Notes under the pieces: generated by a model | Databases searched by the model: none | What the model saw: the letters and a program-made list of their open reading frames with translations, nothing else | What the model was told of the DNA's origin: nothing | Origin: Nitrospiraceae bacterium | Lineage (GTDB): Bacteria > Nitrospirota > Thermodesulfovibrionia > Thermodesulfovibrionales > UBA6898 | Assembly: GCA_020347665.1 (NCBI GenBank) | Contig: CP070737.1 | Location: 2,011,081 to 2,058,805, forward strand | Direction of reading: 5' to 3' | Length of the DNA: 47,725 bases | Position numbers and translations under genes: made by a program | Shown: piece by piece, positions 1 through 47,725 of the stretch | Position numbering within the stretch: the stretch's first letter is position 1 | How the letters are laid out: each line of letters begins with the position of its first letter

Positions 1-37
1 GTGTCAAGGTAGCGCTCTCCCCCTGAGCTACGAGCCT
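1..37 (-). tRNA. tRNA-Val (GAC anticodon), 3' half missing at the window edge
   Basis: Read on the minus strand from 37 to 1, the sequence gives an acceptor 5' strand AGGCTCG, then TA, a D-arm with stem GCTC/GAGC, the anticodon-stem 5' strand CTACC and the loop TTGACAC. The loop places GAC at positions 34-36, which reads valine codons. The window boundary cuts the gene inside the anticodon arm, so the T-arm and the acceptor 3' strand cannot be checked. A convincing promoter lies just upstream. Confidence 0.85.
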
Positions 38-51
38 ATTGTAAGATATAG

Positions 52-81
52 ATTTAACATAAATAAGCGCTTTTTTGTCAA
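52..81 (-). promoter_or_regulatory. Sigma-70-like promoter of the tRNA-Val gene
   Basis: On the minus strand a perfect -35 box TTGACA (76-81) is followed after 18 bases by TTAAAT (52-57). Transcription would start near 45, a few bases before the mature tRNA 5' end at 37. Confidence 0.6.
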
Positions 82-438
82 GATACGATAACCCTTTATC
101 GATCCGCATACTCCTCCTAAGAAGAAAATAATTTATTTCCCTCTCGCCCGTTCACTCTGTTCACTAGAACTCACAGAGATATTTTTTTTATCCTGATTTC
201 TTGAGGGGATAAATCAGGACAAACCTCATTTCGCTTTGCTCAACCAAATCAAGTTATAGAGCACCAGATGATTTATATTAATTTCCATATCGCCACTATT
301 CTCTCAATGGATGACGGATGTCCATGCATTTCCCTCTCAGGAATTCATGGACTGTTCTCTGTGTTCTCGAACTCTGTGAGATATAGTATTTCCTCGGATT
401 CAAAATGAACCATATAAAAGAGAGACTCCTTACTCCTT
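82..438. other. Intergenic region without a recognisable gene
   Basis: No credible coding sequence is visible on either strand between the tRNA promoter and the deacetylase gene. The region holds one perfect 9-bp inverted repeat, TCCTGATTT (191-199) and AAATCAGGA (211-219), with an 11-base loop. The T-rich run lies before the stem on the plus strand and becomes A-rich after it on the minus strand, so this is not a standard intrinsic terminator in either direction. Confidence 0.4.
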
Positions 439-1437
439 TCAATCCTGAGCGTGTCGAAGGGTACTTCTTACTTTTTCGAGGGCATCAGCAAGCCTCTTCT
501 CCTTCTCAACATATTCCCCTTCAAGGGTTGCCGTTTTCAGCCGATTGATATACGAATGAATTCCCTGTTCAAGCATTTCTCCGCGAACCGGTATTCGTCT
601 CATGTTATATAGGGGTTGTCCCTCCGTGTTTATTCCTCCGTAGGCAGAAAAGATATGGCGAATCGAAAGGGCCTGAGCAATTGATATAGTCCTCTCGTCA
701 AAATCTCTGTAGAGCCTTCCAAAGGGGATGCTCAACATCGGAAAACCGCTATGAATCTTATCCCTGTAAAAGTCAATACTGCCGGCTATCTCTTTTCGGA
801 TCTCTTCAGTGCTCAGGAGCATCATAACCGGATGGGTACAGGTGTGGATGCCGAATCTAACAAGGGGATGTTTCTTCAGTGCCGAAATATCATCGAGTGA
901 CAGAAAGAGATTACGTTCCTGTGCTCTGTACTCTTCCTCTGAAATAATATTCCTGAATATTCCTCTTATGATGTTCCTGTTTTTTAAAACATTAAAATTG
1001 CCGCGGGTAAAGCTGATGACCTCTTTTTCTGTAATGGAAGAACCATATTCTTTATTTACTAAACCCGCAAGTTCACTGCCCCGATCTCTGTGTATACAGA
1101 CATTGAAGAGATACCGCCAGTACATCGCCCTGTCCCCTATGCAGTCGGTAATTAAAAAGCAGGTTGAAGGAACATGAAGGGATTCCATAATCGGTACGGC
1201 GGAGGCAGCATATGACTTGGTGCCGTCATCAAAGGTTAATGCTAAAAGGCGTTCACCTCTCTTCCCTGAACCGGATACAGAGGAAACGACATCTTCAAGA
1301 CTGACGATATCAAATTCTTTCCGCAACACTGTGAGAAATTTCTGAAACAGTTCCGGATGTATATTCCCCAGATTTTTGAATGAATCCAGATTACGATTAT
1401 CAATACTATGAAAGAGAAGTACGGTACCCTTATTCAT
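439..1437 (-). CDS. Polysaccharide deacetylase family protein (NodB homology domain)
   Basis: The 332-residue protein carries the NodB signature LTFDDG near residue 67, whose aspartates supply a catalytic base and a metal ligand in carbohydrate esterase family 4, and an IHTCTHPVM segment near residue 197 that supplies metal-binding histidines. The N-terminus (GTVLLFHSID) resembles the usual opening strand of the family. No signal peptide is evident, so a cytoplasmic or membrane-peripheral role in deacetylating a lipid-linked or nucleotide-linked sugar is more likely than peptidoglycan editing. It overlaps the upstream formyltransferase gene by 4 bases (ATGA), so the two are probably co-translated. 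The last residues (STLRHAQD) come from a probable short repeat and are unlikely to be part of the fold. Substrate is unknown. Confidence 0.85.
   Translation of the reverse strand: MNKGTVLLFHSIDNRNLDSFKNLGNIHPELFQKFLTVLRKEFDIVSLEDVVSSVSGSGKRGERLLALTFDDGTKSYAASAVPIMESLHVPSTCFLITDCIGDRAMYWRYLFNVCIHRDRGSELAGLVNKEYGSSITEKEVISFTRGNFNVLKNRNIIRGIFRNIISEEEYRAQERNLFLSLDDISALKKHPLVRFGIHTCTHPVMMLLSTEEIRKEIAGSIDFYRDKIHSGFPMLSIPFGRLYRDFDERTISIAQALSIRHIFSAYGGINTEGQPLYNMRRIPVRGEMLEQGIHSYINRLKTATLEGEYVEKEKRLADALEKVRSTLRHAQD
443..462. repeat. Possible copy of a short dispersed element (CCTTCGACACGCTCAGGA type)
   Basis: The minus strand carries CCTTCGACACGCTCAGGAT inside the last codons of the deacetylase gene and encodes its C-terminal residues STLRHAQD. 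Closely related 18-20-mers are familiar as dispersed elements in environmental bacterial genomes. Only this one convincing copy lies in the window, so the repeat nature rests on recognition, not on copies seen here. Confidence 0.3.
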
Positions 1438-2282
1438 GGATACCTGGTTGGAGGAACATACCCATAGAGCTTTATGTCCGAATCGCGCAGCTCTTTTTCA
1501 GCATTATAGCGCCGAATGATTCCGTTCTCAAGATGCTCCATGCATTGGCGTGCAGCTTCTGCAGTCAGGTCCTTCATCGTGTACAGTCGTCCTACATGTG
1601 CGGGCTGTTCGTGCGCTGCAGACACACCCGTCTTCATAATCCCTTTCAGCGATATCACCATAAGCTCAATACCTTCAGCAATAACCTTAAGGAAAATATC
1701 GTTTAAATCGTCATCATTGTCGAGGACAGGCCTTGTCTGGCATATGATGTTACCAGAATCAATCCCGTGAGATACATGATGAACAGTAGCTCCTATGTAC
1801 CCGGGCTCGCTGTTTACAATCGGCCAGCCATAACTCCACGTCCCCCGATAATAGGGAGAAAGACCTGAATGAAGATTAATCATTGCTGTCGAAGGTATCG
1901 AAATAATATGCTCCTTTATAACGCTGCTGCCGAGTACCGCAATGATATCCGGTTGTAGATCTTTGAGCATTTCAGCACACTGCGTGCTGTTGATATCACC
2001 ACATGCGACATCCAGATAGGTAACATCCTGTTTTTTCATTACAGCATCACACGGTGCCGCGAGATAGTCTTTTAATTTGGGATGATCAGCGAACCCGGCA
2101 GAATATTTTTTCTGAAACGCTCTCAGGAATGCATTATTCTGTTGAGTTGTCGTCTTCTCAGCCTTCCCTGTCACTGCAGGATAGGCCTCTCTGATAACGC
2201 ACACGACCTCACATTCCTCCTGAATCCTGTTAATAAAGCTGATATGATGAAAGCCGGTTCGTGTGAATATCACTATTTTCAT
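1434..2282 (-). CDS. Formyltransferase-domain protein (Fmt/ArnA-N-like)
   Basis: The 282-residue protein has a formyl_trans_N core. The segment MINLHSGLSPYYRGTWSYG (about 134-152) matches the HxSxLPxxRG loop that binds 10-formyltetrahydrofolate in Fmt, PurN and ArnA, and the following ATVHHVSHGIDSGNII supplies the conserved His and the Asp of the active site. It lacks the C-terminal tRNA-binding domain of full Fmt, so it probably N-formylates an amino sugar or another small substrate. It is the upstream partner of the deacetylase (4-base overlap); the pairing of a formyltransferase with a NodB-type deacetylase recalls the ArnA-ArnD pair, but the exact substrate is an inference. The start at 2282 gives the expected MKIVIFT beginning. 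Confidence 0.8.
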   Translation of the reverse strand: MKIVIFTRTGFHHISFINRIQEECEVVCVIREAYPAVTGKAEKTTTQQNNAFLRAFQKKYSAGFADHPKLKDYLAAPCDAVMKKQDVTYLDVACGDINSTQCAEMLKDLQPDIIAVLGSSVIKEHIISIPSTAMINLHSGLSPYYRGTWSYGWPIVNSEPGYIGATVHHVSHGIDSGNIICQTRPVLDNDDDLNDIFLKVIAEGIELMVISLKGIMKTGVSAAHEQPAHVGRLYTMKDLTAEAARQCMEHLENGIIRRYNAEKELRDSDIKLYGYVPPTRYP

Positions 2283-2363
2283 GGAGTTATGATGTTATGA
2301 AATGACTTTCCCCGTTAGAAGTAAAAAACGCATAGCGCAAAGAGCATAGCGATACATCCGAAA

Positions 2364-3617
2364 TCAGAAGAGTCGTACGTCGACAATCTCGCCCTGCTCA
2401 ATACCATTACAATTGAGCGGTATCACAATAATCCCATCCGCCCTGACCAGCGTTGTAATCAAGCCGGATTTTCCAAAGACCGGAACCGCCCATATCCCGT
2501 TTTCTCTTTCTTCGAGGATCACCCTGACATGCTCTTCCCTGCCCGGCGAGGACGATACATTCTTGGCAAGCTGTGCCGAAACAGACGGGATAGTATTCAC
2601 CGAATGTTTCTTTTTATAACCGGACAGGATTTCCATGACCGGATAGATAAATATTTCAAAACAGACACTGACAGCCGCCGGATGACCGGGCAGACCGAAA
2701 ATCGGCACCCCATCAATACTGCCACCTATTAATGGCTTTCCCGGCTTTAAGGAAGTACCATGGAATATGAGACCCGGATGACCGATATCCTGTATCACCC
2801 GTGCCAACATATCTTTCGTGCCAACCGAGGTTCCTCCGGAAACAAGGATCATGTGAGACGATGCAATGGCATCTTCAAGTGCCGTTCGAATAGGCTGATA
2901 CGAATCTTTATAAATACCCTTTACTATCGGCATGCCTCCTGCCTCGTGAACGAGCCCCGCAAGCACATATGAATTAATGTCTCTTACCTGCCCTAACGCA
3001 GGCGTCGCTTCCGCCGGAAGAATTTCATCTCCCGTGGATATAATAGAGACAGTCGGCCTCTTATATACTTTTATCTGCGTAATGCCTAATCCTGCACAAG
3101 CCCCAATATCATGCGGCCTCATACGGTGGCCTCTGGTCATCAGGGTTTCGCCTTTCCGAACATCTTCCCCTTTTTGTATAACATGTTCACCGGGTGCGAC
3201 CGGCCTGAGCACTTCTATCATAGATGTATCGATAACCTGAACGTGTTCAAACATGACAACGGCATCTGCACCCTCCGGAAGCATTCCTCCTGTCGGGATC
3301 TTTGAAGCATATCCTTTATTCAGCAGAAAATCAGGTTCCATTCCCATGACTACCTCTGAGACAAGATCAAGATAAGAAGGAACGCCCTCGCTCGCTCCAT
3401 ACGTATCTTTGGCCATGACCGCATATCCATCAACCGTAGAACGGGAAAAATGCGGAAGATTCTCAGGTGAAACAACATCATCCGAAAGGACCATCCCGAG
3501 AGAATTCGCTATCCTCACAGTTATTTCTTCAGTTCGTGTAATCCCGAGCTTATCAATAAAGAGCTTTAGCGCCTTATCAGCACGCATGAGGTTGTCTCTG
3601 CCAAGCATGTCTTTCAT
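2364..3617 (-). CDS. moeA: Molybdopterin molybdenumtransferase MoeA
   Basis: The 417-residue product has the full-length MoeA architecture: an N-terminal segment LPHFSRSTVDGYAV (about 57-70), the SGGTSVG loop near 260 of the MoCF-binding domain, and PGKPLIGG followed by VFGLPGHPAAV near 300-320. MoeA inserts molybdate into adenylylated molybdopterin to complete the molybdenum (or tungsten) cofactor in the cytoplasm. It stands alone on the minus strand and is divergent from a TusA-like sulfur carrier gene. TusA-type proteins feed sulfur into molybdopterin synthesis in some bacteria, so a functional link is possible but unproven. A Met three codons in (3608) is an alternative start; the first Met sits so close to a TATAAT box that the mRNA could be almost leaderless. 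Confidence 0.95.
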   Translation of the reverse strand: MKDMLGRDNLMRADKALKLFIDKLGITRTEEITVRIANSLGMVLSDDVVSPENLPHFSRSTVDGYAVMAKDTYGASEGVPSYLDLVSEVVMGMEPDFLLNKGYASKIPTGGMLPEGADAVVMFEHVQVIDTSMIEVLRPVAPGEHVIQKGEDVRKGETLMTRGHRMRPHDIGACAGLGITQIKVYKRPTVSIISTGDEILPAEATPALGQVRDINSYVLAGLVHEAGGMPIVKGIYKDSYQPIRTALEDAIASSHMILVSGGTSVGTKDMLARVIQDIGHPGLIFHGTSLKPGKPLIGGSIDGVPIFGLPGHPAAVSVCFEIFIYPVMEILSGYKKKHSVNTIPSVSAQLAKNVSSSPGREEHVRVILEERENGIWAVPVFGKSGLITTLVRADGIIVIPLNCNGIEQGEIVDVRLF

Positions 3618-3625
3618 CTCAATCT

Positions 3626-3654
3626 ATTATAAATCTTATGAACAAAAGTGTTTA
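3626..3654 (-). promoter_or_regulatory. Candidate moeA promoter with nearly leaderless spacing
   Basis: On the minus strand TAAACA (3649-3654) and a perfect TATAAT (3626-3631) are 17 bases apart. The expected start site falls about 2 bases before the first ATG at 3617, leaving no room for a ribosome binding site. Either moeA is leaderless or the second Met at 3608 is used. Confidence 0.45.
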
Positions 3655-3686
3655 GTGATTTCTATACGATGAAAATCATTATTCTA

Positions 3687-3715
3687 TTGCACCGTTCATC
3701 CTTTTTTGCTATGCT
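3687..3715 (+). promoter_or_regulatory. Sigma-70-like promoter of the TusA-like gene
   Basis: TTGCAC (3687-3692) and TATGCT (3710-3715) are separated by 17 bases on the plus strand, about 60 bases before the ATG at 3777. This is the best match to a vegetative promoter in the moeA-tusA intergenic region. Confidence 0.5.
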
Positions 3716-3776
3716 ACGCATGGACAAGGGCTCAGCGACTCAAATCGTAACCTGAAAACTATATCGAAAAGGTAGA

Positions 3777-4013
3777 ATGCCAAAGATTATATCGGATACG
3801 GTCATCGACGTAAGAGGATTGGCCTGTCCACGGCCGCTCTTGAAAACAAAGCAGTTGTTGAGTGAGATGGACCCCGGACAGGTCCTGCACGTTATTGCAA
3901 ATGATGTAACGACCAGGTCTACGATACGAGCCTACTTGGGTCATAGCGGCGATAAACTCATAAAAATAGATGAGGATGGGGCTGAGCTGCATCACTTCAT
4001 CAAAAAAAAATAA
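3777..4013 (+). CDS. TusA/SirA-like sulfur carrier protein
   Basis: The 78-residue protein is the normal length for the TusA family. Its N-terminal VRGLACPRPLLKTKQLL (about 11-27) holds the signature Cys-Pro-x-Pro, whose cysteine carries a persulfide, and it ends with the usual strand after a GDKLIKIDEDG segment. Family members relay sulfur to tRNA thiolation, molybdenum cofactor synthesis or dissimilatory sulfur metabolism. The divergent moeA neighbour makes cofactor sulfuration attractive, while an anaerobic sulfur-metabolising host would also fit; the sequence does not decide. It is monocistronic, followed by an opposing pseudogene. Confidence 0.9.
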   Translation: MPKIISDTVIDVRGLACPRPLLKTKQLLSEMDPGQVLHVIANDVTTRSTIRAYLGHSGDKLIKIDEDGAELHHFIKKK

Positions 4014-4060
4014 TCATATCATCGAAGAACATCGATAGAGAACACGGTTGCAGTATCCCT

Positions 4061-4498
4061 CTATTGATCAAGATAATGCCGCGCTCTTCTATACCCCGCC
4101 GTATCTGACGAGACAACAGATTTAAGTGCAGTAACCGAACCGCCTCTTGACTGCCAATCTGTCCAAGACTTCTCACCACACTCTTCCTGCCCTGTTAGGA
4201 AGAATCCTGCATCGATTGAATCAGGGCCCCCACAGCATGTTCTGCTCTCAGTATGCCCAGGGCCTTGACAGCGTTTTTTCTGACCCACTCATCAGAATCA
4301 ATGAGAACAGGAATAAGGTAAGGCACTGATTTCGCTGAGCCGAGTTCAGCCAGGGCATAAGCAGCATTATTCCGCACATTCGTATGCCTGTCTGTCAGTG
4401 CTTTAATTAACGGCTGGACAGCCCGTTTGTCCCCGAGCCTGCCAAGATCTCTCGCTGCCTCAGAACGCTTCAGGCCGGTACTGTTCTGAAGCGTTTAA
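4061..4498 (-). pseudogene. Decayed HEAT-repeat protein gene (in-frame stop plus frameshift, no start)
   Basis: Reading the minus strand from about 4495, one frame gives consecutive HEAT-like units with the phrases RSEAARDLGRLGDKRAVQPL, VRNNAAYALAELGSAKSVPYL and VRKNAVKALGILRAEHAVGAL. A TAA at 4195-4197 interrupts the frame, yet the same frame continues directly with RKSVVRSLGQIGSQEAV, which is again HEAT-like. Near 4130 the match moves to another frame (TALKSVVSSDTAGYRRARHY), which ends at the stop at 4061. No ATG precedes the first unit, and a TAA in the same frame lies just upstream near 4495. One nonsense change, one frameshift and a missing 5' end make this a gene remnant, unless sequencing errors explain both lesions. 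Confidence 0.75.
4464..4495. repeat. Perfect 10-bp inverted repeat at the truncated end of the HEAT pseudogene
   Basis: AACGCTTCAG (4464-4473) and CTGAAGCGTT (4486-4495) are exact reverse complements around a 12-base loop. The repeat lies where the HEAT-like reading frame begins, so it may mark a recombination or deletion junction. No T-run follows that would make it a terminator. Confidence 0.5.
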
Positions 4499-4543
4499 AT
4501 CAAATCTTTGTATATCACTGATCAAGAATTTGGTTTACAAACG

Positions 4544-4567
4544 ATTGATATTTAATTAAATATCAAT
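4544..4567. promoter_or_regulatory. 24-base perfect AT-rich palindrome, possible operator
   Basis: The 24 bases are their own reverse complement, with outer half-sites ATTGAT/ATCAAT and the centre TTAA. The outer TTGAT...ATCAA arms resemble FNR/CRP-family half-sites, but the gap between them is 12 bases rather than 4, so it is not a standard FNR box. It lies between the 3' end of hgcB and the HEAT pseudogene. Confidence 0.4.
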
Positions 4568-4582
4568 AAGTTGGAATATTCT

Positions 4583-4608
4583 ACTTAATGTTTTACATTA
4601 AGTTTTTT
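4583..4608 (+). terminator. Weak hairpin with T-run downstream of hgcB
   Basis: ACTTAATG (4583-4590) and CATTAAGT (4596-4603) form an 8-bp AT-rich stem around TTTTA, followed by a T-run to 4608 on the plus strand. The T-run orientation suits plus-strand transcription, although the only intact gene adjoining it, hgcB, is on the minus strand. The stem has low GC content, so activity is doubtful. Confidence 0.3.
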
Positions 4609-4612
4609 AGGC

Positions 4613-4918
4613 CTAGCAGCATTCACTCGTTTTGGAACCGCTGCAGTCACATGACGGTTCTTCACCCGTTATCAGACTGTTAATAAGAGCGGCAGCACAT
4701 CCAACACCTGACGTGACCTTCACAGCACCAAAGCTGCAGTTGTTTTCGCATGCACCACATTCCATACAACGGTCCTGATCCATAATTCTCGCCTTTTTCT
4801 CCCTCAAAGCAAAAACCCTGTGGGGGCAGACCTCGGTGCATCTGCCACAGCCGGTACAGTCATCCGGATAGAATTCAAGAGTAGTAACGCCTGAAAGATA
4901 TCTCATATGATACCCCAT
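4613..4918 (-). CDS. hgcB: HgcB, ferredoxin-like partner of the mercury methylation protein
   Basis: HgcB is a small two-cluster ferredoxin that supplies low-potential electrons to the corrinoid of HgcA during mercury methylation. The sequence shows both 4Fe-4S motifs, CTGCGRCTEVCPH and CMECGACENNCSF, followed by VTSGVGCAAAL, where the isolated cysteine is a feature of HgcB, and a C-terminal vicinal cysteine pair (SECC) thought to bind Hg(II). The second motif has Ser where Pro is common. Its start overlaps the end of hgcA. Of two in-frame Met codons, 4918 gives the longest product; 4906 gives an exact ATGA overlap with the hgcA stop and has GGGG about 6 bases upstream, so 4906 may be the true start. 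The hgcA-hgcB order and overlap support this strongly. Confidence 0.95.
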   Translation of the reverse strand: MGYHMRYLSGVTTLEFYPDDCTGCGRCTEVCPHRVFALREKKARIMDQDRCMECGACENNCSFGAVKVTSGVGCAAALINSLITGEEPSCDCSGSKTSECC

Positions 4919-6105
4919 AACTGTATCTTAAAGATGATCAGTAAAACAACTGACAGAACTATTCCTGTTATATACAAAGGGATACTTATCTTCAATTCTC
5001 TTTGTACCCCTGACATACCGGTAAACGTAGTCGATCCGGTAAATTGCAGTGCAATATATGAACTGACAAGGGGAAAGAAAAGATATGCAGTGAGCCCCAT
5101 CAGGACATGGTCATTATTCAATCCACCTATCAGTTGAAGTGTGAGCGCAACCGAGATGAGTCCCATTATGAACCCTTTAACCGCAAACGACCGAAACGGT
5201 ATAAAGGGGAGGAAGACCGGGGTAAGAAACGCTCCGCTGATAACGGCGACTATGCCGAGCACCAGTAACGGCATCCCCATTGCCCAAGCATCTCTGAATA
5301 TAATACCATCCGGAGAAAGCCCTGATATGAGAAGAAGTAGTACGGCAAAAAGCGGAAATTTCTTCATGGCCGGATTAAGTTCCATAGGAGTAAGGACCAA
5401 CCGGTCGAGCAGAGAAAACTGTATCGTTCGCATTTCGTCAGTAGCCGTATAGCCCGATTTCATATAATCACCTATGTCTTTCGCACAGACAGGCCCATAA
5501 TATACTCTGAAACCCGTTTGTTTTCTGACCTCTGCGGCATTCACCCCTGGAGCTGACAGTTGCGGAAGAATAATTTTCCGGTGTGTCACGAGGAAATCTA
5601 GACGCGCCTCGTGCATGCGTTTTACCAGCTCTGCAGTTCCAAATGTGCCCTTGCCAGCTGCGCACCAGACATTTATACTGTTGGTATTGAGTACAAGAAT
5701 CCACACATGCTGACCTTTGAGGTGCACCCTCAGTTTGTCGAAGCTCAGCTTATAATTGGCCGTAACCAATATATCAGAATCACTGCCCGGTTTACCCACT
5801 GCATACAGACCCGGCGGGATCGAATACTTCATACGAAAACCGCTCATTCTGCTTTTTATTTCTCCGAAGTAATCAACCCAGGTAAGCCTGTGCGAAGTCG
5901 TATAGACCGGCCCACGAGAGGTCTTTAAAATACCCGTTGCCCATGTGGGTCTGTTTTCGAGATCTACGTGCTGCATCTCCATGTCTCCGGAGAGACACTG
6001 CAGATCAGAGACTGCACTGACGTTCTCTGCACAGCATCGCGATATGCTGTCCGGGTCTTTTTCGGGATCATGCGATACCCGTTTTATAAACTGTATCTTC
6101 TCCAT
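4903..6105 (-). CDS. hgcA: HgcA, corrinoid membrane protein of mercury methylation
   Basis: HgcA transfers a methyl group from its corrinoid cofactor to Hg(II) at the cytoplasmic membrane. The diagnostic cap-helix motif NVWCAAGK is present at residues 145-152, with Cys148 as the expected lower axial cobalt ligand. The globular corrinoid domain (about 55-240) is followed by about five hydrophobic segments between 250 and 400, matching the family topology. The protein is 400 residues, longer than classic HgcA of about 340, because of an N-terminal extension with Cys24-Cys25 and Cys37. Internal starts at Met42 or Met44 are possible: a GGAG lies upstream of Met44, whereas the first Met has no clear ribosome binding site. 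No ArsR-type regulator adjoins it. hgcB follows with overlap. Confidence 0.96.
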   Translation of the reverse strand: MEKIQFIKRVSHDPEKDPDSISRCCAENVSAVSDLQCLSGDMEMQHVDLENRPTWATGILKTSRGPVYTTSHRLTWVDYFGEIKSRMSGFRMKYSIPPGLYAVGKPGSDSDILVTANYKLSFDKLRVHLKGQHVWILVLNTNSINVWCAAGKGTFGTAELVKRMHEARLDFLVTHRKIILPQLSAPGVNAAEVRKQTGFRVYYGPVCAKDIGDYMKSGYTATDEMRTIQFSLLDRLVLTPMELNPAMKKFPLFAVLLLLISGLSPDGIIFRDAWAMGMPLLVLGIVAVISGAFLTPVFLPFIPFRSFAVKGFIMGLISVALTLQLIGGLNNDHVLMGLTAYLFFPLVSSYIALQFTGSTTFTGMSGVQRELKISIPLYITGIVLSVVLLIIFKIQLWGII

Positions 6106-6168
6106 AGTTTTATTATTTTATAACATTTCGTCGTTTCTCTTCACGATTCTGCGCTGATAACTTTCTAT

Positions 6169-6192
6169 GTTGTAACGGCAAAACGTTGCAAC
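6169..6192. promoter_or_regulatory. Imperfect inverted repeat upstream of hgcA
   Basis: GTTGTAACG (6169-6177) and CGTTGCAAC (6184-6192) form a 9-bp inverted repeat with one mismatch, about 65-90 bases before hgcA. A TTGCAA in its right arm could act as a -35 box for hgcA, but the matching -10 is poor. It could be an operator or a leader hairpin; no regulator is identified. Confidence 0.35.
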
Positions 6193-6199
6193 CACTGAC

Positions 6200-6284
6200 G
6201 GGGTCAGTATCTCTTCTCCATGAAATCGCTAACGCTGTCGTCGCATGCATGATGTTTTTAGACCCCAGCATATTAAGAGATACT
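6200..6284. other. Interleaved inverted repeats, pseudoknot-like, between hgcA and the small Cys-rich gene
   Basis: The 16-base block GGGGTCAGTATCTCTT (6200-6215) is complementary in two pieces to GACCCC (6261-6266) and AAGAGATACT (6275-6284). The pieces occur in the order that forces the two helices to interleave, which is the layout of an H-type pseudoknot, not of a nested hairpin. It could be a structured RNA leader, a decayed repetitive element or part of a mobile-element end. Nothing in the bases identifies a known riboswitch. Confidence 0.4.
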
Positions 6285-6302
6285 TCAATCTAAAAAAATT
6301 GT

Positions 6303-6330
6303 TTGCATTTAAATGCTTTTATGCTATAGT
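6303..6330 (+). promoter_or_regulatory. Promoter of the small Cys-rich protein gene
   Basis: TTGCAT (6303-6308) and TATAGT (6325-6330) are separated by 16 bases, with a TGC immediately before the -10 giving an extended -10 element. The start would be near 6337, about 40 bases before the ATG at 6378. Confidence 0.6.
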
Positions 6331-6377
6331 TTATGAGAACAGCTATTTATAACGATCAACTTCGAAAAGGAGGAAAC

Positions 6378-6482
6378 ATGGCCAAGAAAGCAAAGTGCGC
6401 AGCAAAAACAAAAGAAGGAAAGAAATGTAAGAACTCTGCATCGGGTAAATCAAAATATTGCTCATCACATAAGAAAAGATAA
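6378..6482 (+). CDS. 34-residue Lys/Cys-rich protein with a C-x9-C-x10-C-x3-H zinc-ribbon-like pattern
   Basis: The product reads from MAKKAKCAAKTKEGKKC to KYCSSHKKR, 34 residues with three Cys and one His. The spacing (C7, C17, C28, H32) with TKEGKKC in the middle resembles the short zinc-binding domain found in DUF5763-like and related small proteins; this resemblance is by eye. The gene is well supported by its setting: an extended -10 promoter, a strong AAGGAGG 6 bases before the ATG, and a perfect terminator 20 bases after the stop. About a third of the residues are Lys or Arg, so nucleic-acid binding is plausible. It is monocistronic and is easily missed because of its size. Function is unknown. 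Confidence 0.8.
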   Translation: MAKKAKCAAKTKEGKKCKNSASGKSKYCSSHKKR

Positions 6483-6502
6483 TCTCGATTTTACTATTAA
6501 CT

Positions 6503-6537
6503 AAAAAAGACCTTCGGATTTCACGAAGGTCTTTTTT
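6503..6537 (+). terminator. Intrinsic terminator, possibly bidirectional
   Basis: A perfect 14-bp stem runs from 6503-6516 to 6524-6537 with a 7-base loop; its core is GACCTTCG/CGAAGGTC and it ends in TTTTTT. The A-run at the other side means it could also stop minus-strand transcription from the phospholipase gene. Confidence 0.9.
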
Positions 6538-6621
6538 ATGTTCGCTACGCTGCGACCACTCAATCACCCCAAGACAGTTCTTCATGACACTGCAGGTGCA
6601 CGAGCGCCCGCTTTAAACGCT

Positions 6622-7353
6622 TCAACCGTTTATTCCGACAGGATTTATATGAACAACATCGGACTGTTCCCGGTGCTGGAGTACATCTATCATGTTTTCG
6701 AGTGATTCACGATGCAGATATTCAATCGTCTCATTCGCTGGCAGTGATGTCATAAAATTATCATCAATAAAATTACTGATCCGTCTCTGATTGAAGACAG
6801 AAAATAAGAGCATCCCCTTAAAAATTCTCTTATTCGTTTTAAACGAAAACATGAATCTATCCAGGGAATCTTCAAGCAGTCTGTCGTTTCTGGCCTGGAT
6901 TTTCTTCTCGATTGCTATAGCTTGCAGCCAGTATTTCTTGTCAATGATACTGTCTGCTTTCATTTCAAGCACCGTATGGCCTATATTTTTTTTATCAGCA
7001 ATATAATCATGATGGGCAACCGTGTCAGCTGCGAGATGACTCATATAGCCGTAAACAAATGCTTTCTGCTGTTTTGTTCGGACTAATCGAAACATGTCAA
7101 ATGCAACATCCCAATTATGGGAATTCTTCTGAGAGGGCAGATATGTCTTGCCAATGATAATATCAGCCATAAAATTACCGTAGATGAAGTCCTTTTTGTA
7201 TCGTCGTATGATCTCCCAAATGCCCGCAGGAAGCAGGGAGCCGATTGCGTACAGCTCATTACCAAGATATATATGGGTGAGTGGCCCCCAGGCAAAAGCT
7301 GCCGTAGGAACGAGCAGAAATGATATGATCATAAACAGCCGTGATAATCTCAT
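6622..7353 (-). CDS. Secreted zinc-dependent phospholipase C-like protein
   Basis: The 243-residue protein starts with a typical signal peptide (MRLSRLFMIISFLLVPTAAFA, cleaved before WGPLTH). A Trp-Gly at the mature N-terminus is characteristic of the zinc-dependent phospholipase C / S1-P1 nuclease fold, where the N-terminal Trp and several His/Asp residues bind zinc. Candidate ligands are seen in WGPLTHIYLG, DFIYGNFMADII, NSHNWDVAF and GYMSHLAADTVAHHDYI. It would act in the periplasm or outside the cell on phospholipids or related phosphoesters. It overlaps the end of the upstream pepA by 4 bases (ATGA), so the two are co-transcribed. Substrate specificity cannot be read from the sequence. 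Confidence 0.8.
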   Translation of the reverse strand: MRLSRLFMIISFLLVPTAAFAWGPLTHIYLGNELYAIGSLLPAGIWEIIRRYKKDFIYGNFMADIIIGKTYLPSQKNSHNWDVAFDMFRLVRTKQQKAFVYGYMSHLAADTVAHHDYIADKKNIGHTVLEMKADSIIDKKYWLQAIAIEKKIQARNDRLLEDSLDRFMFSFKTNKRIFKGMLLFSVFNQRRISNFIDDNFMTSLPANETIEYLHRESLENMIDVLQHREQSDVVHINPVGING

Positions 7354-8801
7354 CGCATCTCCCTTACGAAATCAATAAGTAGTCTCACGCCCGCTCCAGA
7401 GGCCCCTTTTGGCAGATATGGCCGCTCCTTTTCAATCCAGCCCGTACCCGCTATATCAAGGTGTACCCATGGAACCGAACCAGCAAAGACATATAAAAAA
7501 TATGCCGATGTTACCAAAGCCCCATTTTTGCCACCCAAGTTATTTAAATCAGCGATATCACTCTTCAAGTATTCATGATATTCCTCAAAAAGTGGCATTT
7601 CCCACACGCGTTCATTCGTATGTTCGCTTGAGCGCTTCATGCGATTCAGCAGGCGTCTGTCATTACCCATCATGGCAATAGCCTCATTGCCAAGAGCTAT
7701 GGAGCAGGCCCCGGTAAGTGTTGCAATATCGATAATTGCACGCGGCTTAAATCGCTTGGCGTACTCTATGGCATCTGCGAGAACCAAACGTCCTTCCGCA
7801 TCTGTATTAACAACTTCGATTGTTTTCCCACCAACTGATCTGACAATATCACCCGGCTTTGAAGCAGCACTTCCCGGAAGATTTTCCGTAGCCGGCAATA
7901 GACCAATAACATGAACCGGAAGTTTCATTTCGGCAACAGCCTTCATAACCCCAAGAACTGCTGCACCGCCAGCCATATCATATTTCATTTTTTCCATACC
8001 ATGGGATGGTTTTAAAGAAATGCCTCCACTATCAAATGTTATCGACTTTCCGACAAGAACAAGCGGTGCACCTTTTGCCCCCTTGTACCGTAGTATGATA
8101 AATTTTGGTGGTGCTGTTGAACCCCGAGCCACAGACAGATAAGCACCCATACCGAGTTTCCGGGCATCCTCCCTATCCAAAACAGTTATGGAAAGATTCT
8201 TCTGCCTGAGTGTTCGGGCAGCCTCGGCAAGGTCTGAAGGAGTCATATCATTCGAAGGAGTATTGACCAGATCGCGTGCAAAATTAACCGAAGACGCGGC
8301 TGCCTTTGCCCAACTGAGAGCAGACTGCAACCGTTTTGTCATCCGGGCCAGTATCGTGATACTGTCAATGTGTTTCTCCTGCTGTTCGGTTTTATACCGA
8401 TCAAATCGGTATACCCCAAGCAGAATTCCTTCAACAAAAATCGCCGGAGAAATTGAAAGAGAAGAAATTACCCTGGTTGACAGAGCAGTACGCTTCAGTC
8501 CTTTGTCCTTAAGATATTCGGCAACTTTTCCACCAGCCTGCCTGACAGTATCAGCGGTGATTTCGTTCTTCCTTCCGATACCGGTGAGCAGAATCCATTC
8601 CGAACCAATATCATCAGGTGCAGCCAGCAGCTGCAGTGCATTTGGATCAGCAATAAATTCCCGGAGAATACTTTTCTTGATCAGCCGCCTAAATGATGTA
8701 CCAAGGTAATCATACACTCTTATATTATTCTTAATTACCGGGAGAATCAGTACATCACAGGCACACGTTGCCTCCCCTATGTTTTTTATAGCAATATCCA
8801 C
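7350..8801 (-). CDS. pepA: Leucyl aminopeptidase (M17 family, PepA type)
   Basis: The 483-residue protein has the two-domain layout of M17 aminopeptidases. The C-terminal catalytic half contains LVGKSITFDSGGISLKP (about 250-266), with the metal ligands Lys and Asp, and the family signature NTDAEGRLVLADAI near 332-345, with Asp and Glu ligands and the catalytic Arg. It releases N-terminal amino acids in the cytoplasm with two divalent metals; some homologues also bind DNA. The N-terminal half is divergent as usual. The gene leads a two-gene minus-strand unit with the phospholipase C-like gene and is divergent from the phospholipase D-like gene at 8947. Confidence 0.93.
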   Translation of the reverse strand: MDIAIKNIGEATCACDVLILPVIKNNIRVYDYLGTSFRRLIKKSILREFIADPNALQLLAAPDDIGSEWILLTGIGRKNEITADTVRQAGGKVAEYLKDKGLKRTALSTRVISSLSISPAIFVEGILLGVYRFDRYKTEQQEKHIDSITILARMTKRLQSALSWAKAAASSVNFARDLVNTPSNDMTPSDLAEAARTLRQKNLSITVLDREDARKLGMGAYLSVARGSTAPPKFIILRYKGAKGAPLVLVGKSITFDSGGISLKPSHGMEKMKYDMAGGAAVLGVMKAVAEMKLPVHVIGLLPATENLPGSAASKPGDIVRSVGGKTIEVVNTDAEGRLVLADAIEYAKRFKPRAIIDIATLTGACSIALGNEAIAMMGNDRRLLNRMKRSSEHTNERVWEMPLFEEYHEYLKSDIADLNNLGGKNGALVTSAYFLYVFAGSVPWVHLDIAGTGWIEKERPYLPKGASGAGVRLLIDFVREMR

Positions 8802-8891
8802 TCATTATCCCAAAAAAATAACTCTATCAATTGTATCTCATCGCCGTATAAAATATCTACTAAATCGGCTTCGTATATGAGAATAGAAAGG

Positions 8892-8954
8892 ATGAAAAAG
8901 GCATCACCTGCGTTGATAGTACGTGCAGGATATCTATTCATGATTTATGCATGA
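8892..8954 (+). CDS. Possible 20-codon leader ORF coupled to the phospholipase D-like gene
   Basis: An ATG at 8892 preceded by GAAAGG opens 20 codons (MKKASPALIVRAGYLFMIYA) that end at a TGA overlapping the start of the next gene within the bases ATGCATGA. The downstream gene has no good ribosome binding site of its own, so translational coupling through this short ORF is plausible. No similarity to a known peptide is recognised, and chance cannot be excluded. Confidence 0.25.
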   Translation: MKKASPALIVRAGYLFMIYA

Positions 8955-10110
8955 CCGCGGCATAGATTCATCTCTGAAAAGGCATATCATCCAAAGCGTC
9001 TATGGGTTACCGTTTATTGACGGCAATCAGGTTATCCTTCTCTGGAAAGGCCGCGATTCTTTCAGAAAGATCTTCGACGCCTTACGAACAGCACAGCATC
9101 TTATATGTCTGGAGTTTTATATATTCAGAAACGACGAAACAGGAACAGAGCTTGCAGAAATCCTCAAGCAAAAAGCAGCAGAGGGGGTAAAGGTATATAT
9201 TCTCTATGACCATTTTGGTTCATTCGGAACACCATTACGGTTCTGGAAAGATCTTCGGAAATCGGGCATTCGGATACGGGCGTCTCGGCCATTCAAATGG
9301 ACCGCTCCGCTACACTACGTTTACAGAGATCATAAGAAACTTATTATCATTGATGGTGAAATGGCCTTTACCGGAGGCCTTAACATCGCCAATGAATACC
9401 GAGGATACCATAGATTATGGAAGAAGAAAAGCTGGAGAGATACAGGTCTGCTCCTTAAAGGTCCGATTGCCATGAGCCTTCTGAACACGTTCAAGAAAGC
9501 CTGGACCGTCTGGAAAGGTGAACCGATCGTTTTCAAGACAACAGTACAACCGCTGCCAGATGGACTCCCTGCTCTTCCAATCTTCGCCAGCTCTGCTCAA
9601 GGTCGAAAAGATATGCGGAAATTGCTCCATTACAGCATCAATAGTTCCACAAGAAGTATCTATCTGACGACAGCATATTTTACACCGAGCAATGTACTGA
9701 TAAGAGCACTTGCTCATGCCGTACAACGGGGTGTGTCAGTAAAACTGCTTTTACCCGGCACCTCTGATGTGAAATCTGCACATTATGCAGGAAGGGCTTT
9801 TTTTGCGCGGCTGCTGCGATCAGGTGTGGAAATTTATAATTATCAAGGTGAAATTCTGCATGCAAAGACTGCAGTCTTTGACGGACTCTGGAGCATAATA
9901 GGTTCAGCGAATCTGGATTTTCAATCATTGAGAAGAAACGATGAAGGAAATGTAGGAATCATTGACACATCGTTTGGAACAAAAATGGAACAGATCTTTC
10001 ACGATGATCTGAACATATCGCTCAGAATCACGGCGGATTCCTGGCATAAAAGGCCCTGGTATCAAAAGGTATTGGAACAATTTTTTGCCCTTATCAGAAA
10101 AAGGTTATAA
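8947..10110 (+). CDS. Phospholipase D family protein, cardiolipin synthase-like (ClsB type)
   Basis: The 387-residue protein carries two HKD motifs: HKKLIIIDGEMAFTGGLNIA near 134-153 and HAKTAVFDGLWSIIGSANLD near 304-323. Each supplies the His-Lys-Asp of the phosphatidyl-enzyme mechanism. It lacks the two N-terminal membrane helices of ClsA, resembling the shorter ClsB/YmdB-type enzymes that make cardiolipin or exchange phosphatidyl headgroups at the membrane face. A leader ORF may couple its translation. It is transcribed away from pepA, and no lipid-synthesis gene adjoins it, so the exact acceptor is open. Confidence 0.88.
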   Translation: MHDRGIDSSLKRHIIQSVYGLPFIDGNQVILLWKGRDSFRKIFDALRTAQHLICLEFYIFRNDETGTELAEILKQKAAEGVKVYILYDHFGSFGTPLRFWKDLRKSGIRIRASRPFKWTAPLHYVYRDHKKLIIIDGEMAFTGGLNIANEYRGYHRLWKKKSWRDTGLLLKGPIAMSLLNTFKKAWTVWKGEPIVFKTTVQPLPDGLPALPIFASSAQGRKDMRKLLHYSINSSTRSIYLTTAYFTPSNVLIRALAHAVQRGVSVKLLLPGTSDVKSAHYAGRAFFARLLRSGVEIYNYQGEILHAKTAVFDGLWSIIGSANLDFQSLRRNDEGNVGIIDTSFGTKMEQIFHDDLNISLRITADSWHKRPWYQKVLEQFFALIRKRL

Positions 10111-10149
10111 AACGCTTTCTCCCTCTTCGCAAAAAAAAAAGTTGACACT

Positions 10150-10178
10150 TTGACAGAATTTGGTACACTTTTTATAGT
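10150..10178 (+). promoter_or_regulatory. Strong sigma-70-like promoter of the OmpA-family lipoprotein gene
   Basis: TTGACA (10150-10155) and TATAGT (10173-10178) are 17 bases apart, close to consensus. A second TTGACA at 10142-10147 lies 8 bases upstream. The transcript would carry a leader of about 110 bases before the AAAGGAGGG that precedes the ATG at 10300. Confidence 0.75.
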
Positions 10179-10299
10179 TGGGGCATTTACTATTTGGGGT
10201 AGGATGTACTAATATAATACTCTCGGTATCTCCAGAGAATAAATTATTGCCAACGATAGATTACAGTACCATAACTTTTATTAAAAGGAGGGTTAGTTT

Positions 10300-11049
10300 A
10301 TGGAAGGTAAGAATATGAGATGGCTCATCTTTGCAGCACTTCTCTTCTCTTTCAGTCTTCTGGCCGGTTGCGCTGGCATGGAATTCGCTCCGAAGGAACC
10401 CAGCCTTGTATGGTTTTATCCAAAGGAATTGCCAGCTGCTGAAAGGGCAGTCGAAGCCGCACGTCAGGCAGGAAAGGATAAAGAGTGTCCTGAGGCGTTT
10501 AATGAAGCCTATGCTATGAAAGAAGAGGCCTATAAAATATATTGGGACTGTCGTGATCAAGAGGCAATTGACATGGCAATAAAGGCGACTGAAAAGGCAC
10601 AGGCGCTCTGTCCGGTGATATCTGCTCCTGCTGTTCCTCCTGTTCCTGCACCACCTGCGCCACCTGCGCCGCCTGCGCCGGCAAGAAAGCCTGTACGTAT
10701 TATTCTTGAAGATATACATTTTGCCTTTGATACCGCAACGCTCAATTCGAGAGCCCTGGCGATACTGGATAGAAATGCCGAAAGAATAATGGACAATCCA
10801 TCTGTTTCTGTACAGATAGAAGGCCATGCGTGCGCTCATGGCACTGAGGAATATAACATGGCCTTGAGTGAAAGGCGGGCACAGGCTGCTAAAGAATACC
10901 TCATGAACAAAGGCATTGCTTCAAATCGCATGAGCACGATCGCATACGGTGAATCCAGACTTGCGAAACCGGAAATACCGACTCCTGACAACAAAGAGTC
11001 ACCTGAGGCCCGTGCGAACAGGCGTGTTCACTTTGAAGTTACAGAATAA
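10300..11049 (+). CDS. OmpA-family (Pal-like) outer-membrane lipoprotein
   Basis: The 249-residue protein has a lipoprotein signal with lipobox LAGC, giving lipidation at Cys24. A charged helical region (about 40-105) is followed by a Pro/Ala linker with repeated PAPP units (about 108-126) and a C-terminal OmpA domain (about 132-247). The OmpA domain shows IHFAFDTATLNSRALAILD, VQIEGHACAHGTEEYN and ALSERRAQAAKEYL, the segments that bind diaminopimelate in peptidoglycan. It should tether the outer membrane to the wall. A near-consensus promoter, a strong AAAGGAGGG ribosome binding site and a dedicated terminator imply an abundant, monocistronic product. The proline linker is a natural spacer across the periplasm. 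Confidence 0.92.
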   Translation: MEGKNMRWLIFAALLFSFSLLAGCAGMEFAPKEPSLVWFYPKELPAAERAVEAARQAGKDKECPEAFNEAYAMKEEAYKIYWDCRDQEAIDMAIKATEKAQALCPVISAPAVPPVPAPPAPPAPPAPARKPVRIILEDIHFAFDTATLNSRALAILDRNAERIMDNPSVSVQIEGHACAHGTEEYNMALSERRAQAAKEYLMNKGIASNRMSTIAYGESRLAKPEIPTPDNKESPEARANRRVHFEVTE

Positions 11050-11050
11050 G

Positions 11051-11098
11051 ACAAAAAAACCCTCCGGCTTTTTTTGCAGGCCGGGGGGTTTTTTTTGT
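11051..11098 (+). terminator. Intrinsic terminator after the OmpA-family lipoprotein gene
   Basis: CCCTCCGGC (11060-11068) pairs with GCCGGGGGG (11080-11088, one G-T wobble), extended by an A-run before and an eight-T run after the stem. It ends only a few bases before the next gene's ATG at 11105, so that gene either uses read-through or lacks a visible promoter of its own. Confidence 0.9.
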
Positions 11099-11104
11099 CC
11101 GGAC

Positions 11105-12844
11105 ATGAAAAAAGGTGTTATAGGGATTCTTCTCTTGCTCCTGCTTTCATGCGCCCCAAAGGTTATCGTTGAACCTGAAGTAAAACTTCCAATTGGACCT
11201 GAAGTAAAACCTCCAAGCATTCCTCGGGAGTACAGGACTTCCCTTGTCTGTAAGGAATACACAAAAAAATATTTTAATAAAATCGGATTGGATGTACTTC
11301 CTTTTTCGAGGTTGGTTTTTTTTGATATTGATAAAGATGGCACTCTGGACATGATAACAGGCAGCAAAGATGGTTTGCTTCGCCTGTACAAGAATTCAGG
11401 TAGTTTTGATAACCAGAGATGGAATGTTATTAAAGGATATTTCGATCAAATATCGGTAAATGCCTTTTCATCGCCGGCGATCGGTGATATAGATCTTGAT
11501 GGGACAGTTGAAATCCTCGTCGGTTCGGGTGGCTTTTCTTCTAAATCAGGACAGATTCACATTTACAGGAATACAGGAGATGCGCTACACCCTGCGTGGT
11601 CAAAATTGGACCACGCGGAAATAACCGTCGGCAATGATGCAACCCCGGCACTGTTTGATATAGACCGGGATGGGCGACTTGATATTGTTGCCGGCAATTC
11701 CAGTGGTAATCTTTTCTTATTCAGGAATGAATCAGAGGGTACAGAAATATCGTTTCGTGAAATCAAAGGATATTTCAGGAATATGGATCTCGGTATGTAC
11801 GTGGTTCCCGCAGTGACATCAATGGATGATGCGGTGATAATCGTCGTCGGTAACAGTGAGGGCAGTCTGTACATACTCGAGAAACAGTCTTCTGATCGGG
11901 CATTTGGACTGACGCGTCATATACCAAAAGCATTGGGGAGTTTTGCATCTCCGACATTTGTGCTTCAGGCAGATTCCGTGCGCAAAGATATGGTGATTGT
12001 GGATGGCAAAGGACATCTGCATTATTTTAAGAATGAATTTAACAACATTTCAACGTGGGCTGAAGTGCCTGATTTCTTTGGTGGCCGAATATCACCCGGG
12101 CCAGCATGTGCGCCATCTTTTATTGCCTTAAACGGAAGTTCTTATATGGTTGTTGGCACGATCAGTGGGACATTAAAGCTGTTCAAACATAACCGATCAT
12201 CGCCCGGGCTTCCATGGGTTGAGATCCTGGGACATTTCAGAAGAATTAACCTGTCCGGCTTTTCCAAAGGAGTGTTAACCTATTTTCAGGAGAAACAACT
12301 CCTTATCACAGGACAGCAGGATGGACCCCTCAAGGCTTTTCTGAATTTTGGAAATATGGAATATCCTCTTTGGACAGAACAGACCAGATTTTTTAATGGA
12401 TTGCCAAACATGCCTCATGCCGCTCCGGCAGTGTTTGACCTTAATGGTGACGGTCGATGGGAACTGCTCGTCGGAGATGCGCGGGGATATGTCCACGCTT
12501 TCCGTTATCGTATAACAAAAGACGGACAGATGGAATGGATCAGGCTGGAAAACGGATTCGAATACGTTAAGGTTAAACAGTATGCCATCCCTACACTTTT
12601 TCATGATGAGGACAAAATTATCATGCTCGTTGGCCAGCAAGATGGCCGGTTAAGTATATTTGCAGCCCAAGCGAATAAGCGGGAATATCCGGTTTTTCAT
12701 CAGGAAGGTTATATAGATAACATTCAGGTCAATAATCACAGCGCGCCTTCGGCCTTTAACGAATCCGGAATTATCAACCTCATTGTGGGAGATTATGATG
12801 GAAATCTCAAGAATTTTGCCTGTGCAAGAAAAACAGATGATTAG
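11105..12844 (+). CDS. Lipoprotein with FG-GAP/VCBS-type beta-propeller repeats
   Basis: The ATG at 11105 is chosen because MKKGVIGILLLLLLSC gives a clean lipoprotein signal with Cys16 as the lipid site; the open frame extends further upstream only through the neighbouring gene and its terminator. The 579-residue mature chain contains repeated blades with calcium-loop motifs: FFDIDKDGTLDMITGSKDG, IGDIDLDGTVEILVGSG, LFDIDRDGRLDIVAGNSSG and VFDLNGDGRWELLVGDARG. Such propellers mediate extracellular or periplasmic binding. Intervening blades have lost the Asp loop but keep the VGxxxGxLxxF ending. It has no recognisable ribosome binding site and follows directly on a terminator, which points to low or conditional expression. 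Ligand is unknown. Confidence 0.82.
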   Translation: MKKGVIGILLLLLLSCAPKVIVEPEVKLPIGPEVKPPSIPREYRTSLVCKEYTKKYFNKIGLDVLPFSRLVFFDIDKDGTLDMITGSKDGLLRLYKNSGSFDNQRWNVIKGYFDQISVNAFSSPAIGDIDLDGTVEILVGSGGFSSKSGQIHIYRNTGDALHPAWSKLDHAEITVGNDATPALFDIDRDGRLDIVAGNSSGNLFLFRNESEGTEISFREIKGYFRNMDLGMYVVPAVTSMDDAVIIVVGNSEGSLYILEKQSSDRAFGLTRHIPKALGSFASPTFVLQADSVRKDMVIVDGKGHLHYFKNEFNNISTWAEVPDFFGGRISPGPACAPSFIALNGSSYMVVGTISGTLKLFKHNRSSPGLPWVEILGHFRRINLSGFSKGVLTYFQEKQLLITGQQDGPLKAFLNFGNMEYPLWTEQTRFFNGLPNMPHAAPAVFDLNGDGRWELLVGDARGYVHAFRYRITKDGQMEWIRLENGFEYVKVKQYAIPTLFHDEDKIIMLVGQQDGRLSIFAAQANKREYPVFHQEGYIDNIQVNNHSAPSAFNESGIINLIVGDYDGNLKNFACARKTDD

Positions 12845-12888
12845 CCGACTTTTCTTACCACAATAAACCAGGGAGGTTTCCTGCGTCA

Positions 12889-13164
12889 ATGCGGAAAAGA
12901 TCGGGGGAAAAAAGGAATAACATTCGCCTTATTAATTATCATTTCATCGAGTATGGTCTGACTGAAGCGGCTGTCAAACTATTTAAGGGAGTAACGATTA
13001 ATCTCAGCAAATCCGGCATGTGCCTCATGGTATTTAATAATGTACATGAGGGTCAGAAGATCGTCATAAAATCAGGTCTTGTTGTTAGAAGGCCCCTTAT
13101 CATCCAATGGGTAAAGGAGCTTGATCACGATATTTATAAGGTTGGCCTAAGGTTTTCGGAATAG
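12889..13164 (+). CDS. Small PilZ-domain protein, probable c-di-GMP receptor
   Basis: The 91-residue protein is a single PilZ-like domain. An N-terminal basic segment (RKRSGEKRNNIRL) includes an RxxxR spacing (Arg8-Arg12), and INLSKSGMCL near 37-46 matches the NxSxxG motif; together these bind cyclic di-GMP in PilZ proteins. The C-terminus (KVGLRFSE) also fits the last strand of the fold. It lies 45 bases after the propeller lipoprotein gene and 48 bases before a MshEN-type protein, so the three may form a unit. The match is short and read by eye, and binding is inferred from the motifs. Confidence 0.75.
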   Translation: MRKRSGEKRNNIRLINYHFIEYGLTEAAVKLFKGVTINLSKSGMCLMVFNNVHEGQKIVIKSGLVVRRPLIIQWVKELDHDIYKVGLRFSE

Positions 13165-13211
13165 TTGCAGTCTTTATGGTAATATTCTTATAATGGGATG
13201 AACGTGGTAAC

Positions 13212-13871
13212 ATGCCAAAATCATCCGGAAAAAAACAGAAGCAGGCGCGGTTAGGGGAACTCCTTCTTGACACAGGTCTGATTGCGCCTCATCAGTTATC
13301 AGTAGCATTGGGACAGCAGGCAAAATGGGGCGGGAAGCTCGGTTCTGAATTGATCCGGCTAGGGTTCATTGGCGAAACTGAGCTGGCCTATATCCTGGAG
13401 AAGCAGCTCGGAATAAAATGGGTTTCCCTCAAGGATCAGGAAATCTCATCAGAAGTTATTCAGTCGGTCTCCCGTGAAACTGCCAGAAAATACCATGTTA
13501 TGCCTGTCGCATGCTCACATCAAATGGTAACCGTAGCTATGGTAAACCCAAATGATCTCGATACCCTGGACGCTATTGCGTTTGCTATCGGCAAGACCAT
13601 AAAACCCGTTATGGCACTTGAGAGCGATATAGAGTGGGCACTGTCGCATTATTACGATTCAGCAAAAAGAGGAAAAGCACGATCCGATAAACCGGTAAAG
13701 ACAAAATCCGGACATACAAAAGTCTTGGATGATCGTCCGAGAGATGTTCTTTCATTTAAGCGTCTGAAGATGAGAAGCCCGGAGGCCCAGGAGACACTCA
13801 TACGATTATTGATAAAAAAAGGCGTTTTCTCATGGGATGAGTTCGTGGATGAATCTGAGGAGTCTTCATAG
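13212..13871 (+). CDS. Stand-alone MshEN (GspE/PilB N-terminal) domain protein, probable c-di-GMP receptor
   Basis: The 219-residue protein begins with two tandem MshEN-type motifs: one from RLGELLLDTGL to LGQQ (13-36) and one from KLGSELIRLGF to LEKQ (42-65), both with the pattern xLGxxLxxxGxxxxxxLxxxLxxQ. In MshE and PilB relatives this 24-residue pattern binds cyclic di-GMP. The rest of the N1-type domain (about 66-150) is present, but the ATPase half of GspE/PilB is absent. The C-terminal 70 residues are charged and unrecognised. With the adjacent PilZ protein it suggests a local c-di-GMP response; it could act on a type IV pilus or secretion ATPase encoded elsewhere. Confidence 0.82.
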   Translation: MPKSSGKKQKQARLGELLLDTGLIAPHQLSVALGQQAKWGGKLGSELIRLGFIGETELAYILEKQLGIKWVSLKDQEISSEVIQSVSRETARKYHVMPVACSHQMVTVAMVNPNDLDTLDAIAFAIGKTIKPVMALESDIEWALSHYYDSAKRGKARSDKPVKTKSGHTKVLDDRPRDVLSFKRLKMRSPEAQETLIRLLIKKGVFSWDEFVDESEESS

Positions 13872-13912
13872 CGTTTGCAGGGCTCTGGCTACAGCATGTG
13901 ATTGATACTGTT

Positions 13913-13928
13913 TGTTATGTCCATAACA
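13913..13928. promoter_or_regulatory. Perfect 7-bp dyad upstream of the glutaredoxin-copA unit
   Basis: TGTTATG (13913-13919) and CATAACA (13922-13928) are separated by two bases, giving a 16-base dyad about 70 bases before the -10 box at 13998. Its compact form suits a dimeric regulator. It does not match a CueR or CsoR site that I can name. Confidence 0.35.
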
Positions 13929-13997
13929 GGAACAATAATGATTTTCATGATAAATCCTGCCTCATATATCTTCACACTCTGTTCATACTGTCAGTGA

Positions 13998-14003
13998 TAT
14001 AAT
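13998..14003 (+). promoter_or_regulatory. Candidate -10 box of the glutaredoxin-copA unit
   Basis: A perfect TATAAT lies 27 bases before the glutaredoxin ATG. No good -35 box is found at 16-18 bases; TTCACA (13971-13976) lies 21 bases upstream. A weak or long-spaced promoter would be expected to need an activator, as copper-responsive MerR-family promoters do; that is inference. Confidence 0.4.
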
Positions 14004-14029
14004 TGAGCAATGCATTTTTTTTGTATGTA

Positions 14030-14287
14030 ATGGATATACTGGTATATAGTACGCCAAGATGACGGGATTGCAACGCACTGAAAGATTATCTTTCAGCAAG
14101 AGGAATACCTTTTATGGTTAAGGATGTTGCTACTGATCCCGCAGCGCGAAAAGAACTCATGAGCAAATACGGGAGAATGGCTACCCCGACTCTGGTAATT
14201 GGAGACAGAATGTTTCTGGGCTTCAGGGAGAATAGGGAAGAAATTGAAAGATTACTCGACTCATTATCAGGAGGTACGGATGTCTGA
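14030..14287 (+). CDS. Glutaredoxin-family protein with in-frame TGA at the first active-site Cys: probable selenoprotein
   Basis: With TGA at 14060-14062 read as selenocysteine (U), the frame from ATG 14030 gives 85 residues: [25 protein letters not shown], and onward to the stop at 14285. This is a complete glutaredoxin. A strand and STP precede the redox motif, U11-R-D-C14 stands exactly where CxxC is expected, and the conserved cis-Pro loop ([11 protein letters not shown], about 50-60) and GF motif follow. A short hairpin lies 22 bases after the TGA, as a bacterial SECIS requires. The gene overlaps the start of copA by 8 bases and contains its ribosome binding site, so translation through the TGA would couple to copA. 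No good ribosome binding site precedes ATG 14030. The alternative is a nonsense mutation, but the exact position at the catalytic Cys argues for selenocysteine. Confidence 0.75.
14063..14096 (+). promoter_or_regulatory. Candidate bacterial SECIS hairpin after the in-frame TGA
   Basis: CTGAAAG (14078-14084) pairs perfectly with CTTTCAG (14090-14096) around the loop ATTAT. The loop begins 22 bases after the TGA, within the 16-37 range known for bacterial SECIS elements. If the closing G-C pair opens, the loop begins with G, another usual feature. Only the apical stem is strong. Confidence 0.55.
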
Positions 14288-16745
14288 CGATCCTTCAGCA
14301 GTGGAACGCCGATGTGACCTGCCGATTACCGGCATGTCCTGCGCTTCGTGTGCAGCGACAATTCAGAAAGCCCTGATCGGACACCCCGGTGTTACAGCCG
14401 CTGAGGTAAATTTTGCGGCTGAGAAGGCTTCTGTCACATATGATTCATCTGTTGTCTCTCTGAATGACCTCATAACGATCATTAAAGGTCATGGGTATGA
14501 TGTTACCTATTCTGAAATCTTGCTGCCAATTAAAGGCATGACCTGTGCCGCATGTGTAAAAACTGTGCAGGACTCGCTTGCTCTGGTCGATGGGGTTATA
14601 GCAGTCTCAGTGAACTTTGCGACGGAAAAGGCTTCCATTTCATATTTTCCTGATCATACAGGGATAAGGGAATTCAAGAAAGCCGTGAGGGAAGCAGGTT
14701 ACGACGTCGTAGAGGCTGATACAGGCGAGGACATTGTAGAAAAAGAACAGAAAGAGCGTGAAACTGCTTATCGCAGGTTAAAGAAAAAAGTCCTCTTGGG
14801 AGCTTGCTGTGCGATTGCGATTTTCGCTTTGGTGCTCTGGGATAAGATCGGTTTATCGAATGTAATAGCCTTATCAAAACAGGCAAACGTTCTTTTACAG
14901 CTTTTTATCGCAACTCCTGTCCAATTCTGGATTGGCTGGCAGTTCTATGCAGGAGCAGTTGCTGCGGCCCGGCACAAGACAACGAATATGAACACGTTAA
15001 TAGCTATAGGAACAACCGCGGCATACCTCTATAGTTTGGTAGCGACTTTTTTCCCATTCGTCTTTGAATTAAAAGGATACAGTGCTCATGTCTACTATGA
15101 TACTGCTGCAACCATTATTGTCCTGATACTCCTCGGCAGGCTTTTTGAATCCAGAGCAAAAGGACAGACGTCCGAGGCAATCAAAAAACTTATTGGATTG
15201 CAGGCTAAAACAGCGCGCATTCTGAAAAATGGTAACGAGGAGGATATCCCCATTGAAGATGTCGAGATCGGCGATATTGTTGTTGTGAAGCCGGGTGAAA
15301 AAATTCCGGTGGATGGAGTAATAACAGAAGGTTACTCATCTATTGATGAATCAATGGTTACGGGAGAATCCATTCCGGTCGAGAAAGAAATCGGCGATCA
15401 TGTAATCGGGGCAACATTCAACAAGACTGGGTCATTCAGGTTCAAAGCCGTGAAGGTTGGACGTGATACAATGCTTTCCAGCATAATTCAGATGGTACAG
15501 TCCGCACAGGGTTCCAAACCTCCCATTGCTCGGTTGGCAGATATTATTGCATCTTATTTCGTCCCTGCTGTTATTGGTATTGCAACGGTCACTTTTTTTA
15601 TATGGTATTTCTTCGGTCCGTCACCTGCCTTTACCTATGCGGTACTTAATTTTATCGCCGTACTAATTATCGCCTGTCCATGCGCACTCGGCCTTGCTAC
15701 CCCTACTTCCATAATGGTTGGTACCGGAAAAGGTGCGGAAAACGGAATACTCATCAGAAGCGGGGAGGCACTTGAAGTGGCACACAAGATTGATACCCTG
15801 ATCTTTGACAAGACCGGAACACTCACAAAAGGAGAACCGGAAGTGACTGATATTATATCCTCTGCGTTGTCAGAACGCGAGATACTCTTCTACGCTTCTT
15901 CTGCTGAAAAAGGCTCAGAGCATCCACTGGGTGAAGCGATCATCCATAAGGCGCAAGAAGAAAATATCGAAATGATCAGTGCCAGGGATTTTCAGGCTGT
16001 CCCGGGGCATGGCATCAAAGCCACCGTAGACCATAAAAAGGTACTTCTCGGCAATGAGAAACTGCTCGAGAATGAGGGTGTTCGGGTCAGAGACTTCGAA
16101 CATCATGCCAAGACACTGTCAGCTGAAGGGAAAACACCCATGTTTCTTAGTATCGATGCGCGTATTGCCGGCATTATCGCGGTTGCTGATACCCTGAAAG
16201 AAGATTCTCACCGAGCGGTAAAATCCCTTTATGCCATGGGTATCGAGGTTGTAATGATAACAGGTGATAACAGAAGAACGGGCAATGCGATCGCTCGTCA
16301 GGTAGGCATTAAACGGATACTTGCCGAAGTCCTTCCCGAAGATAAGGCACGTGAGGTCAAAAAACTCCAGGGAGAAGGCAAGACGGTTGCGATGGTTGGT
16401 GATGGAATAAATGACGCACCGGCTCTTGCCCAGGCAGACATCGGTATCGCCATCGGGTCGGGGACAGATATTGCGATGGAGGCTTCAGATATAACCCTTA
16501 TTGGAAGTAGTCTGAAAGGAGTCGTCGGTGCAGTATTACTTTCAAAAGCAACATTGAAAAATATCAGGCAAAACCTTTTCTGGGCCTTTGCCTATAATGT
16601 AACTCTGATCCCTGTTGCTGCCGGCTTGTTATTCCCGTTTTTCGGAATACTGTTGAACCCGATGTTCGCTGCAGCTGCAATGGGCATGTCATCGGTTACC
16701 GTTGTCACCAATGCTCTTCGTCTGAAACGTGTCAGCCTTACCTGA
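14280..16745 (+). CDS. copA: Copper-translocating P1B-type ATPase
   Basis: CopA exports Cu(I) from the cytoplasm. The ATG at 14280 is chosen over upstream codons because AGGAGG lies 6 bases before it; this gives 821 residues, normal for the family. Two N-terminal HMA domains carry GMSCASC (Cys21/Cys24) and GMTCAAC. The membrane motif CPC is at 466-468 ([11 protein letters not shown]), the phosphorylated Asp510 is in DKTGTLT, and the ATP-binding HP (SEHPLGEAI) and hinge GDGINDAP motifs are intact. An [12 protein letters not shown] near the C-terminus matches Cu(I)-site residues of the last helices. It overlaps the glutaredoxin gene, so the two are co-expressed; thiol or selenol reduction of Cu(II) or of the metal-binding cysteines is a plausible link. 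Confidence 0.95.
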
Positions 16746-16759
16746 TCTTTTATCCCCGT

Positions 16760-18922
16760 TCAGGGCCTTCGCCTCAACGCCGAGATGGTAATGAGTAAAA
16801 AAACTGATATGGAGACAAGCCCGAAAGGCGCGTTCTTCATATTCCTGTCTCTGCTGACAGAACATCCTCCTCCTCCACCGCTCCCTGAATCAGTCCTTTC
16901 AGGGCTTGATAATGTAATGGCAGCCGCTTCGTTGGAATACATGGAATGTCCTGTCTGGGCATTAAATGCTCTGACACGATACTGATATTGCGTCTCCTGA
17001 GCAAGACCTGCATCAGAGAATGTGGTGCTATCAATTCCGGTCGTAGCTATTTCCTGAAAAACACCCTCTGGTCCTGCCCGCTCAACATTATAACTCTCTT
17101 CAGCAAATGAATTATCTATCCACGCAAGATTGATCTGAGTATCTGAAACTGGAGTAGCCAGCAGACCGGTTGGCGGATTGAGCGGGACTGTGACCGATGT
17201 TTCGACGGCAGATGATTCTGCGATGATGTTCTGGGCATCAGGAGGATTAGGGAGTAAACTGAAAGTCTTTACCCTAAACATATAACGGTTCCCGTCAAAA
17301 ACCGTGTTGTCCGAATATTCCCGAGAATCCGCTGCTATGGTAGCAATACGGACATATGGATCTCCTTCTGTTTTACGGTCAACTGCATATCCGTCTTCAC
17401 CTGTTGCATTATCTCTCCAGGATATATTAATCCCGTTCACTGCCTGACTGCTGATTAAAGCATTTGAATCCTGAAGAGCAGCTGTCAGGTCTGAAGGAGC
17501 CTGGAGAGAAGACAATGCCTTCTCAGCATTTATTCGACCATTCGTGATGACAAGGCCCTGTAGTGACATAAGAACATCAACGTACCGGAGCACCATACCG
17601 CGAATCTGTGAAAAAGTAAAGTCAGGATAAAAGCTCGTGAGGAGGCCCGCAAGGCCGGACACATGGGCCACAGACATGGAGGTCCCTGTCAAGCTTGTAT
17701 ATCCGGACGGATTAAGACTGAAAGGAGAGGTGCTCAGGATAAATACCCCCGGGGCAGCAACATGAACGGAACTTGGACCGAAATTACTGAAAGGAGCTAT
17801 TTCGTCATTACTATTTGTGGCTGCTACCGATATAATATTATTCAAATTATAATTGGCAGGGTACCGGGGCATCAGGTCATTATTGTCGCCTATGCTATCA
17901 GCTCCTCCATTCGCCGCAGCAGATATCACCAATACTCCGGCGCTCCGCGCAAAGTCAATTGCATCTAATTCCGCACGGGAAAACAGCGTCCCGCTGAAAC
18001 TCATGTTAATGATCTGGACATTTTTTGAAACAGCATATTGTACCGCTTCTATTTCATCTGCAACAGTACCGGCCCCATCAGCATTCAGGATTTTCAAAGG
18101 CATCAGCTGTATCTTCCAGTTTATTCCCGCAATCCCAATATTATTGTTGCCTACAGCACCTGCAATACCGCTAACATGCGTACCATGTCCATTATCATCC
18201 ATTGGATCATTATCCTGCAGTTTCGGAGAAATACATATTCCGTCAGGATTAAATTGTGCACACCGTACAAAATCCCACCCTCTCCAATCATCAACAAAAC
18301 CGTTTCCGTCATCGTCAATATTATTGCCAGGAACTTCATCAGTATTAATCCAGATATTATCAACAAGATCAGGATGATCATAATCCATTCCCGTATCAAG
18401 GACGGCTATGACCGCAGTACCATTTCCGGTATGTACGTCCCATGCTCCGGTAATCCCGATATCAGCACCAATCACCGCGGTATTGCGTAAAGACCATTGT
18501 TGTGGAAACAGGGGATCATTGGGAATCGTCATGGAACTGTTCCTGATGTAGTTCGGTTCCGCATATTCAACATCAGGATCATCCAGATATGCTCGTATGG
18601 CGTCCGGGACAGAAGTGCCCTCTGGAAGCTTTATATGTTCAAGGTCCGGCATCCGGGTAAACGTTCTCATAAGCAATCCCCCCAGTGCCTGACGAGTTCT
18701 GACTGCCCTGCTACGCGGGAGACCTGGTCTGAACTTAACCAGTATTTCGCCTTTTTTATAACTGTTTTGATCAGGATTAAAGTCTGCAGAAGGCGTTGTC
18801 ATTTTTTCACTGCTCGCGATTTCCTTTTTATCAACGCTCAGCTCTGACAGCCCGCCCGCTCCTCGGTCAGTACCGCAAGAAAACAGTGTAAAGATCGTAA
18901 AGAGAACGAACAGCTTCTTCAC
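16760..18922 (-). CDS. S8 subtilisin-like protease, lipoprotein signal plus C-terminal GGGGCS-TM-RRR sorting tail (paralogue 1)
   Basis: The 720-residue protein begins with a lipobox (LFSC, Cys16), then a fervidolysin-type propeptide (about 55-126: ILVKFRPG to AEPNYI). The catalytic domain follows with Asp176 in AVLDTGMDYDHPDL, His246 in NGHGTHVSG and Ser415 in GTSMSVAH. Two fibronectin-III-like domains (about 475-570 and 578-668) come next. The tail reads SGSGGGGGCSVSRD, about ten residues, a hydrophobic helix and ALRRRP, which is a tripartite C-terminal sorting signal with an invariant-type Cys. The gene is next to a CPBP intramembrane protease and a second protease with the same tail. It converges with copA, leaving 14 bases between stop codons. 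An extracellular role is likely; substrates are unknown. Confidence 0.9.
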   Translation of the reverse strand: MKKLFVLFTIFTLFSCGTDRGAGGLSELSVDKKEIASSEKMTTPSADFNPDQNSYKKGEILVKFRPGLPRSRAVRTRQALGGLLMRTFTRMPDLEHIKLPEGTSVPDAIRAYLDDPDVEYAEPNYIRNSSMTIPNDPLFPQQWSLRNTAVIGADIGITGAWDVHTGNGTAVIAVLDTGMDYDHPDLVDNIWINTDEVPGNNIDDDGNGFVDDWRGWDFVRCAQFNPDGICISPKLQDNDPMDDNGHGTHVSGIAGAVGNNNIGIAGINWKIQLMPLKILNADGAGTVADEIEAVQYAVSKNVQIINMSFSGTLFSRAELDAIDFARSAGVLVISAAANGGADSIGDNNDLMPRYPANYNLNNIISVAATNSNDEIAPFSNFGPSSVHVAAPGVFILSTSPFSLNPSGYTSLTGTSMSVAHVSGLAGLLTSFYPDFTFSQIRGMVLRYVDVLMSLQGLVITNGRINAEKALSSLQAPSDLTAALQDSNALISSQAVNGINISWRDNATGEDGYAVDRKTEGDPYVRIATIAADSREYSDNTVFDGNRYMFRVKTFSLLPNPPDAQNIIAESSAVETSVTVPLNPPTGLLATPVSDTQINLAWIDNSFAEESYNVERAGPEGVFQEIATTGIDSTTFSDAGLAQETQYQYRVRAFNAQTGHSMYSNEAAAITLSSPERTDSGSGGGGGCSVSRDRNMKNAPFGLVSISVFLLITISALRRRP

Positions 18923-18977
18923 GATTTCTCAGTACCGCACAAAGGATATCGTAATGTGAAACACGTTTTTAGCATAA

Positions 18978-19577
18978 TTACAGAATAGTACAGCAGCTCA
19001 AAAAAACAATATTGGCAGCGACATGAAAAATAGTTGGCGTAATAATATTTCCTGTCCACATATACAGCACCCCCATAACCAGAGACGGAAAAACAGTCAA
19101 GATCGCATAGATGTCATTATACATGATAAACTGCGGCAAATGCATAATTGAAAATAATATGCTTACCATAATCACACTCTGTACATTGTTGCCGAAGCGC
19201 TCCTGAAGGAAGCCTCTGAAATAGATTTCTTCGGGAAGTGCAACAACAAATAATTGGAATATGACGGCCCTAAACGGTACTAACGTCACTGTTTGACCCA
19301 TAATCAGCAGATAACATAAAAAAGGAACTAACAGAACTGCAGTCACCGCGAATCCCTTTACGATATCCTTAACATCAAACCGTAGTGGTACTGTTCTCTG
19401 GAAATAAATCGGGACACCATAAAGAAAAAGAGGCACGAGATATGAAAACGCAGTTACAGGAAAGGCATGGTAACTGAGAACCATTGTAAAGAGACACAAA
19501 TATGTATAGATAGTCTTTCTTTTCGAGATATTCAGTTTAAACGCTTCAGACCTTCTGTTTCCCTTTACGTCGGACAA
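18978..19577 (-). CDS. CPBP-family intramembrane glutamic protease, probable myxosortase-like sorting enzyme
   Basis: The 199-residue, multi-helix membrane protein carries the CPBP (CAAX protease/bacteriocin-processing, Abi) motifs: PEEIYFRGFLQE with Glu116-Glu117 and Arg121, FSIMHL with His146, and IFHVAAN with His185 and Asn189. The family includes the myxosortases, which process Cys-containing C-terminal sorting signals. Its gene lies between two S8 protease genes that both carry such tails, which is the strongest hint to its role. The start is a TTG at 19577, inside the end of the upstream protease gene (32-base overlap); no ribosome binding site is clear, and no later ATG would keep the first helix. 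The family assignment is strong; the sorting role is inferred. Confidence 0.85.
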   Translation of the reverse strand: MSDVKGNRRSEAFKLNISKRKTIYTYLCLFTMVLSYHAFPVTAFSYLVPLFLYGVPIYFQRTVPLRFDVKDIVKGFAVTAVLLVPFLCYLLIMGQTVTLVPFRAVIFQLFVVALPEEIYFRGFLQERFGNNVQSVIMVSILFSIMHLPQFIMYNDIYAILTVFPSLVMGVLYMWTGNIITPTIFHVAANIVFLSCCTIL

Positions 19578-21453
19578 TCGTAAAGAAAATAAGCGCTATC
19601 ATTATGATAACGATATCGACGGTGTTTCGAGAATCACGATCGCCATGCCCTCTGATAGAGCATCCACCACTTCCCCCGCTCTTTATTGGCAGTGGCCCCG
19701 GTTCAGGCTCAGACGGTGTTGTCGCAGACGAGCTATTAGAATAAGCGGGAGAATTCCCTATGCTGTTATAAGCCCGAACCCGGTACATATAAGTCATTTC
19801 AGGACTCAGGTCCGTATCGGTAAATGAAATTATATTTTCCACTCCCGCATCTGCAGTTTGAATCATGCCACTTCCGGTATCAGCAATCTGAATGAACCCG
19901 TTCCCGGCATCTCTCTCGATAATATATCCGTCTTCGCCAGAGGCATTATCTGTCCATTCAAGGAATATGCTTGTTGCTGAAGCCGCAGAAGCAACAAGGT
20001 CAGTCGGATTTAATAATGATGATATGGATCTAAATGCATTAATTCTCCCGCCCGTAGCGATAATACCATTGAGACTCGGTACACTATCGACAAATCCCAG
20101 TATCGTTGAGCGGATCTGATCGTAGGTGAAATGTGTATAGTAATTGTATAACAATCCGGCAAGTGCTGAAACATGTGGTGCTGACATTGACGTTCCCGAG
20201 CAGAAATCCATGCCGGCAAATGGGTTTCCTGTACAGAGCGCAAAATCCGAATTTGCAATAATGGTGCTCAGGATAAACACACCGGGAGCAGCAACATCCA
20301 CAGAACCGATGCCAAAATTGGTAAATGATGCCCTGAGATCATCCTGATCAGTTGCAGCCACAGCAATTATATTCGGCTGGGGATAACTCGAAGGATAATG
20401 CGGTATAACGTCATTGTCATCACCGATATCATCTCCGCCGCCATTACCTGCTGAAGCAACCACAATGACTCCCGCATTGTTGGCAGCAGTTATTGCATCC
20501 GATTCAGCATTAGAAAAGGTCAAACCCCCAAAGCTGGCATTTATTATGGAAGCGCCATTCCTGATTGCATATTGAATTGCCTCGACTTCATCTGCTACCG
20601 TTCCAATCCCGGTCGCATCCTGAAACTTTACCGGCATGATCTGAACATCCCACAAAACACCGGCTATTCCAATTGAGTTATTGCCGACTGCCCCGGCAAT
20701 CCCGGCAACGTGCGATCCATGCCCATTTTCATCCATAGGATCATTATCCTGGGATTTCGGCGTAATACAAACTCCAAGCTCATCAAACAATGCACAGGTC
20801 GAAAAATCCCACCCCCTGCAGTCGTCTATGTAACCATTCAAATCATTATCCACACCATCAGTGCAGTCCTCATCGACATTCGACCACACATTGGCCTGCA
20901 GATCGTCATGAGTGTAGTCGATCCCTGTATCTACGACAGCGATAATAACGTCTGTACTTGTACTGATATCCCATGCTGCGGGAGCATTAATACTGGCACC
21001 TTCTGTCCCTCCCGCAAACATGCCGGTATTTAACAATCCCCACTGCTGTTCAAAATAGATATCGTTCGGAATGACCGTGATACTTCTGATATAATTCGGT
21101 TCTGCATACACAACGTCAGGGTCTGACATATACCGCTGAATAGCATTGGCAACGCTCATTTCTCCACTCAGTTCGACAAGTTCGAGATTCGGAACAGCTG
21201 AAAATCTCTTTGAAACGTTTGCACCGGTGGACTCATGCATTCTTATTGACGTTGCTGTCATAATCCCTTCCTTAAATTTAACGAGCAGTTCACCTTTTCG
21301 GTACATACTGTTTTCAATATTCGATACCACTACCGGCTCGGTATTATCTGCACCTCCAGAACTTTCAGCACTCTGTAATACGACACTGCCGGTTTGACTG
21401 TTTCCACAAGAGATAAGATAAAGCAATGACAAGATATATATGATGTTTTTCAT
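19546..21453 (-). CDS. S8 subtilisin-like protease, lipoprotein signal plus C-terminal GGSGGCS-TM-RRK sorting tail (paralogue 2)
   Basis: The ATG at 21453 is preferred to the upstream TTG at 21480 because it starts a lipoprotein signal directly (MKNIIYILSLLYLISC). The 635-residue protein has the same plan as paralogue 1: propeptide (LLVKFKEG to AEPNYI), catalytic triad in AVVDTGIDYTHDDL, NGHGSHVAG and SGTSMSAPH, then one fibronectin-III-like domain instead of two. The tail reads KSGGSGGCSIRG, a short polar stretch, a hydrophobic helix and VRRKGKQKV. The two proteins are clearly paralogous but differ in length and tail spacing. It overlaps the CPBP protease gene by 32 bases, which indicates co-transcription and probably co-translation of enzyme and presumed substrate. 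Confidence 0.9.
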   Translation of the reverse strand: MKNIIYILSLLYLISCGNSQTGSVVLQSAESSGGADNTEPVVVSNIENSMYRKGELLVKFKEGIMTATSIRMHESTGANVSKRFSAVPNLELVELSGEMSVANAIQRYMSDPDVVYAEPNYIRSITVIPNDIYFEQQWGLLNTGMFAGGTEGASINAPAAWDISTSTDVIIAVVDTGIDYTHDDLQANVWSNVDEDCTDGVDNDLNGYIDDCRGWDFSTCALFDELGVCITPKSQDNDPMDENGHGSHVAGIAGAVGNNSIGIAGVLWDVQIMPVKFQDATGIGTVADEVEAIQYAIRNGASIINASFGGLTFSNAESDAITAANNAGVIVVASAGNGGGDDIGDDNDVIPHYPSSYPQPNIIAVAATDQDDLRASFTNFGIGSVDVAAPGVFILSTIIANSDFALCTGNPFAGMDFCSGTSMSAPHVSALAGLLYNYYTHFTYDQIRSTILGFVDSVPSLNGIIATGGRINAFRSISSLLNPTDLVASAASATSIFLEWTDNASGEDGYIIERDAGNGFIQIADTGSGMIQTADAGVENIISFTDTDLSPEMTYMYRVRAYNSIGNSPAYSNSSSATTPSEPEPGPLPIKSGGSGGCSIRGHGDRDSRNTVDIVIIMIALIFFTIVRRKGKQKV

Positions 21454-21619
21454 AACATTTGTTTCCCTTTTACCTTCCAATCCGCTTTTAAAAAATCAAT
21501 TGAACCATGCCAACACTTCATGTACCCATGTGTTGCCGCCGCAAAGCCTGCATGTTCTCCTGATTTCTGAGTACCGGTGGACATCTCAACGGTTCAGCAG
21601 TCTTCATGAAGTATATCAA

Positions 21620-22219
21620 CTATTGTACACCAAACATCAGCAGCCACAGGAATTTGGAATACTCACTCAATACTACAGCCCTATCACGACGCCGTGTCCA
21701 CCAGTCATCGAACTGGAACCAGCTATCTTCAACCGGCGCACTGATAATTTTTATTTCGTTACCCATAACATCCTGAAATATATTGAAGGCCCGTTTACTG
21801 TGATAGGGCGATGTAACAAGGATGATTGATGTATAGCCGTTTTTTGTCAGAATGTCTTTCGTAAAATAAGCATCTTCTTCTGTTGACCGAGACTGCTCTT
21901 CAAGAAGAATTGCATTGCCGGATACACCAAGATTTTCGGCATGCTTCTTCATGAGTGAAGCCCAGGAATATTTCCATACCACTGGTCCACCAGCCATAAT
22001 TATTCTGTCTTTTCTGGCCCACCCTTCTTCAAACAGTTTCACGCCGTATGCAACACGCTCTGTTTCTTCCCCGGCCAGGACAACAATAACATCTGCCGGT
22101 TTCAGTACATCTCTGTGATAGATAAACTTTCCCGCTTTATCAAGTATCACCGTGTGACCGATAAAGATAACCACCGCCAGTATGATAAGCACAATAATAC
22201 TTTTCATTATTTTGAACAT
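21620..22219 (-). CDS. YdcF/ElyC-like DUF218 membrane protein
   Basis: The 199-residue protein has an N-terminal membrane helix (about 5-25) followed by a DUF218 domain. Typical segments are ADVIVVLAGEETERVAYGVKLFEEG, IIMAGGP, EEQSRSTEEDAYFTKDIL and IILVTSPYHSKRAFNIF. Relatives such as ElyC affect envelope polysaccharide and peptidoglycan precursor metabolism; the enzymatic activity is not settled. It is the last gene of a minus-strand run that includes dTDP-rhamnose synthesis and a glycosyltransferase, with 1 base between it and the B12-radical SAM gene, so an envelope polysaccharide role fits. Confidence 0.85.
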   Translation of the reverse strand: MFKIMKSIIVLIILAVVIFIGHTVILDKAGKFIYHRDVLKPADVIVVLAGEETERVAYGVKLFEEGWARKDRIIMAGGPVVWKYSWASLMKKHAENLGVSGNAILLEEQSRSTEEDAYFTKDILTKNGYTSIILVTSPYHSKRAFNIFQDVMGNEIKIISAPVEDSWFQFDDWWTRRRDRAVVLSEYSKFLWLLMFGVQ

Positions 22220-22220
22220 A

Positions 22221-23594
22221 TTATTTCCTCAAATACCAGGTTAATATTCTGAAGCCAGCGCGTGCTTTCATAAATAAGTCACTCATACCTCTCACCTCTT
22301 TCAACCTCTGCCACATATACCAGGGTCTGAGGTAAAATCTTTTATGTGCCTCCCGCAAGATGTCATTCAGTTTCATTTCATTCCAGTTTTCATTTATGAT
22401 TGCCGGTCGCTTACGGTCCTTATCCATGGGATTTTGTGCATCAACTTCTCTGTACCACCCCATCCTGACCACATCATCGTAGAGTTTCGTCCCCGGGGTT
22501 GGCGACAGAACACTGAACTGGGCATATGAAGCTTTAATCTCTTTTGCAAAATCAATAGTTCGCAGCTCTTCGTCATATGTCTCCACAGGAATGCCCAGAA
22601 CAAAATATCCCATCGGCTTAATGCCGGCTTGCCTTGTATATTCAAAAGCTTGTTTAATCTGTTCAACGTTCGTTCCCTTGTTCAGGTAATCAAGCCCCTT
22701 CTGATTACCGCTCTCCACGCCATATGCAATCATCGTACAACCCGCTTCTTTCATCCACTGTAACGTGCCTGCGTCAACAAGATTTACTCTTCCTTCGCAT
22801 TTCCATTCCAGCATCAACTTCCTATCAAGTATGCCTTTGCATATCTCAATTACTCTTTCCTTTTTAACCGTAAAGAGATCATCATAGAATACTACAGATC
22901 TTATTCCGAAATTATTGGTAGCAAGCTCCAGTTCATCTAATACGTTTTCAGCACTTCTGGCACGCCATTTTGAACCGAAGACTGCTTTATCACAAAAAAT
23001 ACAGTTATAAGGACACCCCCGGGATGAAAATAGTGTCGTTACCCTTCCCCTGGAAAGGATGTACCGGTATTTTTCATTGGGAAGGAGGTGTCGTGCTGGA
23101 AACGGCAGGGAGTCGATGTCCCCAATGGGTGGTGCCGGAGGATTCTGGAATTCCCTTGTAATAAGCCCTGGAACACTGCTGATGTCTGTATCACTTTCCA
23201 ATTTATTTATGAGAAGCTCAAAACTGTGATCAGCTTCTCCCTGAATGGCAACATCTACATATTTTGTCTGCTCAAATAGTTTCCGTTGAACAACAGAAAC
23301 ATGAGGTCCTCCCATAACAATATATTTTGTATGCTTTCTTGCTGCTTCAGCAGTGCGGAAGGCATTATCTATAACCGGTGTCATGCCGGTAATACCAACT
23401 ATGTCAGGAGACCCCTGCTGTATACGCACTTCCAGACTGTGAAAATCAAGTCCTTCCGCAAATCCATCAATGATTTCTACTGAATGCCCCTTTTTCTCCA
23501 GCCCCGCGGCAAGATATGCAATACCCAAAGGGGGAACAGCGATACTTTCCTTTTTGATAACTCGTGGTGGAGGCTCTATGAGAAGTATTCTCAT
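22221..23594 (-). CDS. B12-binding-domain radical SAM protein
   Basis: The 457-residue protein has an N-terminal cobalamin-binding-type domain (about 1-140: MRILLIEPPP, GIAYLAAGLEKKGHSVEIID, DIVGITGMTP) and a radical SAM core with CPYNCIFC near 194-201. The cobalamin domain lacks a clear DxHxxG motif, as in many members. Such enzymes methylate or rearrange unactivated carbons in cell-wall, hopanoid or polysaccharide chemistry. It is 8 bases from the upstream glycosyltransferase and 1 base from ydcF-like, firmly inside the polysaccharide operon, so modification of a surface glycan or of its lipid carrier is a reasonable guess. The substrate cannot be predicted. Confidence 0.88.
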   Translation of the reverse strand: MRILLIEPPPRVIKKESIAVPPLGIAYLAAGLEKKGHSVEIIDGFAEGLDFHSLEVRIQQGSPDIVGITGMTPVIDNAFRTAEAARKHTKYIVMGGPHVSVVQRKLFEQTKYVDVAIQGEADHSFELLINKLESDTDISSVPGLITREFQNPPAPPIGDIDSLPFPARHLLPNEKYRYILSRGRVTTLFSSRGCPYNCIFCDKAVFGSKWRARSAENVLDELELATNNFGIRSVVFYDDLFTVKKERVIEICKGILDRKLMLEWKCEGRVNLVDAGTLQWMKEAGCTMIAYGVESGNQKGLDYLNKGTNVEQIKQAFEYTRQAGIKPMGYFVLGIPVETYDEELRTIDFAKEIKASYAQFSVLSPTPGTKLYDDVVRMGWYREVDAQNPMDKDRKRPAIINENWNEMKLNDILREAHKRFYLRPWYMWQRLKEVRGMSDLFMKARAGFRILTWYLRK

Positions 23595-23602
23595 GACAAT
23601 TC

Positions 23603-24625
23603 CTAGTCTCTTAGCGATATTTCCTTTGCACTGATGCGGTATTTACGCAGCAATGCTATAAAGTCATTCGATGAAACTTTCTTTATCCTTCTCAGCTTTC
23701 TTCTTTTATTCATCATTGCGGGAAGCCTGACAAGCGCATCACTATACGATTTGACTAATACTTTTAACAGTCTCATCCTTGTTGCACCCTCGACAAACCT
23801 GCCTGCTGCACCTTTACCAGTAAAAGCTCCATACGCTTGGAGCGCATATCGCAATAATGTATAGAAGATGCTCTGGAAGATTGCAGTCATCGGAAAATAT
23901 TTTACGAGAATCCATATCCGATTTCTTTCAACAAGATATGCCTTCAGTGTTGAATATATTCCGGCTGTAACTGATGATTTATGGTAAACCATCGCAGTTG
24001 GAACATACAGACATTTCCAGCCGGCCAACCGTGCCTTTAGACCCAGGTCCGTATCATCGCCATATGCAAAAAAATCCTGATCAAACATTCCAATGATATC
24101 AATCATCTGCTTTAAATAAAGTGCTGCGCACCCGCTGGGAAAAAAGACTTCTTCTTTTTCATTATATTGTCCGTCATCATGTTCACCTTTTCCTCTCCCC
24201 CGGTTCAGACCATCTGGATACATCAAATGTCCTGCTGTGTCAATTACGTCTTTATTTTCGTAAAACAGAATCTTGGATGCCCACATTCCGTAAGACGTGT
24301 CAGATGCTTCCGCAGCACGCACTAATTCTTCAAGCCATGTTGGATCCGCAACAGCGTCATTATTAAGTAGTGAAATATAATGTCCTGTAGCATACGAAAT
24401 ACCTATATTGTTTCCTTCAGCAAATCCCAGATTTGCTTCATTTTTAATCAGTGTGACCTTATTCTGATACTTTTCATTGATTACTTCCAACGATCCATCG
24501 GTAGAGCCATTATCAACTATGATGATTTCAACATTCTGATACGTCTGATTTAGCACTGAATCAACACATTCTTCTATGATCTGTTTACCGTTGAAATTCA
24601 GGACGATTATCGATGCTTTATGCAT
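23603..24625 (-). CDS. Family 2 glycosyltransferase, rhamnosyltransferase-like
   Basis: The 340-residue protein opens with ASIIVLNFNGKQIIEECVDSVL and IIIVDNGSTDGS, the GT-A nucleotide-binding fold, and has SLLNNDAVADPTWLEEL at the DxD position, and AYGDDTDLGLKARLAGWK for the catalytic region. The C-terminal 100 residues include hydrophobic segments (about 235-265). Similar proteins transfer rhamnose from dTDP-rhamnose to lipid-linked glycans, and the rml genes lie immediately upstream, which supports the same sugar here. A gap of 72 bases separates it from rmlD. The sugar acceptor is unknown. Confidence 0.87.
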   Translation of the reverse strand: MHKASIIVLNFNGKQIIEECVDSVLNQTYQNVEIIIVDNGSTDGSLEVINEKYQNKVTLIKNEANLGFAEGNNIGISYATGHYISLLNNDAVADPTWLEELVRAAEASDTSYGMWASKILFYENKDVIDTAGHLMYPDGLNRGRGKGEHDDGQYNEKEEVFFPSGCAALYLKQMIDIIGMFDQDFFAYGDDTDLGLKARLAGWKCLYVPTAMVYHKSSVTAGIYSTLKAYLVERNRIWILVKYFPMTAIFQSIFYTLLRYALQAYGAFTGKGAAGRFVEGATRMRLLKVLVKSYSDALVRLPAMMNKRRKLRRIKKVSSNDFIALLRKYRISAKEISLRD

Positions 24626-24697
24626 ATGTTCCGCAAAAATAAAGGTATATAAGATGAGTTAATTCTGATTTATTCGTAAATGAAACCTTCTCACAAA

Positions 24698-25525
24698 TTA
24701 TGAGCTGAGATACTCATCAAGGGCTTCTTCCCAATGCCTCAGTTCATCTATGCCTTCAAGTCTCAGCATGGTATTAGCAAGAACGGAATTAGCCGGTCTC
24801 CTGGCAGGCCTTTTATAACTTGCGGAAGACACTGGCACAATCTTTCTTTCCATCTTTCCCCGGGATGCAATAGTTCCGGCAAAATCAAACCAGGAACAGC
24901 TCCCCGAATTCGTGACGTGATAAATACCATAACCCTTTGCCATTACAACACGAATCTTTTTTGCGAGATCAAGAGTATAGGTAGGACAACCCACCTGATC
25001 GTTTACAACATCTATGCTTTCCTTTTCTGACAGCAGCCGTACGATCGTATCAACGAAGTGGCTCCCGTTTTCCCCATAAAGCCAGGACGTCCTGATAATA
25101 AAAAATTTATTAGTAAGGGTGGAAATATATTCCTCACCCATCAGCTTGGAGTGCCCATATGTGTTGATCGGGTTTGTTCTATCCCATTCATTATAAGGCG
25201 TATTTTTATTGCCATCAAATACGTAATCAGAACTGATATATATAACCGGGCATCCGGCTTCGTGACAGGCCATTGCCACATTTCTTGTCCCAATGCCATT
25301 CACCTGAAAGGCCTTTTCAGGCATCTCTTCACATTGATCAACATTCGTAAATGCCGCAGCATGAATTACGAAATCTGGATTTAAATGTCTTATTTTATTA
25401 ACTGTGTCATCGAGCACAGTCACGTCGAGCAGATCATACGATAATCCAACAAACCCGATATCTGAAAAAACCTGTTTAAGGGCATAGCCAAGCATCCCTT
25501 CGGCACCCGTTACAACAATCTTCAT
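24698..25525 (-). CDS. rfbD: dTDP-4-dehydrorhamnose reductase
   Basis: The 275-residue protein is a short-chain reductase with the Rossmann motif VTGAEGMLG (5-13), a YISSDYVFDG segment and the catalytic Tyr-x3-Lys in YGHSKLMGE. It reduces dTDP-4-keto-L-rhamnose to dTDP-L-rhamnose with NAD(P)H. It overlaps rfbB by 4 bases (ATGA), the tightest form of operon packing. It completes the rml set in this cluster. Confidence 0.93.
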   Translation of the reverse strand: MKIVVTGAEGMLGYALKQVFSDIGFVGLSYDLLDVTVLDDTVNKIRHLNPDFVIHAAAFTNVDQCEEMPEKAFQVNGIGTRNVAMACHEAGCPVIYISSDYVFDGNKNTPYNEWDRTNPINTYGHSKLMGEEYISTLTNKFFIIRTSWLYGENGSHFVDTIVRLLSEKESIDVVNDQVGCPTYTLDLAKKIRVVMAKGYGIYHVTNSGSCSWFDFAGTIASRGKMERKIVPVSSASYKRPARRPANSVLANTMLRLEGIDELRHWEEALDEYLSS

Positions 25526-26550
25526 TCCCTAAACCTGCCATCATATTGCTGTTTATAATAATCCATATATTCGCCGGACAGAATGCTCTTCCACCATTCC
25601 CTGTTTTCCATATACCATTCAACGGTGCTGGAAATGCCTTTATCAAAATCAATTTCAGGTCGCCAACCGAGTTCTGTCTCAACCTTTGTGGGATCAATTG
25701 CATATCGCCGGTCATGACCAGGCCTGTCCTGGACATAGGCTATGAGATCAGTAAAGGATCGTTTTTCATGCCTCTTTTTTTCATCCATGATCATCAGTAT
25801 TTTTTTTATGATATCTATATTCTGCACCTCATTTCTCGCTCCTACATTGTAGACTGTACCAGCTTTTCCTTTATGGAAAATAAGATCAATCGCCTTGCAA
25901 TGGTCTGAAACATGTATCCAGTCTCTAACGTTTTTGCCGTCGCCATATACGGGAATCTGCTTTCCTTCGATTGCATTTAGGATAACGAGCGGGATAAGCT
26001 TTTCCGGAAACTGATATGGGCCATAATTATTCGAACACCTGGTAACTGACACATCAAGGCCGTAGGTCTCATGATATGCCCGCGCGAGCAGGTCAGCAGA
26101 AGCCTTGCTCGCTGCGTACGGGCTGTTCGGCAGTACTGTCGATGTTTCAATAAAAAGTCCTTCCTCAATGGACCCATAAACTTCATCGGTTGACACGTGA
26201 AGAATCCTGCACTTTCTTTTTTTTGCAGCTTCGAGCAAACACTGTGTACCAATAACATTTGTCTGTAAGAACGGGTAGGCGTTAAGAATACTTCTGTCAA
26301 CATGGCTTTCGGCTGCAAAATTAATAATTGCATCGAATTCAATGCTTTCAAGAAGCCTCGCATCGGCGATATCACCCTTGATAAACGTATAGTGAGAAAG
26401 ACTTTCGATTCCCTTTAGATTTTCAAGGTTGCCTGCATACGTCAGATTATCCAGGTTTAATATGGAATGCTCGGGATATGATGTAAGCATATGGCGGATA
26501 AAATTTGACCCGATAAAGCCCGCCCCACCGGTTACCATGATTTTCATCAA
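25522..26550 (-). CDS. rfbB: dTDP-glucose 4,6-dehydratase
   Basis: The 342-residue enzyme is an extended short-chain dehydrogenase with GGAGFIGSNF (8-17) for NAD binding, AAESHVDRSI, HVSTDEVYG with the catalytic Asp-Glu, and Tyr-x3-Lys in SPYAASKASADLL. It converts dTDP-glucose to dTDP-4-keto-6-deoxyglucose. It sits between rfbC and rfbD with 4-base overlaps on both sides. A second Met directly follows the first, and Met2 may be the actual start. Confidence 0.95.
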   Translation of the reverse strand: MMKIMVTGGAGFIGSNFIRHMLTSYPEHSILNLDNLTYAGNLENLKGIESLSHYTFIKGDIADARLLESIEFDAIINFAAESHVDRSILNAYPFLQTNVIGTQCLLEAAKKRKCRILHVSTDEVYGSIEEGLFIETSTVLPNSPYAASKASADLLARAYHETYGLDVSVTRCSNNYGPYQFPEKLIPLVILNAIEGKQIPVYGDGKNVRDWIHVSDHCKAIDLIFHKGKAGTVYNVGARNEVQNIDIIKKILMIMDEKKRHEKRSFTDLIAYVQDRPGHDRRYAIDPTKVETELGWRPEIDFDKGISSTVEWYMENREWWKSILSGEYMDYYKQQYDGRFRE

Positions 26551-26996
26551 TCTATCCTAAAAGGGGAATCAGGGTTATCCTCATATCGCACTTCGTCAAC
26601 AGGAAACTCCTTCTTCTTACCTCGGTACAGCCTGTCAGGGAGATTGATTACCAATGCATCTTCTTGACCAATATTTTTATATGCATGAACAATACGGGGA
26701 GGTACTATAGCAACAAAAGGTTTCCCCGTCATATCCAAGACCATTTTTTCCATGTATGTCTTTGATTCTTTTCTGTTATCCCACAAGTAGACCTTAAAAT
26801 TCCCTAAAAAACAAAAAAAGTCTGTTTGTTCATGATGTTCATGAGGCCCTCTCACAATGCCTGGTTGTGTCATTGATACATAGGACATTACCGGACGAAA
26901 CGCCATATCATCTTCTCTGAATATTTCAACGAGCCAGCCTCGCTGGTCTTCGAATACGTCCAACTCCTTGATGATAATCCCTTCCAGAGCTTTCAC
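26547..26996 (-). CDS. dTDP-4-dehydrorhamnose 3,5-epimerase family protein (short variant)
   Basis: The 149-residue protein is a cupin of the RmlC superfamily, shorter than the usual 180 residues. It keeps the opening DQRGWLVEIFRED and VVPPRIVHAYKNIG, with a conserved His. The canonical RmlC motif RGLHxQ is replaced by RGPHEHHEQTDFFCF. The first His of this motif, the likely catalytic base, is retained. Its place between rfbA and rfbB indicates the 3,5-epimerase step of dTDP-rhamnose synthesis, but a related keto-sugar isomerase or epimerase would look similar. It is co-translated with its neighbours through 4-base overlaps. Confidence 0.8.
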   Translation of the reverse strand: MKALEGIIIKELDVFEDQRGWLVEIFREDDMAFRPVMSYVSMTQPGIVRGPHEHHEQTDFFCFLGNFKVYLWDNRKESKTYMEKMVLDMTGKPFVAIVPPRIVHAYKNIGQEDALVINLPDRLYRGKKKEFPVDEVRYEDNPDSPFRID

Positions 26997-28057
26997 ACCT
27001 CCATTACAGAATCATCACCCAGCATCAGTCTGAGTGTTTTGTGCCGGCTATTTTTGAAAATCCTCACTCGCCTGCCTATTAAACTCTCTTCCAGCCTCTC
27101 AACATCGATAACCTCACTGCCGTTCATAATAACAGAGTGGTCAACAGAAGAATTCATTATTCTGACATCATCACCGATGCTGGTGTGTGGTCCAATAACT
27201 GAATTTTCAATAACCGTATTTTTCCCGATAACAACAGGTCCCCGTATCGTACTCGCCTGGATCACGGAATTCTCATCAAGTGTAACCCTTCCGATGATCT
27301 TACTTGATTTGTCAACTGTGCCTTTTATCTTGATCATACCCCACTCATCAAGTACAATTGCATTCGCCACGAGAAGATCATCTTTCTTCCCTGTATCAAG
27401 CCACCACGTTTCCAGCACAAAACTTTTCACTTTTCGCCCCATCAATATCATTTCCTGAATAGCATCAGTTATCTCCAGTTCACCGCGTTGTGACGGTTTT
27501 ATTCGGGATATCGCCTTATGAATCTGCGGCGAAAACATATAGACACCCACGAGCGCAAGGTCTGAAGGCGGCCTTTCAGGCTTCTCAATAAGTCTTATTA
27601 TGCTTCCATTCCTGGATACCTCAGCCACGCCAAACTGTTTCGGATTTACAACTTCTTTCAGCAAAATAAGCGCATCTGATTTCTTCTTTATAAACTCTTT
27701 TACAAATTTCTTTATATCAGTGCCAATGAGATTGTCGCCCAGATACATGACAAAAGGATTGTTTTTCAGAAACCCCTTTGCAACTTTAACTGCGTGGGCA
27801 AGGCCTGCCGGTTCATCCTGAAGTATATAGGTAACTTTTGCCTTCCATTGTTTCCCGTTTCCCACCGCCTCCCGTATCTCTTGCCCCGTCTCCGGGGAAA
27901 TGATTATCCCGATATCTGTTATTCCGGCACGAACAATGTTATCAATACAATAGAAAAGAATGGGCCTGTTCGCAACGGGAACGAGCTGTTTAGCGCCCGA
28001 ATATGTCAACGGTCTGAGCCGCGTTCCTTTTCCACCGCTTAATATCAATGCCTTCAT
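26993..28057 (-). CDS. rfbA: Glucose-1-phosphate thymidylyltransferase, long form
   Basis: The 354-residue enzyme makes dTDP-glucose from dTTP and glucose-1-phosphate. The signature LSGGKGTRLRPLTYSGAKQL is at residues 6-25, with YLGDNLIG near 95 and the sugar-binding EKPERPPSDLALVGVYMF near 157. After the nucleotidyltransferase domain, about 100 residues of left-handed beta-helix hexapeptides follow (IIGRVTLDENSVI to VIMNGSEVID), which marks the long subfamily. It leads the tightly packed rfbA-C-B-D group. Confidence 0.93.
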   Translation of the reverse strand: MKALILSGGKGTRLRPLTYSGAKQLVPVANRPILFYCIDNIVRAGITDIGIIISPETGQEIREAVGNGKQWKAKVTYILQDEPAGLAHAVKVAKGFLKNNPFVMYLGDNLIGTDIKKFVKEFIKKKSDALILLKEVVNPKQFGVAEVSRNGSIIRLIEKPERPPSDLALVGVYMFSPQIHKAISRIKPSQRGELEITDAIQEMILMGRKVKSFVLETWWLDTGKKDDLLVANAIVLDEWGMIKIKGTVDKSSKIIGRVTLDENSVIQASTIRGPVVIGKNTVIENSVIGPHTSIGDDVRIMNSSVDHSVIMNGSEVIDVERLEESLIGRRVRIFKNSRHKTLRLMLGDDSVMEV

Positions 28058-28123
28058 CGGTCTATGATAGCTAAAATGTGCATTGAATTCAAATATTAAG
28101 AAGGAACAAAACCGGTATGATAA

Positions 28124-28855
28124 CTACTTTACAGCTGGTACAAAGGCAGGCTGCTGTTTCGGCGGAACATACGGGACAACTCCCACAGGTTCTTCTTCGA
28201 GATCTCCCCGCACACCTTCTCTGTTTTTGTTCTCCATAGCTTCATTTATGTTCTCTGTCTGCGGCGGCTGAACCCGTGGCCGGGGACGCGTGACTCTTCT
28301 ACGAGGCACTCGCGGTTTTACTGCAGCAGGAGAGCTCGTGGGCCTCCGCCGGGAGGCTGGAGAAACTCTGGAAGGACGCTGGGCCGGGGGCCTTGAAGAA
28401 ACCGCCGGTCGTGCAGCGACAGATGAAACTGCCTCTCCACTATAGATTTCAAGTTTGCTAACCATTCCCTTCTTATCATAATGGATCAAATAATTCTTTT
28501 CCCTTACTAATTTCAACAGTCTGATAATGCCCCTCTCCAGATCAATATTCTGGAATTTCGTGGATACCTTCTTCTGTTTAACATTACTATTGATCACGAC
28601 AGAAAATCCCGATTGTTTCGCTACGCTGTCAATTACGGTTCCGAATTGAGCATCGACAAGCTCAACACTCAGCCGATTATCCTGAACGCTAATCCTGGAA
28701 CCCTTCTCTAAAACCCCGGTTTTCCGTTCTCTTTCGACTTCCTGTCCGTTAAGAACATTCTCATCCGACATGCCCGCAGTTGCAAACCCGCAACCGATAA
28801 AAAGCACACAGAGCGATGGGAAGCACTTGGTGAACGTTTTACGAACCTTTTTCAT
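28124..28855 (-). CDS. Secreted protein with a secretin/TonB short N-terminal (STN)-like domain and Pro/Arg-rich tail
   Basis: The ATG at 28855 is chosen because MKKVRKTFTKCFPSLCVLFIG starts a signal peptide; an upstream Met at 28915 would overlap the EF-G gene by 77 bases. The region around residues 55-125 of the 243-residue product (VELVDAQFGTVIDSVAKQSGFSVVI, then DLERGIIRLL) resembles the STN domain found at the N-terminus of secretins and TonB-dependent receptors. The remaining 100 residues are rich in Pro, Arg and Ser with repeated RRRP-like phrases and an acidic end, likely disordered. No secretin gene adjoins it. Function is unknown; a periplasmic scaffold or adaptor role would fit. 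Confidence 0.6.
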   Translation of the reverse strand: MKKVRKTFTKCFPSLCVLFIGCGFATAGMSDENVLNGQEVERERKTGVLEKGSRISVQDNRLSVELVDAQFGTVIDSVAKQSGFSVVINSNVKQKKVSTKFQNIDLERGIIRLLKLVREKNYLIHYDKKGMVSKLEIYSGEAVSSVAARPAVSSRPPAQRPSRVSPASRRRPTSSPAAVKPRVPRRRVTRPRPRVQPPQTENINEAMENKNREGVRGDLEEEPVGVVPYVPPKQQPAFVPAVK

Positions 28856-30935
28856 CTTTTTGAGCCTGCCGCTCAGCAATAATCTTTTGCGCGAGGTGCG
28901 CAGGGACTTCTTCATAGTGAGAAAATTCCATGGAATACAGCCCTCTTCCCGAGGTCAGGCTATGGAGCTGATTTGCATAGGTAAGCATCTCCGCCATCGG
29001 CACGAGCGCTGTAATCCGCTGGTTTCCGCCAGCCTGAGGCTCCACCCCCTGTACCTTGCCTCTCTTAGCATTAAGGTCACCGATGACAGCGCCCAGCGTT
29101 TCATCTGGAGTATTAACCTCAGCCTTGACAATCGGTTCCAGCAAAACCGGTTTCGCTTCCTGGATCGCCTTTTTAATAGCCATGGAACCGGCTATCTTAA
29201 AAGCCATTTCTGAGGAATCAACAGAGTGGTATGATCCGTCATACAGAGAAACCCGCAGATCAACAATGGGATAACCGGCAATCACGCCTTCATGCATTGC
29301 TTCAACAATACCTTTTTCGACCGCTGGTATATATTGCCGCGGGATAGCGCCTCCGACTATTTTGTCTACAAATTCAAATCCGACACCGCGTCCCATTGGG
29401 TCAACCTGAATATAGCAGTCTCCATACTGTCCCCTCCCCCCAGACTGTTTCTTGTACTTTCCCTGGACTTTCGTGGACGTCTTAATAGTCTCTCTGTAGG
29501 GAACCTTCGGTGTCTTCATATCCACTTCAACCCCGAACCTTCTTTTCAGGCGCTCGAGGGCAACCTCAAGATGCACCTGCCCCATACCCGACAGTATCAT
29601 CTCCTTTGTCTCATCATCTCTTGAAAATTTGAGTGTTGGATCTTCTTCAAGAACCCTCTGCAGGCTAATGCTGACTTTTTCTTCATCTCCTTTCTTTTTT
29701 GGTGCTATAGCGTATGAGATAATGGGATCGGCAAACTGCACCTTATCAAAGATAGTCGGTCTGGTCTCATCAGACAGGGTATCACCGGTACCGGAGCTCT
29801 TGAGCTTTGCCACACCGCCTATCTCTCCCGCGGATAGAAACTGGATAGGGGTCTGCTTTTTACCCATCAGATAAAAGAGCTGTCCAATGCGTTCTTTTGA
29901 TCCTAATGAGGCGTTGTATACGTTCGAGTCCGATTTTATTGCTCCGGAATAAACCCTGAACAACGACAGCTTGCCCGCATAGGGATCTGCGATCGTCTTA
30001 AAGATAAAGGCAGAGAGCGGCTCATTTTCTAAAGGCTGTATAACCAACTCAGAGTTATCCTTCGGATTCTTTCCCTTAATAGGCGTCAGGGCAGCCTTCT
30101 CTGCAGGAGACGGCAGGCAGAGAATCATCGAATCAAGCAGATAACCAATGCCGATATTTTTTACTGCTGATCCGCAGACCACGGGAATAAATTTCATCGA
30201 ATATGATCCGTCCTTTATCCCTTTGATAATTTCTTCTTCGGTCAATTCTCCGCCTTCAAGGTATTTTTCCAAAAGCCCATCGTCAGATTCAGCGATTTTT
30301 TCAACGAGTTTTTTTCTGTACGTATCAACCGCTTCCGTCATCTCGCCGGGGATTGCAATCTCTTCTGTTTTATTAGCTTTTGTGGTGTATGCCTTTTGAT
30401 GTACGATATCAACCACTCCGGAAAGATTCTCTCCAGAACCTATCGGGATACTGAGAGGTATCGGTTCTTTTTCGAATGCTTTTTCAACATCATCGAGAGC
30501 CCGTTCAAAACTTGCATTGTCCTTATCCATCTTGTTCACAAAAACGATCCGGGGAATGCCATATTCATCAGCGTATTGCCAGACTTTCTGTGTCTCGGCC
30601 TTCACCCCGGAAAGAGCGCTTACGATAACCACAACCCCGTCAACAATTCTCAGACACGACTTTGTATCTTCTAGAAAATTAATAAACCCAGGGGGATCAA
30701 TAAGGTTAAACCGATAGGTATTCCAGTCACAAAAGGCCAGCGATGATGTAATCGTAATCTTTCTGTCAATTTCCTCCGGTTCGTAGTCTGTTGTCGTCGT
30801 TCCATCCATAACACTTCCCAAGCGTCCCGTCATACCCGATTTATAAAGCATTGCCTCGACAAGAGACGTCTTTCCGGCGCCGCCATGTGCGATAAAAGCG
30901 ACATTTCTGATATTGGATATCTCAATATTTGCCAT
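28839..30935 (-). CDS. EF-G-like translational GTPase paralogue (EF-G2/FusA2 type)
   Basis: The 698-residue protein has the five-domain EF-G layout. G1 is AHGGAGKTSLVEAM, G4 is NKMDKD, and domain IV and V segments (GRGQYGDCYIQVDP, LTSGRGLYSMEFSHYEEVP) are intact. The G3 motif is DPPGF instead of DTPGH, so the catalytic His of canonical EF-G is Phe here and the preceding Thr is Pro. This is not the housekeeping EF-G, which usually lies in the str operon with rpsL and rpsG. Its role may be ribosome recycling or stress-related. A GAGGGGG ribosome binding site precedes the start. The STN-like gene overlaps its end by 17 bases. Confidence 0.88.
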   Translation of the reverse strand: MANIEISNIRNVAFIAHGGAGKTSLVEAMLYKSGMTGRLGSVMDGTTTTDYEPEEIDRKITITSSLAFCDWNTYRFNLIDPPGFINFLEDTKSCLRIVDGVVVIVSALSGVKAETQKVWQYADEYGIPRIVFVNKMDKDNASFERALDDVEKAFEKEPIPLSIPIGSGENLSGVVDIVHQKAYTTKANKTEEIAIPGEMTEAVDTYRKKLVEKIAESDDGLLEKYLEGGELTEEEIIKGIKDGSYSMKFIPVVCGSAVKNIGIGYLLDSMILCLPSPAEKAALTPIKGKNPKDNSELVIQPLENEPLSAFIFKTIADPYAGKLSLFRVYSGAIKSDSNVYNASLGSKERIGQLFYLMGKKQTPIQFLSAGEIGGVAKLKSSGTGDTLSDETRPTIFDKVQFADPIISYAIAPKKKGDEEKVSISLQRVLEEDPTLKFSRDDETKEMILSGMGQVHLEVALERLKRRFGVEVDMKTPKVPYRETIKTSTKVQGKYKKQSGGRGQYGDCYIQVDPMGRGVGFEFVDKIVGGAIPRQYIPAVEKGIVEAMHEGVIAGYPIVDLRVSLYDGSYHSVDSSEMAFKIAGSMAIKKAIQEAKPVLLEPIVKAEVNTPDETLGAVIGDLNAKRGKVQGVEPQAGGNQRITALVPMAEMLTYANQLHSLTSGRGLYSMEFSHYEEVPAHLAQKIIAERQAQKDEKGS

Positions 30936-31001
30936 AAGAACCCCCTCTATAAAATAAATTCTTTTCCCTATCGGTACAGAACCGAATCACTGCGCTGCGT
31001 A

Positions 31002-31433
31002 CTAAGAACCTACGATGTCCTGTATAACCGGCTTGGATTCAACTTTCCGGGATGAACGGCTCAGCCAGATTCTCGCCATTACAAATGAGATAACAAGTGC
31101 AGAGAAGCCGAAAACCGCTGAGAGAACATCAGAGTCAGTCGCGGGAAAAAATCGACTGAAAACCTCCTTGCCCAGAACCGCCCCAAAAACGAGTGCAGCC
31201 GCCGGAAATCCATAAATAAGCATCGAACCTTTCATGTACGTAAAAGATGATATGACAACCTTTACCTTCTGGCCCACCTGGGCCCCGGCCTGATTGAATG
31301 CTTCAATTTCCATTGACTGGTCATCCGGCTTGCAGGTTCCTAACGTACAACCGTCGCATGAACTCTTTCTCGGGACTTTAACAACGGCATACGCACCATG
31401 GATGCTGTTGACAACGCCAATTTCTTCAGTCAT
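31002..31433 (-). CDS. rseC: SoxR-reducing-system / RseC-MucC family protein
   Basis: The 143-residue protein has an N-terminal soluble region with the Cys motif SCDGCTLGTC (about 24-33) and two membrane helices (about 73-92 and 102-124), the usual RseC topology. RseC proteins assist electron transfer from Rnf-type complexes to redox sensors or act with sigma-E signalling. Here no rnf or rpoE gene adjoins it. It lies downstream of no obvious partner, on the minus strand 66 bases past the EF-G-like start. Confidence 0.85.
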   Translation of the reverse strand: MTEEIGVVNSIHGAYAVVKVPRKSSCDGCTLGTCKPDDQSMEIEAFNQAGAQVGQKVKVVISSFTYMKGSMLIYGFPAAALVFGAVLGKEVFSRFFPATDSDVLSAVFGFSALVISFVMARIWLSRSSRKVESKPVIQDIVGS

Positions 31434-31653
31434 ATCAGCATTTTAACATAGAGCGTTTTAAAAAATCTTTTGTCCCAAGAGGCCTGCTGTCAGATGGACG
31501 TACTATACCATAAAGACATTAATCAACAGGCTTCCAGATCATATTCCGATGTTACCGGTAAACAAGCTTTGCGTATCCGTAACACGCGAACTCACGAAAA
31601 GAATTTTCCCTTGAGGGTATGTCATTTTCATAGCATTGATTTAGAATATAGGG

Positions 31654-32781
31654 ATGTATCAATCCCTGTATATTCATATTCCGTTCTGCATGAGTAAATG
31701 TATGTATTGCGATTTTCTTTCAGTAACGTATTCAGAATCGCTGGCCACAGTTTATGTGGATGCATTATGCAAAGAGCTCGTGCTCAAAAGTGATGGTGCC
31801 GACAGACTGGAAACAGTATATATAGGAGGCGGGACCCCTTCCATGCTTTCTGAAGAATGCTTCATAAAGCTGTTTCAGTTCATGAAAAGACATTTTTCAT
31901 TTTCGTCGAGGCCTGAAATCACTGTTGAGATAAATCCGGGAACCTTAGACAGATCCAAATCTGATATGCTGCGCGCTCTGGGAATAAACAGGATCAGCAT
32001 TGGTGCCCAATCCTTTGACGACGGTGAACTTGCCAGCCTCGGACGAAGCCATCGATCGTCTGATACTCTCACAGCCATCAATCTGCTGAGAGCATCCGGC
32101 TTCGAGAATATATCGATTGATCTGATTTATGGGATACCGATGCAAACTCTCCGCGGCTGGAAGAAAACGATCGCTAAAACAACTGAACTTTCTTTGTCTC
32201 ATGTATCAGCTTATGAACTGACTCCGGCAATGAATACAAAGCTTTATGACCACATAAAAGCAAATCTGATTGCCCTGCCCGATGAACAGAATATTCTTGA
32301 CATGTACCATTACACGATTGAACGGTTAACTGCCAGTCGTTTTCAGCATTACGAAATATCGAATTTTGCCATGCCTGATTTCAGGTGCGCCCACAATCTC
32401 AACTACTGGGACAGGGGGCAGTATGCAGGCATAGGAGCTGGAGCGCATTCCTTTCTATCGGGCACCCGATTTAAAAACACTGATAATATCCGGTCCTATA
32501 TCACATGCATAACCAGCGGCACAATTCCTCAGTCAGAATCTGCCGAGCTGAATAAATCCGAGCACATAAAAGAGCATATTTTTCTTGGTTTGCGAAAAAG
32601 GGAAGGACTTAACATACGTGGGATAAACTTGTCTGACTATCCTGTGGTCGAAGCGTGCAGTGAATTCTTTGATAGTGGATTCATGGAAATGGACATGGAT
32701 TCAATTAGATTGACAGGAAAGGGACTTCCCGTGGCAAATACAATCATCGTAAGGATAATAGAAAAACTTGACCTCGGTTAA
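31654..32781 (+). CDS. hemW: Radical SAM heme chaperone HemW
   Basis: The 375-residue protein begins with SLYIHIPFCMSKCMYCDF, the extended CxxxCxxC motif plus the Cys-aromatic typical of HemW and HemN. YIGGGTPSML and EINPGTLDR follow for SAM and substrate binding. The C-terminal HemW domain (about 290-375) is present, and KSEHIKEHIFLGLRKREGL is typical. HemW binds heme and transfers it to respiratory proteins; it is often misnamed oxygen-independent coproporphyrinogen oxidase. It is monocistronic and convergent with yqgE. Confidence 0.92.
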   Translation: MYQSLYIHIPFCMSKCMYCDFLSVTYSESLATVYVDALCKELVLKSDGADRLETVYIGGGTPSMLSEECFIKLFQFMKRHFSFSSRPEITVEINPGTLDRSKSDMLRALGINRISIGAQSFDDGELASLGRSHRSSDTLTAINLLRASGFENISIDLIYGIPMQTLRGWKKTIAKTTELSLSHVSAYELTPAMNTKLYDHIKANLIALPDEQNILDMYHYTIERLTASRFQHYEISNFAMPDFRCAHNLNYWDRGQYAGIGAGAHSFLSGTRFKNTDNIRSYITCITSGTIPQSESAELNKSEHIKEHIFLGLRKREGLNIRGINLSDYPVVEACSEFFDSGFMEMDMDSIRLTGKGLPVANTIIVRIIEKLDLG

Positions 32782-32897
32782 ACAGTGCATCTCAACCATG
32801 TATCTTTTTTAAGTAACCAGGCTGTATTCTGACCAAGATCCCTGAACGTTGCACTCCCTTCATCATCTCCTTGATACTGTCTCTGTTATCGGAACAA

Positions 32898-33455
32898 TCA
32901 TGCATTCCCGCTCCAGCTTACGAATCTGTTAAAGTCAATTCCGGCCAAGCGCGCTGCGCAGGCCCACCGCTCGTTGACCGGTGTACTGAAAATAATGGAA
33001 GTTTCAAAAGGAGCGATAATCCAGCTATCGAACATAATTTCCTCCTCTAATTGATTTGCATCCCAGCCGGCAAAGCCCAGTGAAAACATGAAATTTCTGG
33101 GACCTTTGCCGTTTGCAATATCTTGGAGAATTTCCCTGGATGCGGTGAGTGCAATCTTTTCAGATATTTTTATAGAAACATAGCGTTCATAGATCGGTGA
33201 ATACAGAACATATCCCTGCTCTGGTTTCACAGGACCTCCATAATAAACAGGGAGGTCTATAACACTGCTCTTGATATCAAACGAATCAAGCAGGGGACGA
33301 AAGCTGTTCATAAGCACCCTGTTAATAACCAAACCGAATGCGCCGTCTTCTGTATGATCACAGATGAGAATAACCGTTCTGCTGAAATGCGGGTCGTTCA
33401 GGCCCGGTGCTGCAATGAGAAACTTTCCTGACAAATTATCTACGGTAATATTCAT
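32898..33455 (-). CDS. YqgE/AlgH family protein (UPF0301)
   Basis: The 185-residue protein shows the family landmarks: GKFLIAAPGLNDPHFSRTVILICDH at the N-terminus, GAFGLVINR, YYGGPVKPEQGYVLYS and FSLGFAGWDANQLEEEI. The length is typical. The function is not well established; members are sometimes linked to alginate or general regulation, without an accepted mechanism. It converges with hemW across about 115 bases of non-coding DNA. Confidence 0.93.
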   Translation of the reverse strand: MNITVDNLSGKFLIAAPGLNDPHFSRTVILICDHTEDGAFGLVINRVLMNSFRPLLDSFDIKSSVIDLPVYYGGPVKPEQGYVLYSPIYERYVSIKISEKIALTASREILQDIANGKGPRNFMFSLGFAGWDANQLEEEIMFDSWIIAPFETSIIFSTPVNERWACAARLAGIDFNRFVSWSGNA

Positions 33456-33628
33456 TGTTATTGTTACACTATACCATAAAAGCCACTGATGATATTGAAT
33501 GCTTTAGGGGCAATGCATAAACCTGTATTGTTTAGGACGATCTCCGGGATGACAGTCAGGTGTCTGCTATTATAAGGAGCTTGCTTCTAAACTTGAAAAT
33601 GTCTCCCTTTTACAGTAATATTCTAGTC

Positions 33629-34837
33629 ATGCAGCATGTGGTACAGCACCTGATTCAGGGGAATAACTCAAAAATCATATTGGTTGTGCTTGACGGGCTT
33701 GGCGGCCTACCCACTGATGGCAAGACCGAGCTCGAAAATGCGCATACACCTCATATGGATGCACTTGCACGGAGTGCCGCATGCGGGCTGCATATACCGG
33801 TTTCATTCGGAATCACGCCTGGAAGCGGCCCGGGACATCTTGGGCTGTTCGGGTATGATCCACTGGAACATCAGATTGGCAGGGGTATTCTGGAAGCACT
33901 CGGTCTCGGTATGGAGGTAGGGAAGACTGATGTAGCAGTACGCTGCAATTATGCTACATATAGAGGTGGTATTATTACAGATAGAAGAGCCGAAAGAATA
34001 CCCACTGAAAAGAGCGGCTTATTAACAGAAAAATTACAGCATAACATCAGAAGAATTGACGATTGCGAAATCATTTTGGCTCCTGGAATGGAACACAGAT
34101 TCGCGGTCATATTCAGGTTTCCGGAACCGCTGTTCCCGGATGCAGCAGCAATTAATGATTCTGATCCTCAACAGGAAGGCAAACCCCCGCTACAGCTTGT
34201 TGGATCATCTCAGGCGGCTGAAAAAGTGGTATCGATTGCACAGCAGTTCCTGCATAAAGCCGCTGCTGTTCTGCAGAACGAGGATAAGGCTAACTACGTA
34301 CTGCTGAGGGGGTTTTCAGTAATTCCTCATCTTCTTTCTTTTTCCGAGGCGTACGGACTCAATGCCCTGGCCATCGCAAATTATCCTATGTACCGGGGAC
34401 TTGCCAAACTCGTCGGAATGACAGCACCTGATATCCATGGTACTGTTCAGGACGAAATAGATTATTTAAAAAAGCACTATAATAATTACGACTTTTTCTT
34501 CCTTCACATCAAGAAAGTCGACTCTTCTGGAGAGGACGGCAATTACGACAAAAAAACACTTAAAATTGAAGAAGCAGACAGATTGCTTCTTCAGATCATT
34601 GAGCTAAATCCTGAGGTGCTTGTCATTACCGGCGATCATTCAACTCCGTCTCAGCTGAAGTCACACAGCTGGCATCCGGTGCCATTCCTTATTAAATCTC
34701 CTTACGTGCTTGGCAATCTGTGCACTGCTTTTTCTGAACGTGAATGCCTCAAGGGGGAACTCGGTATACTGCGGACCATTCATCTTATGCCTTTGGCTCT
34801 TGCGAACGCTGGGCGATTGAAGAAATTCGGTGCCTAG
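33629..34837 (+). CDS. 2,3-bisphosphoglycerate-independent phosphoglycerate mutase, ApgM (archaeal) type
   Basis: The enzyme interconverts 3- and 2-phosphoglycerate in glycolysis and gluconeogenesis. The start at 33629 gives MQHVVQHLIQGNNSKIILVVLDGLGG, with the Asp of the metal site at the expected distance and 402 residues, the usual size. A GTG at 33560 and an ATG at 33599 are longer alternatives. GSGPGHLGLFGYDP (about residues 63-76) contains the phosphate-acceptor region, and VITGDHSTPSQLKSHSWHPVP near the end supplies the metal ligands Asp, His and His. The arrangement matches the alkaline-phosphatase-superfamily ApgM, not the larger GpmI. Its stop lies 22 bases before the next gene. Confidence 0.9.
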   Translation: MQHVVQHLIQGNNSKIILVVLDGLGGLPTDGKTELENAHTPHMDALARSAACGLHIPVSFGITPGSGPGHLGLFGYDPLEHQIGRGILEALGLGMEVGKTDVAVRCNYATYRGGIITDRRAERIPTEKSGLLTEKLQHNIRRIDDCEIILAPGMEHRFAVIFRFPEPLFPDAAAINDSDPQQEGKPPLQLVGSSQAAEKVVSIAQQFLHKAAAVLQNEDKANYVLLRGFSVIPHLLSFSEAYGLNALAIANYPMYRGLAKLVGMTAPDIHGTVQDEIDYLKKHYNNYDFFFLHIKKVDSSGEDGNYDKKTLKIEEADRLLLQIIELNPEVLVITGDHSTPSQLKSHSWHPVPFLIKSPYVLGNLCTAFSERECLKGELGILRTIHLMPLALANAGRLKKFGA

Positions 34838-34859
34838 TGTTAGTTATGAGTAACATGTG

Positions 34860-36281
34860 ATGAGTGATCAGACAAAGGATTCCTTGTCCCCTTCTTCCTG
34901 CGCTCCATATTCACAACCTGTCCTAATCGATACCCACTGCCACCTGGAAATGGAAGCGTTCGATAATGATCGGGATGCAGTTTTACAGCGCGCACGGAAT
35001 GCCGGTATTGAAGCAATAGTAACCGTCGGATCCGACTGTGAAAGCATCGAGAAAGGAATAAAACTATCTCAGGACTACGATTTTATCTATACGTCATGTG
35101 GCTTGCATCCGCATGAGGCCAGGGATTTCAGCGATAGCATTTATCATAAGTTCAAAGAATATGTTAAAAATGAAAAAGTAGTCGCAATCGGCGAAACCGG
35201 CCTGGATTATCATTACAACAACTCGCCAAGAAACGACCAGAGGGAAGTTTTTGTGAAACATATAATGCTGTCTCAGGAAACCGGCCTGCCTTTAATTATT
35301 CATAGCCGGGAAGCACAAGACGATACCATCCGCATACTGAGAGATGCAGATGTTAGCAGAGGTGTATTTCACTGTTTTTCAGGAGATGTCGATATGGCAG
35401 AAAAAGTCATGTCTCTCGGTTTTTATATCTCTCTAGCAGGACCGGTTACATTCAAAAAAGCCTCCATGTTAAAAGAGGTTGCGCGCCTTGTACCAGATGA
35501 TTATCTGCTCATTGAGACCGACGCACCCTATCTTGCGCCACTCCCGTATAGGGGAAAGAGAAATGAACCGTCATATTTACAGCACACGGTCAAACACGTT
35601 GCAGAACTCAGAAATATTAATTACGAAGATTTAGCCAGAATAACAACGCTTAATGCAAAGCGCGCTTTCGGCATAGGGGTCATATCTGAGAAAGCTGTAA
35701 TAGCGTATAAAATCAGGGACAGCCTCTATCTCAATATAACCAACAGATGCACAAACAAATGTTCCTTCTGTGTGAAGTTTCATACTGACTATGTCAAGGG
35801 CCATAAGCTCAGACTTGATCATGAACCAACTGAAGGCGAGATTAAAGAAGCCATTGGTAATCCTGCAGCATACAGGGAAGTCGTATTTTGCGGCTATGGC
35901 GAGCCACTTCAACGGCTTGACGTGGTCAAACATATTGCACAATGGGTCAAGAAAAAAGGCGGCACGGTACGAGTCAATACAAACGGTCACGCAAATTTGA
36001 TCCATAAAAAAAACATTGTTCCGGAGCTGAAAGGCATAGTGGACAGGATCTCAGTAAGTATGGATGCTCACGATGAAACAACGTATAACCGCATTTGCAG
36101 GCCCCTTTATGAAAATGCCTTTACAGCGGTGATCGACTTCATTCGATTGGCAAAGGAAATAATTCCCGAGGTCCAGATTACCGTTGTGAATCTTGAAGAC
36201 GTCAATATTGCACAGTGCAAAAGAATCGCTCAACAACTGGGCGTACCCTTCAGAATTCGTTCATTCAATGCAGTAGGGTAA
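34860..36281 (+). CDS. Fusion of TatD-family DNase and radical SAM domain
   Basis: The first 275 residues form a complete TatD metal-dependent hydrolase with DTHCHLE (His27, His29), ETGLDYHY (Glu113), IHSRE (His149), FHCFSG (His172) and IETDAPYLAP (Asp222). From about residue 285 a radical SAM domain begins, with LNITNRCTNKCSFC (Cys298, Cys302, Cys305), FCGYGEPLQRLD and VNTNGHANLI. The radical SAM part is about 190 residues and lacks auxiliary-cluster cysteines. Such fusions occur in anaerobes and are annotated as TatD-nuclease-associated radical SAM proteins, without a known reaction. The start uses ATG 34860 rather than the adjoining GTG at 34857. Both active sites look intact. Confidence 0.9.
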   Translation: MSDQTKDSLSPSSCAPYSQPVLIDTHCHLEMEAFDNDRDAVLQRARNAGIEAIVTVGSDCESIEKGIKLSQDYDFIYTSCGLHPHEARDFSDSIYHKFKEYVKNEKVVAIGETGLDYHYNNSPRNDQREVFVKHIMLSQETGLPLIIHSREAQDDTIRILRDADVSRGVFHCFSGDVDMAEKVMSLGFYISLAGPVTFKKASMLKEVARLVPDDYLLIETDAPYLAPLPYRGKRNEPSYLQHTVKHVAELRNINYEDLARITTLNAKRAFGIGVISEKAVIAYKIRDSLYLNITNRCTNKCSFCVKFHTDYVKGHKLRLDHEPTEGEIKEAIGNPAAYREVVFCGYGEPLQRLDVVKHIAQWVKKKGGTVRVNTNGHANLIHKKNIVPELKGIVDRISVSMDAHDETTYNRICRPLYENAFTAVIDFIRLAKEIIPEVQITVVNLEDVNIAQCKRIAQQLGVPFRIRSFNAVG

Positions 36282-36344
36282 ATGATCTTACCCAGTGCAT
36301 AAATGCTGTGTCGCTGAACATCTCATGATCTCTTTCACAGCATC

Positions 36345-36719
36345 TCATGGACTGTGTTTTCCGAGCGTCTCCTCGACCATACTAAGCAGTGCCTTCGGGC
36401 TAAATGGCTTGGTAATATACCGCGCTATACCGTATTGCAGTCCGAGCTTTTCATCTTCATCCTGACCTTTTGCGGTCAACATAAAAACAGGGATATTCTG
36501 AAGTTCCGAATCTTCTTTCAAAGTTTTACAGATTTCAATACCGCTGATCTCCGGCATCATCCAATCCAAAATAATGAGATCCGGTTTTTCTTTCCTGATA
36601 ACCTCGACCGCATCTCTGCTTTCTCTGAGCGCAACAACCATAATATTAGCTTTTTTAAGTTTATCCTCAATCATCATGAGAATGAACGGCTCATCATCTA
36701 TGACCATAACTTTATGCAT
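36345..36719 (-). CDS. Single-domain response regulator (CheY-like receiver)
   Basis: The ATG at 36719 gives MHKVMVIDDEPF, a normal receiver start; the frame extends upstream only inside the kinase gene. The 124-residue domain has the acidic pair in VIDDE, the phosphorylatable Asp in LIILDWMMPE and the conserved Lys in YITKPFS. There is no output domain. It overlaps the end of the large sensor kinase by 8 bases, so it is almost certainly its partner and receives phosphate from it. Its downstream target is not in the window. Confidence 0.93.
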   Translation of the reverse strand: MHKVMVIDDEPFILMMIEDKLKKANIMVVALRESRDAVEVIRKEKPDLIILDWMMPEISGIEICKTLKEDSELQNIPVFMLTAKGQDEDEKLGLQYGIARYITKPFSPKALLSMVEETLGKHSP

Positions 36720-39700
36720 CCTTCCCTCCACATGGAATCTGCAGAATAACATCCGTGCCCTTGCCTACCGTGCTTTCGATTTTCATAGTACCTCCATGCA
36801 TCGTTACAATTTCCTGGCATAATGAAAGACCAAGGCCTGTTCCCTTGACCTTGTCTCCATGTCTTCCTCTATAGAATCTCTCAGTGAGATGGCCGATATC
36901 TTCATCGGATATTCCCCATCCCGTGTCTGCCACGGTAATTTCGACCATATCACCCACTCTGTCAATTGATATATCAACACGACATCCATCATCAGAAAAC
37001 GTGAGCGCATTATCAACTATAACAAGTAACATTTCCCGCAATTTCTCTTCATCTACTATAAGATCCTCTTTAACATCAACCCGATGGTTAATAACCGCCT
37101 TCTTCTTCCTGACAACGGGCGAAAACGTTTTCTTAACCGTCTTTAACAAATGTCTGACATCCACGGGCCTCGGATGCATTCTTTCTTTTCCACTCTCTAT
37201 CTTTGCTATGCTCAGAAGTTCAGAAACCATATTGGACAGCCTGATGCCTTCGTCGAGAATCGTTTCGATATATTGTCTGGATTTCTCGGGTTCCATCCCG
37301 TCTTCAAGGATCATTTCTGACATGCCGACTATGGCAGACAGGGGAGTCCTGAACTGATGAGAAACAGATCGAATGATTTCAGTCTTAATTCTGTCGATAT
37401 TTTTTTCTTTGCTCATATCTCTTAAAACAAAAACAGCACCCGTAACAGATTGATCGGCATCAAGCACCGGATCACTGCTTATCTTGACAAACATTTTATC
37501 GCCGTATGTTGTTTCCAGTTCGCCATCCCTTCTGACACTCTTGCCCTGTAATGCTGTTACCAGACATTCATCAAGTGTTACACACATCATGTCATTTTCA
37601 TCACTAAAGTTCAAAAGATCGCATAGACTGAGTCCGATCGCACTTTTCATGGAAATATTCGAAATATCTGTAAAGGCCTTATTAATCGATACGGTCCTGC
37701 CGTTATGGTCAACCGTAATTATTGCATCTTGCACGCTGTTCAGGATCGTATCAGACAGGCCTGTTTTGGAAATAACCTCTCTATGCAATTCAGATCGCTG
37801 AACAGCAACGGTTAGAGAATTGACGACAATCTGGAGAAAATGAAGTTCTTCTTCCCTGAAAAGCCTCTTTGCGATGAAATACAGAGAACAGATTCCGACC
37901 GGCTTATGACCGCTAAGCATAGGTAATGAAAGGGCAGAGGTGTATAAACGCTCTCGTAACAGAGGGTTAATATAAAACTTCTCCTGGGTCAGCATATCAT
38001 GAACGAGTACCGGTGTTTTTCGTTCCAATGCATACCGTTCAAAGGAACGCGTATCGCTCGCATACATAATGGTGTCTTCATCGCCGGTATTCTCCGAAAC
38101 AGCGCGCAGGACAAGGTTGCCGTTTTTATCGTTCAGAAGCACCCAACAAAAATCAGCCCGGGTGAACTGCTTAATCAGTATCAATACCTGCGTCATGACA
38201 TCCCCGAGATTAACTATAGAGCCGAATTTCTCAGAGAGGGAAAGGAGCTGCGCATGCTCTTCCTCCCTGCGCTGCCGCTGAGTTTCATACAGGTCTCGCA
38301 TCTTTTCATAGAGTTTTACATTATCTACTGCAATACCGGTCATCTCGCCTATGGCGTGCAGTATACGCTCTTCTTCAACGGTAAATTCATATGCATGCAT
38401 ACTGAAGAGGCAGAAGACCCCGATAATTTTTTCCTTCCCCCTGATGGGAATACAGCAATACCCCCTGATACCAGAGTGTCTAAATAGTGAATCTTCTAAG
38501 CGCCGGTCTTTTGATAAATCGTTTATGGTAATGACCAGTCCGGTCACTGCAGCCTTGCCGGGCAGATCCTCACCGAGCCGCATCCTGCCATACTTCTTCA
38601 GATATTCCTCGGAAAGAGACCTGTGATACGCACAGCGCATATCCCTTTCTAAATCATCAATAAAGTATATACCGCCGCCGTCCATATGCAGCATGTCAAT
38701 AACCTTGTCAAGAACAGACGAAAAAATCTCTTCTGCCTTGAGAGACTGGCTGAGAATATGCGCTATGCTATTCAGCACGGACAGCTCCCTGTTTTTCCGA
38801 TTCATCTTTTTGCTATGCTCTACCCGTTCGGTAACATCCCTGTACAGTTCTATGACATTTGTAACATCACCAGCAGCATCTTTTATAGGAGTTGCAACAA
38901 TTTCATGATATTTTAATCCTGCTTTTGTTACATGTTTGTGTGTTGCAGTATAGGGATCGCCGGTTTTAAAAACCATCTGGGCAGGACAGTCGTACCCCCT
39001 AATCCAGCATGGCTGATCCAGATTATGTGCAATCTTGTAGCAGAAATCACCTTCCAGAGAACCTTCCAGATTTGAACGCGCGACCTGATTAGCCATCGTG
39101 ACCCGATAATCTCTGTCAATAACAAGCATTTCATCCTTTATACTATCCATTATTGTCTCAACATATTCTTTGGACCGCTTCAATTCATTCTTAAGCTCAC
39201 TTTGTTCCCTGAAATCTTTTAATATTCCGATCTTACCGACAATTTTATCCCCGGCATAGATAGGGGCTCCACTGATAAGCACAGGAAATAATAAACCTTT
39301 CTTAGTTATGACCTCAATTTCATACATTGAGGCGATTCCCTTCACCCTCTTTTCGTTCAGCTGTCGATACATCGTTAAGGCATTTTTTTCATCAAAAAAA
39401 TCATAAATAGAGGCGCCCAGGACTTCATCTTTCTCATAACCAAAAAGCCGCGTAAACGCAGGATTAATATCCGTGATATGATCATGTTCATCGACAACCC
39501 ACAGGGGATCCATCATTTCCCTGAAATATGTATCTTTTTTTTCGAGTTCCAGTGTTTTTGTTTTTAAGGTATCGGACATTTCGTTGAACGCTATGGTAAG
39601 ATCACCGATCTCATCGTCAGTAAGCACCTCGAGTTTCGTTTCGAACGTACCGTCCCGAATTGCCTCGGTACCGCGCTGGAGCTGTTTCAGCGATAAGAGT

Positions 39701-39963
39701 AGATTCCTCATAAAAAAGATTGAAAGGCCAAAGGCAAGAATTACCGTGTAAATGATATACGGTGTAGTTCCCTTGAAAAGATTGGATACGAACAACCGGT
39801 GTGCCTCCAGGACCTCTTGGCTCTGCGGTTGATCAAAAGACTCTTCCAGTTCAATCAGTTTGTTTACCTGAATAACAATCGTGTACGTATACGGTACTAG
39901 TATCATAGCGGCAAAAATGAGCAGGATGATCATCAGCTTATAAAAGATCTTTGTTTTAAACAT
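36712..39963 (-). CDS. Large membrane sensor histidine kinase with HAMP, three PAS and two GAF domains
   Basis: The 1083-residue kinase has two membrane helices (about 9-30 and 58-83) with only about 27 residues outside, so it is unlikely to sense an extracellular ligand by a large domain. A HAMP (about 85-140) is followed by PAS (about 145-255, with LWVVDEHDHITDINPAF), PAS (about 270-385), GAF (about 400-560), GAF (about 590-740) and PAS (about 750-870). HisKA carries SVSHQFRTPLSAIVG and the ATPase domain carries DNALTFSDDG and GTGLGLSLCQEI. The domain set suggests integration of several cytoplasmic redox or small-molecule signals. The second PAS contains several Cys (CYKIAHNLDQPCWIRGYDC), possibly a metal or redox site. 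Confidence 0.93.
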   Translation of the reverse strand: MFKTKIFYKLMIILLIFAAMILVPYTYTIVIQVNKLIELEESFDQPQSQEVLEAHRLFVSNLFKGTTPYIIYTVILAFGLSIFFMRNLLLSLKQLQRGTEAIRDGTFETKLEVLTDDEIGDLTIAFNEMSDTLKTKTLELEKKDTYFREMMDPLWVVDEHDHITDINPAFTRLFGYEKDEVLGASIYDFFDEKNALTMYRQLNEKRVKGIASMYEIEVITKKGLLFPVLISGAPIYAGDKIVGKIGILKDFREQSELKNELKRSKEYVETIMDSIKDEMLVIDRDYRVTMANQVARSNLEGSLEGDFCYKIAHNLDQPCWIRGYDCPAQMVFKTGDPYTATHKHVTKAGLKYHEIVATPIKDAAGDVTNVIELYRDVTERVEHSKKMNRKNRELSVLNSIAHILSQSLKAEEIFSSVLDKVIDMLHMDGGGIYFIDDLERDMRCAYHRSLSEEYLKKYGRMRLGEDLPGKAAVTGLVITINDLSKDRRLEDSLFRHSGIRGYCCIPIRGKEKIIGVFCLFSMHAYEFTVEEERILHAIGEMTGIAVDNVKLYEKMRDLYETQRQRREEEHAQLLSLSEKFGSIVNLGDVMTQVLILIKQFTRADFCWVLLNDKNGNLVLRAVSENTGDEDTIMYASDTRSFERYALERKTPVLVHDMLTQEKFYINPLLRERLYTSALSLPMLSGHKPVGICSLYFIAKRLFREEELHFLQIVVNSLTVAVQRSELHREVISKTGLSDTILNSVQDAIITVDHNGRTVSINKAFTDISNISMKSAIGLSLCDLLNFSDENDMMCVTLDECLVTALQGKSVRRDGELETTYGDKMFVKISSDPVLDADQSVTGAVFVLRDMSKEKNIDRIKTEIIRSVSHQFRTPLSAIVGMSEMILEDGMEPEKSRQYIETILDEGIRLSNMVSELLSIAKIESGKERMHPRPVDVRHLLKTVKKTFSPVVRKKKAVINHRVDVKEDLIVDEEKLREMLLVIVDNALTFSDDGCRVDISIDRVGDMVEITVADTGWGISDEDIGHLTERFYRGRHGDKVKGTGLGLSLCQEIVTMHGGTMKIESTVGKGTDVILQIPCGGKDA

Positions 39964-40124
39964 CAGAAAAAAGCCCGAAAAAACATAATTTTATAGGGAT
40001 CATACATCTGGGATGGCATGAATGGTAGTGCAAATCATCCGAACCTGTATTCTATCTTTGATGTGTTGCATTGTGTATTATGCTCAGATTTACCGAGACA
40101 CATAAAATCTTTCCAAGATTATTT

Positions 40125-41393
40125 CTAGCCTGCTTTATCTGCGAGAAAATCATATATCCCGGATAAGGAGATCAGACCCTGTGAAGCATCTGAAAGCTTT
40201 TTCCACTGCACGTTTCCTGAATCGATCTCCTTATCACCGATAACAAAAACATATCGTGCTGATACTTTATCAGCACGTCTCATCTGGCTTTTTAACGAAG
40301 CCTCCGGGTCTCCCAGTTCCACCCAGAATCCCTTTGTCCTCAAATCATCCGCAATCAGGATACCTTTTCTGCATGCCTGCTCTCCCAGTAATGAAATGAA
40401 AGCATCCGGCGACGGTAGCGCTGACGCACCAGATCTATTCAATAGTTCAACAATCCTTTCCATCCCTGCAGCAAATCCGATAGCCGGGGTATCAGGCCCT
40501 CCAAATTCTTTCACGAGGTCGTCATATCTCCCTCCGGCGACAACGGCATTCTGTGCACCAAGATCCTTGCTCGTAATCTCAAAGATCGTCCGGGTATAAT
40601 AGTCAAGACCCCTGACCATTTCCGGATTAACATTATAGGTAATTCCGAAATTCCTGAGCGTTGCCTGGAAACGTTCAAAGTGAGATTCACAGTCACAGCA
40701 GTGATGATCGGTTACCCGGGGGGCCTCCTTTCTGACAGCAGTACATCCGGCAACTTTACAGTCAAGTATTCTGAGCGGGTTGACTGTATATCTTCTTTTA
40801 CAGTCAACACAGAGTTGAACCCGTTTGTCCGAGAAAAAGTCGAGGAGTGCCGTTTTATACGCAGGCCTGCACTGCTTACATCCTATGGAATTCACCTCTA
40901 TGCTGAGATCACTGAGATGAAGTCGTTCGAGAAAATGCCTGAGCATCGAAAGCATTTCTGCATCCATCCATGGATATGCTGCTCCGAAAACTTCAGCCCC
41001 TATCTGATAAAACTGCCTGAGACGCCCGGACTGAGGCCTTTCATACCGGAACATCGGTCCGGAGTAATAATACTTCTGTGGTGACGGCAGTGTGTAAAGG
41101 TGATGTTCCACATAACTCCGCACAACGGATGCGGTTCCTTCTGGTCGAAGCGTAACACTTCTTCCGGCCTTGTCATTGAATGTATACATCTCTTTTTCCA
41201 CAATGTCCGTGTTTTCTCCGATGCTCCTTGTAAAAAGATCAGTTGTCTCTGCAATCGGTGGTCGTATCGGCCGGTATCCATACGCAGTAAAAATTTCTTC
41301 AGCCGTTTCTTCGGTCTTTTTCCAAAGGTAACTATTGGGTGGAAGGACATCCTGCATTCCCTTTAAGGCTTTATATTCCCTGGATGAACTCAC
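40125..41393 (-). CDS. hisS: Histidyl-tRNA synthetase
   Basis: The 422-residue class II enzyme shows motif 2 in YYYSGPMFRYERPQSGRLRQF, the HisA segment GLDYYTRTIFEI and motif 3 in AIGFAAGMERIVEL, with the C-terminal anticodon-binding domain (about 325-422). It has an additional Cys-rich insertion, CKQCRPAYKTALLDFF and CVDCKRRYTVNPLRILDC, as in many Gram-positive and deep-branching bacterial HisRS. It overlaps divIVA by 4 bases and is the last gene of a minus-strand run. Confidence 0.96.
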   Translation of the reverse strand: MSSSREYKALKGMQDVLPPNSYLWKKTEETAEEIFTAYGYRPIRPPIAETTDLFTRSIGENTDIVEKEMYTFNDKAGRSVTLRPEGTASVVRSYVEHHLYTLPSPQKYYYSGPMFRYERPQSGRLRQFYQIGAEVFGAAYPWMDAEMLSMLRHFLERLHLSDLSIEVNSIGCKQCRPAYKTALLDFFSDKRVQLCVDCKRRYTVNPLRILDCKVAGCTAVRKEAPRVTDHHCCDCESHFERFQATLRNFGITYNVNPEMVRGLDYYTRTIFEITSKDLGAQNAVVAGGRYDDLVKEFGGPDTPAIGFAAGMERIVELLNRSGASALPSPDAFISLLGEQACRKGILIADDLRTKGFWVELGDPEASLKSQMRRADKVSARYVFVIGDKEIDSGNVQWKKLSDASQGLISLSGIYDFLADKAG

Positions 41394-41869
41394 TCACTCT
41401 CCTCTGTGTTTTCTGCGTCTTCGGTTTCTCTGTCAAAATCGAGCATTCTCATATGACCTTCTATAAGCCTTTTGAGCTCCTCCTTAAAGTGGCGACGTAT
41501 CCCTTTCAGGTCGACGATATCTTCGTGAATCTTAATGACCTTTTCCTGGGCTTCTTTTATGAGATGGTCAGCCTTAATCTCTGCATCTTTCATAAAAAGT
41601 TCGGCTTCTTTTCTTGCAGTCGTCTTATATTCATCGACCATCTGCTGAGCCGTCATAAGCGTCTCCTTCAACGTCGTTTCCATATCCCTGAATTCTTTCA
41701 TCTGAATTTCAGCCCTGTGTACATTTTCCTTAAGAGATGCGTTTTCCCTCAGAAGTTCTTCCATCTCTTCCCGAATCACTTCAAGGAAAGCATACACCTC
41801 CTCAACATCGAAGCCCCTGAATTTTACAGGGAACTGTTTCTGCTGAATATCAAGTGGAGTAATCCTCAT
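41390..41869 (-). CDS. DivIVA-domain coiled-coil protein
   Basis: The 159-residue protein starts with ITPLDIQQKQFPVKFRGFDVEEVYAFLE, the DivIVA N-terminal membrane-binding region, and then runs as an extended coiled coil (about 30-130) of Glu/Lys-rich heptads ending in an acidic tail. It should mark curved membranes at poles or division sites. The order proC, yggT, divIVA resembles the sepF-ylm neighbourhood of Gram-positive bacteria. It overlaps yggT and hisS by 4 bases each. Confidence 0.88.
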   Translation of the reverse strand: MRITPLDIQQKQFPVKFRGFDVEEVYAFLEVIREEMEELLRENASLKENVHRAEIQMKEFRDMETTLKETLMTAQQMVDEYKTTARKEAELFMKDAEIKADHLIKEAQEKVIKIHEDIVDLKGIRRHFKEELKRLIEGHMRMLDFDRETEDAENTEESE

Positions 41870-42177
41870 AGTACCCCTCCTTTTAATTTATAACCAATTT
41901 CCATAAGCGTAACAATCAGGAACTGCCGGATAAATATAATACCCAGAATAACAATAAGAGGTGAAATATCGACAGGGCCAAGGCTGTGCCCGATCAATCG
42001 TCTGATCGGCCGTAAAACCGGCTCGGTAACGGCATACAGAAAACGGACTATCGGATTGTACGGATCCGGATTCACCCAACTCAGCAAAGCCGCAATAATA
42101 ATAATCCACATATAAATACCCAGTACCTGTCCTGCCAGCCAGGCGACCGCAATGATAAAGTTGCCAATTATAAACAT
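41866..42177 (-). CDS. YggT family membrane protein
   Basis: The 103-residue protein has two hydrophobic regions (about 5-33 and 75-95) around WVNPDPYNPIVRFLYAVTEPVLRPIRRLI, the conserved YggT loop. The family is linked to cell division and osmotic adaptation without a settled activity. It starts within the proC stop (TAATG overlap) and overlaps divIVA by 4 bases, so the genes are co-translated. Confidence 0.93.
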   Translation of the reverse strand: MFIIGNFIIAVAWLAGQVLGIYMWIIIIAALLSWVNPDPYNPIVRFLYAVTEPVLRPIRRLIGHSLGPVDISPLIVILGIIFIRQFLIVTLMEIGYKLKGGVL

Positions 42178-42965
42178 TATTCGTTCCTTCCTAGTTCTTC
42201 GGCCCTTTCTTTTGCAGCAGTGATAGCTTCATGAACAATGGATTTCAGATTCTTTTGCTCAAACACATGAAGGCCCGCAGCTGTTGTCCCGCCGGGAGAC
42301 GTTACCATTTCCCTCAACTGCTGGGGGGTCAGTCCCGTATCCAGGAGCCGTGCCGTGCCTAAGAGGGTTTGAATCGAAAGCATCTTAGCGTCCGCAGCGC
42401 TCAAGCCGGATTGTTCACCGCTCTCAATCAATGCATCTATGAACATAGCTATGAATGCAGGCCCGCTGCCGGACAGTGCTGTCACTGCATTCATCAGTGA
42501 TTCCGGCAAGGTAATAACTTTCCCTACAGACATCAGGATACCCCTGACCGCAGCAACCTCCTGCTCAAGCAGACAGCCGCATGACGACATTACAGCCATG
42601 CCCTCCCTTACTAGGGCTGGTGTATTCGGCATCACCCTTATGACCCGCTTCGTTTTGAGCTTTGATTCAAGATATGGAAGGGTAATCCCGGCCGCAACCG
42701 AGACGATCGTCTGCTGATCACTGATTAACCCTGCGATCTCATCAAGAACGCCTTCTATGATCTGTGGTTTTACCGCAAGGATGATAATCGCGCTCGATGA
42801 CACCACTTCTTTGTTGGATGCTGAAACCGAGACGCTATAGGAGCGCGCCAGATAATCACGCCGCTCTTCTGATGGATCAGATACAATAATATTCTTCTTA
42901 CCCTCTGATATCAGCCCTTTTATCAGCGCTTCTGCCATATTACCCCCACCAATAAAACCGATCAT
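42177..42965 (-). CDS. proC: Pyrroline-5-carboxylate reductase
   Basis: The enzyme makes proline from pyrroline-5-carboxylate with NAD(P)H. The N-terminus MIGFIGGGNMAEALIKGL is the nucleotide-binding motif, and ALSGSGPAFIAMFIDAL near 165 and TSPGGTTAAGLHVFE near 228 are the family signatures. The start at 42965 is preferred to the ATG at 42974, because the AGGAGG before them is only one base from the first ATG and ten from the second. The gene links the YggS and YggT genes in one transcription unit. Confidence 0.95.
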   Translation of the reverse strand: MIGFIGGGNMAEALIKGLISEGKKNIIVSDPSEERRDYLARSYSVSVSASNKEVVSSSAIIILAVKPQIIEGVLDEIAGLISDQQTIVSVAAGITLPYLESKLKTKRVIRVMPNTPALVREGMAVMSSCGCLLEQEVAAVRGILMSVGKVITLPESLMNAVTALSGSGPAFIAMFIDALIESGEQSGLSAADAKMLSIQTLLGTARLLDTGLTPQQLREMVTSPGGTTAAGLHVFEQKNLKSIVHEAITAAKERAEELGRNE

Positions 42966-42998
42966 CTCAATCATTCCTCCTTTTTGCTGAGAGAGAAT

Positions 42999-43706
42999 TC
43001 ATCGCTTTTCCCGTTCTCCAAAAAGTGCCGTACCAACCCGTATCATTGTAGCACCCTCCTGAATCGCCACTTCAAAATCATTCGTCATCCCCATAGAGAG
43101 CTCGGGCAGGCTGAAGCCATCGCTCTCCAACTCTTTTTGTAATAACCTCAACTCGTTAAAGTAACCCCGCGTTTCTTCGGGGTCATCAAAAAAAGGAGGC
43201 ATGGTCATAAGACCGTCAATTATAACATTTCTCAGCGATCCTAGTTTCACCATTATATCCCTTATGTTTTCCTTTAATATTCCAGTCTTAGCAGATTCCT
43301 TTGAAAGTTTTACTTGAATTAGGGCGTGCTGTGTTTTACCTGTGTCTTCAGCATGTTTGTTAATTAATTCGGCCAGTTCAAATGAATCAACCGTCTGGAT
43401 CATATCAAAGAGGTTGACCGCAATTCTGGCCTTGTTCTTCTGAAGATGCCCTATAAAATGCCACGTTATTATGTCACGCCTGACTCGTAATTCATCACTC
43501 ATCACCTTCTGCTGTGCCTCCTGAACCCTGTTCTCTCCAAAGTCCTTGAGACCCATTGCGATTGCCCTCTTTATAACATGCCTGTTAACCGTTTTTGTAA
43601 CTGCTATCAGCCTGATTGTATCCGGAGACCTCCCGGCTCTCTCCGCAGCATTCGAGATCCGCTTCAATACGCCCGCAATATTCTCTCGAAGAAGACCATC
43701 TTCCAT
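42999..43706 (-). CDS. YggS/PLPBP family pyridoxal-phosphate homeostasis protein
   Basis: The protein has the YggS landmarks: LIAVTKTVNRHVIKRAI with the PLP-binding Lys, FGENRVQEAQQK, WHFIGHLQKNKAR, LMTMPPF and LSMGMTNDFEVAIQEGATMIRVGTALFG. It buffers pyridoxal phosphate and is often next to proC, as here. The ATG at 43706 is used; a TTG four codons upstream is an alternative. Neither has a clear ribosome binding site. Confidence 0.93.
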   Translation of the reverse strand: MEDGLLRENIAGVLKRISNAAERAGRSPDTIRLIAVTKTVNRHVIKRAIAMGLKDFGENRVQEAQQKVMSDELRVRRDIITWHFIGHLQKNKARIAVNLFDMIQTVDSFELAELINKHAEDTGKTQHALIQVKLSKESAKTGILKENIRDIMVKLGSLRNVIIDGLMTMPPFFDDPEETRGYFNELRLLQKELESDGFSLPELSMGMTNDFEVAIQEGATMIRVGTALFGEREKR

Positions 43707-43790
43707 TATGAAATGCAATTTTTAATCATTGAAATATATCTATAGTAGTTACTATTCCATTAAAATTCAATACGCTTTTCTGTTTCATGC

Positions 43791-44414
43791 TTATGGTATC
43801 CCTTTTATGAACCACGCGCCAAACACAACCAAAAACCCCCCGCAGGTATAAAGCATATACCGGTATCCCCTTTCTCCTATGACAGTGCGGCCTTTTGATA
43901 CAGCATATGATATGATGCTGTACCAGACAAGATCGGCTGATATATGTCCGAAAAAAAACACCGCGACCCCGATAATGCCAAACTGAAGAGAACTTACCAG
44001 ATAGCCGAGGCCTATGGTTACCCACCAGATGGTCCAATACGGGTTTGATATACTTCCAATAACGCCGGAGATGATAGGACCGAATACGGTTTTCTTCTTT
44101 TCTGCGACCAACATATTCAGCTTTACGGTTCTTGCATCCCTCACGAGCATTACACCCATAATAATCAGGATAACTCCACCAAGAATACTCACAACAAACC
44201 GTGTAGTATCTTTTGCAAGAAAAGGAGTTATGCCGAAGATAAGCAACAATATGATAATAAACTCAAGGATTCCATGACCGAGTATGATCAATGGTCCTGC
44301 GATAAATCCTCTCTTGACAGACTCACTGACCGTTATGGTAAACAGAGGACCGGGCACCAGTGCACCCGAAAGTGCAATCACAAAAGAAGTAGCACCGATA
44401 AGAATAATGCTCAT
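43791..44414 (-). CDS. LysE family exporter
   Basis: The start at 44414 gives an ATGA overlap with the upstream radical SAM gene and begins MSIILIGATSFVIALSGALVPGPLF, the usual LysE opening with PGP. The 207-residue protein has about six hydrophobic helices and SNPYWTIWWVTIG in the middle, the SNPK/NP motif region. LysE-type proteins export amino acids or metabolites; the substrate is not evident. It may be co-translated with the radical SAM protein. Confidence 0.87.
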   Translation of the reverse strand: MSIILIGATSFVIALSGALVPGPLFTITVSESVKRGFIAGPLIILGHGILEFIIILLLIFGITPFLAKDTTRFVVSILGGVILIIMGVMLVRDARTVKLNMLVAEKKKTVFGPIISGVIGSISNPYWTIWWVTIGLGYLVSSLQFGIIGVAVFFFGHISADLVWYSIISYAVSKGRTVIGERGYRYMLYTCGGFLVVFGAWFIKGIP

Positions 44415-46042
44415 GGAATAATTGCCTTCATGTATTCCTCCCACAATGCATTTTTCGATATGCCCGCATCGATAAAATCCCATGGAAGGACTTCATTCTT
44501 CTCCTTCTGCCGGAAGATATAAAAATCGCGGTCTATTGACGACCTCGATCTATTCTCCCCAAACGCATGGTTGAAAGCGGTTTCCTCAATACTGCTGGCA
44601 ACCCTTCTGTCGCCAGAGGAAAAAAGCCCCTGCACATACGCATATTTGGGGACGTCATTATATATTCTGACACCTTTAGCTCCAGACAGCCCTTTCTTAA
44701 TAATTCTGACCTTCTCTTTGATGTGCTTTAAGGGTTCCATGGGATGCCACTGAAACGGGGTAAACGGCTTCGGAACAAAGGTGCTGATGCTGAGCGTGAT
44801 AAATCCCTTTCTGTTCTGTGCCCTCACCTTTTTGACAAGAGCAATGATTCCTTCGATATCAGCGATCGTCTCTGTTGGAAGCCCGATCATGAAATACAGG
44901 CGCAGGGTCTCAATCCCGCTATCAAGGATAAGTTTTGCTGTATCAAGGATATCTTCTTCTGTAATCTTTTTGTTAATGACCAAACGTAACCGATCAGTTC
45001 CTGCCTCCGGGGCGATAGATACACTTTTATGATTTTTCAACATCTGCACCAGCTGCCCGCTTTTCACACTTGCTCGCAGTGATGTGATTGAAAAATCCAC
45101 TCCATCCAGTTCCAGGATGTCGTGCATATAAGGATAATCTGACAGAGATGATCCAATAAGACCTACCCGCTTTGTCCGTGATAGCACTCCGCCTATTTCC
45201 TCCTTGAGGAGCTCTGGTGCCTTTCTCCTCGACGGCCGGTAAATATGTCCTGCAAGACAAAACCTGCACGACCAGGGACAGCCCCGCATAACCTCGATCA
45301 GACACATATCAGAAAACTCTGTTTCAGGAGATGTAATGATCGTTTTCAAAAATATCTTTGAAAGATCTTTAACTGTCCTCTTTCTTATTATCTCCGGAGC
45401 TCCCCGCACTGCCCGTCGCCTGATAATCTGTCCAGTATCAGCATAATCGACAGAATATAAACGGGGAATATACACTCCTTCTATCCCTGATGATTTTTCA
45501 AACAACCGGTTTCTTGAGCTGCTTCGCCTGCATAACTCCAGAAATTCAGAAAGCATCTCTTCTGCCTCACCAACGAAACATACGTCGAAAAACTCGGCAA
45601 GCGGCTCGGGATTGAAAAAGGCACATATTCCTCCCATCAGGAGAAGCGGGTGTCTGTCATCTCTCTCTCTCTGCCGTAGCGGTATCTTGGCCATCTTCAG
45701 CATCTTCAGGATGTTCGGATAATCATTTTCAAAAGAGACTGAAAAAGCAACCATATCAAATCGGGACAGTGACCTCTTCGATTCGAGAGTAAAGAGTTCT
45801 GTCCCGGTACGCCTGAATTCTTCGATATCATCAGTATCCGGCAGAAATGCCCTTTCGCATACCACATCCTGCATATCATTCAGAAGGCCATATATCCCCT
45901 GAAATCCAAGACTCGACATGCCAACAGAATAGCTGTTCGGGTAACAGAGTGCAACCGTAATCTTACCCCCCGGATCCTTGAACACAGTCCCGGTCTCTTT
46001 TGAAAGCAGCTCCCCTCTTTTCTTTAACAATTTTCTGGTCAT
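44411..46042 (-). CDS. B12-binding-type radical SAM protein (TIGR03960-like)
   Basis: The start at 46042 (MTRKLLKKRGELLSKETG) avoids an upstream tail of 16 residues that has no family character. The 543-residue protein has an N-terminal B12-type domain (VALCYPNSYSVGMSSLGFQ) and a radical SAM core with EVMRGCPWSCRFC near 255, whose CxxxCxxC binds the 4Fe-4S cluster. FMIGLPTETIADIEGI and STFVPKPFTPFQW are typical of the TIGR03960 group, which is often next to a TIGR03936-type partner or to ribosomal protein genes in anaerobes. That partner is not here. The reaction is unknown. Confidence 0.88.
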   Translation of the reverse strand: MTRKLLKKRGELLSKETGTVFKDPGGKITVALCYPNSYSVGMSSLGFQGIYGLLNDMQDVVCERAFLPDTDDIEEFRRTGTELFTLESKRSLSRFDMVAFSVSFENDYPNILKMLKMAKIPLRQRERDDRHPLLLMGGICAFFNPEPLAEFFDVCFVGEAEEMLSEFLELCRRSSSRNRLFEKSSGIEGVYIPRLYSVDYADTGQIIRRRAVRGAPEIIRKRTVKDLSKIFLKTIITSPETEFSDMCLIEVMRGCPWSCRFCLAGHIYRPSRRKAPELLKEEIGGVLSRTKRVGLIGSSLSDYPYMHDILELDGVDFSITSLRASVKSGQLVQMLKNHKSVSIAPEAGTDRLRLVINKKITEEDILDTAKLILDSGIETLRLYFMIGLPTETIADIEGIIALVKKVRAQNRKGFITLSISTFVPKPFTPFQWHPMEPLKHIKEKVRIIKKGLSGAKGVRIYNDVPKYAYVQGLFSSGDRRVASSIEETAFNHAFGENRSRSSIDRDFYIFRQKEKNEVLPWDFIDAGISKNALWEEYMKAIIP

Positions 46043-46158
46043 ATGCCGTCCGCTACTGGTATTATACGTTTTTGATTCTGCCTGATACACTCAATCTGGC
46101 AAGTTTATTGCAGGAATAATTCATAGATAACCGGATTATCCCGGGATAAAGAAGTCCA

Positions 46159-47025
46159 ATGAAGCCAGAAATATCAAAAAAAGAATATGAGCTCTTCAGA
46201 GGCTTTTTCGAGGATCAATTTGGTTTGGCATTAAAACATCACTCAAGGGAGCAGCTCGCAAAATTGCTTGAACCGCACGTGAAGCGCCTCAAAATGAAAT
46301 CGTTTATTGATTATTTCAATCTCATTTCAAAGAAATCCACGGCTAATAAGGAACTTATCCGTACCATGACAGCTGTCATGAACACAGAGAGCTATTTTTT
46401 GCGTGAACAGGCACAATTCACTGTTTTTCTGGATCTTCTCAACAAAATGAAAAAGCAAAAGCTCATGCGTTCAGATCGTTCCATAAGAATCCTCTCTGCA
46501 GGTTCTGCTGCCGGACAGGAGCCGTACAGCATATCATTGTGTATTAATTCCAGCGGCACTCCGCTTTCCAATTGGGACATCACGATATATGGTATGGACA
46601 TCAATCCGGAACAGATAGCAAAGGCCAAGAAAGGAATCTATAACGCTTATGCACTCCGTGGACTGGGAAAAAATGTTATCCAAAGATATTTTGATTCCAT
46701 AAATAAGAATAGCTATCAGTTGCATTCTGAAATTATGAAATATGTTCATTATGTCAGGGGTAATTTGATGGACCCAAAGAATTTCCAGGGTCGCCGGGAA
46801 CTGGATATTATCTTCTGTAGAAACGTCTTGATTTACATGAGTAACAGGGCAGTGAACCGGGTTATCTCTAATTTTTGGGAAGCACTCTGTGACAGGGGAT
46901 TTCTCTTTATCGGCCAGTCAGAATCGCTCATGAGACATCACATGCTATTCAAGAGGATAAAATATCCTGAAGTGACCGTATATCAGAAAATGGATCCGGA
47001 AATTCTCACGAAGAAAAAAATATAG
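46159..47025 (+). CDS. CheR-family protein methyltransferase
   Basis: The 288-residue protein has an N-terminal CheR helical domain (about 5-70) and a SAM-binding domain. TESYFLREQAQF resembles the NETxFFR motif, RILSAGSAAGQEPYS (about 113-127) replaces the common WSAGCSTGEEPYS, DINPEQIAKAKKGIY follows, and DIIFCRNVLIYM is motif IV. CheR methylates glutamates of chemoreceptors with SAM. No receptor, CheB or other che gene is present, so it may serve a distant array or another target. It is divergent from the radical SAM gene. Confidence 0.88.
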   Translation: MKPEISKKEYELFRGFFEDQFGLALKHHSREQLAKLLEPHVKRLKMKSFIDYFNLISKKSTANKELIRTMTAVMNTESYFLREQAQFTVFLDLLNKMKKQKLMRSDRSIRILSAGSAAGQEPYSISLCINSSGTPLSNWDITIYGMDINPEQIAKAKKGIYNAYALRGLGKNVIQRYFDSINKNSYQLHSEIMKYVHYVRGNLMDPKNFQGRRELDIIFCRNVLIYMSNRAVNRVISNFWEALCDRGFLFIGQSESLMRHHMLFKRIKYPEVTVYQKMDPEILTKKKI

Positions 47026-47149
47026 CACGTATACGAACTATAGGAACACCCTTACCTCGATGACCTTGGTGGGCAGAAAAAGAAAAAACCTTACGTGAAC
47101 AGACCGTGCTCTTGTTTTCTTTCAGCTCCGCTGCATGGTACTATTGTCC

Positions 47150-47599
47150 ATGAAAATCATAGCTCAGAACAGAAAGGCCTTCCATGATTACCATATAGAG
47201 GAAAAGTGCGAAGCGGGGATAGCTCTTGTGGGAACAGAAGTAAAATCAGCGAGAGAAGGCAGGGCAAACCTCAAGGACAGCTATGTACTCATTAAAGATG
47301 GGGAGGCTTTTCTGCTGAATTGCCATATAAGCCCTTATAAACACGGCAATATAATGAATCATGAGCCACTCCGAACGAGAAAACTGCTGCTCCACAAAAA
47401 AGAGATCTTGAAATTACAGGCCAAGACAGCACAAAAGGGATACTCCCTCATTCCTCTTAAACTCTACTGTAAAGGCCCTCATATAAAAGTCGAAATCGGT
47501 CTTGCAAAAGGGAAGCGGCAGTATGAAAAAAGGGAAACCATAAAGCGGAAAGAAGCAGATCGTGAAATTGAACGGGCGATACGATCACGCACACGATAA
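47150..47599 (+). CDS. smpB: SsrA-binding protein
   Basis: The 149-residue protein binds tmRNA and rescues stalled ribosomes. [41 protein letters not shown] is cited here by its ends only: [14 protein letters not shown], and [14 protein letters not shown] near 30. [26 protein letters not shown] is represented by [16 protein letters not shown] near 118, and the C-terminus is basic. Start at 47150 gives the family N-terminus; an ATG at 47135 in the same frame adds five residues. TACTAT (47139-47144) lies just before the ATG, so the message could be leaderless. No tmRNA gene is visible before the window ends. Confidence 0.93.
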
Positions 47600-47695
47600 A
47601 AGATGATACGATTTACGATTTTGAATATCGGATTTTTTATTTAGGATATCCTCAATCCGCAATCTGAAATCAGAAATGAAAAGGCGGGCCCTGCC

Positions 47696-47725
47696 TGCCT
47701 CGTGTAGCGCAGCTTGTTCGGGGTG
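47696..47725 (+). tRNA. Possible 5' end of a tRNA gene cut by the window boundary
   Basis: The last bases contain GTGTAGCGCAGCTTG and then CGGGGTG. The first matches the acceptor-end/D-arm region of a proline-type tRNA, and CGGGGTG matches the first seven bases of one. The window ends too early to fold a tRNA, and the two pieces could belong to a duplicated or truncated copy. Confidence 0.2.

Follow-up and report, generated by a model that had tools for sequence, protein, structure and literature searches.

A predicted selenocysteine redoxin encoded by a frame that overlaps copA in a clade of Nitrospirota

Results

A redoxin frame with one internal TGA overlaps copA

The locus studied here lies within a window (the whole stretch of DNA analysed, 47,725 nucleotides) and consists of two overlapping genes on the forward strand. 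The first of these (14030-14287, with the ATG at 14030 assumed to be the start codon) is a frame of 86 codons that has a TGA stop and, in its translation, a single internal TGA. It codes for a predicted glutaredoxin/NrdH-like redoxin of 85 residues that contains selenocysteine (Sec, U). No clear ribosome binding site was seen by eye ahead of the redoxin ATG. The internal TGA is codon 11 (14060-14062, forward strand), which comparison with orthologues places at the first active-site position, where it is read as the U of a UxxC motif (STPR-U-RDC). The second cysteine of this motif is the TGC of codon 14 (14069-14071, forward strand), which is invariant in both of our alignments. When read with Sec the frame also shows the redoxin landmarks MATPT and, near its end, FLGF. 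Within MATPT, the codon for Pro53 (14186-14188, forward strand) is invariant in alignments A1 and A4, and this residue is presumably the cis-proline of the thioredoxin fold.

The second gene is copA (14280-16745, forward strand), which codes for a Cu(I)-type P1B ATPase of 821 amino acids (TIGR01511, 636.7 bits against a cut-off of 397). A domain search places two HMA domains at the CopA amino terminus, one with the motif GMSCASC (about 14325-14501) and one with GMTCAAC (about 14526-14705). The redoxin stop and the copA start share eight bases, ATGTCTGA (14280-14287, forward strand), and a strong Shine-Dalgarno sequence for copA, AGGAGGT, is located inside the redoxin frame (14269-14275, forward strand). 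A preliminary description of this DNA had reported the frame, its one internal TGA, the U-RDC motif, the cis-Pro in MATPT, the eight-base overlap and the presence of the copA ribosome binding site within the redoxin frame, all of which are borne out by our re-reading.

The same description had called the protein a glutaredoxin, a label that needs qualification. With C written at the TGA, the protein passes the Pfam Glutaredoxin model (PF00462) at 56.7 bits, where the cut-off is 22.9, with an E value of 2.8e-15. However, its best NCBIfam match is of the YruB type and falls under the cut-off (GlrX_YruB, TIGR02196, 74.1 bits against 88.55), and glutathione synthetase (PF02955) was not found in the organism's own contig, which is 91% complete. 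Indeed, all 11 NCBIfam models that matched, with GlrX_YruB followed by Uxx_star, NrdH and others, gave scores under their cut-offs. These include the UXX-star models NF041212 (40.8 versus 66) and NF041211 (36.8 versus 100) as well as NrdH-redoxin TIGR02194 (38.6 versus 85.75).

The structure predicted with Cys substituted for Sec has a strand-helix-strand-helix-strand-strand-helix redoxin (thioredoxin/Grx) fold with a mean pLDDT of 89.3. Among the best seven matches by fold, the nearest solved structures are BC3987 and cGrx1, at 34-41% identity and 1.1-1.2 Å, and a profile search of solved structures ranks 7c10 (cGrx1) first. We take cGrx1 (PDB 7c10 and 7c12) to be the selenoprotein glutaredoxin of Clostridium (Alkaliphilus) oremlandii. 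It shares 40-41% identity with the redoxin, superposes on our model at 1.1 Å over 75 columns, and likewise is a single domain with two-residue active-site spacing. Unlike cGrx1, the present family has an invariant U-x-D-C and an invariant GF, and the available portions of the cGrx1 literature mention no link to a copper ATPase. The redoxin also resembles the UXX-star (NF041212, NF041211) and GlrX_YruB (TIGR02196) families in its first-position Sec and related profile, but it scores under all of their cut-offs. Its active site is UxxC, whereas the available text of PMC13188914 gives UxxT for UXX-star 1 and GxGU for UXX-star family 2. Finally, in regard to NrdH-redoxins, there is likeness in size and fold, as well as in a genome that has thioredoxin reductase and no detectable glutathione synthetase, but the redoxin scores far under the NrdH cut-off and its neighbour is copA.

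The internal TGA is invariant among full-length orthologues

Orthologues were searched for in the organism's own genome and in 60 relatives. Full-length orthologues, with E values below 1e-19, were present in 18 of the 60 relatives (16 of the 26 from the same family and two from another family of the order), and every one of the 18 has exactly one TGA, at the same codon. L041 was read separately and was excluded from alignment A1. These near relatives belong to the Nitrospirota and for the most part come from metagenome bins. Of the same-family genomes, nine of 26 gave no match and one of 26 has a truncated copy; this last, G001, is the nineteenth genome and retains the 5' part of the redoxin only. 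Lesions other than the TGA, which the preliminary description had said would tell against its reading, therefore amount to this one truncation, the 18 other copies among the 60 relatives being intact apart from the TGA. The stop-free matches, at E 1e-6 or weaker, come from redoxins that are less closely related.

A phylum-wide search gave 25 matches at 1e-12 among 395 genomes, of which 20 form a strong group (E below 1e-30). This group has 18 copies with TGA and two with Cys, both of the latter from a different family of the order. The motif used in the phylum-wide reading was not matched by L160 and L164, which were left out. In the named genomes there are 26 loci, which comprise 22 full-length Nitrospirota copies, two from Bacillota, one truncated copy and one unrelated match (L130 from Fluviispira, dropped at 31% identity over 48 residues). 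The alignment of homologues that the preliminary description had proposed as a check shows a Sec codon or Cys at the active-site column in all 24 full-length loci, with TGA in 22 and Cys in two (L113 and L120). Note that the counts from the 60 relatives and from the named genomes overlap, L027 and L105 for instance being the same protein, and are not additive.

The codons that follow the TGA were also compared between the window and loci picked from the 22 with TGA. Over the 25 codons after the TGA the third position changes most in 10 of 10 comparisons, and crude dN/dS ranges from 0 to 0.50 with several comparisons saturated. The weakest case is that of the nearest locus, L105, which has 4, 7 and 8 changes by codon position and a crude dN/dS of 0.50. 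The third-position excess indicates that the stretch after the TGA behaves as coding sequence under protein constraint. A general use of TGA as a sense codon is unlikely, given that a TGA terminates the redoxin ahead of copA and that Cys replaces the internal TGA in L113 and L120.

Other Sec redoxins were observed in these searches. L161, L162 and L163, from a different family of the same class, have a distinct Sec redoxin with the motif YSQPGUIFC. The two Bacillota loci, from a Bacillaceae bin and Vulcanibacillus modesticaldus, have a Sec redoxin with the motif TRPTUTDC and a ten-residue insertion (L127 5001-5255 and L128 5001-5252). A truncated Sec redoxin (L046/L129) keeps the TGA and the hairpin described below; its likeness stops a few residues past the hairpin, the frame ends about 20 residues later, and L129 has no copA match.

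A conserved helix follows the TGA

A SECIS-like hairpin (14078-14096, forward strand) is formed by an 8-bp stem (14078-14085 with 14089-14096) and a three-base loop (14086-14088). Its first stem base is the 16th after the TGA, in agreement with the preliminary description. Bacterial SECIS elements usually have a G early in the loop, and none is seen there in the hairpin of the window.

Tests based on folding energy gave little distinction. Relative to shuffled controls, the hairpin stretch shows no more than a moderate gain in folding (z of -2.28, -2.20 and -1.49 at three lengths). Measured against synonymous recoding, the regional folding energy in the window is no better than that of recoded sequence (fraction 0.21), and it is not unusual in 20 of 24 Sec rows. 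The 24 rows comprise the window together with the 22 TGA loci of full length and one truncated copy, L129; L124 and L125 do not differ in this region. A count of pairs specific to the helix, adopted after the energy test had come out null and set against 5000 synonymous recodings that followed local codon use, shows that the 8-bp helix of the window exceeds synonymous recoding (P 0.028). At least seven of the eight stem pairs form in 23 of 24 Sec rows, and P is below 0.05 against synonymous codons in 20 of the 24, the remaining four being L111, L121, L122 and L123, of which L123 is a Sec copy that lacks this helix. The helix is not enriched in either of the two Cys rows (L113 and L120, P 0.25 and 0.48). 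Since the rows are related, these per-row P values are not to be multiplied.

Pairing was also counted on 21 distinct rows, with L125, L123, L129 and the Cys rows L113 and L120 excluded beforehand. The stem is paired in 96.4% of cells, as compared with 45.2-68.5% after a shift of the partner strand by 1-3 columns. Of five covariation measures, three were above all 500 shuffles, namely the score itself, the number of paired cells and the number of cells with a change on both sides (5). The other two were no better than shuffles, with pairs changed on both sides (2) matched by 97 of 500 and further pair types by 500 of 500. On balance, comparison of these sequences supports the conserved helix as a putative SECIS-like element.

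The genome contains selA, selB and two selD genes

The source genome is a single contig of 2.25 Mb that is 91% complete. It has selA (605.8 bits), selB (373.5 bits) and two selD genes (358.6 and 347.5 bits), all above their respective cut-offs. The selD genes are at G000:C1:1050450-1051373 and 1382656-1383582 (L024 and L025), and both carry an in-frame TGA in the GUAAK active-site motif. This indicates that other recoded UGAs, and with them Sec, are to be expected elsewhere in this genome.

The search for Sec machinery that had been proposed earlier was thus successful for selA, selB and selD, but tRNA-Sec (selC) was not found in the 2.25 Mb, 91% complete contig with Rfam, a family-specific model or a pattern, or with ARAGORN near the sel genes. 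Specifically, the Rfam tRNA-Sec model gave 10 matches in the organism's own genome, all under the cut-off, and each of the eight that were run in ARAGORN is an ordinary tRNA. A model built from 11 tRNA-Sec genes of the family had a tRNA-Ser as its only match in the contig. The tRNA-Sec pattern gave 24 matches against five for the reversed pattern, with ARAGORN calling no tRNA in the 20 that were run. The available text of PMC8124441 describes a groundwater Nitrospirae lineage in which tRNA-Sec partly overlaps selB, an arrangement that was not found in the present genome. Across the family, a match above the tRNA-Sec cut-off occurs in 20 of 27 genomes, one of which (G020, L095) is tRNA-Cys by ARAGORN, leaving 19; the 11 of these 19 that were run in ARAGORN were all called tRNA-Sec. 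A tRNA-Sec was also not found in four other redoxin-bearing genomes (G007, G012, G016 and G020), a pattern that may reflect assembly gaps. A separate observation is that long tRNA-Cys(GCA) genes score above the tRNA-Sec cut-off at L095, L102, L103 and L104 (G020, G014, G001 and G003, respectively); one possibility is that these resemble tRNA-Sec but bear a Cys anticodon.

Taken together, the sel genes, the TGA that is invariant in 18 of 18 orthologues, the Cys in two more distant members (L113 and L120) and the conserved SECIS-like helix give strong support to the prediction that the redoxin TGA is decoded as Sec, as had first been proposed.

The redoxin and copA are linked throughout one clade

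In one clade, made up of the window and 15 named loci, the copA start can be placed between -11 and +1 relative to the redoxin stop at every one of the 16 loci, if one GTG start is allowed; several loci also have alternative starts. These 16 copA-linked loci make up one side of a branch with support of 96/98; rows that fall in no tree group (L117, L118, L127 and L128) were not counted. Adjacency and overlap of the two genes are kept across seven genera of one family, so the pairing of redoxin with copA noted in the preliminary description is real and conserved in this clade.

Four of the seven named loci of a second Nitrospirota family have copA some 0.4-0.6 kb downstream; two of the seven have no copA within 3.5 kb downstream, and in one the contig ends first. 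Neither of the two Bacillota loci has copA within 5 kb. The absence of copA near some homologues indicates that the redoxin does not serve CopA only.

Other neighbours were also observed. In two of the four second-family loci with a nearby copA, L112 (5326-5514, reverse strand) and L119 (5290-5478, reverse strand), a convergent gene for a 62-residue single-cluster 4Fe-4S ferredoxin is situated between the redoxin and copA. On the upstream side, the window has a large FG-GAP-like repeat frame (10949-12844, named by eye), and long lipoprotein-like frames are similarly placed in L106, L110, L122 and L125. The similarity of these frames suggests that synteny may be kept upstream as well.

Discussion

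The explanation that we favour, and consider probable, is that this locus codes for a Sec redoxin made by UGA recoding, which forms a two-gene unit with copA and functions as a thioredoxin reductase-driven reductase of the CxxC copper sites. The Sec part of this explanation is far surer than the copper part. In such a system SelA, SelB and SelD, together with the SECIS hairpin just after the UGA, would insert Sec to give a UxxC redoxin, encoded by what would be the first gene of a unit with the Cu(I)-exporting ATPase. The redoxin would keep the CxxC motifs of both amino-terminal HMA domains of CopA reduced, thereby enabling them to bind Cu(I) and hand it on, and the copper-binding cysteines of CopZ-like chaperones, for which the genome has three small stand-alone HMA frames, may be kept reduced in the same way. 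The selenolate would attack disulfides and Cys14 would resolve them, with electrons coming from thioredoxin reductase, which is present in the genome above its cut-off. Because glutathione synthetase was not detected, the redoxin probably works with this reductase and not with glutathione. The overlapping stop and start would match the levels of redoxin and CopA. Sec insertion, tRNA-Sec, the electron donor and the substrate are the parts of this mechanism that we infer.

Conservation of the arrangement in several genera suggests that a selenium protein services a copper pump. There is a precedent for a redoxin acting on copper-site cysteines, as the available text of PMC5039574 reports that human Grx1 speeds the redox equilibration of Atox1 and acts on ATP7A/B, which offers a functional parallel in the form of a CxxC redoxin that maintains the cysteines of copper sites in the reduced state. 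Human Grx1 differs in being eukaryotic, glutathione-dependent, equipped with Cys and not Sec, and not co-encoded with its ATPase. Selenium is also paired with a metal ATPase in the Sec-containing cation ATPase noted in the available text of PMC9312934, but there the Sec is within the ATPase, whereas here it would be within a separate redoxin. The available text of reviews (PMC13188914, PMC9312934) covers Sec glutaredoxins of the UxxC kind, UXX-star proteins and a cation ATPase that contains Sec, and has no mention of a Sec redoxin joined to copA. Nor was such a description found in titles and abstract openings among the matches listed, with few subscription journals covered. The redoxin chemistry and fold are known; the subfamily and its conserved copA partner appear to be new.

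A possible though less likely explanation is that the protein is a general redoxin, either NrdH-like or with peroxiredoxin or MsrA as substrates, that is found before copA merely by descent in one clade. Strict adjacency to copA is indeed confined to one clade, and homologues without an adjacent copA occur in another Nitrospirota family and in Bacillota. Moreover, cGrx1 of Clostridium oremlandii is said to serve MsrA, and a 2011 title by Kim et al. refers to a selenoprotein glutaredoxin adapted to reduce a selenoprotein MsrA. However, descent in one clade fits less well with adjacency and overlap that span seven genera of a family, or with the nearby copA in four of the seven loci of the second family.

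We consider it unlikely that the redoxin is instead a Cu(I) carrier, in which the soft selenolate of U-x-x-C would bind Cu(I) and pass it to CopA. That the gene stays physically linked to that of a Cu(I) ATPase, and that UxxC resembles a metal-binding pair, would suit a carrier, but a thioredoxin fold with a cis-Pro fits a reductase, and the three CopZ-like frames indicate that the genome probably already has a carrier.

The junction of the two genes raises the issue of control by selenium. The overlap suggests translational coupling, and if ribosomes terminated at codon 11 the 217 bases up to the copA start would go untranslated, whereas the strong Shine-Dalgarno sequence of the window points to initiation of copA on its own as well. 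A dependence of copA translation on selenium through such coupling is possible. A stronger form, in which the Sec redoxin arose as a dedicated and obligate partner of the Cu(I) exporter and the UGA at codon 11 gates copA so as to tie copper export to selenium status, joining the homeostasis of the two elements at the level of translation, appears doubtful. More doubtful still is that the overlap is mainly regulatory, with Sec insertion gating copA translation by selenium supply and the redoxin being in part a sensor leader. An abutting or overlapping junction in all 16 clade loci speaks for such gating, but the Shine-Dalgarno sequence of the window copA may permit independent translation, conservation at the protein level shows that the redoxin itself is selected, and short overlaps are common in bacterial operons in general. 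Regulation of this kind is compatible with the reductase that we favour, as the alternatives are not all mutually exclusive.

Lastly, that this is no selenoprotein at all is highly improbable: no tRNA-Sec was found in the contig and a 57-residue frame does begin at an ATG after the TGA (14114), but the recurrence of the TGA in all 18 relatives whose copy is full-length rejects a pseudogene and, through many separate copies, excludes in practice the sequencing error considered in the preliminary description, initiation at the later ATG is countered by conserved residues between the TGA and that codon and by the absence of Met at this site from the 17 remaining rows of A1, and the genome has other Sec genes as well as sel machinery.

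We conclude that a redoxin-copA arrangement, very probably with Sec in the redoxin active site, occurs in a group of mostly uncultured Nitrospirota, and that gene callers which do not allow for Sec would shorten or overlook this redoxin in environmental Nitrospirota genomes. If our reading is true, it would be a bacterial counterpart of the link between redox and copper export that human Grx1 forms with ATP7A/B, with selenium as the catalytic atom. It would also be a natural case of a recoded UGA upstream of, and perhaps gating, a metal-detoxification gene.
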